Below, one piece after another: positions 1-64,000 of a stretch of DNA of 64,000 bases. The position numbers and the translations under genes were made by a program. The stretch lies in assembly GCF_038789205.1 (NCBI RefSeq), contig NZ_CP128355.1, positions 62,001 to 126,000 of the forward strand. Reading direction: 5' to 3'. The notes below the pieces were generated by a model. It was not told where the DNA came from and ran no database searches. It worked only from the letters and a program-made list of their open reading frames with translations. How positions within the stretch are numbered: position 1 is the stretch's first letter; the number at the start of each line of letters is the position of its first letter. This DNA is from Staphylococcus hsinchuensis (GTDB taxonomy: Bacteria; Bacillota; Bacilli; Staphylococcales; Staphylococcaceae).

Positions 1-269
1 TCGCCCGCTTCACTTAATGCTTCATACGTTTGCTTTTGTTCATCTAAGTTATCAAATGTTAAAATCACATTCGTATTGTCATTACTCCATTCACGTCCAT
101 ATGTACTTGAAATGTGAATAACGATTGTTTCATTTACATGTAATTCAGCATGTAATAAATGACCATTCGTTTCGTTTAATTTCTTTATTTCCCCGCCAAA
201 CGCATTTTTATAAAAATTAACAGCTTCCTCTACATCGTTCACTTTAATAAATGGACTTAATTGAATCAT
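1..269 (-). CDS. VOC/PhnB-like protein (3' part outside window)
   Basis: The reading frame opens with ATG at 269 (MIQLSPFIKVNDVEEAVNFY...) and runs off the left edge, so only about 89 N-terminal residues are visible. The opening beta strand, the 'A..FY..AFGGE' helix start and a later 'HAELHV' strand are typical of the vicinal-oxygen-chelate (glyoxalase/bleomycin-resistance, PhnB-like) fold. Members bind metal or small molecules in very different roles. Nothing visible identifies the substrate. It is divergent from coaW, with about 90 bp between the two starts. Confidence 0.7.
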   Translation of the reverse strand, partial: MIQLSPFIKVNDVEEAVNFYKNAFGGEIKKLNETNGHLLHAELHVNETIVIHISSTYGREWSNDNTNVILTFDNLDEQKQTYEALSEAG

Positions 270-362
270 TTACCTATCGCTCCCTTTACAATTTCGTGTT
301 GATTTTTCTCTATTTTATTATATTATTAGATGTAATGTAAAATCATTCTAGGAGGCTATCAA

Positions 363-1166
363 ATGAAAATTGGTGTCGATGCTGGTGGAACGCTTATTAA
401 AATTGTTAAAGAACAAAATGGTGAACGCCAGTATGAAACTATGCTTACGACTGAAATAGATAAAGTTATCAACTGGTTGAACCAACAACAATGTGAAGAT
501 ATTAACTTAACAGGTGGGCAAGCCGCTTCAATTAGTAGCAAACTTGATTGTGCATCCAATGTTCACGTCGAGTTTGACGCATCATCAAAAGGGTTAGAAA
601 TGTTGTTAAACGAACAAGGTCATCATTTAACTGATTACATATTTGCAAATGTAGGAACAGGGACATCACTACATTATACAGATGGTAAATCTCAGCAACG
701 TGTAGGCGGCGTTGGTACTGGTGGAGGTATGATTCAAGGGTTAGGTTATTTATTAACTGGAATTGATGATTACACACAATTGACGAACCTCGCACAACAA
801 GGCGATCGTGAAATTATAGATTTAAAGGTTAAACATGTATATCAAGGTAGTGAACCACCTATCTCTGGGGATTTAACTGCCGCAAACTTTGGACATGTAT
901 TACATCATTTAGATAAAACTTTCACTGATGCAGATAAATTAGCCTCAGTTATCGGTGTCGTCGGTGAAGTTGTTACGACGATGGCAATTACATTAGCAAG
1001 AGAGTATCAAACGAAAAATGTAGCCTATATCGGTTCATCTTTTAGCAACAACCAATTATTACGTGAAGTCGTTGAAAATTATACAGTGTTACGCGGTTTT
1101 ACACCATACTATATCGAACATGGCGCATTCTCAGGTGCACTAGGCTCTATACATCTATCTAAATAA
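363..1166 (+). CDS. coaW: Type II pantothenate kinase
   Basis: This 267-residue protein catalyses the first step of coenzyme A synthesis, the ATP-dependent phosphorylation of pantothenate, in the cytoplasm. The N-terminal phosphate-binding motif DAGGTLIK is at residues 6-13. Glu70 falls in 'HVEFDA', where the catalytic glutamate of the S. aureus enzyme lies. A glycine-rich segment ([11 protein letters not shown]) follows at about 117-127. This ASKHA-fold type II enzyme is the staphylococcal form and is known to escape CoA feedback inhibition, which suits a genus that uses CoA as a thiol buffer. A strong AGGAGG (350-355) sits 7 bases before the ATG. The gene is monocistronic and ends at a hairpin terminator. 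Confidence 0.95.
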
Positions 1167-1173
1167 TTAATAT

Positions 1174-1219
1174 AAAAAGCCACCTCACAAGATTAATGAA
1201 ACTTGTAAGGTGGTTTTTC
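1174..1219 (+). terminator. Rho-independent terminator after coaW
   Basis: An inverted repeat (GCCACCTCACAAG / CTTGTAAGGTGG) is followed by TTTTTCT on the plus strand. The A-run on the left arm could also let it stop the convergent minus-strand gene. Confidence 0.85.
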
Positions 1220-1275
1220 TAAATTCCCAAATTCTTTTTGTTTAATTATAGCTTCAAATTACAATCGCTTTTTTA

Positions 1276-1941
1276 TTAAAACGTAAGTTGATCAGCTAAC
1301 TTTTGCGCCGATACTACTGTCCCAATAACGCCTGGTTTCAAATCAATGGCTACTGCTTTATCATCATCTCTTAAGTTATCAAGCCATTCACCGAAAACTT
1401 CGCCTTCAACTTCTATTAAATCACATTCTTCAAAGTCTGCGTTTCGTACTTTTTCAGCTCTACTTTTAATACTCCAAACAGGCATAATTTGTGGACGTTG
1501 ATGTGTTTCATCGCTAATCATAATGAATTGGTTTTGATTTTTGTTAGTTAAACCAAATACTAAATCATCTTTAGCTACATCTTTGACAAACTCTTTCACA
1601 CGAACATTATCTAAATCTGACATAAGTTCATTTGTCGCTTTATAAATATTAATAAATTCCCCGTCATTTTTTGATGTTGGATTCATTAAAATCTCTTCAT
1701 CTTTTGTGAAGAAATCATCTAGCTCATACGTCACAAAGCGATCGACATCTAGTCTTTTAATCTTGTCGACGTCCACATCTTCTTGTTCTAAATATGTTTT
1801 TGCCATTGTTTTGTCTGACCATGCTATAACAACGTTTTTCCCATCACGTTCAACTCGCACGAGCTCTTTAGATTTTACTGCTACATAAAAAACTTCATTC
1901 ACTAAAATATCTTTGAAAAATGAACTTTCTTTGTAAGACAT
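1276..1941 (-). CDS. Duplicated-domain protein of unknown function (possibly DUF2750)
   Basis: A 221-residue acidic soluble protein with no signal peptide or membrane segment. The two halves look like diverged copies of one domain. Residues about 10-105 and about 115-215 each carry a 'VFYVAV/VFGLTN' strand, an aromatic 'W S' turn with a following 'AK/AE' helix, an acidic 'F...L' helix with 'DDFF/GEWLDNL', and a hydrophobic end. The fold resembles the small DUF2750 family found in Firmicutes, but I am not certain of the family name. The start has AGAAGGTG upstream. It stands alone between coaW and the M20/ATP-grasp pair. Its function is unknown. Confidence 0.75.
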   Translation of the reverse strand: MSYKESSFFKDILVNEVFYVAVKSKELVRVERDGKNVVIAWSDKTMAKTYLEQEDVDVDKIKRLDVDRFVTYELDDFFTKDEEILMNPTSKNDGEFINIYKATNELMSDLDNVRVKEFVKDVAKDDLVFGLTNKNQNQFIMISDETHQRPQIMPVWSIKSRAEKVRNADFEECDLIEVEGEVFGEWLDNLRDDDKAVAIDLKPGVIGTVVSAQKLADQLTF

Positions 1942-2081
1942 GTTTACACCTTCTATTCATTTTTAAATTTGCTTACATTGAAAATATAAACGACACAACT
2001 ATACGCGTCAATTAGTGATTTACTGTATTCATTTATTTTTTAAATTACTTTAATTGTTAATTATTTACAATTAAATAGATA

Positions 2082-3284
2082 TTATTTGTTATTTGCATTT
2101 AATTCTTTTAAAAATTGTCTTTCTAACTTTTCTACCTCTGCTTGATTTTCAGCATGCCATATACAACCAAAACGCGATTTAACATCATCATCTTTATACC
2201 AATCACCGTCATAATAAGACAGAGGTAACAATACACCTCGTGCGACATATTTCTTTATTGTATTGAAGAAATGCGTGTTATCACAAGGTGCGATATAACT
2301 GTAAAACTTATGGAAACCTTGAGTTAATAACGGCTCTAATAAGAGCATACTCGTTGAACCATTTTGTCTGAAATTTAAATCGATTGCAAAGATATCCCCA
2401 TTTTTATCTAATAGCAAGTCAAAGCCTGCAACACCAAAGTAACCTTTAGAAACGCCAATTTCCATAATTTCTCTACCAGCTTGAATAACTTTTTCAGGAA
2501 CATCTATAGAATTGTGATTGCCGTTATAATGTCCATATTTGTCAGTGAGTTGCTCAGAAGTTCCGATGTATTGTATGCCTCTTTGCTCAGAGTATGCAAA
2601 TTGTACACAGTAATTTGCTACCGCTTCAATCATTTGTTCAATAATCATCGTTTGGGTTGCATCTTCAGCTTTCTTAATACGTGCTTTAGCCTTTGCTAAA
2701 TCTGTGTTGTTGTAACAAATCATCACACCATAACCACCTGCTGTTGGTAATTCATCGCCAGGTTTTAAAACGAAAGGAAAGTCCCATTCCTTAATTTTTG
2801 TTTCGAATTCCTCCATCTTTACGATTTCTCTTTTAGGTAATTGCTTAAAATTCGTCCACTCTGGTATGCGTGATTTATTATTTAACGCAACAAAAATGTC
2901 CTTGTCTAATGCGTAATGTTTTTTATTCACGACCGATTCTTCATGTATATATTGGAAATATATTTTTTTATTTTGAGTGTGTGCAATATCTTTAAGCAAA
3001 CGTTCATATGTTTGTCGATCTTCAAATGAATAAATATTTTCAGGCATATCTTTACCTATCATTTCAAATAATTGTTGGATTTTATCTGTCACACTTGCTT
3101 TATGCACAATGACGGGTAGTTGGTTTGCAATGATTAATTCACGTGCTGTTAAAAAATTAGACTGATGTTCCTCAGCTTCCAACCATGGATTCGCTAAATA
3201 AGACGGACGAGAAGAATAAACTACATTTGAATCATACAAATCACTCAATGATAATTTTGGTTGTAGTGTTTTAGGGCTACTCAT
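2082..3284 (-). CDS. ATP-grasp ligase-like protein
   Basis: A 400-residue protein with an ATP-grasp fold. The central lysine segment is FPFVLKPGDELPTAGGYGV (about residues 174-192). An 'IIEQMIE' strand follows, and the metal-binding end is 'FDLLLDKNGDIFAIDLNFR', with Asp and Asn as the expected Mg-ATP ligands. ATP-grasp enzymes join a carboxylate to an amine or thiol through an acyl phosphate. The substrate here cannot be read from the sequence. Its ATG overlaps the stop of the upstream M20 amidohydrolase by 4 bases (ATGA), with the RBS GGAG inside that gene, so the two are translationally coupled and probably act on related amide bonds. It is the last gene of this two-gene operon. Confidence 0.85.
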   Translation of the reverse strand: MSSPKTLQPKLSLSDLYDSNVVYSSRPSYLANPWLEAEEHQSNFLTARELIIANQLPVIVHKASVTDKIQQLFEMIGKDMPENIYSFEDRQTYERLLKDIAHTQNKKIYFQYIHEESVVNKKHYALDKDIFVALNNKSRIPEWTNFKQLPKREIVKMEEFETKIKEWDFPFVLKPGDELPTAGGYGVMICYNNTDLAKAKARIKKAEDATQTMIIEQMIEAVANYCVQFAYSEQRGIQYIGTSEQLTDKYGHYNGNHNSIDVPEKVIQAGREIMEIGVSKGYFGVAGFDLLLDKNGDIFAIDLNFRQNGSTSMLLLEPLLTQGFHKFYSYIAPCDNTHFFNTIKKYVARGVLLPLSYYDGDWYKDDDVKSRFGCIWHAENQAEVEKLERQFLKELNANNK

Positions 3285-4465
3285 TTTTTGTGCTCCTTCG
3301 TATATTTATATTGATCGACAATTTCATCGAACAATGGTTTATTTATTATTAGTTCAAGACCCATTAATGCCAGTATTTTTGAACCTCTGATTAATGCTTG
3401 ATCTCCTTGATGACTTGCTGCAGCTTCACGGAACCTATGTGTGTGACCTACTAAATTTCTAGAACCTATTTTGATATGCGGATGAATTGTTGGAACAACA
3501 TGACTTACATTACCTGTATCCGTTGAGCCATAACCAAAGTCATCATGACTTACATTTTCACCTAAGTCAGTCGCAAATTTTTCGAATAGTTCATCCAGTT
3601 TAGGTGTTTTAATAAATTCGTTGACTCCATTTTGAATAGGACCAAATTCGTAATCACAACCGGTTTGAATCGCTGCACCTTTGGCGATTTGACTTACTTT
3701 CGTTGTTAAAATATCTAACGCTTTACGCGATGTTGCTCTAGTATAAAAACGTGCATGTGTATAATCAGGAATAATATTTGCTGCTTGACCACCATCCAAT
3801 ATTACGCCGTGAACACGTTCAGTGCGTTTAATATGCTGTCGTAGTTGGGCAACACCATTAAAGTACGAAATCATTGCATCTAATGCGTTTTTTGCTTCAT
3901 CCGCATTTTCAGAAGCATGTGCGCTCTTACCATAAAATTTAATATCTAACACATCTACAGCTAATGTATTGATAGTAGGATAAGTTTCATTACCTGGATG
4001 TACCATTAAAGCGATATCCAAGTCGTCAATGACCCCTTCTTTAACATATGATGCTTTGGCACTCCCATTTTCACCGCCTTCTTCTGCTGGGCAACCTAAG
4101 ACAATGACTTCACCACCGATTTGGTCTATATGTTGTTTTAAAGCTATACCTGCTAATACACTCGCAGTTCCTATAATATTGTGGCCACATGCATGTCCTA
4201 AACCAGGTAAAGCATCATATTCAGCTAAATAACCAATAGTTGGCCCCGGTAGTTCAGAATCATAACGCGCTATAAAACCTGTTCCGTGACCAGCAATATC
4301 TGTTTCAACTTTAAAATCTTGCTCTATTAATTGATCAATTAATGTACGTGATGCAAATATTTCTTCGTTACCTAACTCTGGACGTTGATGAATTAAATGA
4401 CTAATATCAATATATTTATGTTTTTCACTTTCTATATAATCTAAAATACTTTGTTTTTCATTCAT
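3281..4465 (-). CDS. M20-family metal-dependent amidohydrolase
   Basis: A zinc/manganese aminoacylase or dipeptidase of the M20D type, related to AbgB, HipO and mammalian PM20D2. Visible metal-site motifs are 'AEYDALPGLGHACGHN', which supplies the His and Cys/His ligands, 'PAEEGGENGSAK' with the catalytic Glu pair, and a later 'VHPGN'. The open frame extends to a TTG at 4489, but that codon lies on the GGGGAGG ribosome-binding site (4479-4485). I therefore start at the ATG at 4465, giving 394 residues, although the 13-base spacing is long. Its stop overlaps the ATP-grasp gene start, which suggests that one enzyme makes and the other breaks an amide or peptide bond. Confidence 0.85.
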   Translation of the reverse strand: MNEKQSILDYIESEKHKYIDISHLIHQRPELGNEEIFASRTLIDQLIEQDFKVETDIAGHGTGFIARYDSELPGPTIGYLAEYDALPGLGHACGHNIIGTASVLAGIALKQHIDQIGGEVIVLGCPAEEGGENGSAKASYVKEGVIDDLDIALMVHPGNETYPTINTLAVDVLDIKFYGKSAHASENADEAKNALDAMISYFNGVAQLRQHIKRTERVHGVILDGGQAANIIPDYTHARFYTRATSRKALDILTTKVSQIAKGAAIQTGCDYEFGPIQNGVNEFIKTPKLDELFEKFATDLGENVSHDDFGYGSTDTGNVSHVVPTIHPHIKIGSRNLVGHTHRFREAAASHQGDQALIRGSKILALMGLELIINKPLFDEIVDQYKYTKEHKK

Positions 4466-4733
4466 ATTTGCAAAACTGCCTCCCCACAATCATACAACTT
4501 CTGTTACATCAATCGCTTTTACTTAATTTCCCTATATTTTTTGTATGAATTATACATATAATTTTTGTGATTACCATTTATTTTATACGGTGAAGTTCAA
4601 TCTGTCATTAATTTTTCAGAAATTTTAAAATTTTAATACTAATATACATATCATATCGACATTGTTGTGAAATTGTAAATAATTCATATGCTTGTTACAA
4701 TTATGGTAATTAAATGACTAGGAGGATATTGTT

Positions 4734-5204
4734 ATGCCAAAAATGAATGTTGAAAGTTTTAATTTAGACCATACAAAAGTAGTTGCACCGTTTGTACGTC
4801 TAGCTGGGAAAATGGAAGGTGCAAATGGAGATGTTATTCATAAATACGATATCCGTTTCAAACAGCCAAATAAAGAACATATGGAAATGCCTGGATTACA
4901 TTCTTTAGAGCATTTAATGGCTGAAAATATTAGAAACCATTCAGATAAAATTGTAGATATTAGCCCTATGGGTTGCCAAACAGGTTTTTATGTATCTTTC
5001 ATTAACCATGATGATTATGAAGATGTGTTAAATATAATTGAACAAACTTTACAAGATGTCTTAAATGCAGAAGAAGTACCAGCTTGTAATGAAGTTCAAT
5101 GTGGATGGGCAGCAAGTCATTCATTAGAAGGTGCAAAAGAAATCGCACAAGCTTTCTTAGATAAAAAAGCACAATGGGACGACATTTACGGCGAAGGTAA
5201 ATAA
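4734..5204 (+). CDS. luxS: S-ribosylhomocysteine lyase LuxS
   Basis: A 156-residue cytoplasmic metalloenzyme. It cleaves S-ribosylhomocysteine to homocysteine and the autoinducer-2 precursor DPD, closing the activated methyl cycle. The metal ligands are visible: His56 and His60 in HSLEH, and Cys123 in 'EVQCGWA'. The catalytic Glu59 is in the same HSLEH, and the catalytic Cys81 is in 'GCQTGFY'. Length and order match the family. RBS AGGAGG sits 9 bases before the ATG. The gene is monocistronic, with a long AT-rich upstream region (4490-4733) and a strong terminator. No pfs or sahH homologue is adjacent. Confidence 0.97.
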
Positions 5205-5228
5205 TAACTTATATCACAATATTTAAAA

Positions 5229-5271
5229 GCCCCACTGATAGATTTCAATAAATACTATCAGTGGGGTTTAT
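5229..5271 (+). terminator. Terminator after luxS
   Basis: A 12-bp perfect stem, CCCCACTGATAG (5230-5241) and CTATCAGTGGGG (5255-5266), is followed by TTTATTTTT. Confidence 0.88.
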
Positions 5272-5301
5272 TTTTATAGCATTTTCCCATAGAAAAAATA
5301 A

Positions 5302-5655
5302 TTATAATTTATGAATTATTCTAATTAATACAAATTGTAATGGTAACCTCGCATATAATAACCACGCAGGTAATTGCTTACCACCTAAAGGTATATTTTT
5401 TCGTGCCATATATACATTTGCAGGTAATACTGCCCATAGAAATGCACTTATTGCTCTTTTTAAACAAGTTGTAGGGCGTTGTTTTATCAATAATCCCCCG
5501 AAGATGATTTCAATTACACCTGTGATGAGTACCGCTGTTTTACGTAAAGGTAAATAGTCAGGAACAATCTTTCTAAAGCTAGGTTCATCTTTAAAATGTA
5601 ACACCCCTGCTATCGTAAACATTAAGCCGAGCAATATTCTAATTAAATGTTTCAC
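5302..5655 (-). CDS. DoxX-family membrane protein
   Basis: A 117-residue integral membrane protein with about four hydrophobic helices (residues about 3-20, 43-60, 66-85 and 96-114). The '[14 protein letters not shown]' opening and 'R.IVPDYLP' loop are typical of DoxX/DoxD-like small membrane proteins. Their function is poorly defined; some are linked to redox or thiosulfate chemistry. Translation starts at GTG in the GTGA overlap with the deoB stop, so it is coupled to the deoxynucleoside operon as its last gene. No link to nucleoside catabolism is known. Confidence 0.7.
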
Positions 5656-6839
5656 TTTTCAATACCCATTTCCTTTAAGTAACTTCTACCAAACTTTGGT
5701 AATGGTACATCAAAGTTATCTGCAATTGTGGCACCAATAGAACTGAATGTATTATCTGTTGTTAAGCCATGATATTCATTAATCTTAGGGCTGAACATTA
5801 ACACTGGAATATATTCACGTGTATGATCTGTTCCTTCTGCTGTTGGATCATTACCGTGATCGGCTGTAATAATTACGAGATCGTCCTCTTGTAAGTGATC
5901 TATTAATTCTGGTAAACGCTCATCAAAGTCTTTAAGTGCTTGTGCATAACCTGCTTTATCTCTACGGTGTCCATATTGCGCATCAAAATCAACAAGATTT
6001 AAAAAGCTTAAGCCTTTAAAATCTCGTTTGACAGTATCGATTAATTTATCCATACCGTCCATGTTATTTTTAGTACGAACCGCTTCAGTAATACCTTCTC
6101 CATCATAAATATCATTAATCTTACCTAAAGCAATCACATCATAATCATGATCTTTAAGTTCATTCATGACCGTTCTACCGAAAGGCTTTAATGCATAATC
6201 ATGACGGTTTGGTGTACGTGTAAAGTTACCAGGTTCCCCGACATAAGGGCGTGCAATAATACGACCAATTAAATATTCTGGATCTTTCGTTAGTTCTCGA
6301 ACCTTTTCACATATATCATATAATTCTTCTAAAGGTATAATATCTTCATGCGCTGCAATCTGTAATACTGGATCAGCAGAAGTGTAGACGATTAAATCAC
6401 CTGTTTTCATTTGATGTTCGCCCCACTCATCAATGATCTGAGTACCAGAGGCCGGTCGATTCGCTACGACCTTTCTTCCTGTAATGCTTTCAATTTCTTT
6501 AACTAATTTCTCAGGAAAACCTTCAGGATACACTTTAAATGGTTGCATGATATTTAATCCCATTATTTCCCAATGACCTGTCATCGTATCTTTACCTACA
6601 GAAGCTTCACTCATTTTCGTGTAAAACGCATGAGGTGTATCTACTTGTTCTATGACAGGAAGTGGCTCTATATTACCTAGGCCTAGATTTTGTAAGTTTG
6701 GTAATGATTGTTCAAAACCTTCTAACGTATGCTTTAATGTATGACTTCCTTCATCATTAAACGCTTTCGCATCAGGCCCTTCACCTATTCCTACTGAATC
6801 CATTACGATTAAATGTACTCTATTAAATGGTTGAGTCAT
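5652..6839 (-). CDS. deoB: Phosphopentomutase
   Basis: Interconverts (deoxy)ribose-1-phosphate and -5-phosphate, linking nucleoside phosphorolysis to DeoC and the pentose phosphate pathway. It is an alkaline-phosphatase-superfamily metalloenzyme. '[17 protein letters not shown]' gives the first metal Asp, '[10 protein letters not shown]' carries the phosphorylated Thr, and 'ITADHGNDP' and '[10 protein letters not shown]' give the second metal site. The frame can extend to a GTG at 6848, but GGAG lies 8 bases before the ATG at 6839 (MTQPFNR...), so I start there (395 residues, close to the usual about 390). It sits 11 bases after pdp in a deoC-pdp-deoB-doxX operon. Confidence 0.95.
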
Positions 6840-6850
6840 TTGATTCACTC

Positions 6851-8152
6851 CTATTCTGTTATCACTTTATGAATCAATGGTAATGTTTGTCCTGATTCAC
6901 TTATCGTGATATTGTCATATAATTTCTCTTTGACTTGCTCAATATCCTGTGAATTGCTATGGATTGTTAATAAGGATTCACCTTGTTGTACTTTGTCTCC
7001 TACCTTTTTATGCAAAATGAGACCCACACTTAAATCAATCTCATCATCTTTTGTTTGACGTCCAGCACCTAACATCATTGATGCAACACCAATTTCATTG
7101 GCAATCATTTCAGTTACGATGCCTGAAGTCTGTGCTGGAAGTTCTATTTGATATTGTGCCTGAGGTAGTTTAGATGTATCTTCAACGACCGAACCGTCGC
7201 CACCTTGATTTTCTAAAAATACTTTAAAACGGTCTAACGCCGAACCATCATCAATCGCTTTTTGTAAAATTTGTTTAGCTTCGTCTATACTTTCAGCTTT
7301 ACCACCAAATACAACCATTTGAGCACCTAAAGTTAGTACGAGTTCTGTGAGATCTTCTGGACCCCGACCTTGTAATGTTTCGATGGCTTCTTTCACTTCT
7401 AGTGCATTACCAATAGCGTAGCCAAGCGGTTGACTCATATCTGAAATAATAGCCATCGTTTTTCTACCTACGTTATTTCCTATTCGCACCATAGCATGTG
7501 CCAACGCTTCAGCCTCTTCAATTGTCTTCATAAAAGCCCCATTACCTGTTTTAACATCTAGCACAATAGCATCTGCGCCAGCAGCTATTTTCTTACTCAT
7601 AATGGATGAAGCAATTAACGGTATGGAATTAACAGTTCCTGTAACATCACGTAAACTATAGAGCTTTTTATCTGCTGGTGTTAAATTTCCAGTTTGACCA
7701 ATTACTGCTAATTTATCTTCATTTACCAGTTTAATAAACTGATCTTCTTCTATTTCAACATGAAAACCTGAAACTGATTCTAATTTATCAATCGTACCAC
7801 CCGTATGACCGAGACCTCGCCCGCTCATCTTAGCTACTGGAACGCCAACAGAAGCTACTAATGGTGCTAATACTAATGTCGTTGTATCGCCCACACCTCC
7901 TGTTGAATGTTTATCTACTTTAATTCCTTCAATACGTGAAAGATTAATGACATCACCCGATTGAACCATAGCCATTGTTAGTGCTGCACGTTCTTCATCG
8001 TTCATATCTTGGAAAAATATCGCCATCGCTAAACTGGATGCTTGATAGTCAGGTATCTCACCCTTCGTATAGCCTTTGATAAAAAATTCAATTTCTGATG
8101 TCGTTAAAGCTTCTCCATTGCGTTTTTTCTCAATTAAATCAACCATTCGCAT
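6851..8152 (-). CDS. pdp: Pyrimidine-nucleoside phosphorylase
   Basis: A 433-residue homodimeric enzyme that phosphorolyses uridine, thymidine and deoxyuridine to the base and (deoxy)ribose-1-phosphate. The family signature is visible around '[17 protein letters not shown]' (about 110-126), preceded by the phosphate site '[13 protein letters not shown]' (about 81-93). '[12 protein letters not shown]' follows. The C-terminal domain ends in a biotinyl-like hammerhead fold. AGGAGG (8162-8167 on the minus strand) precedes the ATG at 8152. It is second in the operon after deoC (69-bp gap). With DeoB and DeoC it converts pyrimidine deoxynucleosides to glyceraldehyde-3-phosphate and acetaldehyde. 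Confidence 0.96.
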
Positions 8153-8221
8153 AAGTTACGACCTCCTATGTCTTTGACTTAAAACACTTATGCATATTAC
8201 TGCTTATCAAATATTTATTTC

Positions 8222-8884
8222 TTAATAATCTGAATTACTTTCCAAACCTTGGATGATTTGTACGCCTGCGCTTGCACCAATTCTTGTAGCGCCTGCCTCT
8301 AACATTTTATTGAAATCTTCTAAGTTTCTTACTCCACCAGAAGCTTTGACTTCTAAATCATCACCTACAGTTTCTTTCATAAGTTTAACGTCTTCAGCTG
8401 TGGCACCACCGCCAGCAAAACCAGTTGAAGTTTTAACGAAATGTGCACCTGCTGCTTTACTCAATTCACTCGCTTTAACCTTTTCCTCATCAGTTAATAG
8501 ACATGTTTCTATAATTACTTTAACTGTATGTTGTTGAGCAGCCTTTACAACAGCTTCGATATCAGATTGAACATCATCATAATTGCCATCTTTAAGTGCA
8601 CCGATATTGATTACCATATCGATTTCTGATGCGCCATTTTTGATTGCATTTTCCGTTTCAAAACGCTTAACTTCAGTTGTCGTAGCACCTAATGGAAAGC
8701 CGATCACTGTACATACCAATACATCACTATCTTGTAACTTTTCAGCAGCATATGCCACATGGCTCGGATTTAAGCATACTGATTTAAAGTGATACTGTTT
8801 CGCTTCTTCGATAATCTTATCCACCTGTTCTCTTGTAGAATCAGGTTTTAATAAAGTGTGATCGATATATTGTGCATAGTTCAT
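8222..8884 (-). CDS. deoC: Deoxyribose-phosphate aldolase
   Basis: A 220-residue class I aldolase that splits 2-deoxyribose-5-phosphate into acetaldehyde and glyceraldehyde-3-phosphate. It is a TIM barrel. The Schiff-base lysine is Lys151 in 'HFVKTSTGF'. The proton-relay residues Asp89 ('EIDMVINI') and Lys180 ('EVKASGG') are also present. Start ATG has AGGAGGATGCATT upstream. It is the first gene of deoC-pdp-deoB-doxX. The purine phosphorylase deoD is divergently transcribed, so the two catabolic branches share one 150-190 bp intergenic region and may be co-regulated. Confidence 0.96.
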
Positions 8885-8927
8885 AATGCATCCTCCTAAA
8901 AATTATTTGACTCATTTAAATATGGGA

Positions 8928-8996
8928 CAGAACTGAAATTATTCCATAACGTTCACACACGTCTCTAGATAAAACGCATGCCCTTTTCTCCTATAC
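8928..8996. repeat. Staphylococcal intergenic repeat fragment (deoC/deoD)
   Basis: The text 'tatgggacagaactgaaattattcc' and what follows resembles the start of the 'tgggacagaaatt' intergenic elements also seen here near 43.37 kb and 61.05 kb. It lies between the divergent deoC and deoD genes. The boundaries are approximate, and it is the weakest match of the set. Confidence 0.4.
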
Positions 8997-9068
8997 TACA
9001 AAAATTCGCAAAAATAATAAACAAATGTTATCTTTATTTTGATAAAGAATTTAAAGGAGAAGATGACT

Positions 9069-9779
9069 ATGACAAACGGTACACCTCATATTCAACCTAA
9101 AGAGTCAAAAATTGCCAAAACGGTATTAATGCCTGGCGATCCGCTACGTGCCAAATACATTGCTGACAATTATTTAGAAGATGTTGAGCAATTTAACGAA
9201 GTAAGAAATATGTTTGGTTATACTGGTACATATAAAGGTAAGGAAATCTCAGTAATGGGCTCAGGCATGGGTATACCGAGCATCGGTATTTATTCATATG
9301 AGCTATATAATTTCTTTGATGTTGAAACAATTATTCGTATTGGTTCATGCGGAGCTTTACAAGAAAATGTTAATTTATATGACATTATTATTGCTCAAGG
9401 AGCTTCAACAAATTCAAATTATGTAGAACAATTCAATATTCCAGGTCATTATGCACCGTTAGCTGACTTTGATTTAATGTTAAAAGCTAAACAAAAAGCA
9501 GACGAAATTGGTGCTACAACACACGTTGGTAATATTTTATCTTCAGATACTTTCTATAATGCAGATGAAACATTTAACGACCAATGGCGTCGTATGGGAA
9601 TTTTAGGTATAGAAATGGAGTCAGCTGGTTTATATTTAAATGCAACTTATGCTAATAAAAAGGCATTAGGCGTATTTACTGTAAGTGATCATATATTAAG
9701 AGATGAAGCTACAACACCAGAAGAACGTCAAAATGCATTTACTCAAATGATGGAAATTGCATTAGAAATTGCTGAATAA
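9069..9779 (+). CDS. deoD: Purine nucleoside phosphorylase (DeoD type)
   Basis: A 236-residue trimer-of-dimers (hexameric) PNP that phosphorolyses purine (deoxy)nucleosides. Family features are 'VLMPGDPLRAKYIA' (phosphate site with Arg), 'MGSGMGIPSIGIYSYELY', 'RIGSCGALQ', 'GILGIEMESAGLY' (ribose-binding Met-Glu) and 'TVSDHI' with the catalytic Asp. The open frame reaches 9039, and there are in-frame ATGs at 9063 and 9069. AAAGGAG at 9053-9059 is only 3 bases from the first and 9 from the second, so 9069 is chosen. It is divergent from deoC and ends at an excellent terminator. Confidence 0.95.
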   Translation: MTNGTPHIQPKESKIAKTVLMPGDPLRAKYIADNYLEDVEQFNEVRNMFGYTGTYKGKEISVMGSGMGIPSIGIYSYELYNFFDVETIIRIGSCGALQENVNLYDIIIAQGASTNSNYVEQFNIPGHYAPLADFDLMLKAKQKADEIGATTHVGNILSSDTFYNADETFNDQWRRMGILGIEMESAGLYLNATYANKKALGVFTVSDHILRDEATTPEERQNAFTQMMEIALEIAE

Positions 9780-9791
9780 GTTAACATTACT

Positions 9792-9842
9792 AGAGCCCTT
9801 CAAAAGTCTACTCATAGAATAGACTTTTGAAGGGCTCATTTT
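9792..9842 (+). terminator. Terminator after deoD
   Basis: Perfect 18-bp stem (9793-9810 with 9820-9837, arm GAGCCCTTCAAAAGTCTA), a 9-base loop, then ATTTTATTT. It is the strongest hairpin in the window. Confidence 0.92.
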
Positions 9843-9893
9843 ATTTGTTATATATTAATTCCTCAAAGGCTGAGGTACTCTATTTAACATTTC

Positions 9894-10337
9894 TTACGCT
9901 AAATAAGATTTTAACATCCAGTTATGTTTGTCGATATCTGTTTTCATACCGATAAACATATCTTCCGTTACATCATCATCAGCATTGCCAGCAACTTCGA
10001 TTGCTTCATCTAATTGTTTAGAAATGTTTGTGAAGTCTTTTGATAATTCTTCTACCATTTCTTCTGCTTTATAAGATTTTTCCGCTTCTTCAACAATTGA
10101 AAGTTCTAAGCTTTCTTTTAATGTTGCTACTGGGCTTCCACCTACTGCTAAAATACGTTCAGCTAAATCATCTATATATTGGCTTGCTTCATCATATAAT
10201 TCTTCAAATTTCACGTGTAGTGAAAAGAAATTAGGTCCTTTTACGAACCAATGGAAATTGTGTAATTTAGTATATGCTACAGTCCAGTTTGCTACTTGTT
10301 GGTTTAATACTTTAACTACATCTTCATTATTTGCCAT
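9894..10337 (-). CDS. dps: Dps/MrgA-family ferritin-like protein
   Basis: A 147-residue four-helix-bundle ferritin of the Dps class. It stores iron using hydrogen peroxide and protects DNA under oxidative stress. The inter-subunit ferroxidase motif is clear: 'LHNFHWFVKGPNFFSLHVKFEELYDE' (about residues 25-50) with its His, Asp and Glu ligands. The open frame extends to 10370, but AAAGGAG lies just before the ATG at 10337 (MANNEDVV...), so that start is used. The N-terminus is short and barely basic, so DNA binding may be weak. A near-consensus PerR box lies about 65-80 bp upstream, indicating peroxide- and iron-responsive control. Confidence 0.93.
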   Translation of the reverse strand: MANNEDVVKVLNQQVANWTVAYTKLHNFHWFVKGPNFFSLHVKFEELYDEASQYIDDLAERILAVGGSPVATLKESLELSIVEEAEKSYKAEEMVEELSKDFTNISKQLDEAIEVAGNADDDVTEDMFIGMKTDIDKHNWMLKSYLA

Positions 10338-10403
10338 TATAAAACCTCTCCTTTTTATTCCCTTAATCAAAGAGACATGTTCTTGATTACAATAATTATT
10401 ATA

Positions 10404-10418
10404 TTATAATTATTACAA
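10404..10418 (-). promoter_or_regulatory. PerR box upstream of dps
   Basis: The 15-mer TTATAATTATTACAA differs at one position from the staphylococcal/Bacillus PerR consensus TTATAATTATTATAA. It sits about 66 bp upstream of the dps start in a very AT-rich palindromic stretch (10387-10420), where the promoter is expected. In S. aureus, mrgA is a known PerR target. Confidence 0.8.
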
Positions 10419-10488
10419 TCTGTAAACTGTAAATGGTTAAGTTTGAGATGTTTTCCATCTATTTCTTAATTACCCAATTATAAATAGC

Positions 10489-11352
10489 TTAATCTAAATC
10501 TTTCCTATATGGCATCGCTCCTTGAGCACCATAGTCAGTTATTGAAAAACTCGCAGCTAAATTGGCAAAATCAATCGCATCAGCCAATGCTTTATTCTCA
10601 TTTAGAGCAACTGCTAATGCACCATTAAATGTGTCTCCAGCCCCTGTAGTATCAATAACATCTCGTCTATATCCATCTATATGATATTGAGAATCATTGT
10701 AGAATGATGCACCTAAAGCACCTTGAGTAATGATTAATTTATTTGGTAATTGTGCTAAAGCTTGTGTCTCTTTATGATTAAAGAGCAACTGGCTTTCAGA
10801 TTCATTTGGCGTTAACCAATCTACTTTACTAATAATTTCTGGATTTAAAGGACGATATGGCGCAGGGTTGAGTATCACTTTCATACCGTGATTCGATGCA
10901 TAGTTTACTACTGCTGTAATGGTGTCTTCTGGAATTTCTTGTTGCATTATTATGATATCACCAGCTTGAAATTGTTTAATCTTGGGCAATACGTTTTCAG
11001 GTGTTACGTAATTATTTGCACCCGGTACTACAATAATCCTATTGTCATTTTCATATAATGTGATATGTGCAGTACCAGAGTTTTCATTTTTAATTGTATC
11101 CATAAAATACGTATCTACATTATTTTGTTTTAAATTATCAATAATCTGTTGGCCATGCGCATCTTCGCCTACTGCGCCAATCATATATACTTTGTCACTT
11201 AAACGTGCTGCAGCTATAGCTTGGTTAGCTCCTTTACCACCAGGATTAGTAAAGAAGGTATCTCCCATTACAGTTTCTCCTGTATTTGGAAGTACTGATG
11301 TCTTAACCACCAAATCAATTGATGCACTACCTATAACTACAATGTTTCCCAT
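10489..11352 (-). CDS. rbsK: Ribokinase (PfkB family)
   Basis: A PfkB-family sugar kinase, best matched to ribokinase, which phosphorylates ribose to ribose-5-phosphate. Motifs are 'VIGSASIDLV' at the N-terminus, the PfkB-1 signature 'NPGGKGANQAIAAARL', and 'DTTGAGDTFNGAL' with the catalytic Asp and anion hole. The frame opens at a TTG (11358), but the ATG at 11352 is 8 bases from GGAGG and is preferred (287 residues). No rbsD, rbsU or ribose regulator is adjacent. It lies instead beside the deoxynucleoside genes, so a role in salvaged pentoses is possible and the exact substrate is inferred. Confidence 0.88.
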   Translation of the reverse strand: MGNIVVIGSASIDLVVKTSVLPNTGETVMGDTFFTNPGGKGANQAIAAARLSDKVYMIGAVGEDAHGQQIIDNLKQNNVDTYFMDTIKNENSGTAHITLYENDNRIIVVPGANNYVTPENVLPKIKQFQAGDIIIMQQEIPEDTITAVVNYASNHGMKVILNPAPYRPLNPEIISKVDWLTPNESESQLLFNHKETQALAQLPNKLIITQGALGASFYNDSQYHIDGYRRDVIDTTGAGDTFNGALAVALNENKALADAIDFANLAASFSITDYGAQGAMPYRKDLD

Positions 11353-11371
11353 ACACAAATCCTCCGTCTGT

Positions 11372-11755
11372 TTAGTCTATAAAAAATGATTTCTCATAAT
11401 CATTTGGTTGATGCCAGTGTGTTTTCCACATATGGTTACGGTTATCTGCAAATAATTGATAACCAAAGTCTCTTAATATTTTCGGTGTTAATTTGAGTAA
11501 CACACCTAACCATTTATATTGCGTTAAAGAAGTGATGAGTGTTGCAATCGCGTCAGATTTGAATTCTAAATGTTCACCTTCTTGTAAGATGACGCTGTCG
11601 TATCGTCTCGCTTCTGGATAATTTTCACGTAATTGTTCAGCCACATCTCCTTGCAATTTTGCAAATTCATAGCGTGTTGATAAACCGTTTTGAATTAACC
11701 AAATCGCATAGTTGTAGCAGTATACACAATTTGCATCATAATAAATAATAGGCAT
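11372..11755 (-). CDS. DCC-family (DUF393) thiol-redox-like protein
   Basis: A 127-residue protein of the DUF393 family, named for its conserved Asp-Cys-Cys motif. It reads 'YYDANCVYCYNYAIWLI' at residues 5-21, with a CxxC pair resembling a thioredoxin-type active site, followed by an 'FAKLQGD' strand and 'YDSVILQEG'. The C-terminal 'PKILRDFGYQLFADNR' matches the family ending. Function is uncharacterised; thiol-disulfide oxidoreductase activity is only predicted. It is 20 bp upstream of rbsK on the same strand, probably in one transcript. AAAGGAG precedes the ATG. Confidence 0.82.
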   Translation of the reverse strand: MPIIYYDANCVYCYNYAIWLIQNGLSTRYEFAKLQGDVAEQLRENYPEARRYDSVILQEGEHLEFKSDAIATLITSLTQYKWLGVLLKLTPKILRDFGYQLFADNRNHMWKTHWHQPNDYEKSFFID

Positions 11756-11910
11756 AAATCAACTCTCCTTTTTTACAATGTAACTAAATGGTACTTATTT
11801 TTTAAAGATATCTTACAATGAACCATTTATTTATATTATAAAGGAACATCGATATAACATATAGTAACTCGTTTATAGCGCAAAAATGATTTTAATTTCA
11901 TGCTAATTTT

Positions 11911-11950
11911 AAAAAAAGATGGTTACTACTTTTTCAGTAGTAACCACCTT
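11911..11950 (-). terminator. Terminator after the EVE-domain gene
   Basis: The stem TGGTTACTACT / AGTAGTAACCA (11920-11930 with 11936-11946) is followed on the minus strand by a run of seven T. It ends the gene at 11994-13376. Confidence 0.87.
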
Positions 11951-11993
11951 ATATTCTAGCCTGAAGACATATTGTCCCATATCTTCTATTACT

Positions 11994-13376
11994 TTATTTT
12001 AAAACATCGTCTTTTTTAACTTTTACAATTCTAGTATATTTAAGAAATTGTTCAGTATATTTTTGTTTAATTTCATTAAGCTCATCATAAGTAATTCCAA
12101 TAATGTGCCAACTCGGATTAAAGTGATAATATGAATCTTTATGGCGAGACCATTTAACCATATTACCTTCGCGATTATATCGAGGCATCGTCATCTCATA
12201 ACCTTCCAACACGTTTATATACGTTTGGAAAATATCAGGATCCACCCGATTAAAATTATCGATGACTAAATAACGTTTATCACTTTTTGGCATTAAATTC
12301 GTTATAAAGCCTTCTCTAAAATACAACGCTCCTGTTTCATTAGGTAAATATTTACCATAAAGCATATCTTCGGAAAAATCAGGATGCCCTGTTGTAAATA
12401 CAGGATTAGCATTTGCTTTTTGTAATAAGTCTTCGGCTGCACTTAAACCATTGCCTTTATCAGCGACTAATAAGATGAATGGCTTTAAATTATCGTCCGA
12501 TTCTTCTATTATCTCATTGCTTTTCACCGCTTCAAATTGAGGCTTAATACCACCATCGTTGTCACTCATTTCAAGAATTGCTTGGTATTGCTTTTTCGAC
12601 ATACTTGCAATGGCTTGTTTTGTATTTTCTTGTAAAAAGTATAAGTTTTTTAACTTCGGATGTTTATTCAACGTACTTAGAGACACCGGTGTAATTTCAT
12701 TTTTGAAATATACTTCAATTGCTGTACTATTTGTGCGCCCTGGAATAGGCGGCTTTTCATGAATATGCTTAGTAACCTCTCCTATACCTATAACAGATTG
12801 ATCTTTGTGTCGGTTGTAGAATACGAGCTGATCACCCATTTCCAATTGCGTATAAAAATGGTACCCATTACGTTTAATTCCATTGTATGTATGCGTAAAT
12901 AAAGTATGATAAGAATCTGGTTTGAATTCTTCAGTTTCTGAAATAAAGAAATGTCTCGGTATCGTCATTTCACCTTTACCTAAACTTAAAATCAGATTAA
13001 ACTCATCTTCGCTTATTTGATTAAATAGTGTTTCTTTCATTTGGCTCATTCTGAATTCTAACTTTTCACTTCTTTTTAAATATTCCGCAGTAAGTGGTTT
13101 AAGTTCTTCTAATAATTCAAAATGAACGCGTATCTTATTTTGCGCACCAGTTTGAACACTTGTAATTTCTCCGTATCCTAATAATCCAGTGTCCATTTGT
13201 ACTTGATAGAAAACGACACGATCTCCAACTTTAGCTTGTTTAAAAGCACGGAAACCTTGTGATGGATTAAATTGTGCACCAGATTCAAACAGGGTTGTTT
13301 GACCTACTAATGGCTCATTGTGATTCCATCGGTTATAACCGCAATTCAACCAAAAATATCTTGTTTCCTCTGACAT
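11994..13376 (-). CDS. Double-EVE protein with degenerate McrB-like AAA domain
   Basis: A 460-residue protein starting at the ATG at 13376, behind AAGGAG; the frame could extend to 13424 without an RBS. Residues about 4-130 (RYFWLNCGYNRWNH...GDRVVFYQ...GYGEI) and 142-270 (RHFFISE...GDQLVFYNR...GIGEV) look like two EVE/PUA-like modules, which in other proteins read modified bases. Residues about 298-455 align by eye with the McrB-type AAA core: 'HPDFSEDMLYGKY' (compare 'HPSYSYEDFIEG'), a Walker-B-like 'YLVIDNFNRVDPDIFQ' and a sensor-strand 'WHIIGITY'. The Walker A is lost (VADKGNGLSA) and DE is DN, so ATP hydrolysis is unlikely. No mcrC or nuclease is adjacent. Conserved in staphylococci as I recall. 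Its role is unknown. Confidence 0.75.
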   Translation of the reverse strand: MSEETRYFWLNCGYNRWNHNEPLVGQTTLFESGAQFNPSQGFRAFKQAKVGDRVVFYQVQMDTGLLGYGEITSVQTGAQNKIRVHFELLEELKPLTAEYLKRSEKLEFRMSQMKETLFNQISEDEFNLILSLGKGEMTIPRHFFISETEEFKPDSYHTLFTHTYNGIKRNGYHFYTQLEMGDQLVFYNRHKDQSVIGIGEVTKHIHEKPPIPGRTNSTAIEVYFKNEITPVSLSTLNKHPKLKNLYFLQENTKQAIASMSKKQYQAILEMSDNDGGIKPQFEAVKSNEIIEESDDNLKPFILLVADKGNGLSAAEDLLQKANANPVFTTGHPDFSEDMLYGKYLPNETGALYFREGFITNLMPKSDKRYLVIDNFNRVDPDIFQTYINVLEGYEMTMPRYNREGNMVKWSRHKDSYYHFNPSWHIIGITYDELNEIKQKYTEQFLKYTRIVKVKKDDVLK

Positions 13377-13490
13377 AGGTATACTCCTTATCTCTAAAAA
13401 ATCTATTTTGTCTATTATATTCAAAACTCTGTCTTTCTACAATCTTTACTTATCAAATAATTTCGCTTAATCAATTAATTTGTATTTTGA

Positions 13491-13721
13491 TTAATGTGCA
13501 ACCGTAAATGCACCTAAAAGCGGCATTAAATTGATTAAAATCCCTCCGAATTTCAACATTCCACTTATTTCCTTATTAGGAATCGTAACGACTGTAGCGA
13601 TAATTCCAATCACCGCAATAATCATTGGTATTGCAAGCGTTGGATATTGTGGCATTTTCAGGAAAATTCCTGCCCCAGCAAGTAAACCACATATTAATGC
13701 AACATATAAAAATTTGTACAC
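13491..13721 (-). CDS. Small membrane protein, unknown function
   Basis: A 76-residue very hydrophobic protein with about three predicted helices (residues 2-20, 27-46 and 56-74) and short loops containing 'KMPQYP' and 'PNKEISG'. GTG start, with AGGAG 9 bases upstream. It lies between manA and the EVE-domain gene on the same strand (gap of 22 bp to manA). I do not recognise a family; it may be a staphylococcal-specific small membrane protein. Confidence 0.6.
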   Translation of the reverse strand: MYKFLYVALICGLLAGAGIFLKMPQYPTLAIPMIIAVIGIIATVVTIPNKEISGMLKFGGILINLMPLLGAFTVAH

Positions 13722-13743
13722 TGCCTTTCACTCCTACTATAAA

Positions 13744-14682
13744 TTACAAATAGCTAATAATTAATTCAAAATCGCCTTCAAATATCGTATCTAAATCATC
13801 TGACGTTAAAATAAAGTTTTGACCTTGCTTAACGGAATATATATCCCCATCAACAATAACTTGACCTTCTCCTTTAAGTATAGATACAAGTACAAACTCT
13901 CTCGGTTTCATGTAATTTAACGTCCCAGAAATTTCCCACTTAACCATTGTAAAGAAATCATTAGATTCGAGTTGAGTACGTTTATGATTTTCAATAATTT
14001 CTGTTTCTTTAGCAATATTGTAAGATTCATCTTTAACTTCTATGACATCTCTTGCTTTATTCAGATCTAAAGTTCTAGAAGCACGTGCATCTTGCCCTCT
14101 ATGATAATCGTAAATACGATAAGTGACATCAGAAGATTGCATCGTTTCATAAGCTAAAATCCCCGCACCAATTGAATGTACCATGCCTGCAGGTATAAAG
14201 TAGAATTCCCCCGGTTGCACTTTTATTCGATTAAATGCATTATCATATTGCCCATTCTCTATTTGTTCTAACGCTTCTGATTTTGAAGTAGAAGTTAAGC
14301 CATAAATGATTTCTGCGTCTTTTTCAGCATCGATAATATACCAGCATTCAGATTTACCAAATTGACCATTTTCTTTTTCAAAAGCATACGCATCGTCAGG
14401 ATGTACGTGGATAGACATCGCTTCTTTCGCATCTATCAATTTAGTGAGTAAAGGGAATTCTTGACTTGGAAAGTCACCAAACAATTCTCTATGTTCTGCC
14501 CACACTTGATCTAGCTTTTGTCCTTTATAAGGACCGTTTAAGATTTCACAACTACCATTAGGATGTGCAGAAATCCCCCAAGCTTCTCCTATATGATCAT
14601 TTGGCAAATCATAACCCAATGATTCAAGTTTGTTTCCTCCCCATATCTTTTCATGAAAGATGGGTTTTAAAAATAAAGCCAT
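13744..14682 (-). CDS. manA: Mannose-6-phosphate isomerase, class I
   Basis: A 312-residue zinc cupin enzyme that interconverts mannose-6-phosphate and fructose-6-phosphate. 'PIFHEKIWGG' opens the protein and 'GEAWGISAHPNG' follows. The metal site shows as 'AMSIHVHPDD' (Gln/His ligands), 'GKSECWYII' (Glu) and the later 'GMVHSIGAGILAYETMQSSD'. 'TYRIYDYHR' is the substrate arginine region. The frame extends to 14718, but GGAGG precedes the ATG at 14682, giving the usual Bacillus-type length. It supplies fructose-6-phosphate, which GlmS in this window also uses. Confidence 0.94.
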   Translation of the reverse strand: MALFLKPIFHEKIWGGNKLESLGYDLPNDHIGEAWGISAHPNGSCEILNGPYKGQKLDQVWAEHRELFGDFPSQEFPLLTKLIDAKEAMSIHVHPDDAYAFEKENGQFGKSECWYIIDAEKDAEIIYGLTSTSKSEALEQIENGQYDNAFNRIKVQPGEFYFIPAGMVHSIGAGILAYETMQSSDVTYRIYDYHRGQDARASRTLDLNKARDVIEVKDESYNIAKETEIIENHKRTQLESNDFFTMVKWEISGTLNYMKPREFVLVSILKGEGQVIVDGDIYSVKQGQNFILTSDDLDTIFEGDFELIISYL

Positions 14683-14914
14683 TATTGCACCTCCGTTAAC
14701 TAAAGAAACATTTTTCAAATAATGCGTTATTCCTTAATTTCGTAATGTTTTAAATTTGTATAATTGCAATCATATTATTTTTACATTAGTGATTGTATCA
14801 TATCTCAAATCTATGAAATGAAGTATTTCTAACAATTTGTTAATATTCGCTTACTAAAAGTATACATTTTAAAGTCACACCACTTCAAAAGAGTAAAATT
14901 ACCCAAAATAGTGC

Positions 14915-14943
14915 TTGCTCCAAATTGTACGCAATAGTATAAT
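14915..14943 (+). promoter_or_regulatory. Sigma-A promoter of candidate small RNA
   Basis: TTGCTC (14915-14920), exactly 17 bp, then a perfect TATAAT (14938-14943) on the plus strand. No protein gene on that strand follows within 1 kb. Confidence 0.65.
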
Positions 14944-14949
14944 AATTAT

Positions 14950-15090
14950 AGAGTTATTAATGAGACTCAAAGGCTCTATATATAAGGTAATTACATGATT
15001 AATTATGCACTTGAAAAGGTTTATTAATCTTTTCAAACAAATAAAATTTGCTACGAAACCCAAACTGTGGAAAGTTTGGGTTTTTTCTAT
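14950..15090 (+). ncRNA. Candidate intergenic small RNA (about 140 nt)
   Basis: Between the divergent manA and SDR genes, a promoter (TTGCTC-17-TATAAT) is followed about 110 bases later by a terminator. In between is a hairpin TTGAAAAG / CTTTTCAA (about 15011-15036), and the 3' end is the stem AAACCCAAACT / AGTTTGGGTTT followed by TTTCT (about 15057-15088). No plausible reading frame with a ribosome-binding site lies in it on the plus strand. A 65-codon frame on the minus strand has no RBS. I do not recognise the sequence as a named staphylococcal sRNA. The 5' end is inferred from the -10 position. Confidence 0.55.
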
Positions 15091-15174
15091 TATCAATGAA
15101 TGTTTTTAACGGAAAAAATGAGATACTTTCCGGCAAGTATACCAAATTTAATATAGAGAAATCCAAATATAGAT

Positions 15175-15250
15175 AAAAAAAGAGACTAAGACACGTTGAA
15201 ATGGCTTGGCCTATTTATCAATGACCGTTTGTGTCCTAGTCTCTTATCCA
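15175..15250. repeat. Long imperfect hairpin, likely terminator/intergenic repeat
   Basis: AGAGACTAAGACAC ... GTGTCCTAGTCTCT forms an imperfect stem with a loop of about 35 bases (about 15182-15246), just downstream of the minus-strand SDR gene. It has an A-run on the left, giving a T-run on the minus strand, so it can terminate that gene. It resembles the 'agagtctgggac' hairpin at 43.29 kb. Confidence 0.6.
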
Positions 15251-15261
15251 GATATTTGAAT

Positions 15262-15915
15262 TTATTTAACGTTTGTTAATGCTTGTGGAATTTCTTTCTC
15301 ACCACTAATGATTTGGAATTCTTTATTGTCGAAACCCTCTGTTGTAACGACCTCTTTTAATACAGTGGCAACATCTTCTCTAGGAATTGTACCTCTGCCT
15401 TCAAAGAATTGTCCAATTTCAATTTTACCTGTACCTGCTTCATCTAATAATCCACCAGGATGGACGATTGTATAAGGTACTTTAGCTTGTTTTAAATATT
15501 CATCTGCATAATGCTTAGCAATTGTATATGGTTTTAAGTCTCCACTTGCATCAAAAGCTTCTCTACGTGAATCATATGTTGAAACCATTACATATTGTTG
15601 AACGTTGTTTTCTTCACTTGCTTTAATTGTTTTGATTGCCCCATCTAAGTCTACATAGAAAGTTTTATCTGCGCCTGTTTTACCACCAGAACCAACAGAG
15701 AAAATCACTTTGTCATAGCCTTTAATTTTATCAGTTAATGTTGACAAATCATCCGCTTCAACATCAATTAATGTAGCATCTATATCTTTTTCTTTAAAAG
15801 CATCTACTTGTTCTTGTTTGCGAACGCCGGCTGTAAACGTTTCTCCACTCTCTTTTAACTGCTCAACTAGAAATTGCCCTACGCCACCGTTAGCGCCAAT
15901 AATAAGAATACTCAT
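15262..15915 (-). CDS. NAD(P)-binding atypical SDR oxidoreductase
   Basis: A 217-residue Rossmann-fold protein. The nucleotide motif is 'ILIIGANGGVGQFLVEQL' at residues 3-20, with a positively charged 'GVRKQEQ' after strand 2 that favours NADP. 'VIFSVGSGGKTGADKTFYVDLDGA' and 'YTIVHPGGLLDE' complete the atypical short-chain dehydrogenase pattern (NmrA/YwnB-like 'NAD(P)H-binding' family). The canonical YxxxK is replaced by a 'YTIAKHYADEYLK' arrangement. The substrate is unknown. GGAGGTAGC precedes the ATG. It is a single gene, divergent from czrA. Confidence 0.85.
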   Translation of the reverse strand: MSILIIGANGGVGQFLVEQLKESGETFTAGVRKQEQVDAFKEKDIDATLIDVEADDLSTLTDKIKGYDKVIFSVGSGGKTGADKTFYVDLDGAIKTIKASEENNVQQYVMVSTYDSRREAFDASGDLKPYTIAKHYADEYLKQAKVPYTIVHPGGLLDEAGTGKIEIGQFFEGRGTIPREDVATVLKEVVTTEGFDNKEFQIISGEKEIPQALTNVK

Positions 15916-15988
15916 ATATTGCTACCTCCTTTATTATATATACTTAATTTTATCACTACGTAAATGAATTAAAACATATATGCTTACT

Positions 15989-16017
15989 TTGACATTTCAC
16001 TTAAGTTATATTAATAT
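15989..16017 (+). promoter_or_regulatory. czrAB promoter
   Basis: Consensus TTGACA (15989-15994), a 17-bp spacer, then TAATAT (16012-16017). The -10 lies inside the CzrA operator, so bound repressor blocks polymerase. Confidence 0.85.
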
Positions 16018-16040
16018 ATGAATAAATGTTCATATATTAA
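16011..16040 (+). promoter_or_regulatory. CzrA operator
   Basis: A perfect 12-bp dyad, TTAATATATGAA and TTCATATATTAA, is separated by TAAATG. It contains the 'TGAA-N6-TTCA' core typical of ArsR/SmtB-family zinc sensor operators and covers the -10 box and likely start point of czrA. Confidence 0.85.
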
Positions 16041-16055
16041 TATAAGGAGTTTACT

Positions 16056-16352
16056 ATGGCTAAAGAACTAAATCCAACTACAGTAGATCGCGTTTCTGAA
16101 ATTTTTAAAGCTTTAAGTGATGCAAATCGTATTCGAATTCTGCACTACTTAGCTGAAGGTAATGATAGCGTCGGTCATATTGCGAATGCATTAAATTTAA
16201 ATCAATCGAATGTTTCCCATCAATTAAGAATTTTAAAGCAAGCACAATTAGTGAAAGCTGAGCGTGATGGACAAACTATGATTTATTCACTTGATGATAC
16301 ACATGTATCTACCCTCTTACACCAAGCAATACATCATGCTAGCCATAATTAA
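16056..16352 (+). CDS. czrA: Zinc-responsive ArsR-family repressor CzrA
   Basis: A 98-residue winged-helix repressor that leaves its operator when Zn(II) or Co(II) binds, switching on the efflux pump encoded next. The recognition helix is 'LNLNQSNVSHQLRIL' (about 47-61). The alpha-5 metal site keeps the S. aureus spacing: Asp81 and His83 (DTH), then His94 and His97 (HHASH), i.e. DxH-N10-HxxH. There is no alpha-3 cysteine site, which fits a zinc rather than a cadmium/lead sensor. AAGGAG precedes the ATG. It is followed 16 bp later by czrB in the same operon. Confidence 0.95.
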   Translation: MAKELNPTTVDRVSEIFKALSDANRIRILHYLAEGNDSVGHIANALNLNQSNVSHQLRILKQAQLVKAERDGQTMIYSLDDTHVSTLLHQAIHHASHN

Positions 16353-16368
16353 AAGGAGATGAATACTG

Positions 16369-17316
16369 ATGTCAGAACATCATTCACATGATCACCATCA
16401 CGTGCACACCAATAACAAAAAGGTATTACTTATAAGTTTTTTAATTATTGGTTTGTTTATGATTATTGAAATTGTTGGAGGTTTTCTATCCAATAGTTTA
16501 GCTTTATTATCTGACGGATTGCATATGTTTAGTGACACTGTATCACTCGGCGTTGCATTATTCGCCTTTATTTATGCTGAAAAACATGCTACGATTCGTA
16601 AGACATTCGGTTATAAACGTTTCGAAATATTAGCTGCTTTATTTAATGGTGTTACGCTATTCGTAACCGGTTTATTTATTATCTATGAATCAATTAGTCG
16701 ATTTTTCAAACCCCAAGATGTGAATTCTTCTGAAATGTTCCTGATAAGCATATTAGGTTTGATCGTAAATATCATTGTCGCATTTTTAATGTTTAGAGGT
16801 AGTGATACGACACATAATATCAACATGCGTGGTGCTTTCCTTCATGTCATCGGGGATTTATTAGGATCAGTAGGTGCCATCATCGCAGCACTCTTAATTT
16901 GGGCTTTCAATTTCACGTATGCTGACCCTATTGCAAGTTTAATCGTTTCATTACTTATTATTAAAAGTAGCTGGGGAATATTGTCGTCATCGATCAATAT
17001 TTTAATGGAAGGTGCACCGAACGATGTCGATATGATCCATGTCATTGAAACAATTACAAGTGAGCCACATGTTCAAGATGTCCACGATTGTCACATTTGG
17101 TCAATTTCAAACGAATTAAACGCCTTAAGTTGCCATGCGGTTGTACCACATTCATTATCGGTCACTCAATGTGAAACCATATTAAAGCAACTTGAACATC
17201 GATTGGGTCATTTAAATATTCATCACATGACCATTCAACTCGAAACCGCTGATCATGATCATGGGGATGAGACTTTATGCACTTCTATAGATGACCATAA
17301 AGCGCACCAACATTAA
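16369..17316 (+). CDS. czrB: Zinc/cobalt cation-diffusion-facilitator efflux pump CzrB
   Basis: A 315-residue CDF transporter that exchanges cytoplasmic Zn2+/Co2+ for protons. The His-rich N-terminus (HHSHDHHHVH) and C-terminus (DHDHGDE...HQH) can capture metal. Six membrane helices are visible. The transport site is split as HxxxD in TM2 ('SDGLHMFSD') and TM5 ('LHVIGDLLGSVG'). The cytoplasmic C-terminal domain contains 'VHDCHIWSIS' and 'LNIHHMTIQLE', as in ferredoxin-like CDF tails. It is co-transcribed with its repressor czrA and ends at a terminator. Confidence 0.95.
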   Translation: MSEHHSHDHHHVHTNNKKVLLISFLIIGLFMIIEIVGGFLSNSLALLSDGLHMFSDTVSLGVALFAFIYAEKHATIRKTFGYKRFEILAALFNGVTLFVTGLFIIYESISRFFKPQDVNSSEMFLISILGLIVNIIVAFLMFRGSDTTHNINMRGAFLHVIGDLLGSVGAIIAALLIWAFNFTYADPIASLIVSLLIIKSSWGILSSSINILMEGAPNDVDMIHVIETITSEPHVQDVHDCHIWSISNELNALSCHAVVPHSLSVTQCETILKQLEHRLGHLNIHHMTIQLETADHDHGDETLCTSIDDHKAHQH

Positions 17317-17337
17317 TAAGTTCCTAACAAAAATACC

Positions 17338-17392
17338 AAAAAGCCAACGTCAAAGAGGTATTAATCCATCTTTAGCGTTGGCTATTTTTATA
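17338..17392 (+). terminator. Terminator after czrB
   Basis: Stem AGCCAACGTCAAAGA / TCTTTAGCGTTGGCT (17342-17356 with 17369-17383, one mismatch), then ATTTTTAT. Confidence 0.85.
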
Positions 17393-17511
17393 TGAATATA
17401 TCGTATTTTGTATTTGGGACTTAAATGCTTCTAAACGCAAGTGACATATGGGTCGATCGAATTACGACGGTCAACTTCCGTCATTTAGTATCGATAACAA
17501 AAGCGAACTTT

Positions 17512-18243
17512 TTATAAGAATTTATCAAAAATTAAATCCTTTCCTGGTACTTGCTTTTCATCATAGCCACGAAGAAATTCTTCATTATCATAAGGTACTT
17601 TCACACGTTCTACATCAATTTCGTTACCATTTATCGTTACAATTCCATATACAGCATATGATCCATTATTTAAACCTACTGCACCAGGATTAAAATCAAT
17701 TGTCGATTTATCATCAAATAAATGTACAGTATGATTATGACCAAACGCTATGAAATCAGCATCTTTATCGGAAAATAGCTGTGTCATATTGTTCTCAGTT
17801 GGTTCTACAATCGGGCTAAATGGAATACCATCGATCGGGGTATTTAATTTATCATTACTAATTTCATAATGAATAAATAATAATTTGCGTTGATTTATTG
17901 ATTTTTCAATTTTACGAGGTAATTGATTTAAACGATCGTAATAATCCTCATCTAAATGACTTTCAATCCATTGATGATGTTCATAAAACTTATCTTTTAA
18001 ATCTTCAGGGTAAGGAGTGTCATTAACTAATGACATAATTGCCTCATCATGATTACCTGCAATAATTTCCATATCGTCTCGGTCAAATATTGCGTCTAAA
18101 ACTTTATTTGTTTCATGTCCAACACCAATATTATCTCCCAAGTTGTAAATCGTTTCTATATCATTCCTACTATCAATGTCATCGAGTACTGCCTCTAATG
18201 CATCAAAGTTGCCATGAACGTCTGTAATAATTGCAAATTTCAT
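17512..18243 (-). CDS. Calcineurin-like metallophosphoesterase
   Basis: A 243-residue soluble phosphoesterase. The five metallophosphatase motifs are visible in order: 'ITDVHGNFDALE' (DxH), 'NLGDNIGVG' (GDxxG), 'IIAGNHDEA' (GNHD), 'LFIHYE' and 'AFGHNHTVHLF' (GHxH), then 'IDFNPGAVGLN'. It belongs to the YfcE/PrpE-like group that acts on phosphodiesters or phosphoproteins. The substrate cannot be inferred. The frame extends to 18261, but AAAGGAG is 9 bases before the ATG at 18243. It is a single gene, divergent from the membrane-protein gene at 18378. Confidence 0.88.
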   Translation of the reverse strand: MKFAIITDVHGNFDALEAVLDDIDSRNDIETIYNLGDNIGVGHETNKVLDAIFDRDDMEIIAGNHDEAIMSLVNDTPYPEDLKDKFYEHHQWIESHLDEDYYDRLNQLPRKIEKSINQRKLLFIHYEISNDKLNTPIDGIPFSPIVEPTENNMTQLFSDKDADFIAFGHNHTVHLFDDKSTIDFNPGAVGLNNGSYAVYGIVTINGNEIDVERVKVPYDNEEFLRGYDEKQVPGKDLIFDKFL

Positions 18244-18377
18244 GATGAAATCTCCTTTCATTTTATCTTATTCACAGAAATATTTTAACATTTTGTAGTA
18301 ATTTTGTTAGCTATTAATTTGAAAATGTCTATATTTTTGATATCGTAATCTTATCATCAAAAAGGAGTGCTTAAAAT

Positions 18378-19499
18378 TTGTTTAACTTTCATAAATTAGC
18401 ATTACAAAATACAAAGAAACAAAATGGTAAACTTTTATTATTTTCATTTATTGGTTTTATCATTGTTTATGTATTATTAGCTTTATCAATGATACCTATC
18501 CAAGCAGCAATACAAAAAATAATGCTGTCAGCGATGATGAAACAGTCATTAGTAGGACCAATAATTACGACTGTACTATCAATCCTTATTCCAATATTAA
18601 TTTTTGCATTGGTTCTATTCCCGTTAATCGTAGGAATTATATATGCGATAGATAAAGCCATAAATAAAGAACCGGTTAAATTCACTGATATTTTTGCCGG
18701 CTTTAAAAAAGGCCATTATCTTAAAAACTTGAAACTTTCATTTGTCGTACTATTAACAATCATTGTTTTAATGATTATTAACTTGTTAATATCAAAACTA
18801 TTAAACTTCGGTGTTGTTAAATTATTTACAGTATTACAAGGACCAATTAGTAGTTCAGATCATGCTTTAGGCATTTCACTAACAATGCAAATCATTTTTG
18901 CAACATTAGTATTATTTATCCAATCATTTGTAATTTGGTTCTTAATTACACTTGTTATCAATACCATTTTAGCTTCAATTAAAGACCCTTCAAAAGGTGC
19001 TTGGGCTAAATTAAAACGTGGATTCAAAGCTATTAAAAACGGTAGAAAAACTTGGTTCAAATTCTTTATCGGTTTATTACTATTGAACTTAATCGCTATC
19101 ATATTAGCATCTCCAATTAGTCAATTAATTTCTATTTTCACAGGAAATATGTCACAAACACTTGCTAACGTAATAGTTACTGTATTATCAATCGTTGTAA
19201 TAATTGCTCGTATTTTAATTTACTATCTAAATACTTTAGCTATTGTTCAATATTTCAATCGTGATGGTGAAAAATTAGAAACAAGTAAAGGTAAAAAAGG
19301 CAACAAGAACACAAATAAAAAGTCTCAATTAAAAGACAAATCACAAGACATCAAAGATGACATGACATCAAAAGATCATACTAAAGACAACAAAGAACAT
19401 ACAAATTCATCATTTAATGAGAAAGCTGATGAATTAAAAGAATCTGGTCAAAATAAAGCACATGATTTAAAAGATTCTGTTAAAAAATCAGATCAATAA
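18378..19499 (+). CDS. Six-helix membrane protein with long charged tail
   Basis: A 373-residue protein starting at TTG, 10 bases after AAAGGAG; no alternative start has an RBS. About six hydrophobic helices occur (roughly 20-45, 53-87, 115-140, 164-195, 218-245 and 250-285), separated by short basic loops such as 'KRGFKAIKNGRKTW'. This layout resembles the DUF975 / GDPD-membrane-domain type. The last ~85 residues are a hydrophilic, Lys/Asp/Ser-rich, probably disordered cytoplasmic tail with LEA-like 'ADELKESGQNKAHDLKDS'. Function is unknown. It is monocistronic, with a terminator. Confidence 0.75.
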   Translation: MFNFHKLALQNTKKQNGKLLLFSFIGFIIVYVLLALSMIPIQAAIQKIMLSAMMKQSLVGPIITTVLSILIPILIFALVLFPLIVGIIYAIDKAINKEPVKFTDIFAGFKKGHYLKNLKLSFVVLLTIIVLMIINLLISKLLNFGVVKLFTVLQGPISSSDHALGISLTMQIIFATLVLFIQSFVIWFLITLVINTILASIKDPSKGAWAKLKRGFKAIKNGRKTWFKFFIGLLLLNLIAIILASPISQLISIFTGNMSQTLANVIVTVLSIVVIIARILIYYLNTLAIVQYFNRDGEKLETSKGKKGNKNTNKKSQLKDKSQDIKDDMTSKDHTKDNKEHTNSSFNEKADELKESGQNKAHDLKDSVKKSDQ

Positions 19500-19529
19500 T
19501 TAAATAGAAACGCTAGGTAACATCCTAGA

Positions 19530-19580
19530 AAAAAGCCACCCCAAAAGATGACTTCAATCTTATGGGGTGGCTATCTTTAT
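19530..19580 (+). terminator. Terminator between 18378 gene and HAD gene
   Basis: Stem AGCCACCCCA / TGGGGTGGCT, followed by ATCTTTAT on the plus strand. Confidence 0.8.
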
Positions 19581-19641
19581 ATCCTATTTTCGAAGGGGAA
19601 AACTTTGTGGGAACACTGTTTTTTTTGACGTATTACTTAAA

Positions 19642-20493
19642 TTATAAAAAATGTTCACTTAAGTACTTGGCCACACCGTTCTCTTCATTAGTAAATGTAG
19701 TTACATCATCAGTCAATGCCTGTATTTCAGGACGAGCATTCTTCATCGCTATCGTATAACCACCAAATGCAAACATAGATCTATCATTATCACTATCACC
19801 CATCACGAGCGTTGATGCTTGTGGTATATTAAAATGATCAATCATTTCCTTAATACCTGTACCTTTATCTTTTTTATAAGCCATTGTTTCTGCATTAAAG
19901 CGCGATGAATTAGAAATACTTATACGTAAGTCTTCTTGCTCGTTTGCTAGTGTTTCACGAAATCGAGCAATTTTACTGTATTCAGGTGAGAATAAATAAA
20001 TTTTTGAAAAATGGGTGTCTGGTATTCTTGAAACCCAATCCACCTTTTCACTTATAGACTCTCGTCTAGACGCCCACTCACTTTCACTTACATCACCAGG
20101 TGGAGTGTCATTTTCAAATAATTCAGTCGTCCATTCTTTGTCCTTTTCTAGAATGATTCTATTTTGATCAAATGGAAATACCTCATAATAGATGTTTTGT
20201 TCTTGCGCTCGCGCTACTATTTTATCAACTGTAATGAAATCTAAACTATGTTTAAAAATCGTCTCATCATTAACTTTCCCTAATGTACCATTTGAACTAA
20301 TGATGCCATCTACTTCAAATGTCGATGGGATTAAATTGCGAATTTCATCATGAGCACGCCCCGTTGCTAAAAATACTTTATACCCGCGTCCTCTCACTTG
20401 TTGAATCACTTTTGTTGTTTCTAAATCTACTTTATTATCTTTATGTAATAAAGTACCATCCATATCAAGAAAAATTGCTTCTATATTATCCAT
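19642..20493 (-). CDS. Cof-type HAD-IIB phosphatase
   Basis: A sugar-phosphate or flavin-phosphate phosphatase of the Cof/YidA type. Motif I is 'AIFLDMDGTLL' (nucleophile Asp and acid Asp), motif II 'FLATGR', motif III Lys is in 'KDKGTGIKEMI', and motif IV is 'VMGDSDNDRSMF'. The large cap domain lies between motifs II and III. The frame reaches an ATG at 20532 that overlaps the ABC gene stop as ATGA but has no RBS. AGAGG lies 8 bases before the ATG at 20493, which I prefer (283 residues). It is probably co-transcribed with the ABC ATPase. The physiological substrate is unknown. Confidence 0.85.
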   Translation of the reverse strand: MDNIEAIFLDMDGTLLHKDNKVDLETTKVIQQVRGRGYKVFLATGRAHDEIRNLIPSTFEVDGIISSNGTLGKVNDETIFKHSLDFITVDKIVARAQEQNIYYEVFPFDQNRIILEKDKEWTTELFENDTPPGDVSESEWASRRESISEKVDWVSRIPDTHFSKIYLFSPEYSKIARFRETLANEQEDLRISISNSSRFNAETMAYKKDKGTGIKEMIDHFNIPQASTLVMGDSDNDRSMFAFGGYTIAMKNARPEIQALTDDVTTFTNEENGVAKYLSEHFL

Positions 20494-20528
20494 AAGAACT
20501 TCCTCTCTCATTTCAGCTAAAGATATCG

Positions 20529-21314
20529 TCATTTATCTTTTAAAAATAGTGAATAGCGTTGATATTGTTTATTTAAAATAACTTCTCTATTAAAATAATC
20601 ACTTAATGTATGACTGTTCATAATATCTATTAAATTGCCTTGTTTATAACATACCCCATCTTTGAGTAGAAAACCTTTTTTAAAAGCTGGGGTTATTTCC
20701 TCAATAAAATGTGTAACGTAGATGACTGCCAATTCAGGATGTTGTTCAAACATTTCCTCCAAGGAATTTAATAAATCTTCACGTGTAATAAAATCTAAAC
20801 CAGACGCAGGTTCATCTAATATTAATAATTTCGGTCGTGTCATCATTGCTCTAGCAATTAACACCTTTTGTCGTTCGCCAGTCGATAAATAACCATAATA
20901 CTGATTTTCGAACTCTTCCATGCCTATTGCTTCCAATTGTTTTCGTGCCAATTCAATTTGATCATTATTGACGTGTTGAAATAAGCCAATGGATTTGAAC
21001 AACCCACTCAACACGACGTCAATCACTTTTTCTCCTTCTTGAAATCTGTTCATTAAACTATTAGAAACAAATCCAATGTTATCTCTTACAATATCTGCAG
21101 AATATCCTTTCGTTCCAGGCTGTTTGCCAAAAAGTGTGATTTCTCCTGATGTTATGGGTTCATATACGTTCATTATATTTAATAATGTTGTTTTCCCTGC
21201 CCCATTTAAACCATACAGCAACCATTTTTCTCCTTGGTCAATTTGCCAACTGACATCATTAATAATCAAATTACCATGTTTCTGACGGGACACGTTCTCC
21301 AATTTTATTAGCAT
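20529..21314 (-). CDS. ABC transporter-type ATPase (orphan)
   Basis: A 261-residue single ABC ATPase. Walker A is 'GLNGAGKTT', the Q-loop region is near 'IGFVSNSLM', the signature is 'LSTGERQKV', Walker B is 'LLILDEPASGLD', and the H-loop is 'VTHFIEE'. It resembles the B. subtilis YlmA / molybdate ModF-like class of ATPases, which lack obvious partners. No membrane permease or binding protein is encoded nearby, so it may serve a distant permease or have a non-transport role. It is followed by the HAD phosphatase with a 4-base overlap to that frame and preceded by the DUF2200 gene. Confidence 0.88.
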   Translation of the reverse strand: MLIKLENVSRQKHGNLIINDVSWQIDQGEKWLLYGLNGAGKTTLLNIMNVYEPITSGEITLFGKQPGTKGYSADIVRDNIGFVSNSLMNRFQEGEKVIDVVLSGLFKSIGLFQHVNNDQIELARKQLEAIGMEEFENQYYGYLSTGERQKVLIARAMMTRPKLLILDEPASGLDFITREDLLNSLEEMFEQHPELAVIYVTHFIEEITPAFKKGFLLKDGVCYKQGNLIDIMNSHTLSDYFNREVILNKQYQRYSLFLKDK

Positions 21315-21335
21315 AAGCTCACCTTATTTCATGAC

Positions 21336-21695
21336 TTAAATTTTATCTTCTCTAAAAATCTTAGACATTGCCTTTCCTTTAGCAAGTTCGTCTACCATTT
21401 TATCCAAATAGCGAATTTCTTTCATCGTAGAAGGCTCCATCTCCTCCACACGCGTGCCACAAATGACACCGGTAACATATTCTCGATGAGGATTGAGTTG
21501 TGGCGCTTGATTTATAAAGGTCTCATAGTCAACTTCTTCGTCCAATAAAGTTTCTAATTGTGATTCATTATACCCCGTTAACCAAAAAATCAATTCCTTT
21601 AATTCAGCTTCAGTTCTTCCCTTTTTTTCAACTTTCTTTACTAAAAGTGGGTATACCTTCGCAAATGACATTTTATAAATTTTTAGCTCGGCCAT
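21336..21695 (-). CDS. DUF2200-family protein
   Basis: A 119-residue soluble protein matching the DUF2200 pattern: N-terminal 'IYKMSFAKVYPLLVKKVEKKGRTEAEL', central 'WLTGY', 'INQAPQLNPHRE...GVICGTRVEE' and C-terminal 'MKEIRYLDKMVDELAKGKAMSKI'. The family is widespread in bacteria and has no assigned function. AGGAGG lies 8 bases before the ATG. The gap to the ABC ATPase downstream is 21 bp, so they likely share a transcript. Confidence 0.85.
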   Translation of the reverse strand: MAELKIYKMSFAKVYPLLVKKVEKKGRTEAELKELIFWLTGYNESQLETLLDEEVDYETFINQAPQLNPHREYVTGVICGTRVEEMEPSTMKEIRYLDKMVDELAKGKAMSKIFREDKI

Positions 21696-21760
21696 TTTAA
21701 ATCCTCCTTAATATCTCAATTGTTATTGTACTTATTTATTCAATCATAATTAACTTTTAA

Positions 21761-21841
21761 ATGCACGACAAAGATTTCAATGGTGAACGTACATTATCTA
21801 AAAAATATAACGAACGTAAAGATAACTTTTTAAATAAATAA
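21761..21841 (+). other. 26-codon plus-strand ORF, possible gene remnant
   Basis: An ATG opens a 26-codon hydrophilic frame (MHDKDFNGERTLS...NFLNK) in the gap between the DUF2200 gene and glmS. A stop codon lies directly before the ATG and there is no Shine-Dalgarno sequence. It could be the 3' scrap of a lost gene or chance. Confidence 0.25.
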
Positions 21842-21843
21842 AA

Positions 21844-21880
21844 GAAGCTAACCGGTTCAAAAAGAACCGATTAGCTGTGA
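21844..21880 (-). terminator. Terminator after glmS
   Basis: Stem AGCTAACCGGTTC / GAACCGATTAGCT (21846-21876, one mismatch), with TTCTTTTATTTATTT on the minus strand. Confidence 0.87.
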
Positions 21881-21901
21881 TATACATTTGATTAAATTCG
21901 T

Positions 21902-23707
21902 TTATTCAACCGTTACTGATTTAGCAAGGTTACGTGGTTTATCAACATCTAAATCTCTGTGTAACGCTGCGTAGTAAGAGATTAATTGTAAAGTTACTAC
22001 TGAAACTAATGGCGTTAATAACTCATGTACTTGCGGGATCACGTAAGTGTCACCATCTTTGTTTAATCCATTCATTGAAATAATACATGGATTAGCGCCA
22101 CGAGCTACAACTTCTTTCACGTTACCACGGATTGAAAGGTTTACATTTTCTTGTGTAGCAAGTGCAATTACTGGTGTTCCATCTTCAATCAAGGCAATTG
22201 TACCGTGTTTTAACTCGCCCCCAGCAAAGCCTTCTGCTTGAATATATGAAATTTCTTTCAGTTTTAATGAACCTTCTAAACTTACATTGTAGTCGATTGT
22301 ACGACCAATAAAGAATGCATTGCGCGTTGTTTCTAAGAAATCAGTTGCAATTTGTTCCATAACTTCAGCATCGTCTACAATTGCTTCGATAGCTGTTGTT
22401 ACTTTAGCTAATTCACGAAGTAAATCAACATCTGCTTCTCTCTTGTGCTCTTTCGCAACGATTTGAGAAAGAATAGATAAAACAGCGATTTGTGCTGTGT
22501 AAGCTTTAGTAGATGCAACCGCGATTTCTGGACCTGCATGTAATAATAAAGTATGATCCGCTTCACGTGACAGTGTTGAACCTGCAACATTTGTGATCGT
22601 TAATGATTTATGACCTAATTTATTTGTTTCAACTAATACTGCACGACTATCTGCTGTTTCACCTGATTGAGAAATAAAGATGAATAATGGTTTTTCAGAT
22701 AATAATGGCATATTGTATACGAACTCTGAAGCTACATGTACCTCAGTTGGCACGCCTGCCCATTTTTCAATGAACTCTTTGCCGACTAAACCAGCGTGGT
22801 AACTTGTACCAGCCGCAATAACATAAATACGGTCTGCTTCTGCCACATCTTTAATGATGCTTGAATCCATCTTCAAGTTTCCATTTTCATCTTGGTATTC
22901 TTGAATAATACGACGCATAACAGCTGGTTGTTCGTGAATTTCTTTTAACATATAGTGATCGTATACGCCTTTTTCAGCATCTGCTGCATCGATTTGAGCC
23001 GTATATGATTCTCTTTCTTGAACTTCACCTTCAAGTGTTTTAATAACAACGTCATCACGTTTAACAATTACGATTTCATGATCGTGAATTTCTTTATACT
23101 GATTTGTAACTTGTAACATCGCAATCGCATCTGAAGCGATAACATTAAAGTCGTCTCCTACACCGATTAATAGTGGTGATTTGTTTTTAGCTACGAAAAT
23201 CTTATCTTCATCTTCATTATCGATTAAACCTAAAGCATAAGAACCTTCTAATAAAGAGATTACTTTTGTGAAGGCATCTTCAGTTGAAAGACCTTCATTT
23301 GAAAAATGCTCAACTAATTGAACGATAACTTCCGTATCAGTTTCAGAGATGAAAGTAATGTCGCTTAAATATTCGTTCTTAAGCTCTTCATAGTTTTCAA
23401 TTACACCATTGTGTACTAAAGTGAAACGCTTTGAAGCTGATTGATGTGGGTGAGAGTTTTCATAATTAGGTACACCATGTGTTGCCCAACGTGTATGACC
23501 AATACCTAACGTACCATCTTGATCATCTGCTTCTGCAACCTTTCTAAGTTCTGAAATGCGTCCTTTCGCCTTTGATACTGAAGTACCTGATTCATTAACT
23601 ACTGCAATCCCAGCTGAATCATAACCTCTATATTCTAATTTTTCTAAACCTTTTAATAATAATTCTTTGGCATTATCTTGCCCGATATATCCTACAATTC
23701 CGCACAT
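21902..23707 (-). CDS. glmS: Glutamine-fructose-6-phosphate aminotransferase
   Basis: A 601-residue enzyme that makes glucosamine-6-phosphate from fructose-6-phosphate and glutamine, the entry to UDP-GlcNAc and cell-wall synthesis. The N-terminal glutaminase begins MCGIVGYIG, so Cys1 after Met removal is the nucleophile, with 'GHTRWATHG' and 'HNGVIENY' typical of Ntn amidotransferases. Two SIS sugar-isomerase domains follow (about 285-430 and 455-590), with 'SQSGETADS', 'STKAYTAQ' and the C-terminal '[12 protein letters not shown]'. The frame extends to 23725, but GGAGG precedes the ATG at 23707 and the catalytic cysteine must be second. It is controlled by the upstream ribozyme. Confidence 0.97.
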
Positions 23708-23859
23708 ATTAATATTAACCTCCATCTACAGTATTCACAGAAAATCATATAGCAACAAAACATTGTTTATATACGCTCATACAATGTTTCATTATGTCTC
23801 AGTCATTGTCATTTAGTAACTTAAGACCTTCTATGAACCATATTACTTTATATTCATTG

Positions 23860-24056
23860 GCTAGCTTATTAACTTTGTGCACTAGGTTGCCCTAATGTTT
23901 TACTTAATAAGTTGTCGAATGAGCCACATCCGGGATAGCATCCGCCGATGATTCGATAACTATCCTCCTCGTCTACAAGTACAATTAACATATCTATTAA
24001 GATTTCTGTTTTAAACCTTAAATGTTCAACATATCAACCTACTTGCACAGGCGCTT
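23860..24056 (-). ncRNA. glmS self-cleaving ribozyme/riboswitch
   Basis: On the minus strand, about 350 to 150 bases before glmS, the RNA reads AAAGCGCCTGTGCAAGTAGG at its 5' side. This is the conserved cleavage-site and P1/P2 region, with cleavage expected between A (24055) and G (24054). Further in are the conserved 'GTAGACGAGGAGGATAG', 'ATCATCGGCGGATGCTATCC' and 'GGGCAACCTAGTGC' blocks of the glmS core and P3/P4. Glucosamine-6-phosphate acts as cofactor for self-cleavage, which destabilises the mRNA and gives feedback control. The 3' boundary is approximate. Confidence 0.93.
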
Positions 24057-24103
24057 TGATTACCTTTTTTGCTATTATTCCCTCCTTTCCATCAATACTT
24101 TCT

Positions 24104-24133
24104 ATTGTACAATGCGCTCAACTCTCATTGCAA
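24104..24133 (-). promoter_or_regulatory. glmS promoter
   Basis: On the minus strand, TTGCAA (24133-24128), 18 bp, TACAAT (24109-24104). This would start transcription about 40 bases upstream of the ribozyme cleavage site. Confidence 0.6.
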
Positions 24134-24215
24134 ATAAAATAAAGTTCCATTTTACCCAATATAACGCGTCAATATCACTTTCTACTATATATACTGTAAT
24201 CGACTTACTTTACGA

Positions 24216-24236
24216 TTGTCATATTAATCGTGCCAA
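24216..24236 (+). promoter_or_regulatory. Candidate MtlR activator site before mtlA
   Basis: TTGTCA-N9-TGCCAA resembles the MtlR operator core TTGnCA...TGnCAA known from Bacillus/Geobacillus. It lies about 28 bp upstream of a weak -35. This is an inference from pattern only. Confidence 0.45.
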
Positions 24237-24263
24237 ATCGGAAACTACTTTATATTGTTCTCA

Positions 24264-24293
24264 TTAACAAAACACCTTAAAATTTAGTATATA
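24264..24293 (+). promoter_or_regulatory. Probable mtl operon promoter
   Basis: TTAACA (24264-24269), 18 bp, TATATA (24288-24293), just downstream of the candidate MtlR site and 29 bp before the mtlA ATG. The weak -35 suits an activator-dependent promoter. Confidence 0.5.
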
Positions 24294-24321
24294 AAATAAA
24301 TATTTAAAGGGGGCAAAAGTT

Positions 24322-25861
24322 ATGTCACAAACAGAAACAGCAGAAAATAAAGGACTCGGACGCAAAGTTCAAGCCTTCGGGTCATTTTTAAGTAGTATGA
24401 TTATGCCAAATATTGGGGCTTTTATAGCATGGGGCTTAATCGCATCAATATTTATTAAAGGTGGTTGGTGGCCTAATAAAGAGTTAGGTGAGCTAGCCTC
24501 TCCAATGATTTCTTATTTAATACCTTTACTTATCGCATATAGTGGTGGACGTTTAATCCATGAAATGCGTGGAGGTATTATTGCAGCCGTTGCTACAATG
24601 GGTGTTATCGTTGCTCTACCAGACAACAATGTTACTTGGAGCAATGATTATGGGACCACTTGTCGGTTGGTTAATGAAAAAAACAGACCAATTTATACAA
24701 CCAAGAACGCCACAAGGCTTTGAAATGTTATTCAATAACTTTTCAGCAGGTATCCTTGGTTTTATTATGACACTCGTAGGATTTAAGATTCTTGCGCCAA
24801 TTATGTCATTTATTATGCATATACTTTCTCTCGCAGTAGGTGGTTTAGTACATGCGCATTTATTACCACTAGTAAGTATTCTTGTTGAACCAGCAAAAAT
24901 TGTATTTTTAAATAACGCAATTAACCATGGTGTGTTCACACCACTAGGTGCGGACCAAGCTGCTTCAGCTGGAAAATCAATCCTTTACACAATCGAATCA
25001 AACCCTGGACCTGGTTTAGGTATTTTAGTTGCATATATGATCTTTGGGAAAGGTACTGCTAAAGCGACTTCATATGGTGCTGGTATTATCCATTTCTTCG
25101 GTGGTATCCATGAAATTTATTTCCCATATGTTTTAATGAGACCATTATTATTTATCGCCGTAATCTTAGGTGGTATGACAGGCGTAGCAACTTATTCATT
25201 GCTTGATTTCGGGTTCAAGAGTCCGGCATCACCTGGTTCATTTATCGTATATATTATCAATACACCTAAAGGTGATTATTTAACTATGATTCTAGGTGTA
25301 CTGTTAGCTGCCCTTGTATCATTTATTGTTGCTTCATTAATTTTAAAATTCACGAAAGAACCTAAACAAGATTTAGAAGCTGCCACTGCTAAAATGGAAG
25401 CAACGAAAGGTAAAAAATCAAGTGTATCATCTAAATTAAAAGGGAATGAACAAGATAAGGCTACGACTACAGCTGCTGGTACAACTGCAGCACAAAGTAC
25501 TAATAGCCAGGAAGAAGATGATTCAGAGGATCTTCTAGACAATTATGATACTGAAAACGTTGACGCACACGATTATAGCAACGTTAATCACGTTATCTTT
25601 GCGTGTGATGCTGGTATGGGTTCAAGTGCTATGGGAGCAAGCATGTTACGTAATAAATTCAAAAAAGCTGATATTCAAAACGTAGATGTATCAAATACAG
25701 CAATTAACCAATTATCAGAAGATGCACAACTCGTTATTACTCAAAAGAAACTAACTGACAGAGCAATTAAACAATCACCAAATGCAATCCATATTTCAGT
25801 AGATAACTTTTTAAATTCTCCAAGATATGATGAATTGCTAGAAAACCTAAAAAATAAATAA
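24322..25861 (+). pseudogene. mtlA: Mannitol PTS EIICB, frameshifted
   Basis: The membrane permease that takes up and phosphorylates mannitol. The first frame (24322-24723) encodes the N-terminus: '[23 protein letters not shown]' helices and 'GVIVALPD', then nonsense. The correct sequence resumes in a different frame at 24629 ([18 protein letters not shown]...) and runs to 25861. This covers the rest of EIIC, the 'HEIYFPYVLMRP' motif, a Thr/Ala/Ser-rich linker and the EIIB domain with its phospho-cysteine in 'IFACDAGMGSSAMG'. Four bases (24625-24628) separate GAC from ATG where a multiple of three is needed, a net loss of two or gain of one base. Repaired length would be about 513 residues. 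Sequencing error is possible. The downstream operon is intact. Confidence 0.85.
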
Positions 25862-25895
25862 TTTTTAACATGAACATAATATGGGAGGGAGAATA

Positions 25896-27932
25896 ATGTT
25901 ATTAAGTACTCGAGAAAAAGGTATTATTGAAATGCTATTAAAATACCAGAGTAACTTTGTAAAAATATATGACATTGCACATCATTTAGGTGTGTCCTCC
26001 CGTACTGTTCATAGAGAACTAAAATCCCTTGAATCGTTTTTAGATAAATACGCCGTCCAGTTACGACGTGTAAACAAAAAAGGTATTCAACTCACTGGTG
26101 ATAACCAAGCGATAAATGCATTAAAAAGCGCAATCCAAAATCAAAGTACTGTAGATTTATCTGAGGAAGAACAAAAAGTTGCAATACTCTATGCACTTAT
26201 TCAAACAAAATCCCCTATCAAACAATACAGCTTAGCACATGAAATGGGGGTTTCAAATCAAACCTTAACCAAGCTGCTTGATTCATTAGAGCGTTCCTTA
26301 GAAAGATATCAACTACAGCTCCATAAGAAACGAGGAGAAGGTATTCATTTAAGTGGCGCTGAATCTAAAAAGAGAGAATTACTCAGTCAATTAATGGTTA
26401 ATAATTTAAATAGTACAAGTGTTTATTCAGTTATTGAAAACCATTTTGTATATCACTCGATAAATGATGCCCAGTTATCTATGGTGGATATAGAAAAGAT
26501 TTTCGAAGTTGAACGTATGCTAATGGACTTTCTAGATCAATTACCATACGCTTTGACTGAATCAAGCTATCTATCATTAACAGTGCATATCGTACTTAGC
26601 ATTGATCGTATGCTCAATAATGAATACGTAGCTATTAACAAAGACATTTATCATGATGTAAACAATACTTTAGAATATAAAGTTGCCACAGCTTTAGCAC
26701 TCCAATTAGAGCACATCTATGGTGTGCAATTCACAGAAGCTGAAATTACATTTATTACTATTCACCTTCGTGGGGCTAAACGTAAAAATGCGAACGAAAT
26801 AGTAAACGATGATAACGACGAAGAACGTATCACAACATTCATCGACTTTGTGATCTCAGATACGGGTCTCGCATTTTATGATAAACCCGCTTTAACACAA
26901 GGATTAACACTGCATATCATCCCTGCGATTAATCGGTTAAAAGCGAATATCGAAACGTATAATCCAATGACTGAAATGATTAAGCAAAAATATAATGATT
27001 TATTCCACAGTGTTGCCCTATCTTTGGAAAAAACTTGGCCTGATTTTGATTTTCCAGACAGTGAGATTGCATTTATCGTCTTGCACTTTGGCGGCGCACT
27101 TAAAACTCAAAGAACAGCACAATACAATTTACTCGTCGTTTGTAGTAGTGGTATAGGCACAAGTCGGTTGCTAGCGTCACGCTTAACACAAGCATTTACT
27201 GATATCAATTCGATAAAGCAAGCATCTGTTGGTGATTTAAACCAACTCGACCTTCAAGCTTTTGACGCTATCATTTCTACAGTTGACCTTGATATTAACG
27301 AACCGTATATTACTGTAAATCCCTTGTTACCAGAAACTGACATTAACCACGTCACTACTTTATTAAATAACCAACAACCTAAATCATTAAATCCGACTCA
27401 AACATTCCCAACTGATTCAATTACAACTAATATTGATGACGTGATGAATGAAATTCGTATAGGTTTAACTTTAATCGATAATGTCAACATTGAACATATT
27501 AGTTTATCTCAAGACTGGCTAGACTATATTACAGACAACCTCTATCAACAAGAAGTAATAGCAGATACAACGTCATTCGCTGAACGTATGAAACAAATTG
27601 TATTACATCGATGGTTCACATTAGACCCGTATCCTATATTAATGCCTCATTTAAAAAGTGAAATCATTTTGAAACCACTTATATTAATCACTATTTTAAA
27701 TGAACCGATTGAGTTTCATGACGGTCAAAATGGCGAAGTTAAGATTAAATATTTAATCAATATGTTTATACCACCTAGTGAAACATTGGCACAAATGGTA
27801 AGTGCCCTATCTGAATCATTAGTGGAACATTTAGACAATCTCGATCAATTCTTAACAAAGAAAGAACATATCACTGAGATATTACAACAGCAATATCTTA
27901 ACCAACTCAAAACAAATTTAACAATGGAGTGA
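25896..27932 (+). CDS. mtlR: Mannitol operon transcriptional activator (PRD/PTS domains)
   Basis: A 678-residue BglG/MtlR-type DNA-binding activator. An N-terminal HTH ('KIYDIAHHLGVSSRTVHREL', about 26-45) and a second HTH-like segment ('EMGVSNQTLTKLLDSL') are followed by two PTS regulation domains. PRD1 has 'SLTVHIVLSIDRML' and 'ITIHLRGAKRK'; PRD2 has 'LTLHIIPAINRLK' and 'FIVLHFGGALK'. Next come a GatB-like EIIB domain with 'LLVVCSSGIGTSRLLASR' (Cys) and a C-terminal EIIA-like domain. Phosphorylation at PRD histidines and the EIIB cysteine reports mannitol and general PTS flux. GGGAGG precedes the ATG at 25896. It sits between mtlA and mtlF. Confidence 0.94.
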   Translation: MLLSTREKGIIEMLLKYQSNFVKIYDIAHHLGVSSRTVHRELKSLESFLDKYAVQLRRVNKKGIQLTGDNQAINALKSAIQNQSTVDLSEEEQKVAILYALIQTKSPIKQYSLAHEMGVSNQTLTKLLDSLERSLERYQLQLHKKRGEGIHLSGAESKKRELLSQLMVNNLNSTSVYSVIENHFVYHSINDAQLSMVDIEKIFEVERMLMDFLDQLPYALTESSYLSLTVHIVLSIDRMLNNEYVAINKDIYHDVNNTLEYKVATALALQLEHIYGVQFTEAEITFITIHLRGAKRKNANEIVNDDNDEERITTFIDFVISDTGLAFYDKPALTQGLTLHIIPAINRLKANIETYNPMTEMIKQKYNDLFHSVALSLEKTWPDFDFPDSEIAFIVLHFGGALKTQRTAQYNLLVVCSSGIGTSRLLASRLTQAFTDINSIKQASVGDLNQLDLQAFDAIISTVDLDINEPYITVNPLLPETDINHVTTLLNNQQPKSLNPTQTFPTDSITTNIDDVMNEIRIGLTLIDNVNIEHISLSQDWLDYITDNLYQQEVIADTTSFAERMKQIVLHRWFTLDPYPILMPHLKSEIILKPLILITILNEPIEFHDGQNGEVKIKYLINMFIPPSETLAQMVSALSESLVEHLDNLDQFLTKKEHITEILQQQYLNQLKTNLTME

Positions 27933-27938
27933 ATTTAA

Positions 27939-28373
27939 ATGTCAGAACTATTTAGTAATGAAAATATCTTTATCAACCAAGAAATCAAAGATCAAAACGA
28001 AGCTATCGAAAAAGCAGGACAAGCACTTGTACAAAGTGGCGCTGTAACAGAGGATTACATTCAAGCTATGAAAGAACGTGAGCAAGTTGTTTCTACGTTT
28101 ATGGGTAATGGCTTAGCTATCCCTCATGGAACTGATGATGCGAAATCAAGCGTCTTACAATCAGGTTTAACTTTAGTTCAAATCCCTCAAGGTATTGATT
28201 GGGACGGCGAAGAAGTTAAAGTCGTTGTTGGTATCGCTGGTAAAGATGGAGAACATTTAGATCTATTATCAAAGATTGCCATTACATTTAGTGAAGAAGA
28301 AAATGTGGAACGCATTGTTAATGCTTCATCTGCTGAAGAAATCAAACAAGTCTTTGAGGAGGCTGAAGCTTAA
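27939..28373 (+). CDS. mtlF: Mannitol PTS EIIA
   Basis: A 144-residue cytoplasmic phosphotransferase that passes phosphate from HPr to the EIIB cysteine of MtlA. The active histidine lies in '[12 protein letters not shown]', and '[13 protein letters not shown]' precedes it, as in the mannitol/fructose EIIA family. The C-terminal '[18 protein letters not shown]' is the last conserved helix. GGAG lies 9 bases before the ATG. It starts 6 bases after mtlR and overlaps mtlD by one base (TAATG), so the genes form one operon. Its membrane partner mtlA is frameshifted here. Confidence 0.96.
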
Positions 28374-29476
28374 TGAAAGCATTACATTTTGGAGCTGGCA
28401 ATATTGGTCGAGGTTTTATCGGCTACATTCTTGCAGACAACAACGTTAAAGTAACATTTGCAGATGTTAATGAATCCGTTATAAATCAACTAGACCAACA
28501 ACACGAATATGATGTCATACTCGCTGACGAAGCGCAGACTACGACGCGCGTGCATAATGTTAGTGCGATTAATTCTGCAAAACCAACAGACAGCCTTAAG
28601 CAAGCAGTATTAGAAGCGGATATTATTACAACAGCTGTCGGTGTAAATATTCTACCTATTATAGCCAAGACGTTTGCACCATTTTTATTAGAGAAAGAAA
28701 CACCTGTGAATATTGTGGCTTGTGAAAATGCTATTATGGCTACAAATACATTAAAAAAAGCCATTCTAGATATTACAGGACCACTCGGAGAGCATATTCA
28801 TTTTGCTAATTCAGCAGTTGACAGAATTGTTCCGATTCAAAAAAATGACAACGCATTAGATGTTATGGTTGAACCTTTCTTTGAATGGGTCGTGGAAAGA
28901 GATGCGTGGTATGGTCCTGAATTAGATCACATCAAATACGTTGATGATTTAACGCCATATATTGAACGAAAGTTATTAACTGTTAATACAGGTCATGCTT
29001 ATTTAGCTTATGCAGGCCGTTATCATCAGAAACAAACGGTACTTGATGCCGTTAATGATCATATGATTCAACAAGGGTTAAAAGAAGTATTAGAAGAAAC
29101 GAGCCAATACATTACAACTAAATTTAACTTTACTGAAGAAGCTCAAGCACAATATGTAGATAAAATTATTGATCGTTTTAAAAATCCTCATCTTTCAGAC
29201 GAAGTAACGAGAGTCGGTCGTGGGACACTCCGTAAAATAGGTCCTCAAGATCGCATCATAAAACCTTTAAACTATTTATACCAAAATAACTTAAAACGTG
29301 ACGGTCTCGTAAAAACTGCAGCATTATTATTAAAATATGATGATGCTGATGACTCAGAAACTGTAGAAAAGAACAATTACATTCAATCAAATGGTATTGA
29401 AGCATTCTTAAAACAGTATGCTAAAATTGACGACAAGTTAATTGAAGAAATTGTTACAGCTTATAACGTTTTATAA
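28373..29476 (+). CDS. mtlD: Mannitol-1-phosphate 5-dehydrogenase
   Basis: A 367-residue NAD-dependent polyol dehydrogenase that oxidises mannitol-1-phosphate to fructose-6-phosphate. The N-terminal Rossmann motif is '[18 protein letters not shown]' at residues 3-20. The long-chain dehydrogenase catalytic region follows: 'NSAVDRIVP' and '[16 protein letters not shown]', with the active-site Lys just before it in 'ERKLL'. It is the last gene of mtlARFD, overlaps mtlF by one base and ends at a hairpin shared with convergent glmM. Its product feeds GlmS. It can still work on internally made mannitol-1-phosphate even if uptake is lost. Confidence 0.96.
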
Positions 29477-29496
29477 TAAAAATTCTAAATAACACA

Positions 29497-29534
29497 AAAA
29501 ATCCTGAGACATGTATTCATGTCTCAGGATTTAT
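29497..29534. terminator. Bidirectional terminator between mtlD and glmM
   Basis: Stem AAATCCTGAGACATG / CATGTCTCAGGATTT with a small loop, an A-run on the left and TTATAT on the right. It serves both convergent genes. Confidence 0.85.
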
Positions 29535-29539
29535 ATATA

Positions 29540-30892
29540 TTATTTTGTACCCATTTTATCTTGAACAACGTCTGCAATCGTTTGAGCATAACGTTGCGCA
29601 TCTTCATCAGTAGCTGCCTCTACCATAACACGTACTAGAGGTTCTGTACCTGAAGGTCTAACTAATATACGTCCCTCACCATTCATTTCGACTTCAACTT
29701 TTGTCATAATTTCTTGAACGTCGACATTTTCTTCAACTCTATATTTATCTGTAACTTTCACATTCACTAGTGATTGTGGGTATTTTTTCATTTGTTTTGC
29801 AAGTTGACTTAAACGCTTGCCTGTCATTTTAATGATACTTGCTAATTGGACACCTGTTAATAAACCGTCGCCTGTTGTATTATAATCCATTAATACAATA
29901 TGACCGGATTGTTCTCCACCGATATTATAATTACCGCGTCTCATTTCTTCTACAACGTATCTATCGCCGACTTTAGTCTTGTTAGATTGGATACCTTCTG
30001 CTTCTAATGCTTTATAGAACCCTAAGTTGCTCATTACAGTTGAGACAATCATATTATCGTTGAGTTCTTGATTTTTCGCCATGGCTTGCCCAATGATAAA
30101 CATAATTTGGTCGCCATCCACAATATTACCGTTTTCATCTACGGCAATTAATCTATCACCATCCCCATCAAAGGCAAGACCGAAGTCACAATCTTCTTCG
30201 ACAACCTTTTCAGCTAATAGTTCTGGATGTGTAGATCCTACACCCTCGTTGATATTATAACCATCTGGATTACAACCAACTGTGACTGTATCAGCTTCTA
30301 AATCTCCAAATAAGAATGGTGCTAAAGATGATGTTGAGCCATTAGCTCCGTCTAGTGCTATCTTCATACCATCTAAGTCAACATCAACTGTCGACTTAAG
30401 GTAACTTATATATTTTTGAGCACCTTCAAAGTAATCTGAATAATGGACAATATCGTTACCTGTTGGTCGTGGGAGATCAGGATTATCTTGCTCTAATAAT
30501 GTTTCAATTTCACGTTCTTGATCATCAGATAATTTGAAACCATCAGATCCAAAGAACTTAATTCCATTATCAGCTACTGGATTATGTGATGCAGAAATCA
30601 TAATACCTAACTCAGCATCAAGTTCACGTGTTAAATAGGCCACGCCTGGCGTTGAAATTACACCTAAACGCATAACTTCTGCCCCTATTGATATTAACCC
30701 TGCAATCAAGGCTGATTCTAACATCTCACCTGATACACGTGTGTCTTTACCTACAAGTACTTGAGGATGTGATTTACCTTCATTATGTGCTAAAACGTAA
30801 CCACCATATCTTCCAAGTTTAAATGCAAGTTCTGGTGTTAGTTCTTTATTTGCAATACCTCGCACACCATCTGTACCAAAATATTTTGCCAT
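29540..30892 (-). CDS. glmM: Phosphoglucosamine mutase
   Basis: A 450-residue alpha-D-phosphohexomutase converting glucosamine-6-phosphate to glucosamine-1-phosphate for UDP-GlcNAc. '[12 protein letters not shown]' opens it. The phosphoserine loop is 'IMISASHNP', with Ser102 as the phosphorylated residue. The metal loop is 'FDGDGDR', the sugar loop 'GGEQSGHI', and the C-terminal phosphate site '[12 protein letters not shown]'. AAAGGAG precedes the ATG. It is the third gene of cdaA-cdaR-glmM. This conserved operon ties peptidoglycan precursor supply to c-di-AMP, since GlmM is known to bind and restrain CdaA. Confidence 0.97.
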
Positions 30893-30917
30893 AATCTATT
30901 TCTCCTTTATAAAAACT

Positions 30918-31850
30918 CTATTTTACAATAACTTTAGCGTCGGTATCTTCAGGATTAACCTTTGATACTTTATCTGGTAAGTCAAATTGAACTTGTTTAT
31001 TAGTAGTATCTGTAATGCCATTTACGTTAACATTAGCATTTATAGAATTAATATCTTCAATTTCTTTTCTGTTACCAAATATCTCTACCTCTTTATCGCT
31101 TAATTCAATCTTATCTAATTTCTTGTTGTCATCTAGTTCTCCCACAACATGTGGTTTAACCTTTACTTTTTTACTATAATTATCAACGTTTACCTTTAAT
31201 TTAACATCTTCCGGGTCTATTAAAACATTTATCTTATTCAGATTTCTATCAAATGCTGTTATTTTTGCGTCATCTGTTGTATCTTTTGATATTTTACTAT
31301 TATTCTTATAAGTCGCTTTTAAATATGCAATTTTATCAATTTGTTCTTTACCACCTGTCACACGTACATGATCTGGAGAAACTTCTTGTTTTTTCACTCT
31401 GTAGTTGTCACTCAAATCATTATTGCTGACATCTGGTTCAACCTTCATTGTTTTGCTAACTTTTTTCTCTAAGTTGACTGCTACCTCTTTCGGTTTAACT
31501 TTGTAATCTATATCCTTATTTAACCCATTTACTTTATACTGAACCGTATGTTTACCTGCTTTCTTGTCGCGCAAGTCAACAATCGCTTTTATATCTTCTG
31601 AATTTGCAGTTTGTAATATTTGCGATTGTGGTCCTGAAATCTCTACATCTACTTTTTTAGGTACATTATTGGCGTACAAAGTTTTATTGTCATATTTTAC
31701 TTGAACTGGAACATCTTGAATCGTATCATCAGATTTCTGACCTAGTCTGTCCGAATCAAAGATGTTTCCAAATACGTTATTAACCGACAGTACAAATACA
31801 AGTGCTAATACTAAAGCAATTAATCTTAAGCCCCATTTACTTTCTAACAT
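30918..31850 (-). CDS. cdaR: CdaA regulator, YbbR-domain protein
   Basis: A 310-residue extracytoplasmic protein anchored by one N-terminal helix (residues about 8-28, 'LRLIALVLALVFVLSVNNVF'). It is followed by about four YbbR repeats (near 45-125, 130-210, 215-265 and 270-310), each with 'V.V..........v....p..V.V.G' beta-rich patterns such as 'PKKVDVEISGP' and 'SPDHVRVTGG'. The family (CdaR, formerly ybbR) modulates the membrane cyclase CdaA. The ATG follows the cdaA stop by one base, so they are translationally coupled. glmM follows 25 bp later. Confidence 0.93.
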   Translation of the reverse strand: MLESKWGLRLIALVLALVFVLSVNNVFGNIFDSDRLGQKSDDTIQDVPVQVKYDNKTLYANNVPKKVDVEISGPQSQILQTANSEDIKAIVDLRDKKAGKHTVQYKVNGLNKDIDYKVKPKEVAVNLEKKVSKTMKVEPDVSNNDLSDNYRVKKQEVSPDHVRVTGGKEQIDKIAYLKATYKNNSKISKDTTDDAKITAFDRNLNKINVLIDPEDVKLKVNVDNYSKKVKVKPHVVGELDDNKKLDKIELSDKEVEIFGNRKEIEDINSINANVNVNGITDTTNKQVQFDLPDKVSKVNPEDTDAKVIVK

Positions 31851-31851
31851 A

Positions 31852-32658
31852 TTACTTCACACCTTTCTGATAAAAGTGTGAGCCAAACCAATGTTCAGCT
31901 AATAATTCTTCAAATGCTTCTGTAGAAATATCTTTTCTTAATTTACCGTCGAACGTCACTGATATTGAACCCGTTTCTTCTGATACAACAATAGTAAATG
32001 CATCTGAGACTTCTGAAATCCCAACAGCCGCTCTATGTCTTGTACCAAGACTTTTGGCAATCTTTGCACTATCTGATAAAGGCAAATAACTTGCTGCACT
32101 AGCAATTTTACTGTCTTGAATAATCATCGCTCCATCGTGTAAAGGTGTATTTGGAATAAAAACATTTGTTAATAGCTCTTGTGAAATATCTGAATTCATC
32201 GGTATACCTGTCTCAATATAATCTTGTAAACCTGTTTCCTTTTCAAATACAATCAGTGCTCCGATACGACGCTTTGCCATATATTGTACAGCTTTTGAAA
32301 CTGATGAAATTAATTTACCTTCATCATTATTTAAATTAGATGAGTAACGTTTAAATAAACTACCTCTACCTAATTGTTCTAAAGCTCGTCTTATCTCTGG
32401 TTGGAATATAACAATTAACGCTAGCACTCCCCATTGAATAACTAAATCAAATAGACGAGAAGTTGCAGTTAGACTAAGCATTTTACTCACTTGTTGTCCT
32501 ATTACAATGACAACAATACCTTTTAATAGTTGAATGGCTTTCGTACCTTTAAAAACTGTAATGAGAAGATAAAGTACATACCATACAATGAGTAAATCGA
32601 GTACACTTGTAATTATTTTCACTGTACTCCAGTTATCAAATAAATTGGAAAAATCCAT
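31852..32658 (-). CDS. cdaA: Diadenylate cyclase CdaA
   Basis: A 268-residue membrane-bound enzyme making c-di-AMP, which controls potassium and osmolyte transport and wall homeostasis (called dacA in S. aureus). Three N-terminal helices (about 12-35, 45-60 and 68-86) precede the DAC domain. The domain has the two catalytic motifs DGA (175-177, in 'PLHDGAMII') and RHR (207-209, in 'GTRHRAAVG'), and a 'FEKETGL' loop. GGAGGAGATGTT precedes the ATG. It is the first gene of cdaA-cdaR-glmM. Confidence 0.96.
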   Translation of the reverse strand: MDFSNLFDNWSTVKIITSVLDLLIVWYVLYLLITVFKGTKAIQLLKGIVVIVIGQQVSKMLSLTATSRLFDLVIQWGVLALIVIFQPEIRRALEQLGRGSLFKRYSSNLNNDEGKLISSVSKAVQYMAKRRIGALIVFEKETGLQDYIETGIPMNSDISQELLTNVFIPNTPLHDGAMIIQDSKIASAASYLPLSDSAKIAKSLGTRHRAAVGISEVSDAFTIVVSEETGSISVTFDGKLRKDISTEAFEELLAEHWFGSHFYQKGVK

Positions 32659-32751
32659 AACATCTCCTCCGGTATTCTGTTCCCATGCTATCTATTATAC
32701 CAATCATAAGTTTTCCTGTCATATTAAGTTATGCAGAAATGATACAAAAAT

Positions 32752-32822
32752 AAAAAGGCTGAACCAAATCCTGACATAACTGAATATAATTTATCCAATT
32801 ATGTATAGATTTATGTTCAACC
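32752..32822 (-). terminator. Terminator-like hairpin after arginase gene
   Basis: AAGGCTGAACC and GGTTGAACCTT-like arms flank an internal dyad (about 32754-32822). On the minus strand the right arm is followed by TTTTTATTTTT. Confidence 0.55.
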
Positions 32823-32834
32823 TTACCGTATAAA

Positions 32835-33740
32835 CTATAATAATGTTTCTCCGAAGAAACTGCCTAATAAACTCACTGCTTGTTCTGCTGTATGATTATT
32901 TTGATCTATCAACGGGTTCACCTCTACTATATCCATAGAAGTGATTAAGTTAGATTGATGTAACAGTTCCATTGCATAATGACTTTCTCTATAAGTTAAT
33001 CCACCAAGTACTCTTGTACCAGTACCAGGGGTCTCGGTTGGGTCTACACCATCAACATCTAATGAGAAGTGGATTCCATCAGTTTTATCCTCTAAATAAT
33101 CTATTGCCTCAGTTATCACTTTTTCAATTCCAAGTCGATCTATATCTGCCATAGTATAAGTCTTAATATTGTTTTCTTTAATATAACTTCTTTCACCATG
33201 ATCTAAATCTCTCATACCAATGAGTACAACGTTTTCTGATTTTACTTTTGGAGATGGATAGGCTATATTCACTAATGATTCATTTCCTTCACCTAATAGT
33301 ACACGTAAAGGCATACCATGAACATTTCCAGAAGGTGATTCTTCTGGTACGTTTAAATCGCCATGTGCATCATACCAAATCACACCCAAATTATTATAAT
33401 GCTTACTAATACCTGAAATTGAACCTATTGCAATTGAATGGTCCCCACCCAATGTTAATGGAAAATGATCACTTTCTATACTTTCAGAAGTTGCTTCACT
33501 TAAATTTTTCGACATTGCAATTATTTCATCCAAATTACGTAACCCTTTTTGAGCACCATGAAATTTTTTAAGATCCATAGGTGGGACGTCAATATTCCCT
33601 TTATCTTCTATCTTATGTCCAATCGCTTCTATACGTTCAACTATCCCTGCATAACGTATGGCATCTGGCCCAAAATCTACACCTAATTTGCGCTGTCCAT
33701 ATGTAGAAGGCGCTCCAATAATATCAATTGTTCGTTTCAT
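32835..33740 (-). CDS. rocF: Arginase
   Basis: A 301-residue binuclear manganese enzyme hydrolysing arginine to ornithine and urea. All metal-site motifs are present: '[13 protein letters not shown]', '[13 protein letters not shown]' and '[18 protein letters not shown]', followed by 'SMDIVEVNP'. Length fits the family. RBS AGGGG precedes the ATG. It is monocistronic, with no rocD or rocE adjacent. The ornithine produced is also the backbone of staphyloferrin A, whose synthesis genes lie about 18 kb away, a metabolic link that is only inferred here. Confidence 0.96.
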
Positions 33741-33963
33741 ATTATAACAACCCCTTTGCTTTCATTATATTTAGAATAATCTAAATAATAAAAACATTCA
33801 AGACAAATGTAATATAATATATTAGCTTTTAAAATACATTTACATAAAAAGTCAATATAATGATTTAACATACAATTTTCTCTACTTAACATCAGATTTC
33901 CCACTAAGTAATTTATAAATATTTAATTTTCATTTTTTAACTGATAGTAAATTTGCATATAAA

Positions 33964-33995
33964 AAAAAGCATTTCTTTAACAAGAAATGCTTTAA
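33964..33995 (-). terminator. Terminator of the rrn-tRNA operon
   Basis: Stem AAAGCATTTCTT / AAGAAATGCTTT with loop TAAC, followed on the minus strand by TTTTTTTTATA. Confidence 0.9.
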
Positions 33996-33997
33996 AG

Positions 33998-34070
33998 TGA
34001 GCCATAGAGGATTCGAACCTCTGACCCTCTGATTAAAAGTCAGATGCTCTACCAACTGAGCTAATGGCTC
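33998..34070 (-). tRNA. tRNA-Lys (TTT)
   Basis: The minus-strand cloverleaf GAGCCAT...ATGGCTC has D-arm 'TTAGCTCAGTTGGTAGAGCA', anticodon loop CTTTTAA and T-loop 'GGTTCGAATCC'. The CCA end is not encoded. Confidence 0.96.
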
Positions 34071-34073
34071 AAA

Positions 34074-34148
34074 TGGCTGGGCTAGCTGGATTCGAACCAG
34101 CGCGTGACGGAGTCAAAGTCCGTTGCCTTACCGCTTGGCTATAGCCCA
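34074..34148 (-). tRNA. tRNA-Gln (TTG)
   Basis: Minus-strand cloverleaf TGGGCTA...TAGCCCA with anticodon loop CTTTGAC and T-arm 'CTGGTTCGAATCCAG'. The 3' CCA is encoded. Confidence 0.96.
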
Positions 34149-34155
34149 ATATGAA

Positions 34156-34239
34156 TGGTGGAGGGGGGCAGATTCGAACTGCCGAACCCGAAGGAGCGGA
34201 TTTACAGTCCGCCGCGTTTAGCCACTTCGCTACCCCTCC
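34156..34239 (-). tRNA. tRNA-Tyr (GTA)
   Basis: An 84-nt class II tRNA with a long variable arm, anticodon loop CTGTAAA, acceptor GGAGGGG / CCCCTCC and encoded CCA. Confidence 0.96.
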
Positions 34240-34256
34240 GCGCTATTTAATTAAAA

Positions 34257-34332
34257 TGGTGGAGGATGACGGGTTCGAACCGCCGACCCCCTGCTTGTAA
34301 GGCAGATGCTCTCCCAGCTGAGCTAATCCTCC
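34257..34332 (-). tRNA. tRNA-Val (TAC)
   Basis: 76 nt on the minus strand; acceptor GGAGGAT / ATCCTCC, anticodon loop CTTACAA, encoded CCA. Confidence 0.96.
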
Positions 34333-34337
34333 ATAAA

Positions 34338-34409
34338 TGACCCCGACGGGACTCGAACCCGTGTTACCGCCGTGAAAGGGCGGTGTCTTAACCGCTTGAC
34401 CACGGGGCC
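34338..34409 (-). tRNA. tRNA-Glu (TTC)
   Basis: 72 nt on the minus strand; D-arm 'GTGGTCAAGCGGTTAAGAC', anticodon loop CTTTCAC, T-arm 'ACGGGTTCGAGTCCCGT'. CCA is not encoded. Confidence 0.96.
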
Positions 34410-34410
34410 A

Positions 34411-34485
34411 TGGCTCCACAGGTAGGACTCGAACCTACGACCGATCGGTTAACAGCCGATAGCTCTACCACTGAGCTACTGTGGA
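34411..34485 (-). tRNA. tRNA-Asn (GTT)
   Basis: 75 nt on the minus strand; acceptor TCCACAG / CTGTGGA, anticodon loop CTGTTAA, encoded CCA. It lies only one base before tRNA-Glu and is the first tRNA after 5S. Confidence 0.96.
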
Positions 34486-34495
34486 TTAATCAAAT

Positions 34496-34610
34496 GCCTG
34501 GCAACGTCCTACTCTTGCGGAACGTAAGTCCGACTACCATCGGCGCTAAGGAGCTTAACTTCTGTGTTCGGCATGGGAACAGGTGTGACCTCCTTGCCAT
34601 TGTCACCAGA
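34496..34610 (-). rRNA. rrf: 5S ribosomal RNA
   Basis: About 115 nt on the minus strand beginning TCTGGTGACAATGGCAAGGA, with the conserved 'CACACCTGTTCCCATGCCGAA' loop B/C region and ending GTTGCCAGGC, which pairs with the 5' end. Confidence 0.96.
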
Positions 34611-34687
34611 CAATGAACTGTATGAAATTATACATTCAAAACTAGATAATAAGTAAAATGAATGAAACCAAACAAAACGTTTAAAAT

Positions 34688-39421
<4,734 letters not shown>

Positions 39422-39558
39422 TTTATGATGTTTGATTAGCTCATAATACTAAATGTGTTTCTTCAACACTTGTTAACAACTTTAAGTTGTTGCGTTTGGA
39501 ATTAACGTTGACATATTGTCATTCAGTTTTCAATGTTCATTTAAATATCGGCTTTTCT

Positions 39559-39587
39559 ATGTTAACAACTCTGTTAAGGAATGTCAA
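39559..39587 (-). promoter_or_regulatory. rRNA promoter P2
   Basis: Minus strand TTGACA (39587-39582), 17 bp, TAACAT (39564-39559), about 140 bp before 16S. Confidence 0.75.
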
Positions 39588-39724
39588 TAGAAAATTAATT
39601 TTGTAAATGTTTTGTTAACATCACTTTTATAATATTAAAACAAAACAAATAACTTTTCAAGTATATTTTTTACACTTTTTATAAAGGAATTAAATAATTC
39701 CGTGCCGTTTTTGACGACTTCTAT

Positions 39725-39753
39725 ATAATATCAATCTCAACAATTAATGTCAA
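39725..39753 (-). promoter_or_regulatory. rRNA promoter P1
   Basis: Minus strand TTGACA (39753-39748), 17 bp, TATTAT (39730-39725). It is the distal member of a tandem rrn promoter pair in the 475-bp gap between mrp and 16S. Confidence 0.8.
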
Positions 39754-39855
39754 TAGCTCAAACAATTTTTTATGAAAAGTAATTTCAAAAAAACGTTTTG
39801 TCTGTCTTATTGATCACAAGGACTTATTCTACCATCTTTTTAAAATTTTTCAATA

Positions 39856-39893
39856 GAAAAAACGAAGAAAAGTAAAACTCTTCTTCGTTTTTA
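39856..39893 (-). terminator. Terminator after mrp
   Basis: Stem AAAAACGAAGAA / TTCTTCGTTTTT with a loop of about 12 bases. The minus strand continues TTTTTTCTATTG. It separates mrp from the rrn promoters. Confidence 0.87.
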
Positions 39894-39896
39894 AGA

Positions 39897-40961
39897 TTAT
39901 TTATTTGTTTTTTCGATGATTTGTTGTGCTATTGATTGGTATATTTTACCTAAGCTATCTTCTGCTTGGTAAATAGAAGGTGCAAAATCATTAGGGTTCC
40001 AAGAAGGTTGTTCAAGTGGTAATTGACCTAGAACATCTGTCTGGAGTTCTTGTGCTAACTTCTCTCCTCCACCTTTACCGAATACATATTCTTTATTTCC
40101 TGTTTCTTTACTTTGGAAGTAAGACATATTTTCAATGACACCTAAGATTGAGTGATCTGTATGCTTGGCCATTGCACCTGCTCTGGCTGCAACAAATGCT
40201 GCTGTAGGATGAGGTGTAGAAACGATAATTTCTTTACTTGAAGGTAACATTGTATGTACGTCTAAGGCTACGTCGCCTGTACCAGGTGGTAAATCTAAGA
40301 TTAAGTAATCTAATTCTCCCCATCTTACTTCAGTAAAGAAGTTCGTTAACATCTTACCTAACATAGGACCTCTCCATATGACAGGTGCATTTTCTTCAAC
40401 AAAGAATGCCATTGAGATTACTTTGACACCATAGCGTTCTACGGGAATAATTTCTTTGCCTTCAACACCTGGTCTTTCGTCGATGCCCATCATATCAGGA
40501 ACGCTAAAACCATAAATATCTGCGTCCACTAATCCTACCTTTTTTCCTTCTCTTGCAAGAGAAACTGCAAGATTGACTGCGACTGTTGACTTACCAACGC
40601 CACCTTTACCTGAAGCTATCGCGATAAACTCAACAGGATTATCCTTAGATAACAGCCCTTCAATCGTTTGAGGTTCATCTGAACCTGCGCCTCTATATTG
40701 TTCTACCGTTTCTGAAGGTAGTTCTTCGAATCTAATGCCGACTGTATTCGCGCCATTTTCTTTTAAAACTTCTACAATTGCCATTTGTAAATCTAGTTGT
40801 GGTTGACCTCCTAATTGAGCCATAGCTACTTTAACACTAACGTGCTCAATCTCTTCTTTTATTTTGACATCCACAATACCATCAGTTTCTTTTAATGGCA
40901 CATCTATTATTGGGTCTTTGATTTCACCAACAAGAGATTTTACTTCTTCTATTGATAACAC
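39897..40961 (-). CDS. mrp: Mrp/ApbC-family P-loop ATPase
   Basis: A 354-residue protein with an N-terminal MIP18/DUF59 domain (about 1-90) and a ParA/MinD-like P-loop domain. The deviant Walker A is 'GKGGVGKST' (118-126), switch I is 'DADIYG', and the tail of Walker B is 'LDLPPGTGDVAL'. The family carries and transfers Fe-S clusters. Oddly, the CxxC normally following 'VIENMSYF' is absent (it reads QSKETGNKEY), and the whole protein has no cysteine, so cluster binding by that route is not possible. Starts at GTG with GGGGG 7 bases upstream. Monocistronic. Confidence 0.92.
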   Translation of the reverse strand: MLSIEEVKSLVGEIKDPIIDVPLKETDGIVDVKIKEEIEHVSVKVAMAQLGGQPQLDLQMAIVEVLKENGANTVGIRFEELPSETVEQYRGAGSDEPQTIEGLLSKDNPVEFIAIASGKGGVGKSTVAVNLAVSLAREGKKVGLVDADIYGFSVPDMMGIDERPGVEGKEIIPVERYGVKVISMAFFVEENAPVIWRGPMLGKMLTNFFTEVRWGELDYLILDLPPGTGDVALDVHTMLPSSKEIIVSTPHPTAAFVAARAGAMAKHTDHSILGVIENMSYFQSKETGNKEYVFGKGGGEKLAQELQTDVLGQLPLEQPSWNPNDFAPSIYQAEDSLGKIYQSIAQQIIEKTNK

Positions 40962-41067
40962 AATATATCCCCCTTTAAAAACTAGTGTATGAATTGTATT
41001 CTAACAAACAACGACATAGTTTGCTTTATAATCATTCGAATTAAGTATAAATAGCATAAAAAATAAA

Positions 41068-41116
41068 AAAAAGAAGTTAGCTCACAAACTTTAAAAAAGT
41101 CGAACTAACTTCTAAA
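41068..41116 (-). terminator. Terminator after the 41141 gene
   Basis: Stem AGAAGTTAG / CTAACTTCT with a loop of about 25 bases; T-run (TTTTTTTTATTTTTT) on the minus strand. Confidence 0.75.
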
Positions 41117-41140
41117 TTATTAATAATCCTACAAAATGAG

Positions 41141-41599
41141 TCATTTATTTTTTTGATTAAGGTTTTCACTTTCTGGATAAAATATTTCCTTACATATGAA
41201 GAGAAGTCCCATAATTAATACGATGACCCAAAAATCAATATTAATATAGCTATAATGAATATGAACTACAAAATAAAATATTAAAGTCGTCACTGTAAAC
41301 GTAATCAACTGAAATGTTAAACCTTGAAAATACGGACTATCAGGCATTTTCTTTCTGAAATAATCCATGAGGTTTTCTATAAAGAATAATGTAAAGTAAC
41401 CAAATACGATATAGCTACCATAATAAATTAAATTATCATAGAAACTTTTATTATAACCAAAATAAGCGAGGTGGAAATAAATTAATATTCTACTTAAACC
41501 ATAGAGCCCAAAACCTAGAAAAGCTAAGAAGATAGCTCCAGACATGATAAATACAGAAAGCACAATAAGCGTTGTGAATAAATATTTAATATATTTCAT
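41141..41599 (-). CDS. Membrane protein, possibly YrvL-like
   Basis: A 152-residue hydrophobic protein with about four helices (residues 5-33, 55-75, 90-112 and 122-140) and a short charged C-terminus '[11 protein letters not shown]'. The pattern '[19 protein letters not shown]' and the length resemble YrvL-type regulatory membrane proteins of Bacillus, but the resemblance is weak. GGGAGG precedes the ATG. It is monocistronic with its own terminator. Function is unknown. Confidence 0.6.
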
Positions 41600-41759
41600 T
41601 GCCTACTGTCCTCCCTTTTTATTATATATTAATTCCATGTTTTTATAATTATCCCCGTATAATCATCATAGTATCATTATAACAATCAACTACCAAATAA
41701 CTAGAAACCTTATTTGAAATGTAGCATGAGCTTAGTATTAATACCCTGTCTTAAAGTAT

Positions 41760-43094
41760 TTAATTCGTGATTTTACCTCGGTAAACTGTAGTCCAAAGTA
41801 TGATTAAACCAATTAAAATTATAATTGATAATAAAATAACATTGTGAATATGATAAACAGTAAACGAAAGTGAAAGTGCATATGCATAACCCATAATTGT
41901 CGAACCAAATGAATTACCTATACTTTTAGTTAATGTGTAAAGGGACATCATTTTTTTCATATTTGTAGGGTCTGACTCTTCTTGTGTTATTACGCTATCT
42001 TTTGTATAAACTATACCGAAACTCATTCCAGCAAGTAATAGACTCACCGCTATAAATATTGGTGAGGATGTTCCGAACATCACTAATATGCCACAAAGCA
42101 TTAATGATGTAAAAGCAAATAAATATAACATTTCTCTACTCATTTTACTTTCCAGTTTATCTAGAACAAAGTTAAGTAATAACCATGCAAATGATATAGG
42201 GAAAATTACGAATCCACTTTGTAATGGAGAAAGATGTAAGTATTCTTGTAAGAATGATGGCATATATAAATTATAGCCCATAAGAATAATTGCATAGGAA
42301 AAATCAGTTATAAACACTAATATAATACTTCGGTTAAACTCCATAACTGGAATAAAAGGATTACTTTGCTTCTTCTCACTTTTAATTAAATATACACCCA
42401 CAATTATTGCTACGATGAGTGCAACAATATTTAGAATAATTCCCCCTTGATACATCACAGCGAAGGTTAAACTAAAGATAAATACGTAAAATAACGATAA
42501 CCCTCTCAAATCTAATTTACTGGCATTCGAAGTGGTTTCTCTTTCAAAATGAAATGTTAGTAAAACCATAATCATTGCAATCACGGCAATAGGAATGTTT
42601 ATGTAAAACAACCAGTGCCAAGACGCAATTTCTAGAATACCGCCACCTAATAATGGACCTATTATACTAGAAATGCCCCATACACTTCCTACAATTCCCA
42701 TAACTTTATAGCGGAATGGTATATCAAATGCTAATTTAGGTACAATTTGACTTAGCGACATCATTACTCCAGCTCCGAGTCCTTGAACAAACCTTGAAAT
42801 GATTAGCATCATAAATGTTTGACTTAAACCAGAAAATAAACTACCTATTGTAAATAGAGATATACCTACTAAAGTGATGTATATAATTTTAGTACGACTG
42901 AGCAATTCACCTACAATAGGATTTGCTATCACTATAGCAATAAAATATATTGCAAATATGAGTGATATTGAATGTGTCACGTTCAAATCATTCTTTATTG
43001 TTGGGATAGCTAGAGAAACGATACATGTTTCAATCGCTGACATAAACATTACTAATACGAGCGCAGTAACGACCCCTATTGATTTCCAATTCAA
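41760..43094 (-). CDS. sdrM: MFS multidrug efflux transporter (SdrM-like)
   Basis: A 444-residue major-facilitator antiporter with 12 or more helices, of the EmrB/QacA-related DHA2 style. Visible motifs are motif C-like 'GSVWGISSIIGPLLGGGI' (TM5), 'SRFVQGLGAGVMMSLSQ' (motif B region) and 'IETCIVSLAIPTI' in TM1, which replaces the usual Asp (motif D1) with Glu. It corresponds in position and style to S. aureus SdrM, which exports norfloxacin and dyes. Substrate range cannot be read here. It starts at TTG with AGAGGTG upstream. Confidence 0.8.
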   Translation of the reverse strand: MNWKSIGVVTALVLVMFMSAIETCIVSLAIPTIKNDLNVTHSISLIFAIYFIAIVIANPIVGELLSRTKIIYITLVGISLFTIGSLFSGLSQTFMMLIISRFVQGLGAGVMMSLSQIVPKLAFDIPFRYKVMGIVGSVWGISSIIGPLLGGGILEIASWHWLFYINIPIAVIAMIMVLLTFHFERETTSNASKLDLRGLSLFYVFIFSLTFAVMYQGGIILNIVALIVAIIVGVYLIKSEKKQSNPFIPVMEFNRSIILVFITDFSYAIILMGYNLYMPSFLQEYLHLSPLQSGFVIFPISFAWLLLNFVLDKLESKMSREMLYLFAFTSLMLCGILVMFGTSSPIFIAVSLLLAGMSFGIVYTKDSVITQEESDPTNMKKMMSLYTLTKSIGNSFGSTIMGYAYALSLSFTVYHIHNVILLSIIILIGLIILWTTVYRGKITN

Positions 43095-43287
43095 ACTATA
43101 TCACCTCTCTAATATATCTAATTAAACCATTATAAATTATCCACTTTTTATCTTTTAATGCAATACATAATATGTAAATTACATCTTCTGGCCTATGAAA
43201 AATTTAAAATTCGCAAATAGTATATAGAAGTTATTATTTGCTGATTAAATCGCTATCATCGAGAAATATTATTCTGATAAGCACAAA

Positions 43288-43392
43288 AATAGAGTCTGGG
43301 ACAAACATAGATGTCTCAGACTCTTTAACAATTAGGTAGAACTATGAAATTTCCGTTAGAAAATTCAATTTCTGTCCCATTCCCTATACATT
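43288..43392. repeat. Staphylococcal intergenic repeat/hairpin
   Basis: The 338-bp gap between sdrM and the HlyIII gene holds a hairpin AGAGTCTGGGACA / TGTCTCAGACTCT (43291-43325) that can end the HlyIII transcript on the minus strand. Next comes 'gaaatttccgttagaaaattcaatttctgtccca', which recurs in altered form near 61.05 kb. The rest of the gap shows nothing I can name. Confidence 0.65.
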
Positions 43393-43432
43393 TCAATTAT
43401 TAACTATATTATCTTAGTGATTAGACTGAATA

Positions 43433-44119
43433 TTATTTAATGAAATATACAATCGCTATAAAATGACATATAGATGCAAACATTATAAAGAAATGCCATA
43501 TCATATGAAAGTACGTACGCTCTTTCTGTGCATAAAACCAAGCACCTACTGTATATGCAATACCTCCAAATAAAATAAACAGCATAAACGTCAGCGATGT
43601 ATCAAATAAAATAGTAGGTATAAATAGTACACCTATCCATCCCATAACTAAATACATTGTTAAGCTAAGTTTATGGCTAACATTTTTCGATAATGATTTA
43701 TACAGGACACCCCAAATGGTGATACCCCATAGAATTAGCATTGCTGACCAGCCTAACCATCCACCTACTACAAGTATACATACGGGGGTATACGTGCCAG
43801 CAATCGCAACATAAATCATGCTATGGTCGATAATGCGCAACACGAGTTTATGTGATGAGTAACTTGGCATTGTGTGATAAATTGTTGATGACATAAACAT
43901 TAAAAATATACTTATGACGAATATCGATACGCTCAGTGCGCCTATGCCACCAAATTCAATATAACTTTTAACGGCTGCATATGGTAAAGCTATTAGGGTT
44001 AAAAAACTTGCCACCCCATGGGAAACTGAATTACCTACTTCTTCACCAAAACTTAATGGAATCATTTTTCTCAAAGTATTATCGCTATTTTTCAAATCAG
44101 TTTCCATGGAATCTGACAT
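43433..44119 (-). CDS. Hemolysin III / PAQR-family membrane protein
   Basis: A 228-residue seven-helix protein of the HlyIII/PAQR family. Conserved residues are seen in 'GEEVGNSVSHGVASFLTLIALP', 'FMSSTIYHTMPS' (Ser and His), 'RIIDHSMIYVAIAGTYTPVC' (Asp-His), and C-terminal 'FHMIWHFFIMFASICHFIA' (HxxxH). Together these form the family's buried metal site. Despite the name, haemolysis is not established for most members; a hydrolase role on lipids is suspected. The frame begins at a GTG (44131), but the ATG at 44119 fits the AAAGGTGG RBS. It lies directly after the nucleotidyltransferase gene in the same operon. Confidence 0.88.
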   Translation of the reverse strand: MSDSMETDLKNSDNTLRKMIPLSFGEEVGNSVSHGVASFLTLIALPYAAVKSYIEFGGIGALSVSIFVISIFLMFMSSTIYHTMPSYSSHKLVLRIIDHSMIYVAIAGTYTPVCILVVGGWLGWSAMLILWGITIWGVLYKSLSKNVSHKLSLTMYLVMGWIGVLFIPTILFDTSLTFMLFILFGGIAYTVGAWFYAQKERTYFHMIWHFFIMFASICHFIAIVYFIK

Positions 44120-44134
44120 AATTTTAACCACCTT

Positions 44135-45322
44135 TTAAATCAAACCAACTCGTTTCAAGTCAGCTGTTGCTGTTTCAACACTATCTTTACCTTCCTTATT
44201 TTTTAAAGGAGAAAATTCTTCTTCTCTCGGTACTTGAAGTGTAGTAAAACTATTCGCATATTGGAATATATCAAAATAGAACAATTCAAATTTGAGCGTA
44301 GACTGTTCAATCACGCCAAAGTCCTCATCTAGTTGCTTCAATTTCTTGACAGCTAAATGATACGGTAATTTGTAATCTACAACGTTTGTTATAAAGCTAA
44401 GCTTGAAACTATGGATGCCGATGTTGGCATTATCCAAGGAATTTGCCGCTGACTCATCTAACTCAGAATATTCATAAACTGAATCTTTTTGATCAACATT
44501 TACAAGTCTACCAACACTTTCACCTTCCTTGGGTTTAATAGACTTAGTTGCTACATCTACACTCTTTTGATAAGTGTAACCTGCAAACATAGGATCTAGT
44601 ACCTTTACTAAGACGTTATCAATATTATTTAAAAAGATAAATTCTACACCGTTTTCAGACATTTCCTCCAGGTAGCCAGCTTTCTTCAATGATTTGAAGA
44701 TACCTCCATTACCATTTGGCGTTTCTAAAATATTGCCATTAACATCTAATACAAGTTTACCTTCTTCAGATAACGCCACTACATTATCTTGTTTAAAGAA
44801 ATGGATATGTTCTTTGTCGTAGCCAAAATAATCCTGATCTTCAAAGAATAATTGCGTTTCACGATTATTTATCTTGCTCGTCATGATATACCAATCTATA
44901 TAAACTCCTGTTTGCTCATATAAATTGATAAGTTGACGCGCCTGAAGTTCAAACAAACTTACGTCTTCGATTTCGTAAGTACCTTTAGGCCCTTTATAAC
45001 CTAAACGTGTACCTTGACCACCAGCCATTAATACCACGGCGAACTTTCCTTTTTTAATTGCTTCTAGTCCTGTCTTTTCAAAATCTTTAATTTCTTCATC
45101 TGTATAATCATTCTTCACATTGTAGCTCACTTCATCAATAGAAGATACGTCGTTAATAACTTTCTTATTTACATACAGTTCTTCATATAGACTTTGAATG
45201 TCAGCTAAATCAAGTTCTTCTACTTTATTAGCTAGTTGCTCTTTTTCATTATTGCTCATCATTTTTTCAAATTCAGTTAAATGTCCCTGATTATATTTGT
45301 CCAATTCTTTCTTATCTAGCAT
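44135..45322 (-). CDS. UDPGP-family uridylyltransferase (UDP-GlcNAc pyrophosphorylase-like)
   Basis: A 395-residue nucleotidyltransferase of the eukaryote-type UDPGP/UAP family rather than the bacterial GlmU or GalU type. The signature is '[23 protein letters not shown]', with '[13 protein letters not shown]', '[10 protein letters not shown]', '[15 protein letters not shown]' (UDP-GlcNAc-type loop), '[17 protein letters not shown]' and 'YSELDES' following in family order. The likely substrate is a hexose-1-phosphate or HexNAc-1-phosphate. The frame extends to a TTG (45337), but GAGGAG precedes the ATG at 45322. It is upstream of, and 15 bp from, the HlyIII gene. Confidence 0.88.
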
Positions 45323-45390
45323 AAGTTCTCTCCTCAATTTTAAAGAATAATATTTATACTATAATATGTATTGATTTACCCCAAAATTAT

Positions 45391-45897
45391 TTAATGAATC
45401 CATTGCGAAATAAAAGGATCTATAAACGGTCGTAATAGCACATAACAAGTACCAACTGTTATCGCACTAGCTAATGACAAATCTACTAATCCTCCAGTTC
45501 GACAAACAAATGGAAATCTAACATTAATCGGAAGTGGATAAAATAATTTAACACCCCTTGATGTTAACATGTCTAGTATAACATGTGATATTAATCCTAA
45601 CATAATTGTTACTATATAACGTGTGGGAGATTGTATAAAGACTAATAATGCTCCAATGATTATCATGAACAACAATGAATGCGTAAACGTCCGATGTCCA
45701 AATAACATTCTTACAATGAAACTAATTAATTTAAAGCGTCTTCCAATGATACTACGTGTATGGCAAATATCAGGAAATATACTCGAAATTACTGCCAAAG
45801 TCATAATCGTAACAGATGTAAATATTTCTGTATGGAAATAATTAATAGATAATGCACCTATTAAAAGTCCACAAGATATATGCGTTTTGCCTGTCAT
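45391..45897 (-). CDS. YdjM-like membrane-bound metal-dependent hydrolase
   Basis: A 168-residue membrane protein of the YdjM / 'LexA-binding inner-membrane hydrolase' family. It has 'GKTHISCGLLIGALSI' at the start, the membrane loop 'FGHRTFTHSLLF' (HRxxTHS motif), 'GLISHVILDMLTSRGVKLFYPL' with the His-x-x-x-Asp metal ligands, and about four helices. Function is poorly known; the related YfhO/YdjM proteins are linked to membrane lipid or envelope stress. AAAGGAG precedes the ATG. The 54-bp gap to the UDPGP gene suggests possible co-transcription. Confidence 0.85.
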   Translation of the reverse strand: MTGKTHISCGLLIGALSINYFHTEIFTSVTIMTLAVISSIFPDICHTRSIIGRRFKLISFIVRMLFGHRTFTHSLLFMIIIGALLVFIQSPTRYIVTIMLGLISHVILDMLTSRGVKLFYPLPINVRFPFVCRTGGLVDLSLASAITVGTCYVLLRPFIDPFISQWIH

Positions 45898-46068
45898 TTA
45901 CATTGCTCCTTTAAAGGATATAGTAACACATTTAAAGCGAAAATGCGAACATACTTTCGCAACGAAAAAAGTATAACACAATAATTAAAAGTATCGCATA
46001 ATTCCTTGAAAGCGATTACAAGTTATTGTATGATATAGCTACAAAATATTTAAAGGATGTGTTCAGTA

Positions 46069-46329
46069 ATGGCAATGACTGTAAAGAAAGATAATAACGA
46101 AGTACGAATTCAATGGAGAGTTGCAGATATTAAGATTCCTACTAGTGAAATAACAAATATTTCTCAAGATCAAAATATCCACGAAGTTCCTAAATTAGAT
46201 AGAGACAAAGTTTCTCGTATCGGTTCTACTTTCGGTAAAACAAATCGCGTAATCATTGATACTAAAGACCATGAATACATTATTTATACTCAAAACGATC
46301 AAAAAGTATACAACGAAATAACAAAATAA
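46069..46329 (+). CDS. SunI/YnzG-family small protein
   Basis: An 86-residue protein beginning MAMTVKK; the frame extends to 46057 without an RBS, while AAAGGATG precedes the ATG at 46069. The pattern '[22 protein letters not shown]' plus '[25 protein letters not shown]' matches the SunI/YnzG family. B. subtilis SunI gives immunity to sublancin and is membrane-anchored, but this protein has no membrane helix and looks like the soluble PH-like domain alone. No bacteriocin gene is adjacent, so an immunity role is unproven. Confidence 0.7.
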
Positions 46330-46345
46330 ATTTAATACTTTATAT

Positions 46346-46386
46346 AAAAACCTGTTAGGTTCATTTCGAATCTAACAGGTTCTTTG
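46346..46386 (+). terminator. Terminator after the SunI-like gene
   Basis: Stem AACCTGTTAG / CTAACAGGTT with TCTTTG following. Confidence 0.82.
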
Positions 46387-46469
46387 TTATAAATTACAGC
46401 TATGCTTTTAAAACAGATTTTATCTCTAGAATGTTATAATAGTAGAAAATAATGAAAGAGGTGAATCCA

Positions 46470-46784
46470 ATGTATGTCGTTACAAATCGAATGAAACTAA
46501 AAGCTGGTTTCGCTGAAAAGATGGCGCCTCATTTTACTAAAGGTGGAAAAATTGAGGAGTTGAATGGTTTCAAACGTATTGAAGTGTGGCAGCTCGATAA
46601 CGAGGAAGATGCAGATTATATGTACGTTAATACATGGTGGGAAACTGAAGAAGACTTTAATGCATGGCTTAAGAGTGATGCCTTTAAAGAGGCACATGGT
46701 CATAAATCAAAATCTAAAGATGAGGAATCACCGGTAATAGAAAATGAAATCGTAAAAGCGCACGTCCTATCTACACTTGATTAA
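46470..46784 (+). CDS. IsdI/IsdG-type heme-degrading monooxygenase
   Basis: A 104-residue ABM-fold protein. The catalytic triad of the heme oxygenase IsdI (Asn6, Trp66, His76) is present at exactly the same positions: 'VVTNRM' (Asn6), 'FNAWLKSD' (Trp66) and 'FKEAHGH' (His76). The 'GFKRIEVW' and 'ESPVIENEIVKAHV' strands also follow IsdI order. It should open heme to release iron, acting in the cytoplasm. The frame extends to 46452, but AGAGGTG lies before the ATG at 46470. No Fur box is visible upstream. It stands alone and close to staphyloferrin genes. Confidence 0.75.
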   Translation: MYVVTNRMKLKAGFAEKMAPHFTKGGKIEELNGFKRIEVWQLDNEEDADYMYVNTWWETEEDFNAWLKSDAFKEAHGHKSKSKDEESPVIENEIVKAHVLSTLD

Positions 46785-46791
46785 TTGTATA

Positions 46792-46836
46792 CTAAAAAAA
46801 CACGTCAGGTTCTTATTAAACCTGACGTGTTTTTAT
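46792..46836 (+). terminator. Terminator after the heme-oxygenase-like gene
   Basis: Stem ACACGTCAGGTT / AACCTGACGTGT (46800-46831) followed by TTTTTATT, with an A-run on the left that could make it work both ways. Confidence 0.87.
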
Positions 46837-46898
46837 TCATTTTAATGTATATTTTTGATTATAAAACTAATAAATTACCTTAAACGCAACAAGCTTAA

Positions 46899-48272
46899 TT
46901 AGCCGAAATATAAGTGCGCCATCAACGCGATAATCGGTAAAGCGATGATTGTACGAATTAAAAAGATTATAAACAGTTTAAAGATACTCACTGGTATCTT
47001 CGAACCTAAAATAACGCCACCAACTTCTGATAAGTAGATAAGTTGAGAAATACTTAAGGCACCAACCACGAATAAAGTAATATCGTTTTTAACACCATCT
47101 ATTAAAATGGATGGCAAGAACATATCTGCAAATCCGATAATAATTGTTTCAGATGCTTTGGTAGCTTCGGGTATTTGTAATAATTCTAAATATGGCAAGA
47201 ATGGTTTTCCTATAATCGCAAAGAATGGCGTGTAATTTGCAATGATTGTCGCAATTGTACCGATGCTCATTACCACTGGCAAGATCGCAAACCACATATC
47301 AACTACAGTTTTAAATCCTGAAATAAAGAATTCTTTAACTCCTGGCGCTTTGATACCTGTTTCTGTAGCTTGTTGGAAACCGTAACTTATTGCCGATTGG
47401 TTGTCTGGCAATTTCTCTGTTCGATGTTCTTCCGGTACTTCTTTTGCATATTCATCTTTTATTGCACTTAAAGGCCATATTCTCGGCAATATTAACGCAC
47501 AAACAAGACACGATACAATAACACTTAAATAAAAATAAAAGAAATGATTTTGCATATTTACAGTATTTGCTACAACTATAGCAAAAGTTATTGATACAAC
47601 GCTAAATGTCGTTGAAATTACTGTCGCCTCACGTCTTGAATAAAAACCTAATTGATATTGTCTACTCGTAATAACGACCCCGACTGTCCCATCACCAATA
47701 AACGAAGCTAAATTGTCTACTGTAGATCGTCCAGGTAAGGTAAATAATGGTCTCATTATTGGTCTAAAAATTGGACCAAGTAACTCAAGTAAACCATACT
47801 CCATAAGTAATGGTAAGAATAGTGCTGCAAAGAAAAATACTGTCACTAACGTAGGTAATAAATCACTAAATATTAACCCACCTGTGTCAGAAGAATAGAT
47901 GACTTTCGTCCCAATCTTTAAATATGTCATCCATACAAATACCACAGCCAAAATTCTTAATATAAGCCAAACTGGTCTAACTTTAAATGCACTAGCTAAT
48001 AATCCAGTAGGATGTATCTTATCCTTATATATCGTTGAACAAAGTAGTGTGATTATTCCTGATACTGTAATGATTAAAACAATAATGATGGGCATTGCGC
48101 CCCCTATAATATCTTTCAAAAATGACGCTAAAAATGCTACAGGCAAAGTGGTTTCTGTCTTACCATCTTTTGTTACTGGAATAGGTATTAAAAATAAGAT
48201 TATCCCAATTAATGACATAATGATAAATTTCAATCTGCCCTTCAAAATTTGCGATCGACTATATTGGTTCAT
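46899..48272 (-). CDS. YjiH-family membrane protein (nucleoside-recognition/Gate domains)
   Basis: A 457-residue membrane protein of the YjiH family with about ten helices. Two 'Gate' (nucleoside-recognition) regions are visible: 'FSDLLPTLVTVFFFAALFLPLLMEYGLLELLG...RSTVDNLASFIGDGTVGVVITSRQ' (about 150-230) and 'MWFAILPVVMSIGTIATIIA...GFADMFLPSILIDG' (about 340-410). Family members are predicted transporters or sporulation-type membrane proteins with no proven substrate. The frame reaches 48317, but AGGGGTG lies before the ATG at 48272. Monocistronic. Confidence 0.78.
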   Translation of the reverse strand: MNQYSRSQILKGRLKFIIMSLIGIILFLIPIPVTKDGKTETTLPVAFLASFLKDIIGGAMPIIIVLIITVSGIITLLCSTIYKDKIHPTGLLASAFKVRPVWLILRILAVVFVWMTYLKIGTKVIYSSDTGGLIFSDLLPTLVTVFFFAALFLPLLMEYGLLELLGPIFRPIMRPLFTLPGRSTVDNLASFIGDGTVGVVITSRQYQLGFYSRREATVISTTFSVVSITFAIVVANTVNMQNHFFYFYLSVIVSCLVCALILPRIWPLSAIKDEYAKEVPEEHRTEKLPDNQSAISYGFQQATETGIKAPGVKEFFISGFKTVVDMWFAILPVVMSIGTIATIIANYTPFFAIIGKPFLPYLELLQIPEATKASETIIIGFADMFLPSILIDGVKNDITLFVVGALSISQLIYLSEVGGVILGSKIPVSIFKLFIIFLIRTIIALPIIALMAHLYFG

Positions 48273-48434
48273 AAGTTTCACCCCTTGGTGGTTTTTATCT
48301 CTTTTAAATAACACCAATAATTATAACCTATTATGCATAAATATGTAAATAACTAAATGTATTATTTTACTGACATTATTTATCATACTATATACATAAT
48401 TTAATTGCTTCACAATATATTTTCACTTAAGGGA

Positions 48435-49397
48435 TCATATTTTTCTCAATAAGAATAAGAAATATGGAACTCCAACAATTGCAACTATGACACCAACGGG
48501 GATATCTAATGGAGGGTGAATACCTCGTGCTAAACCATCGCTGAGTGTGAGTAATAATGCTCCCATTAAACCAGACATAATCGTAATATGAATATGTTTA
48601 TGTCCTACTATACGTCGTGCGATATGCGGTGCAATTAATCCTAGAAAACTTAATCCTCCTACAACTGATATCGATGCACCAGCTAATATGACTGCTAATA
48701 GCAACAGAATCATTTTAGTTCTCTTAACCTTTGCACCTAATGCGATAGCAATATCATCACCTAACGATAAAATATCCAGTTGATTACAAAAATATACAAT
48801 TAATGGTACTGCTATAATAAACCACGGCAATATTACTAAAACATTCGACATGTTATGTCCGTATAAACTACCAGTCAACCACACTAATGCTTTATTAGCA
48901 TCTAAAGGGTTACGGATGAGTAAATATTGTACAATCGCTGAACAAATCGCCCCAATTGCCAAACCAATTAATGCGAGTTTTGACCCGCTCACATTAAATT
49001 TTGAAATCAGTACCGTTAAAATCACACTAATAATCAATGCACCAAAAAATGAACCAAATGGTAAAACAAATAATGGCGCTGATGGAAATAACATAATGAT
49101 AATGACAGCTGTTAAACTGGCACCTTTAGTTATACCAATAACGTCAGGAGAAGCTAAAGGGTTTCGTACAACTCCTTGTATTAACGAACCTGACATAGCT
49201 AGACTACTACCCACGATGAGACCTAATAACATTCTCGGCAAACGATATTCATTCAATATAAAATTATCGTGTGTGAAAATTCCCTTAATTGCATCTATTG
49301 GGTTTATCATTACAGAACCAATAGATAAAGTGGCAACTGAAGCTAAGAGCAGCAGTATAACAACTATTACATATCTTATTGTTAATTGCTTACTCAT
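48435..49397 (-). CDS. htsC: Staphyloferrin A ABC permease HtsC
   Basis: A 320-residue FecCD-family permease with about nine helices. It has the BtuC-type core 'EYRLPRMLLGLIVGSSLAMSGSLIQGVVRNPLASPDVIGI', where the R-x-P-R-x-L loop meets the ATPase, and 'ALGAKVKRTKMILLLLAVILAG' and 'LIAPHIARRIVGHKH' near the C-terminus. It pairs with HtsB as a heterodimer, and energy comes from the distant FhuC ATPase in staphylococci; no ATPase gene is here. It overlaps htsB by 4 bases and is last in htsABC. Confidence 0.92.
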   Translation of the reverse strand: MSKQLTIRYVIVVILLLLASVATLSIGSVMINPIDAIKGIFTHDNFILNEYRLPRMLLGLIVGSSLAMSGSLIQGVVRNPLASPDVIGITKGASLTAVIIIMLFPSAPLFVLPFGSFFGALIISVILTVLISKFNVSGSKLALIGLAIGAICSAIVQYLLIRNPLDANKALVWLTGSLYGHNMSNVLVILPWFIIAVPLIVYFCNQLDILSLGDDIAIALGAKVKRTKMILLLLAVILAGASISVVGGLSFLGLIAPHIARRIVGHKHIHITIMSGLMGALLLTLSDGLARGIHPPLDIPVGVIVAIVGVPYFLFLLRKI

Positions 49398-50425
49398 AGG
49401 CTTTCCACTCCTTTAATCGTAATCACTAAGAAATAAATAGCACCTAAAAATGCAGTTACAATTCCAACAGGTGATTCAAATGGATACGCAACTAATCGAC
49501 TCAATACATCAGATAACATTAATAAATCTGCGCCTATAATCATCGTTAAAGGCACCATTAGCTTATAGTCCGTACGTATATAATGCTTAACGATATGCGG
49601 TACGATTAAACCTACAAACCCAATAGGTCCTGCTACTGAGACTGAAGCACCAGCCATTACGATTACTAATACACCTGTAATAAGACGTAGCATTTTAACA
49701 TTTTGACCTAAGGCAGTTGCTAAATCTTCACCAAGTTCCATAATTGTTAGTTGACGTGCTATTAATATCGTGATGATAAATGCAATTATTAACCAAGGTA
49801 AGATAGCGATAACTTGTGCCCATTTTATTGTTGAAAGTGAACCAACAAGCCAAAACATAACTGATGTAGTCGCATCTTCATTCAATAAGATAATACCTTG
49901 AGTCATACTTGAAAAGAATAGATGAATCGCCATTCCGGCAAGCGCTAACTTGACTGGTGTCATCCCTTTCGTTGAACCTGACAATAAATAAACGGTTAAC
50001 CCACCGATGAAAGCACCAACAAAAGCAAGTATTGTAGAGAAGCCAGATAAAGCAGGGATTAACATTGTAATTAAAACCACTACAAATGAAGCACCTGAAT
50101 TCACCCCAAAAATTTGAGGTGAAGCGAGTGGGTTTCTCGTCATCGCTTGCATAAGCAAACCGGATAATGCTAAAGCTGCCCCTATAATTAAACCAGCAAG
50201 CATTCTTGGCATACGTACACTATGTATTAAATTAGTTTGTTTTGTATGATCATTCAAAATATAATCTTTAAAATCATTGATATTTATCTGTGATGAACCA
50301 ATACGTAAATTTAAATACATAATGACAAAAAGCGCACATACACTCACTATAAAAGTGAGCGCAGTGCGTTTTTGCATTTTAGTGTCTTTCGTATTGGTTT
50401 GACTAATATTTGATTGTTTAGTCAT
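49394..50425 (-). CDS. htsB: Staphyloferrin A ABC permease HtsB
   Basis: A 343-residue FecCD-family permease, the partner of HtsC. Core motifs are 'SVRMPRMLAGLIIGAALALSGLLMQAMTRNPLASPQIFGV' (about 65-105) and C-terminal 'VGLIVPHIVKHYIRTDYK'. It has about nine membrane helices and a longer hydrophilic N-terminus than HtsC. The frame opens at an ATG at 50431 only 2 bases from AAGGTG, while the ATG at 50425 has 8-base spacing and is preferred. It lies just after htsA and overlaps htsC, forming one Fur-controlled operon. Confidence 0.92.
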   Translation of the reverse strand: MTKQSNISQTNTKDTKMQKRTALTFIVSVCALFVIMYLNLRIGSSQININDFKDYILNDHTKQTNLIHSVRMPRMLAGLIIGAALALSGLLMQAMTRNPLASPQIFGVNSGASFVVVLITMLIPALSGFSTILAFVGAFIGGLTVYLLSGSTKGMTPVKLALAGMAIHLFFSSMTQGIILLNEDATTSVMFWLVGSLSTIKWAQVIAILPWLIIAFIITILIARQLTIMELGEDLATALGQNVKMLRLITGVLVIVMAGASVSVAGPIGFVGLIVPHIVKHYIRTDYKLMVPLTMIIGADLLMLSDVLSRLVAYPFESPVGIVTAFLGAIYFLVITIKGVESL

Positions 50426-50437
50426 TACCATTTCACC

Positions 50438-51448
50438 TTACTTTGATTGTTTGTCTTTTTGTCTTTCTTTAGAAATTTCAACAAGTTCTTTCGCAATTTC
50501 TTCAGAAGATATGATACCACGCGCACGTGCCCAAGTATTTCTATCTACTACTGATACTCTATCATTTTTTACTGCTTTTAGGTCTTTCCAAACCGCATCT
50601 TTTTCTTGCTTTTTAAGATCGGGATCATTTTTACCTTTAGCCGTCATGATAAACATGCGCCCAGGATCGATATCAGAAAGAACTTCTGAATTTAATTGTA
50701 AATAAGGTCCTTTTAAGTATTTAGACAAGTTATCTGTTTTAGTTTTATTTAAAGCATTTTTAAAGCCTAATTCTTTTAATAACTCACCTACGTAAGTATT
50801 CTCTGGGTGTGCTAATAAACCTGATTTAGATGCTACTGCTGGTAAAACGGGTTCAGATTTATCCATAGTAATCTTCTTGCTGTATTTATCCATTAATTTA
50901 TCGTGCTTATCTAGTCTTTCTTTTCCTTTATCTTCTTTACCTACTGCTTTCGCAATTGTTTTAAATGCTTCGATATTATCTTTGTAATCACTATCGAAAC
51001 TTGGTAAGAAGATTGTTGGAGCAATCTTTTCTAAATCTTTTTTAATGCCTTTATGTCTATTACTATCAGCAATAATAAGATCTGGCTTTTGATTACTAAT
51101 TTCTTCTAAATTAGGTTGCTTTCTAGCACCCACAGATTTGTAATCACCAATTTTTTCACGTATAGAAGGTAAGATACGTTTTTTATCGCCATCATCCGCT
51201 ACACCGGCTGGTTTAATGTCTAAAGCTGCCAATGCATCGACGAATGAGAATTCTAAAGCCACGACCTTTTTAGGATTTTTAGGTACTTTTGTAGTGCCTT
51301 CATCGTGTTTAATTGAAACCGTATCTTTACTTGATTTATTATTCTTCGATTTACCCGCTTCGTTATCACTCACACTGCCACATGCAGTTAAAACTAGTAC
51401 GGCAACCATAAGAACAACAAGGCTCAAAAACTTTTTGCTGTACTTCAT
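50438..51448 (-). CDS. htsA: Staphyloferrin A receptor lipoprotein HtsA
   Basis: A 336-residue substrate-binding lipoprotein of the class III (BtuF/FhuD-like) type that captures ferric staphyloferrin A at the cell surface. The signal peptide has a hydrophobic core followed by the lipobox 'LTAC', with Cys23 lipidated, and a Lys/Asn/Ser-rich linker. The binding region shows '[13 protein letters not shown]', '[24 protein letters not shown]' and many basic residues (for example 'NTWARARG' near the C-terminus) that suit an anionic citrate siderophore. AGGAG precedes the ATG. It is the first gene of htsABC, with a Fur box directly upstream. Confidence 0.94.
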
Positions 51449-51493
51449 CTACTTCACTCCTCATGTATGTATCAATTACACTTTTATTCTATT

Positions 51494-51512
51494 GATAACA
51501 ATTATCATTGTC
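51494..51512 (-). promoter_or_regulatory. Fur box upstream of htsA
   Basis: The 19-mer GATAACAATTATCATTGTC matches the Fur consensus GATAATGATTATCATTATC at 16 or so positions and reads as an inverted repeat. It lies 46 bp before htsA in the gap after sfaC, so htsABC has its own iron-repressed promoter. Confidence 0.88.
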
Positions 51513-51527
51513 AATATGATTTTACAT

Positions 51528-52601
51528 CTATTTATGAATATTTTTCGAAACACCCAAAACTTTATCAAAATTTTCATTAATTATTTGAATTGCTTCGTCT
51601 ACAACATACGTTTTTGTAATATTAGGCATGTACATACTCTGTGCCATAGCACTGTAGCCTAAGCTAAATTGAATCTTATCACCAACTTGATAATTATCAT
51701 GATTATATAAATCAACCATAACATGATCACTTGTTGCACCTAAAACGTCTACCTCATGATGTAACGGTTGTATTTCAGGAATTTTTGTATCTAGGTTGCC
51801 TATGTCAAGAATCGCCTGTAAATAATCATGATGCGATTGATGCCTCAATCTCGGTTTAATTTCTACGATTTCCGCTTCTAAAGTAATCGCATCTTGGTAC
51901 AAAGCAGGTATTGGCGTATCTGTAGTGGTATTGACACCCCTAAATAAAGTTTCTCCTATTCTCAATTCATTGATTTTCCCTAGAGGACCTTTAGCCATTT
52001 CTTGTAATACGCTTGAATTCCCCCCTGAGACAATTTGCATGTTTAATGCTGTTTGGCTTTCAACGTGCGTTACAAATTCGTTAATTAATTGGATATCTTC
52101 AGTTGTTGGAGTATCAGAGTGAAAACACATAAAGTTAAAGGCCAATCCTTTCATTTTCACATGTTGCATATTTACGATTTTGTTTATATATTCTATAACT
52201 TCATATGTTTGTATACCTTCTCTTTCATCTTTCCAATCAACCATTAATAAAATTTCATGTGTTTTGTTTAGTGATTTCGCGATTTGATTAATGTGTTGTA
52301 TCGTTTCCAATTCAGTTTGAATACTAATATTAGTATAGTTTACGATGTTTTTGAGTTCACTTTGATTACCAGTTCTTATCATTGTATAAGTATAATGACC
52401 ATTGTAACTCTTTCTAATATTATCTATTCTAGCATCTGCAAAATGCGTTATGCCTATTTCAGCTAACGATTGAATGATTCGTTCATCCCCACCGACACCC
52501 TTAACTACAGGGGTAAAATGAATATGACTACGTTTACACATGTCTCGTAATATATGTGCATTATATTGTATTTTTGATAAATCTATCTTCAATTGTGCCA
52601 T
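51528..52601 (-). CDS. sfaC: PLP-dependent racemase SfaC of staphyloferrin A synthesis
   Basis: A 357-residue alanine-racemase-fold (fold type III) PLP enzyme. The PLP lysine is Lys34 in 'FTPVVKGVGGD', and later residues include 'QIVSGGNSSVLQ' (phosphate loop) and 'NELRIGETLF'. It is proposed to provide D-ornithine, the backbone of staphyloferrin A, from L-ornithine. It starts 2 bases after the sfaB stop and is the last gene of sfaA-sfaB-sfaC. It ends close to the htsA Fur box with no clear terminator, so read-through into htsABC is possible. Confidence 0.9.
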   Translation of the reverse strand: MAQLKIDLSKIQYNAHILRDMCKRSHIHFTPVVKGVGGDERIIQSLAEIGITHFADARIDNIRKSYNGHYTYTMIRTGNQSELKNIVNYTNISIQTELETIQHINQIAKSLNKTHEILLMVDWKDEREGIQTYEVIEYINKIVNMQHVKMKGLAFNFMCFHSDTPTTEDIQLINEFVTHVESQTALNMQIVSGGNSSVLQEMAKGPLGKINELRIGETLFRGVNTTTDTPIPALYQDAITLEAEIVEIKPRLRHQSHHDYLQAILDIGNLDTKIPEIQPLHHEVDVLGATSDHVMVDLYNHDNYQVGDKIQFSLGYSAMAQSMYMPNITKTYVVDEAIQIINENFDKVLGVSKNIHK

Positions 52602-52603
52602 AG

Positions 52604-54361
52604 TTATACCTCTCTATATAACGGATTGTCTAAATCAATGGTCACATATTGCTTTACCTTACTTTCCATTCGCATACGTAACAGTGATTTAACTGTGATC
52701 TTTCTTCCAAATAAAACGTTATTGATTTGCGTTGCATGTGGTTTATTATTGTCAATCGAATCTTGGGTAACTTCTCGAACGATATCAAATAATTCACGTT
52801 CTGCGACACCTTCATATTGTGTAAAATGGTGTATTAACTCAGCAATTTGATTTTGAATCACTGCGTGTTGAAATTTCGCTATAACCGCTACAATATCTTC
52901 CGCGATTAAACTTTTATTCGTAAGTTCGACATGGGGCACACGATGATTAAATGTTTTTAAATCAATACGCGAACCACCAAGATCTCTCACATTGAATTTC
53001 ATTTGAAATCCTTCGCCTAAACTCACAATAGTATTTTGCATATGCGCTTCTAAAGCAATACCAAAATCTTGGATATACGCAAGCAAAGGTTTAATCAGTG
53101 TTTCTGCATATGCTTTAATAAAACGTTTGATCGCTTTCGTTGTCACACCCTCACCAACCCAATCTAAATAACTATCTACAATTACTTTCCCGTCAACAGG
53201 GTTACGATTAACTAAACTTGCAGTTACAAGTGTTATACCATCATGATCTATCTTTGGTTGTTGCCTAACTATCACGCCTAATTGACGCGCAGTATTTAAA
53301 TCTGTCATGGCATGTATACCGTAGGGTTCCATTGAAACCTGCAATTGTGGATATATGTTCAACATATCTTGTAACTCATAACTCAACTTAGGGCCATCAA
53401 CGGTTGTTACTGTCGATACGGTTCTCACAGCACTCGTCGCTTGCACATTTACAGGTAATTTAATGTGGTACGGTTTATGCAGTAACGCCATCGTTCTAAA
53501 GGAAAGTGTTGCTTTAGATTCAATTTCAAATGGAGTTGGTAAAAGTTTGCTCTCTTTTATCCATTCAGAAAATTGTTGCACAATCACGTTGTCATATTGC
53601 CATGGATGGACAATCATAACTCTATAGTCTTCTAACTTTAGCTGATAAGGAGCGAGGAATGCTTCCAATTTCCCTTTATACTCTGGAATAATGTAATCCA
53701 AAATATATTGATCATTTTGTTCCATCGATGTTGTTACGCAATGTGTATGATGAATAAGCATGATTTTTAAAGGTATAATTTTTTCAAATTCAGGCGCATA
53801 ACGTTTTACTTCTTCATCAGTTAATGGAAGTTTCGTTTTAGACAGAGGGTGCGTCGGATGTCCTTCAAGTATCAAACTTTCGGAATAATTTAATTCATCT
53901 AACTGATTGTTATCATTTAAATATTGTAACCAGGCAAAAAAGTTTAAACTCTCAGGCATTTTAGTAAATTGTAAACTAGATTTGATTAACGCCTTTCTGT
54001 TCTCAAAATGTTTATACGTTAATACAAAGCCATTTCGACTAGAGACTAGTTCCTCTGTTAACCTTTGAGATACAGGTATATCAAAGTAATGTTCAATTAT
54101 TTCTAATAAACGTTCTACGGAAGCTACTTCCTCAACTCTTTCACCTACCACAAATTGAGGAAAACCATTAAATTGATAGCGCATTAATGCTGTGGTTCTC
54201 ACTTTTTCTATATTCAATTTGTAGTTATTTTTGTTAAATATCACCAATTCGTCACTTTCACTTAATTGCGTATCCTCAGTATAAATATGTTCCTTTATCA
54301 TCGCATTTATGATACGGTGTTGAACATTTTGATCGGCAACTAGCCACATTTGTTGATTCAT
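52604..54361 (-). CDS. sfaB: Siderophore synthetase SfaB (NIS family)
   Basis: A 585-residue IucA/IucC-type NRPS-independent siderophore synthetase. Motifs are 'SLILEGHPTHPLSKTKLPLT' (substrate/ATP region), 'MIVHPWQYDNVIVQQF', 'KATLSFRTMALLH..YHIKLPVNVQATSAVRTVS', and the C-terminal domain 'FGIALEAHMQNTIVSLGEGFQMKFNVRDLGGSRID'. Known biology: SfaB adds the second citrate to the citryl-D-ornithine intermediate made by SfaD. Its ATG overlaps the sfaA stop (ATGA). It belongs to the minus-strand sfaABC operon behind a Fur box. Confidence 0.93.
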   Translation of the reverse strand: MNQQMWLVADQNVQHRIINAMIKEHIYTEDTQLSESDELVIFNKNNYKLNIEKVRTTALMRYQFNGFPQFVVGERVEEVASVERLLEIIEHYFDIPVSQRLTEELVSSRNGFVLTYKHFENRKALIKSSLQFTKMPESLNFFAWLQYLNDNNQLDELNYSESLILEGHPTHPLSKTKLPLTDEEVKRYAPEFEKIIPLKIMLIHHTHCVTTSMEQNDQYILDYIIPEYKGKLEAFLAPYQLKLEDYRVMIVHPWQYDNVIVQQFSEWIKESKLLPTPFEIESKATLSFRTMALLHKPYHIKLPVNVQATSAVRTVSTVTTVDGPKLSYELQDMLNIYPQLQVSMEPYGIHAMTDLNTARQLGVIVRQQPKIDHDGITLVTASLVNRNPVDGKVIVDSYLDWVGEGVTTKAIKRFIKAYAETLIKPLLAYIQDFGIALEAHMQNTIVSLGEGFQMKFNVRDLGGSRIDLKTFNHRVPHVELTNKSLIAEDIVAVIAKFQHAVIQNQIAELIHHFTQYEGVAERELFDIVREVTQDSIDNNKPHATQINNVLFGRKITVKSLLRMRMESKVKQYVTIDLDNPLYREV

Positions 54362-55533
54362 ACAACTTTGCCTCCATCTTTACTAAATTTATTAATAATA
54401 AGAAATACGATTCCAATAACTGTTGTACTGATACCCATAATTAAAAATGTTTCAATAATACCAATTAAATCAGCAAGAAAACTCATCACAACAGCACCTA
54501 AAGGTATCATGCCTCTATCCATCATCACGACACTTAATATTTTACCCCGATGTTCTCTCGGTAATTGCTTTTGAAAATATACTCTATTTGTCGTTCTGGC
54601 CCATTGACTAAATAATCCAATAAAGAAAAGAGAAATAAATAAAATTATTGTTTGGTTACTCATAGCACCTATTAATGCGATACCAAACAATATTGAACTA
54701 AAATAGTACATATGAACCATTGAAATTTTATTAAGTAAATTTGGTAATATCATCGTCGCGATAATACCCCCTATCGCACAACACGTCATTGCATTACCAA
54801 AAATGGCGACCTGATCTGGAAATGTCTTATCGGTTAGTACAGGTAATAATGTGGTATATGTAAAACCTGTAGCCATAATTAATAATGACGTAATGAAAAT
54901 TCGCGCACCTATGCGATGATCCTTAAAATATTCGAGTACAAACTTAATGCTTACTTTAGATTGTTCACGTGTTTGAATATTTTTTGGAAATTTCAAAGGT
55001 ATACAACAAAGTACTGCGATAAAGTAACACAGTGCTTGTACCGAAAAACTCACTTCAGCGTTATAAGTTGCCATGATAAACCCAGCAACTGCTGGCCCAA
55101 TTGAACGACATATATTAATAATAAATGAATGATATGATACGGCTTGTGTCGTTGATAATCGTTCAGTTAAATCTGGTAATACGGCTTGTCTTACAGGTGT
55201 TTCAACTGCACTAATGATACCGCGTCCAAGTGAATATATTAAAAATATAGCGATAGGTAGATTATTATTTTGTAAAACTAATAAACATAATATTGTCGTT
55301 AATATAAATGATGAAGTAATTGTGATGCGCAATAGTTTACCACGATCACATCTGTCTGCTAATGCCCCAGCCCACAAACTAATGAGTAAAATTGGTACTA
55401 GCCTAAAAAAGTTAATTAAACCTAAGTAAATTGCATTGTGATATAAATTAAACACATACCAATTTAAAGTGATTTGGCCAATCCAATTTCCTAAAAACAG
55501 TAAGAATGAACTAGGAAAGAAGTATTTTGCCAT
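54358..55533 (-). CDS. sfaA: MFS exporter SfaA for staphyloferrin A
   Basis: A 391-residue major-facilitator protein with 12 helices, of the EntS/MFS_3 type. 'NWIGQITLNWYVFNL' starts TM1, the conserved 'GALADRCDRGKLLRIT' is motif A in loop 2-3, and 'SAVETPVRQAVLPDLT' matches the enterobactin-exporter family. It is known to secrete staphyloferrin A. It is the first gene of sfaABC, divergent from sfaD with the Fur box between. The ATG at 55533 follows 'AGGTGGAATATC'. Confidence 0.92.
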   Translation of the reverse strand: MAKYFFPSSFLLFLGNWIGQITLNWYVFNLYHNAIYLGLINFFRLVPILLISLWAGALADRCDRGKLLRITITSSFILTTILCLLVLQNNNLPIAIFLIYSLGRGIISAVETPVRQAVLPDLTERLSTTQAVSYHSFIINICRSIGPAVAGFIMATYNAEVSFSVQALCYFIAVLCCIPLKFPKNIQTREQSKVSIKFVLEYFKDHRIGARIFITSLLIMATGFTYTTLLPVLTDKTFPDQVAIFGNAMTCCAIGGIIATMILPNLLNKISMVHMYYFSSILFGIALIGAMSNQTIILFISLFFIGLFSQWARTTNRVYFQKQLPREHRGKILSVVMMDRGMIPLGAVVMSFLADLIGIIETFLIMGISTTVIGIVFLIINKFSKDGGKVV

Positions 55534-55557
55534 GATATTCCACCTATCTTTTTAATT

Positions 55558-55576
55558 GATAACAATTCTCATTATC
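55558..55576. promoter_or_regulatory. Fur box between sfaA and sfaD
   Basis: The 19-mer GATAACAATTCTCATTATC is a near-consensus Fur site in the 104-bp gap between the divergent sfaABC and sfaD genes, so one site can repress both. Confidence 0.88.
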
Positions 55577-55637
55577 GTTAATATAGATTATACAAATATT
55601 GTATACATTTGTAAAATAAATTTTAGAGGTGCTTTAT

Positions 55638-57593
55638 ATGAATTCGAACAATAATTTTTCCAGTTTAAATATAGAACTCACGCATGACGAACGTGAGGCC
55701 TTATCTTATTTAAATTCCACAAACAAATTATGGGCCGAGCATTTCAACACTATGCTCATGCCAAGTAGAGATAAAATAACACAACGTTTGATTACTTCAT
55801 TACATAGAGAGAATTTGGTCAATAGTCGTGAGAGAAGTAATATTGTTGATATTTCAAACCTACCCTACTCATTAAATACAAACTGTCACCAAGTTTTAAA
55901 AATCGCTTTCCCAACTACTGATAAAACATTGTATGCTCCTATTAGTGGTATACATGCTTTTGACCGTATAGATGTTCAAGGCCCATTTTACATAACCAAT
56001 CAACATCAAATACAACGCGTACTGCATCCAGAAACAATATTAAATCTAATTTTAAGTGAAGCACCTCACTTAAATAATGAAGCCAGTGAACAATTTTTAG
56101 ACGATATAAATAATAGTGCTGCAAACATGGCGATTGCTTTAAGCTTTCAAACATATCAACTTGCTGATGTAACCGTGCCATTGTTTGAGCTCATTAATCA
56201 ACATCAAGATCCTTATTTAAGATCTGAACAAGCCGTGATAGAAGGACACCCACTTCATCCAGGTGCTAAATTACGAAAAGGGATGAGTCCTGCTACAACA
56301 ATCAACTATTCATCTGAATTTGGTCATCCTATCCCGATGCATTTTGTATTAATTGCAAAAGATATAGCCAAAGTTGCTACTTTAGATGGTGATTATAATT
56401 CAACGATATATCATCAATTTAAAGGATTACATGACGTAGCGTTACAACACGTAAGCGCTCAACAACTAGAACAATATTATGTGATGGCCATTCATCCGTG
56501 GCAATACGACAATATTTTGTTGAAGGAATATCAAGAAGAGCTAAAATCTGGTCAAATGATACCACTTCAATATGATATCAATTATTTTGCAGGGTTATCA
56601 TTCAGAACATTGATGCCAGAATTACCGATAACGACACCTCATATTAAACTGTCGACAAATGTCCATATTACTGGTGAAATTCGTACACTTTCTGAACAAA
56701 CAACGATTAATGGACCTCAGTTAACTGCTATTTTAAATAATATTAAGTCTACCGATCCATTATTTAGTGAAATTGAGGCCGATACTATTGATGAAATTGC
56801 TGGGATTCATTTTTATCACCCTTCTGATTCATCTGATGTACAAGTACAACGTAGCGAACAATTGGGGACTTTATTTAGAACGAACATCAACCAAATGATT
56901 TCATCTGACACGGTACCATTGATACCATCCAGTTTAGTCGCAACACATCCGTTAAACGATGAGACGCCTTTAGTATCACTGATTAAACTTTACAAAGCAC
57001 ACCAAAACATTGAGTCATTTAATAAAGCGTCAATTGAATGGTTTAAACAGTACAGTCAAGCAATTCTCGATATGACTTTACCTTTAGTAGTCAAATATGG
57101 TATCGCCATGGAAGCACATTTACAAAATACGATTGCAAGTTTCAATCAAGACGGTAGTTTAAATAAAATGTATATTAGAGATTTTGAGGGGCTACGTATT
57201 GATAAAGTACAGCTCAATCAAGCTGGATATTCAACCGAGCACTTCCATGAAAAATCTTTAATATTAACGGATTCTAAAACTACAGTATTTAATAAAATGT
57301 TTTACTCTACGATTCAAAATCATCTAGGAGAACTTATTGCAAGTATTGCTAAATCGTGTGATAACCGGAAATTAGAATCAACAATATGGTCGGAAATTAG
57401 CGATATTATTGACGTTAAACTTAATCAAATTGCTAACTCAATGTCTGAGTCAGAGCAATCTAATATTGATGCAATACGTCAAACAATCTTCGCACCAAAA
57501 ATAGATTATAAATGTGTTACAACCATGCGATTAGAAGATGAAGCTGATTACTATACGTACATTCAAGTAAAAAATCCCTTGGTTCGAAAATAA
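55638..57593 (+). CDS. sfaD: Siderophore synthetase SfaD (NIS family)
   Basis: A 651-residue NRPS-independent siderophore synthetase. Motifs are 'AVIEGHPLHPGAKLRKGMSP', 'YYVMAIHPWQYDNILLKEYQ', 'GLSFRTLMP..TPHIKLSTNVHITGEIRTLS' and 'YGIAMEAHLQNTIASFNQDGSLNKMYIRDFEGLRIDK'. Known role: SfaD condenses citrate with D-ornithine to give the intermediate that SfaB completes. The frame begins at a GTG (55629), but AGAGGTG precedes the ATG at 55638. It is transcribed alone, divergent from sfaABC with a shared Fur box, and ends at a terminator. Confidence 0.93.
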   Translation: MNSNNNFSSLNIELTHDEREALSYLNSTNKLWAEHFNTMLMPSRDKITQRLITSLHRENLVNSRERSNIVDISNLPYSLNTNCHQVLKIAFPTTDKTLYAPISGIHAFDRIDVQGPFYITNQHQIQRVLHPETILNLILSEAPHLNNEASEQFLDDINNSAANMAIALSFQTYQLADVTVPLFELINQHQDPYLRSEQAVIEGHPLHPGAKLRKGMSPATTINYSSEFGHPIPMHFVLIAKDIAKVATLDGDYNSTIYHQFKGLHDVALQHVSAQQLEQYYVMAIHPWQYDNILLKEYQEELKSGQMIPLQYDINYFAGLSFRTLMPELPITTPHIKLSTNVHITGEIRTLSEQTTINGPQLTAILNNIKSTDPLFSEIEADTIDEIAGIHFYHPSDSSDVQVQRSEQLGTLFRTNINQMISSDTVPLIPSSLVATHPLNDETPLVSLIKLYKAHQNIESFNKASIEWFKQYSQAILDMTLPLVVKYGIAMEAHLQNTIASFNQDGSLNKMYIRDFEGLRIDKVQLNQAGYSTEHFHEKSLILTDSKTTVFNKMFYSTIQNHLGELIASIAKSCDNRKLESTIWSEISDIIDVKLNQIANSMSESEQSNIDAIRQTIFAPKIDYKCVTTMRLEDEADYYTYIQVKNPLVRK

Positions 57594-57604
57594 TGTTTAA
57601 TTTT

Positions 57605-57653
57605 TCAACCCCCACTAAAAGAATTTATTCAAACTTTTAATGGGGGTTTTTAT
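57605..57653 (+). terminator. Terminator after sfaD
   Basis: Stem CCCCCACTAAAAG / CTTTTAATGGGGG followed by TTTTTAT. Confidence 0.87.
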
Positions 57654-57688
57654 ACAAATTGAAATATTAGATATTCAATAACACCAAT

Positions 57689-57726
57689 AAAAAACCCTAA
57701 ATGCATAATTGCATTTAGGGTTTTCT
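57689..57726 (-). terminator. Terminator after asp23
   Basis: A perfect stem AAAACCCTAAATGCA / TGCATTTAGGGTTTT with a 5-base loop. The A-run left arm gives TTTTTTAT on the minus strand. Confidence 0.9.
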
Positions 57727-57735
57727 AAATTTATA

Positions 57736-58242
57736 TTATTTTAAATTCTTTTGTTCATTTGAAGGGTTATCGCCTTTTTCTTTCTTTTGAGCCCACTCTT
57801 TTCTAGTCATTACATCTTCAACGCGCATATTAACTTCTACTACATCTAAACCAGTAATGTGTTTAACTTGTTCTTTCACTAAGTCAGTCACTTTGCGGAA
57901 GATTTTTGGTGCTGATTCACCATATTCTAAGATTACTTTTAAGTCTACTGCGGCTTGTTTTTCACCAACTTCAACGCTTACACCTTGTGTTACGTTGTTG
58001 CTGCTTCCAAATGAGTTTGAAATGTTATCGACAAAGCCGCCTTTCATTTCTAAGATGCCTTGTACTTCACGTGCTGCGATTCCAGCAATTTTTTCAACTA
58101 CTTCGTCTGAAAAAGTTAATTTATTAGAAAATTGTTGCTCTTGGTTTTGTTGTTGTTGTGCTTGTTGTTCGCGTCTTTCTTGTTCAGTTACACCTGTTTG
58201 GTTGTCATATGCTTGTTTAGCTTTATTGTTATCTACTGCCAT
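57736..58242 (-). CDS. asp23: Alkaline shock protein Asp23
   Basis: A 168-residue, highly expressed SigB-dependent protein of the Asp23/YloU family that forms a membrane-associated layer through its anchor AmaP. The Asp23 domain spans about 40-140: '[29 protein letters not shown]', '[24 protein letters not shown]' and '[17 protein letters not shown]'. It is flanked by a Gln/Glu-rich N-terminal tract ([14 protein letters not shown], about 22-37) and a charged tail. AAAGGAG precedes the ATG. It is the last gene of opuD2-amaP-DUF2273-asp23. Confidence 0.96.
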
Positions 58243-58309
58243 AATAATTCTCCTTTATAATAAATATTTTATAAGTCAATGGCCAAATGTTGTTTTCTCT
58301 TTATACAAA

Positions 58310-58549
58310 CTAACTCCATCGATTTAAAAAGTTAAGAAAATCTTGTGTTCGATCTTTCGTATACCCTATACCTACGCCAATCAAACATAAAACGATGATT
58401 AAAATTGTACTCCAGAAACCTATATTTAAAAATAGTAACGCAATGATTAAAAATGCTAGGAAACCAATGATTCTCCATTTATATTCCTTGAAGAAATTGA
58501 TGATTTGTTGTAGATAATCTTGTTCATTTGAATTATTATTTTCACTCAT
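58310..58549 (-). CDS. DUF2273 small membrane protein of the asp23 locus
   Basis: A 79-residue membrane protein with a hydrophilic, Asn-rich N-terminus and two adjacent helices (about 27-45 and 48-66) ending 'GYTKDRTQDFLNFLNRW'. The conserved 'F.......IGFL.F.IALLFLNIGFWSTILIIVLCLIGVGIG.......' pattern is the DUF2273 family, regularly found between amaP and asp23 in staphylococci. Its function is unknown, but its genetic position suggests a part in anchoring Asp23. GGAGGGATATC precedes the ATG. Confidence 0.9.
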   Translation of the reverse strand: MSENNNSNEQDYLQQIINFFKEYKWRIIGFLAFLIIALLFLNIGFWSTILIIVLCLIGVGIGYTKDRTQDFLNFLNRWS

Positions 58550-58561
58550 GATATCCCTCCC

Positions 58562-59098
58562 TTACAACACTCGCTTGCCTGCAGTTTTTTGGTCTTTCAC
58601 GTTAACTTCTAACTTCGAAACTGGTAATTCTGTAAAATGTTCAACATTTTGCTTGATATCATTTCTAATTTCTTCCGTTAACGAATTCACTTGTACATCG
58701 CCAGGAACGAAAAAATCTGCTTTTAATGCTATATGCGATTTCTTTTTCTTGTTATAAAGTTTTGCTACTACATTCGGTTGTCTGACTTCATCATATTTCA
58801 AAATAGTGTCGTACGCTGATTTCTCAACTGACTTTCTTGAAATATAAATATGGCCGTCTTCAAAATCTTTATATAATCCAGGCTTTCTATACGTAGGTTT
58901 AAACAAGCTGAATACCATTATAAGACCGATTAAGATGAGTAACGCCGACAAACCAATTAATGTTGGAACGAACCAATTAAAGTGCATTAATTGATCTTGG
59001 TATTTACTAATACGTGAATCTTTAATAAACATAAATAGTAATACTCCGACAATTACTACAATTAATAGCCCTAGTATAAAATTCTTTAGTCGTTTCAC
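58562..59098 (-). CDS. amaP: Asp23 membrane anchor AmaP
   Basis: A 178-residue protein with two N-terminal membrane helices (about 3-21 and 43-64; 'FILGLLIVVIVGVLLFMF' and 'WFVPTLIGLSALLILIGLIMVF'), then a cytoplasmic Asp23-like domain (about 80-170) with 'DFEDGHIYISRKSVEKSAYDTIL' and 'ALKADFFVPGDVQVNSLTEEIRNDI'. AmaP holds Asp23 at the membrane. The frame runs to a TTG at 59116, but GGAGGTG lies 9 bases before the GTG at 59098 (MKRLKNF...), which I prefer. It is preceded by a SigB promoter. Confidence 0.9.
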   Translation of the reverse strand: MKRLKNFILGLLIVVIVGVLLFMFIKDSRISKYQDQLMHFNWFVPTLIGLSALLILIGLIMVFSLFKPTYRKPGLYKDFEDGHIYISRKSVEKSAYDTILKYDEVRQPNVVAKLYNKKKKSHIALKADFFVPGDVQVNSLTEEIRNDIKQNVEHFTELPVSKLEVNVKDQKTAGKRVL

Positions 59099-59150
59099 CT
59101 CGTATGCCACCTCCAATACTATAATATGTTGCTGTTGTTACAACTGATTA

Positions 59151-59176
59151 ATACCCTTTATACAATCGCTAAAAAC
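59151..59176 (-). promoter_or_regulatory. SigB promoter upstream of amaP
   Basis: Minus strand GTTTTT (59176-59171), 14 bp, GGGTAT (59156-59151). This fits the SigB consensus GTTTaa-N12-15-GGGTAT and lies about 50 bp before amaP, after opuD2. Confidence 0.75.
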
Positions 59177-59262
59177 CTATATTTTTATTATTTTATGGTA
59201 AAAGTTACATTTTCAATTAAAGAAGTGATTTTCCTTAATTTAAGATAAAAATTATTTGCTTT

Positions 59263-60786
59263 TTATGCATTTTCATGTCTTTCCCGTTTCTTTTTACTGG
59301 ATCGTGGTTTTTCTACAGCTAATGATTTAAACAATGACCACACCATTAAAATTATCACTATGGAGAATGGTAATGCCGCAATAATCAATAAATTTTGAAT
59401 TGATTGCGTTCCACCAGTATAAATCATGATAACCGCGAACAACGCGAGAATAACTCCCCAACTTACTTTTACGATACTAGAAGGATTAATTGAACCTTTT
59501 GAACTTAACATACCTAACACATATGTGGCTGAATCTGCTGAAGTAACGAAGAATATCATAATAACCACTAAAGTGATGATACTTAATAAGAAACCTAATG
59601 GATAATGTTGCAACGTTGCGAAGGTTGCTGTTTCTGTCGCTTCCTTTGCAATATTTGCTACTTTATTTTGCTGTAACTGCATTGCTGAAGCTCCAAACAC
59701 TGCGAAAAATAAGAAACAAACTACTGCTGGCACAAATAAAACACCAATAATAAATTCTTTGATTGTACGACCACGAGATACACAAGCGATAAATATTCCA
59801 ACAAATGGCGCCCATGAAATCCACCAAGCCCAGTAGAAAATTGTCCATTGTTGAAGCCATTTATATTTTTCTCCACCTGATTGTGGTATACGTAAACTCA
59901 TTTTAAAGAAATTAGCAATGTAATCACCAAGTGAGTTAGTAAACGTATTTAAGATTGTTAATGTAGGTCATACACAAAACAAAATTAATAGCACAATAAA
60001 CGCAAGCACCATATTAATATTACTTAATCCTTTAATACCTTTATCAATACCTGACCAGGCCGACCAAGTAAATAATATCGTTGCTATAATAATGATGACT
60101 ACTTGCATGCCAAAGTTAGACGGTACTTTAAACAAGAAATTTAAACCTTCATTAATTTGTAATGCACCAAAACCTAACGTGGCAGCAACCCCTGTCACTG
60201 TGGCAATTATCGCTAATACGTCTATAGCGCCTCCAACAGGCCCCTTCATCATCTTAGAGCCCAATATAGGTGTTAACGTAGCACTAACTAAACCAGGGTA
60301 ACCTCTATGGAAACTAAAATAAGCAAACACTAAACCGACGATGCCATACACTGCCCATGCATGAACACCCCAATGGAAAAATGAAAATTGCATTGCATCA
60401 TTTATTGCTGCTTGTGTCCCTTTTTTATGTAACGGTGTTAACGTATATGCATGACTTATTGGTTCTGCTGTCGTCCAGAATACAAGGCCAATTCCCATAC
60501 CTGCGCTAAATAACATAGCGAACCATGATTTAAGAGAAAACTCTGGATCCTCACCTTCTTCACCTAATGTGATTGAAGCAAAGCGAGAGAATAATAAATA
60601 TACGCAAACTACTAATATAGCTAAAACAAGTAATAAATAATACCAACCAAAATTAACTGCAATAAAGTTGGTAATTGTTTGAGTTACTTTCTCAAGTTGT
60701 TTCGGTAGAATTGCACCATAAATAACAAATAGTGTACAAATTGCTAGTGCAATCCAAAATACTGCTGTTAATTTTTTTAACCGCAT
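59263..60786 (-). pseudogene. opuD2: Betaine/choline transporter OpuD2, interrupted by in-frame TGA
   Basis: A BCCT-family betaine transporter read as one continuous 508-codon frame from the ATG at 60786 (AAGGGAG upstream) to 59263, except for one TGA at 59970-59968. The N-terminal part (272 residues) holds TM1-7 and the conserved 'SFFHWGVHAWAVYGIVGLVFAYFSF' helix. The C-terminal part contains 'WTIFYWAWWISWAPFVGIFIA', the betaine-binding Trp cluster. The frame around the stop reads FCV-stop-PTLTILN where the family has a GPT motif, so GGA to TGA is the simplest change. The 212-residue tail cannot function alone. It belongs to the asp23 operon, and a GGGTAT lies at 60823-60828 upstream. A sequencing error is possible. 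Confidence 0.88.
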
Positions 60787-60822
60787 GTCAAAATAACACT
60801 CCCTTTTCTTTGTACAATTTAT

Positions 60823-60855
60823 ATACCCGTTTATAATGAAAATAAAAATATTTTT
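60823..60855 (-). promoter_or_regulatory. Possible SigB promoter of opuD2
   Basis: On the minus strand, GGGTAT (60828-60823) lies about 37 bp before opuD2. The -35 region is poor (TTTTTAT about 15 bp upstream). A SigB promoter is expected here from S. aureus, but the match is partial. Confidence 0.4.
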
Positions 60856-60942
60856 CGTGAACCTTGTGCAAGTTTATCGTAAATATATTAATTAATAATA
60901 TTTTATTATATATTAAATAATCAAATCCATATAAAACCATAT

Positions 60943-60990
60943 TAAAAGCCACCAGCGAAGATAAAACTAATCTTCGTTGGTGGCTTAGAA
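60943..60990 (-). terminator. Terminator after the 61102 dehydrogenase gene
   Basis: Stem AAGCCACCAGCGAAGAT / ATCTTCGTTGGTGGCTT (60947-60987, one mismatch); TTTTAAT follows on the minus strand. Confidence 0.85.
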
Positions 60991-61009
60991 TCTGAATTGA
61001 AAACGAGCT

Positions 61010-61098
61010 TATATCAAGCTTTTCCATCCCAGTCATCATTGTCAGGGTGGGATTACGAAATCTCTATTAAAAAATTCGATTTCTATTCCACTCCGCTT
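61010..61098. repeat. Staphylococcal intergenic repeat
   Basis: 'gggtgggattacgaaatctctattaaaaaattcgatttct' is a diverged copy of the block at about 43.34-43.39 kb. It fills the rest of the 314-bp gap between opuD2 and the dehydrogenase gene, along with the terminator. The small minus-strand frame through it (60788-61039) is not credible as a gene. Confidence 0.6.
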
Positions 61099-61101
61099 AT
61101 T

Positions 61102-62133
61102 TTAATTTTCGCTATCTTCATCAACTTGAATGACTAACTTACCAATCATCTTATGGCTTTCTAGTATTTCATGTGCTTTAAAAAGCGTTTCTGTCGTAAG
61201 CCCATTTAATGTTTGATTTAATGTCGTGTGATAAACGCCGTCATCAACCTTTTGTGCAATATCTTGTAAATAAGTTTGATGTTTTTGCATATCTTCAGTT
61301 TGATGTAACGGTCTTGTGAACATGAATTCGTGTGTAAATGTGACACTCTTTGATTTTAATAAATTCAAATCTTGTTTGTCTTGAAACGCAACAATTGTAG
61401 TAATCTTGCCATGTGGCTTTACGAGTTCAATCATTTTTTCATAATAAGCATCAGTATTAAAGGTGCAAAATATATAATCAACATCAGCAAGGTCGTGTTT
61501 TTTTAATTCATCTGATAGGTCATTTTTATGGTTAAGGACGAGGTCTGCCCCCATCTGTTTTGACCATTCTATCGTTTCTGTTCTAGAAGCTGTAGTAATG
61601 ACACGTAACCCATAAGCTTTGGCAATTTGAGTTGCAATACTGCCAACCCCACCACTACCATTTATGATTAACAATGTTTTACCACGATTTTCCTGTGGAT
61701 TTTCTGAGATATTGAAAGTATCAAATAACGTCTCATAAGCTGTTAAACCTGTTAACGGTAGTGCAGCCGCTTCAGTCGGCTTCAATGATTGAGGTGCGTG
61801 TGCAACTAAACGTACATCCATAAGTTGATACTGCTGATTGGCACCTGCATAAGATGGCGCACCAGAATAAAATACTCTGTCACCTTTTTTAAATGTTGAA
61901 ACATTGTTTCCGATTTTTTCAATCGTTCCTACTGCATCATAACCTAATATACGATGTTTTTCTTCATCACTAAATGGTTGTTGTCTCAATTTCGTATCTA
62001 CAGGATTGACACTCAACGTCTCTACTTTAATTAGTATTTCTCCCTCACCAGGTTCCGGCTGAGGTATATCTATTTCTGAAAATTGGTTCCCATCATCTAA
62101 TGAAAATTGATTATTTGAAACAATTGCTTTCAT
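61102..62133 (-). CDS. Zinc-free MDR oxidoreductase (quinone-oxidoreductase-like)
   Basis: A 343-residue medium-chain dehydrogenase/reductase. '[23 protein letters not shown]' starts the GroES-like domain, '[27 protein letters not shown]' follows, and the NADP-binding motif is '[26 protein letters not shown]'. The catalytic-zinc cysteines are missing ('NPVDTK' replaces 'C/H' ligands), as in quinone or enoyl reductases of the YogA/ZADH type. The two start ATGs are adjacent; spacing from AGGAG favours the second (62133). It lies 18 bp after another MDR gene, likely in the same transcript. Confidence 0.87.
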
Positions 62134-62150
62134 CATACCAACTCCTAAAT

Positions 62151-63158
62151 TTAATCCACTTCTGCAACTTTTACTACTTGTTTACCGAAATTATCACCAG
62201 TAAATAAGTTTCTAAAAGCTTGCGGTAGGTTGTCGAACCCTTCCATAATTGAAGTTTTCGTTTTTATTTGGTCTGATTGTACCCATTGTGCTAATTCTTT
62301 ACTAGCATTTTTAAAGTCATTTGCATAATTACCAACAATGAAACCTTTCATCAATGCTTGTGATTTAATCAATATTGGTTGAATGCGTGGACCATGTTCA
62401 ATTTCTGTATCGTTATATTGAGAAATCGCACCGCATACAGGAATTCGTGCAAACTGATTTAAGTGTTTAAACACTTCATCTGCAATATCGCCACCTACAT
62501 TTTCGAAATAAACGTCGATACCATTAGGCACTGCATTAGCTAGCTGCTCTTTGAAATCATCTTTTTTATAATCAACAGCGGCATCAAAACCTAATTCCTC
62601 AGTTAAGTAGGCTGTTTTCTCAGGACCACCCGCAATACCAACAACATGTGCGCCTTTAATTTTTGCAATTTGACCTACGACTGAACCTACTGCCCCTGAT
62701 GCTGCTGAAACTACAACCGTTTCTTCTGGTTGAGGTTCTCCTATTTTTAATAGTCCGTGATATGCTGTTTGACCTGTTAGACCTAATACACTTAGATATA
62801 AATATAATGGCACATCAGTTTGTGATACTTTGGTCATATCTTCGCCTGAAATGTTTGTCACCTTTTGCCATGGTGCTCTACCTGTTACAATATCACCTTT
62901 TTCAAATTGTGAATGCTTTGATTCTGTGACTTTACCGACAAGATGACTTGTAATTGGCTCATCAAGTTGAAACGGTGGCACGTAAGATTTTGTGTCATTC
63001 ATTCTACCTCTCAAGTAAGGATCTACTGAAATATATAAAGCTTCAACTTGAATTTCATCGTCTTGTAAATCATTTAATTCTACTGTTTCGGTACGAAATA
63101 CATCATCAGAAGGAATTCCTTGTGGTCTTTGTGCTAATACAATACGTTCATTGTTCAT
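62151..63158 (-). CDS. NADP-dependent oxidoreductase (CurA/PTGR-like)
   Basis: A 335-residue MDR-family reductase of the leukotriene/prostaglandin reductase and CurA type. '[19 protein letters not shown]' opens it, '[15 protein letters not shown]' is the family signature, and the cofactor motif is '[30 protein letters not shown]' (AxxGxxG). '[13 protein letters not shown]' and '[13 protein letters not shown]' follow. It reduces alpha,beta-unsaturated carbonyls with NADPH in known relatives. The frame opens at 63173, but GGAGG lies 8 bases before the ATG at 63158. First gene of a two-gene MDR operon. Confidence 0.9.
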
Positions 63159-63311
63159 AAAACATGCCTCCATTCATTCTTTTATTTCATTTTAAATGGA
63201 GGAGCTTGTACAAGGCAATCAAATCGTTTATAGGAGATTTACATAGCGTGTTATGATGACCTTAACTTTAACATTGAACGTAGAAACACCAAATTGATAG
63301 GAGCAACTTAA

Positions 63312-64000
63312 ATGAAGCTAAGTGTTTTAGACTATGTACCTATTTTTGAAGGCCGCAATACTACAGAAGCTTTGAATCATTCTATAGAACTCGCACAATG
63401 GGCAGAACAATTAGGATACCATCGATATTGGGTTGCAGAACATCATCAAGTCTTATCTGTCGCATCTAGCGCTCCAGAGATGATTATGATGTCACTGTTA
63501 GAAAATACGTCGACAATTCGTATCGGTAGTGGCGGTATTATGTTGCCACATTATAGTGCCTATAAAGTGAGCGAACAGTTGAAAATTATGGAAGCCAGAC
63601 ATCCAAATAGAGTCGATATTGGTACGGGAAAATCATCGAGCTTTAGAAATGTGAATGAAGCATTAAACGAACATAAAGATAAAAGCGAAGTCAATTATAG
63701 TACGCAAATTGATGACTTATTAGCTTATTTTAATGATGACACATCAGAACATAATCGTTTTAAAGGCTTATTAGCCACACCTCAAATTGCTACCCAACCT
63801 CAAATGTTCATATTAGGCATGAGTACGCGGAGTGCCAAACTTGCTGCAGAAAAAGGACTACCACTCGTTGTGATGCAAATGGGTCAACAGCAACGGGCAT
63901 TAAATTCGGTTATTGAAACTTATCGTTCGCATTTTAAACAGCTCCATTCAGATAAACAGCCTTATGTGATGTTAGCTACTTTCGTGGTAACTGCTAAAAA
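63312..64000 (+). CDS. Luciferase-like flavin monooxygenase (3' part outside window)
   Basis: About 229 N-terminal residues of an LLM-class FMN-dependent oxidoreductase, cut by the right edge. It starts MKLSVLDYVPIFEGR at the ATG at 63312, 8 bases after AGGAG. Family features are 'GYHRYWVAEHH' (substrate/FMN His pair), 'STIRIGSGGIMLPHYSAYKVSEQLKIME', 'RVDIGTGKS' and 'QMFILGMSTRSAKLAAEKGLPLVV'. This pattern is the YvbT/MsnO8 subgroup of unknown substrate. It is divergent from the MDR pair. Confidence 0.85.
   Translation, partial: MKLSVLDYVPIFEGRNTTEALNHSIELAQWAEQLGYHRYWVAEHHQVLSVASSAPEMIMMSLLENTSTIRIGSGGIMLPHYSAYKVSEQLKIMEARHPNRVDIGTGKSSSFRNVNEALNEHKDKSEVNYSTQIDDLLAYFNDDTSEHNRFKGLLATPQIATQPQMFILGMSTRSAKLAAEKGLPLVVMQMGQQQRALNSVIETYRSHFKQLHSDKQPYVMLATFVVTAK

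What the first reader, a model, noticed from the sequence alone, without database searches (positions are those of the whole stretch)
11994..13376. EVE-EVE protein fused to a dead McrB-like ATPase
Two EVE-like modules are followed by a segment that keeps the McrB-type order (HP.FSED...YG, a Walker-B-like strand YLVIDN, a sensor strand WHIIG) but has lost the Walker A and the DE pair. No mcrC or nuclease is adjacent. In other bacteria, EVE and McrB fusions serve modified-DNA restriction. Here the gene appears to be a stand-alone reader of modified DNA or RNA with a scaffold instead of a motor, encoded in the core genome between housekeeping genes. This is the best candidate for an undescribed system in the window.
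Basis: partly seen in the sequence, partly recalled or inferred. Interest (0 to 1): 0.72.

Follow-up and report, generated by a model that had tools for sequence, protein, structure and literature searches.

The report
PcdA, a known staphylococcal division protein
This gene looks like a broken anti-virus restriction protein, but it is the Staphylococcus version of PcdA, an already described protein that tells these round bacteria where to divide next.

Summary
The ORF at 11994-13376 (-) encodes 460 aa: two EVE domains, then a McrB-like AAA+ core without Walker A, without the DE pair and without a lid. Profiles and AlphaFold2 models support all three domains. It is the ortholog of PcdA (SAUSA300_2094), described in a 2023 preprint (PMC10602043) and a 2024 journal paper: an early division protein of S. 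aureus that binds FtsZ and DivIVA and sets orthogonal division planes. All 11 residues mutated in the preprint match by number in S. schweitzeri, and 10 of 11 are kept here. The gene is intact in 108 of 108 Staphylococcaceae genomes searched, and its degenerate core is under purifying selection in Staphylococcus. 'Dead' is too strong: weak ATP and GTP hydrolysis is published. The 'reader' role has no support: PcdA localises without the nucleoid. Added here: the Walker A remnant lysine K313 is serine in this species and absent in 17 of 84 Staphylococcus genomes; in 16 Macrococcus-type genomes the AAA core has eroded further, while EVE-1 R16, Y57 and Q60 are invariant in all 108.

The parts
11994..13376 (-). 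pcdA ortholog, 460 aa plus stop
   Evidence: ORF; single copy in 84 of 84 Staphylococcus genomes; published residues match in relatives
12963..13376 (-). EVE-1, residues 1-138; holds the published (modelled and mutated) FtsZ-facing residues R16, E31, Q60 and pocket residues Y57, K114
12555..12962 (-). EVE-2, residues 139-274
12489..12554 (-). disordered, fast-evolving linker, residues 275-296
   Evidence: pLDDT below 50 at 275-294; pN/pS 0.522 in Staphylococcus
11997..12488 (-). degenerate McrB-like AAA+ core, residues 297-460, no lid
12423..12476 (-). eroded Walker A, residues 301-318; S312 stands where S. aureus numbering has K313
12255..12272 (-). Walker B strand YLVIDN: D373 kept (D374 in S. 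aureus numbering), Glu lost
12096..12110 (-). sensor-1 strand WHIIG, followed by T429 (T430 in S. aureus numbering)
11916..11950 (-). terminator-like hairpin just after the gene, 15-pair stem then T run
   Evidence: 3 such sites found in the stretch, 1.6 expected from shuffles
13384..13442 (-). ribosome-binding site AAGGAG (13389-13384) and a possible promoter (TATAAT 13419-13414, weak TTGTAG 13442-13437)
   Evidence: read by eye; the promoter scan did not list it, and its sites are no more than shuffles give

Best explanation
This is the ortholog of PcdA, a division-site selection protein that arose from an EVE-McrB restriction ATPase. In S. aureus (published), DivIVA brings PcdA to the next division plane, PcdA multimerises through its degenerate AAA+ domain, and its EVE-1 face recruits unpolymerised FtsZ in an ATP-dependent way, so that the new ring forms at about a right angle to the last one. 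That this ortholog does the same is inferred from orthology, conserved residues and conserved gene order. Shown here: the architecture, the loss of motifs, the conservation and the selection. Not shown here: binding, hydrolysis or phenotype.
For: Literature: PMC10602043 names sausa300_2094 pcdA, with the same EVE-EVE-McrB layout and the same motif losses. Identity: 11 of 11 mutated residues match at the same number in P0034 and in S. schweitzeri L076, and 3 of 4 published flank primers match around that gene with 2-3 mismatches of 22. The window protein is 77% identical to P0034. A single gene in 84 of 84 Staphylococcus and 108 of 108 Staphylococcaceae genomes, with an open frame in all 108. 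Same neighbours in 70 and 67 of 71 Staphylococcus loci. AAA core as constrained as EVE in Staphylococcus: pN/pS 0.122 against 0.134 and 0.161, linker 0.522, on 295 of 3486 pairs. McrB origin: the top AAA fold matches are McrB, and the EVE of a true EVE-McrBC in the same order matches the window EVE-1 at 2.4e-9.
Against: K313, used in the preprint as the Walker A remnant, is serine in this species and is K in only 67 of 84 Staphylococcus and 2 of 16 Macrococcus-type proteins; in 14 of these 16 D374 is Glu and in 16 of 16 R450 is Lys. So the nucleotide-switch part of the model may not hold across the family. The fourth published primer did not match S. schweitzeri. No function was tested in this species. 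The S. aureus sequence was not read under its own name. McrB descent of the core is only narrowly favoured over NorQ.
Confidence: 0.92

Rival explanations
1. Stand-alone reader of modified DNA or RNA, with the AAA part as a scaffold.
Against: PcdA localises normally in anucleate cells. Pocket residues tested in the preprint are not all kept, as aligned here: K114 is T or S and Y187 is L in 8 of 8 Mammaliicoccus proteins, K253 is N in 16 of 16 Macrococcus-type proteins; Y57 is kept in 108 of 108.
Confidence: 0.05
2. Decaying remnant of an EVE-McrBC restriction system without a function.
For: Walker A, Walker B Glu, lid and mcrC are gone.
Against: Open in 108 of 108 genomes; AAA pN/pS 0.122 in Staphylococcus against 0.522 for the linker; published deletion phenotypes.
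Confidence: 0.01
3. Same function, but the AAA domain comes from a MoxR/NorQ or midasin-like ATPase and not from McrB.
Confidence: 0.08

Closest known systems
PcdA (SAUSA300_2094), S. aureus; PMC10602043 and doi 10.1038/s41564-024-01821-8
   Same: EVE-EVE-AAA order, lost Walker A and Walker B Glu, no lid, kept Mg-binding Asp, sensor Thr, Arg and FtsZ-facing residues
   Different: The Walker A remnant lysine K313 is Ser312 here
EVE-McrB with McrC (true Type IV restriction), e.g. L181 in the same order
   Same: EVE and AAA+ in one chain; its EVE matches the window EVE-1 at 2.4e-9
   Different: L181 has GPPGVGKT, IIDEINR, 122 residues after the sensor and an adjacent McrC; PcdA has none of these
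THYN1 and bacterial EVE proteins (2eve, 2gbs, 1zce)
   Same: EVE/PUA-like fold
   Different: THYN1 was solved with 5mC DNA; no nucleic-acid complex of PcdA was seen here, and the window protein's best PDB sequence match is only E 0.012
Midasin, NorQ, CbbQ and MoxR ATPases
   Different: The MoxR and NorQ-like relatives printed here keep a Walker A such as GVGKT or GSGKT; PcdA does not

Membership tests
PcdA | Two N-terminal EVE domains and one AAA+ core in one chain of about 457 aa | tested here: met
PcdA | Residues shown to matter in S. aureus are kept | tested here: met
   10 of 11 kept in the window protein; K313 is Ser312
PcdA | Degenerate Walker A, no Walker B Glu, no lid, no McrC partner | tested here: met
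PcdA | Single gene, restricted to Staphylococcaceae | tested here: met
   108 of 108 in the family; of the other 49 genomes of the order searched, 48 have no match at E up to 0.001 and one has a weak match (1.5e-5) that is an EVE-McrBC
PcdA | Division-plane function, FtsZ and DivIVA binding | not testable with these tools
   published for S. aureus only
McrB restriction ATPase (functional) | Walker A G....GK[ST] | tested here: not met
   0 of 108
McrB restriction ATPase (functional) | Walker B DE | tested here: not met
   DE in 0 of 108
McrB restriction ATPase (functional) | McrC nuclease partner | tested here: not met
   PF10117 has no match in the window's genome; none of the genes beside pcdA in the window is a nuclease by Pfam for the three neighbours scanned
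McrB AAA+ fold (ancestry) | AAA core closest to McrB | tested here: inconclusive
EVE domain | EVE/PUA-like fold and Pfam match | tested here: met
Modified-nucleic-acid reader | Binding to modified DNA or RNA | not testable with these tools
   no assay; published localisation does not need the nucleoid

The most novel reading that the evidence does not exclude
The conserved heart of PcdA is the EVE tandem used as a protein-binding platform for FtsZ, and the AAA nucleotide switch is a dispensable relic that Macrococcus-type lineages have lost entirely, so that they place FtsZ without nucleotide control.
Probability: 0.25. Interest if true: 0.45.

Novelty: already known. Interest (0 to 1): 0.15.

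Why it matters
It settles the finding: a gene that looks like an orphan restriction reader is a known case of a defence ATPase turned into a cell-division protein. The comparative data add a testable point to the published model: which parts of PcdA are universal in the family (EVE-1 R16, Y57, Q60) and which are not (K313, and in Macrococcus-type genomes D374 and R450). That bears on whether nucleotide hydrolysis is needed for division-plane choice.

Tried and rejected
Midasin as the closest relative of the AAA core: suggested by the PDB profile search, not upheld as best by the fold comparison or by the profile comparison of the Staphylococcus-Mammaliicoccus rows. Bacteriorhodopsin hits (E 0.077 and worse) are taken as chance. 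The PADLOC hit PDC-S02 (1.1e-4) covers residues 170-300, mostly EVE-2; no defence system was inferred. The Foldseek list is led by two MCM chains with rmsd above 20 and was not used for ranking; McrB 6ut3 is third there. A first dN/dS pass with unmatched pairs (Staphylococcus medians EVE-1 0.050, EVE-2 0.036, linker 0.751, AAA 0.024) was replaced by matched pairs. A first MoxR extraction returned none because of my search rule and was redone.

Rows dropped or capped: McrB set 28 of 31 loci tried, MoxR 22 of 26, other AAA controls 6 of 7, each control a single sequence; the NorQ-like set of 5 holds one gene twice (L172 and L241). In the profile comparison the Macrococcus-type rows alone match no AAA set clearly (McrB 0.094, an unrelated control 0.12). 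One search listed 120 of 145 proteins and one search listed 120 of 162; 37 proteins went into alignment A2. The 71 loci come and include some species twice; Staphylococcus loci with short flanks were not counted. In one search pairs outside a whole-gene dS of 0.05-1.5 were left out; I did not tally on which side.

Papers: PMC10602043 abstract, Results and Discussion read and passages elsewhere; passages only of PMC7641849, PMC12272431, PMC12203958, PMC10914604 and PMC11265419; PMC12369386 and PMC11090510 seen in search listings only; the Nature Microbiology version was not held and is known from reference lists.

Full report

What it is. The search for 'EVE domain' with 'McrB' led to PMC10602043, a 2023 preprint on PcdA (sausa300_2094) of S. 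aureus. It describes the same three-domain layout, the degraded Walker A, the lost Walker B glutamate, the lost lid and the missing McrC. Its mutated residues R16, E31, Y57, Q60, K114, Y187, K253, K313, D374, T430 and R450 are present at those numbers in P0034 and in S. schweitzeri (L076; recalled as a close relative of S. aureus): 11 of 11 in each. Three of four published flank primers match around the S. schweitzeri gene with 2-3 mismatches of 22; the fourth does not. Two reviews repeat the role (passages of PMC12272431, and PMC12203958). A separate transposon screen lists SAOUHSC_02383 as a division or envelope hit of unknown function (PMC10914604); another paper calls that locus an EVE-domain protein, so it is presumably the same gene, not tested here.

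How it works. Published for S. aureus: PcdA forms a ring at the future division site, in many cells before FtsZ; it is redeployed there with the help of DivIVA, binds unpolymerised FtsZ in the presence of ATP, binds FtsZ polymers, and hydrolyses ATP and GTP at about 0.9 per minute; deletion lowers the mean angle between planes from 82 to 70 degrees with a wider spread (ATP detail). For the window's species this is inference from orthology. The species matches Staphylococcus sp. Marseille-Q5304, whose protein is 100% identical.

Conservation. One gene lies in 84 of 84 Staphylococcus genomes and in 108 of 108 Staphylococcaceae genomes of five genera, with an open frame of at least 300 codons in 108 of 108. 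Of the other 49 genomes of the order searched, 48 give no match at E up to 0.001 and one gives a weak match (1.5e-5): a true EVE-McrB (802 aa, Walker A GPPGVGKT) with an adjacent McrC. Its EVE matches the window EVE-1 at 2.4e-9, 31%, a direct sequence link to restriction systems. Neighbours are fixed in Staphylococcus: a DCC1-like gene on one side in 70 of 71 loci and a 76-aa hydrophobic protein on the other in 67 of 71, the remaining 4 having manA as the next gene detected. None of the 12 window neighbours tested was found near the gene in 16 Macrococcus-type loci (4-7 kb each), and only manA in 1 of 8 Mammaliicoccus loci (about 1.5 kb flanks).

Selection. On matched pairs, Staphylococcus (295 of 3486 pairs) gives pN/pS 0.134 for EVE-1, 0.161 for EVE-2, 0.522 for the linker and 0.122 for the AAA core; Mammaliicoccus (16 of 28) gives 0.089, 0.108, 0.299 and 0.049; the Macrococcus-type group (5 of 120, few) gives 0.070, 0.119, 0.542 and 0.206. 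Pairs outside a whole-gene dS of 0.05-1.5 were left out, and pS is high, so the ratios are rough. The degenerate core is not decaying freely in Staphylococcus.

What is added here, and limits. R16, Y57 and Q60 are invariant in 108; E31 is E in 92 and D in 16. K313 is K in 67 of 84, 8 of 8 and 2 of 16, and Ser in the window's species. D374 is D in 94 and E in 14. T430 is T in 100 and C in 8 Mammaliicoccus. R450 is R in 92 and K in 16. Invariant positions within the Macrococcus-type group: 69 of 138 in EVE-1, 52 of 134 in EVE-2, 19 of 160 in the AAA core. The C-terminal parts of the two groups are still homologous (hhalign 7.2e-16, probability 98.6%), but alignment at single eroded positions in this group is less sure. 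This fits the modest localisation defect of K313A in the preprint and suggests that nucleotide use may differ among genera. Whether this is in print is not settled: the full-text search found three papers holding both PcdA and Macrococcus, of which I read the Results and Discussion of PMC10602043 and PcdA passages of PMC12203958 and saw no such residue comparison; the third I saw in a listing only, and the 2024 journal version and all supplements were not available.

Descent of the AAA core. The published assignment is McrB. My data agree but do not prove it: McrB leads in fold comparison by about 1 Z; profile comparison gives McrB 4.1e-4 (probability 35%) and MoxR 0.033 for the Staphylococcus-Mammaliicoccus rows, but for all 108 rows McrB 0.010, MoxR 0.012, NorQ 0.019 and an unrelated control 0.021; and the PDB profile search found midasin alone among AAA+ chains.

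Verdict. A correct and sharp observation on a gene that is already described. Novelty: already known; interest 0.15.

Noticed in passing
window 13491-13721 (-): A 76-aa small hydrophobic protein without any Pfam family at E up to 10 sits just upstream of pcdA and is next to it in 67 of 71 Staphylococcus loci.
   Followed up: partly
window 11372-11755 (-): A DCC1-like thiol-disulfide oxidoreductase gene is the next gene downstream in 70 of 71 Staphylococcus loci.
   Followed up: partly
L181, 2476-5933: A true EVE-McrB with GPPGVGKT and an adjacent McrC in another family of the same order: a useful ancestor-like comparator for PcdA.
   Followed up: partly
literature: PMC11265419 and PMC10914604: One paper's table labels SAOUHSC_02383 as facZ, EVE-domain protein, while the FacZ paper gives facZ as SAOUHSC_01855 and lists SAOUHSC_02383 apart; the former looks like a mislabel of pcdA (passages).
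   Followed up: no
L095 and L110 (Macrococcus-type genomes): In these two genomes pcdA lies beside genes that look like glycosyltransferases (by eye), a different setting from Staphylococcus.
   Followed up: no
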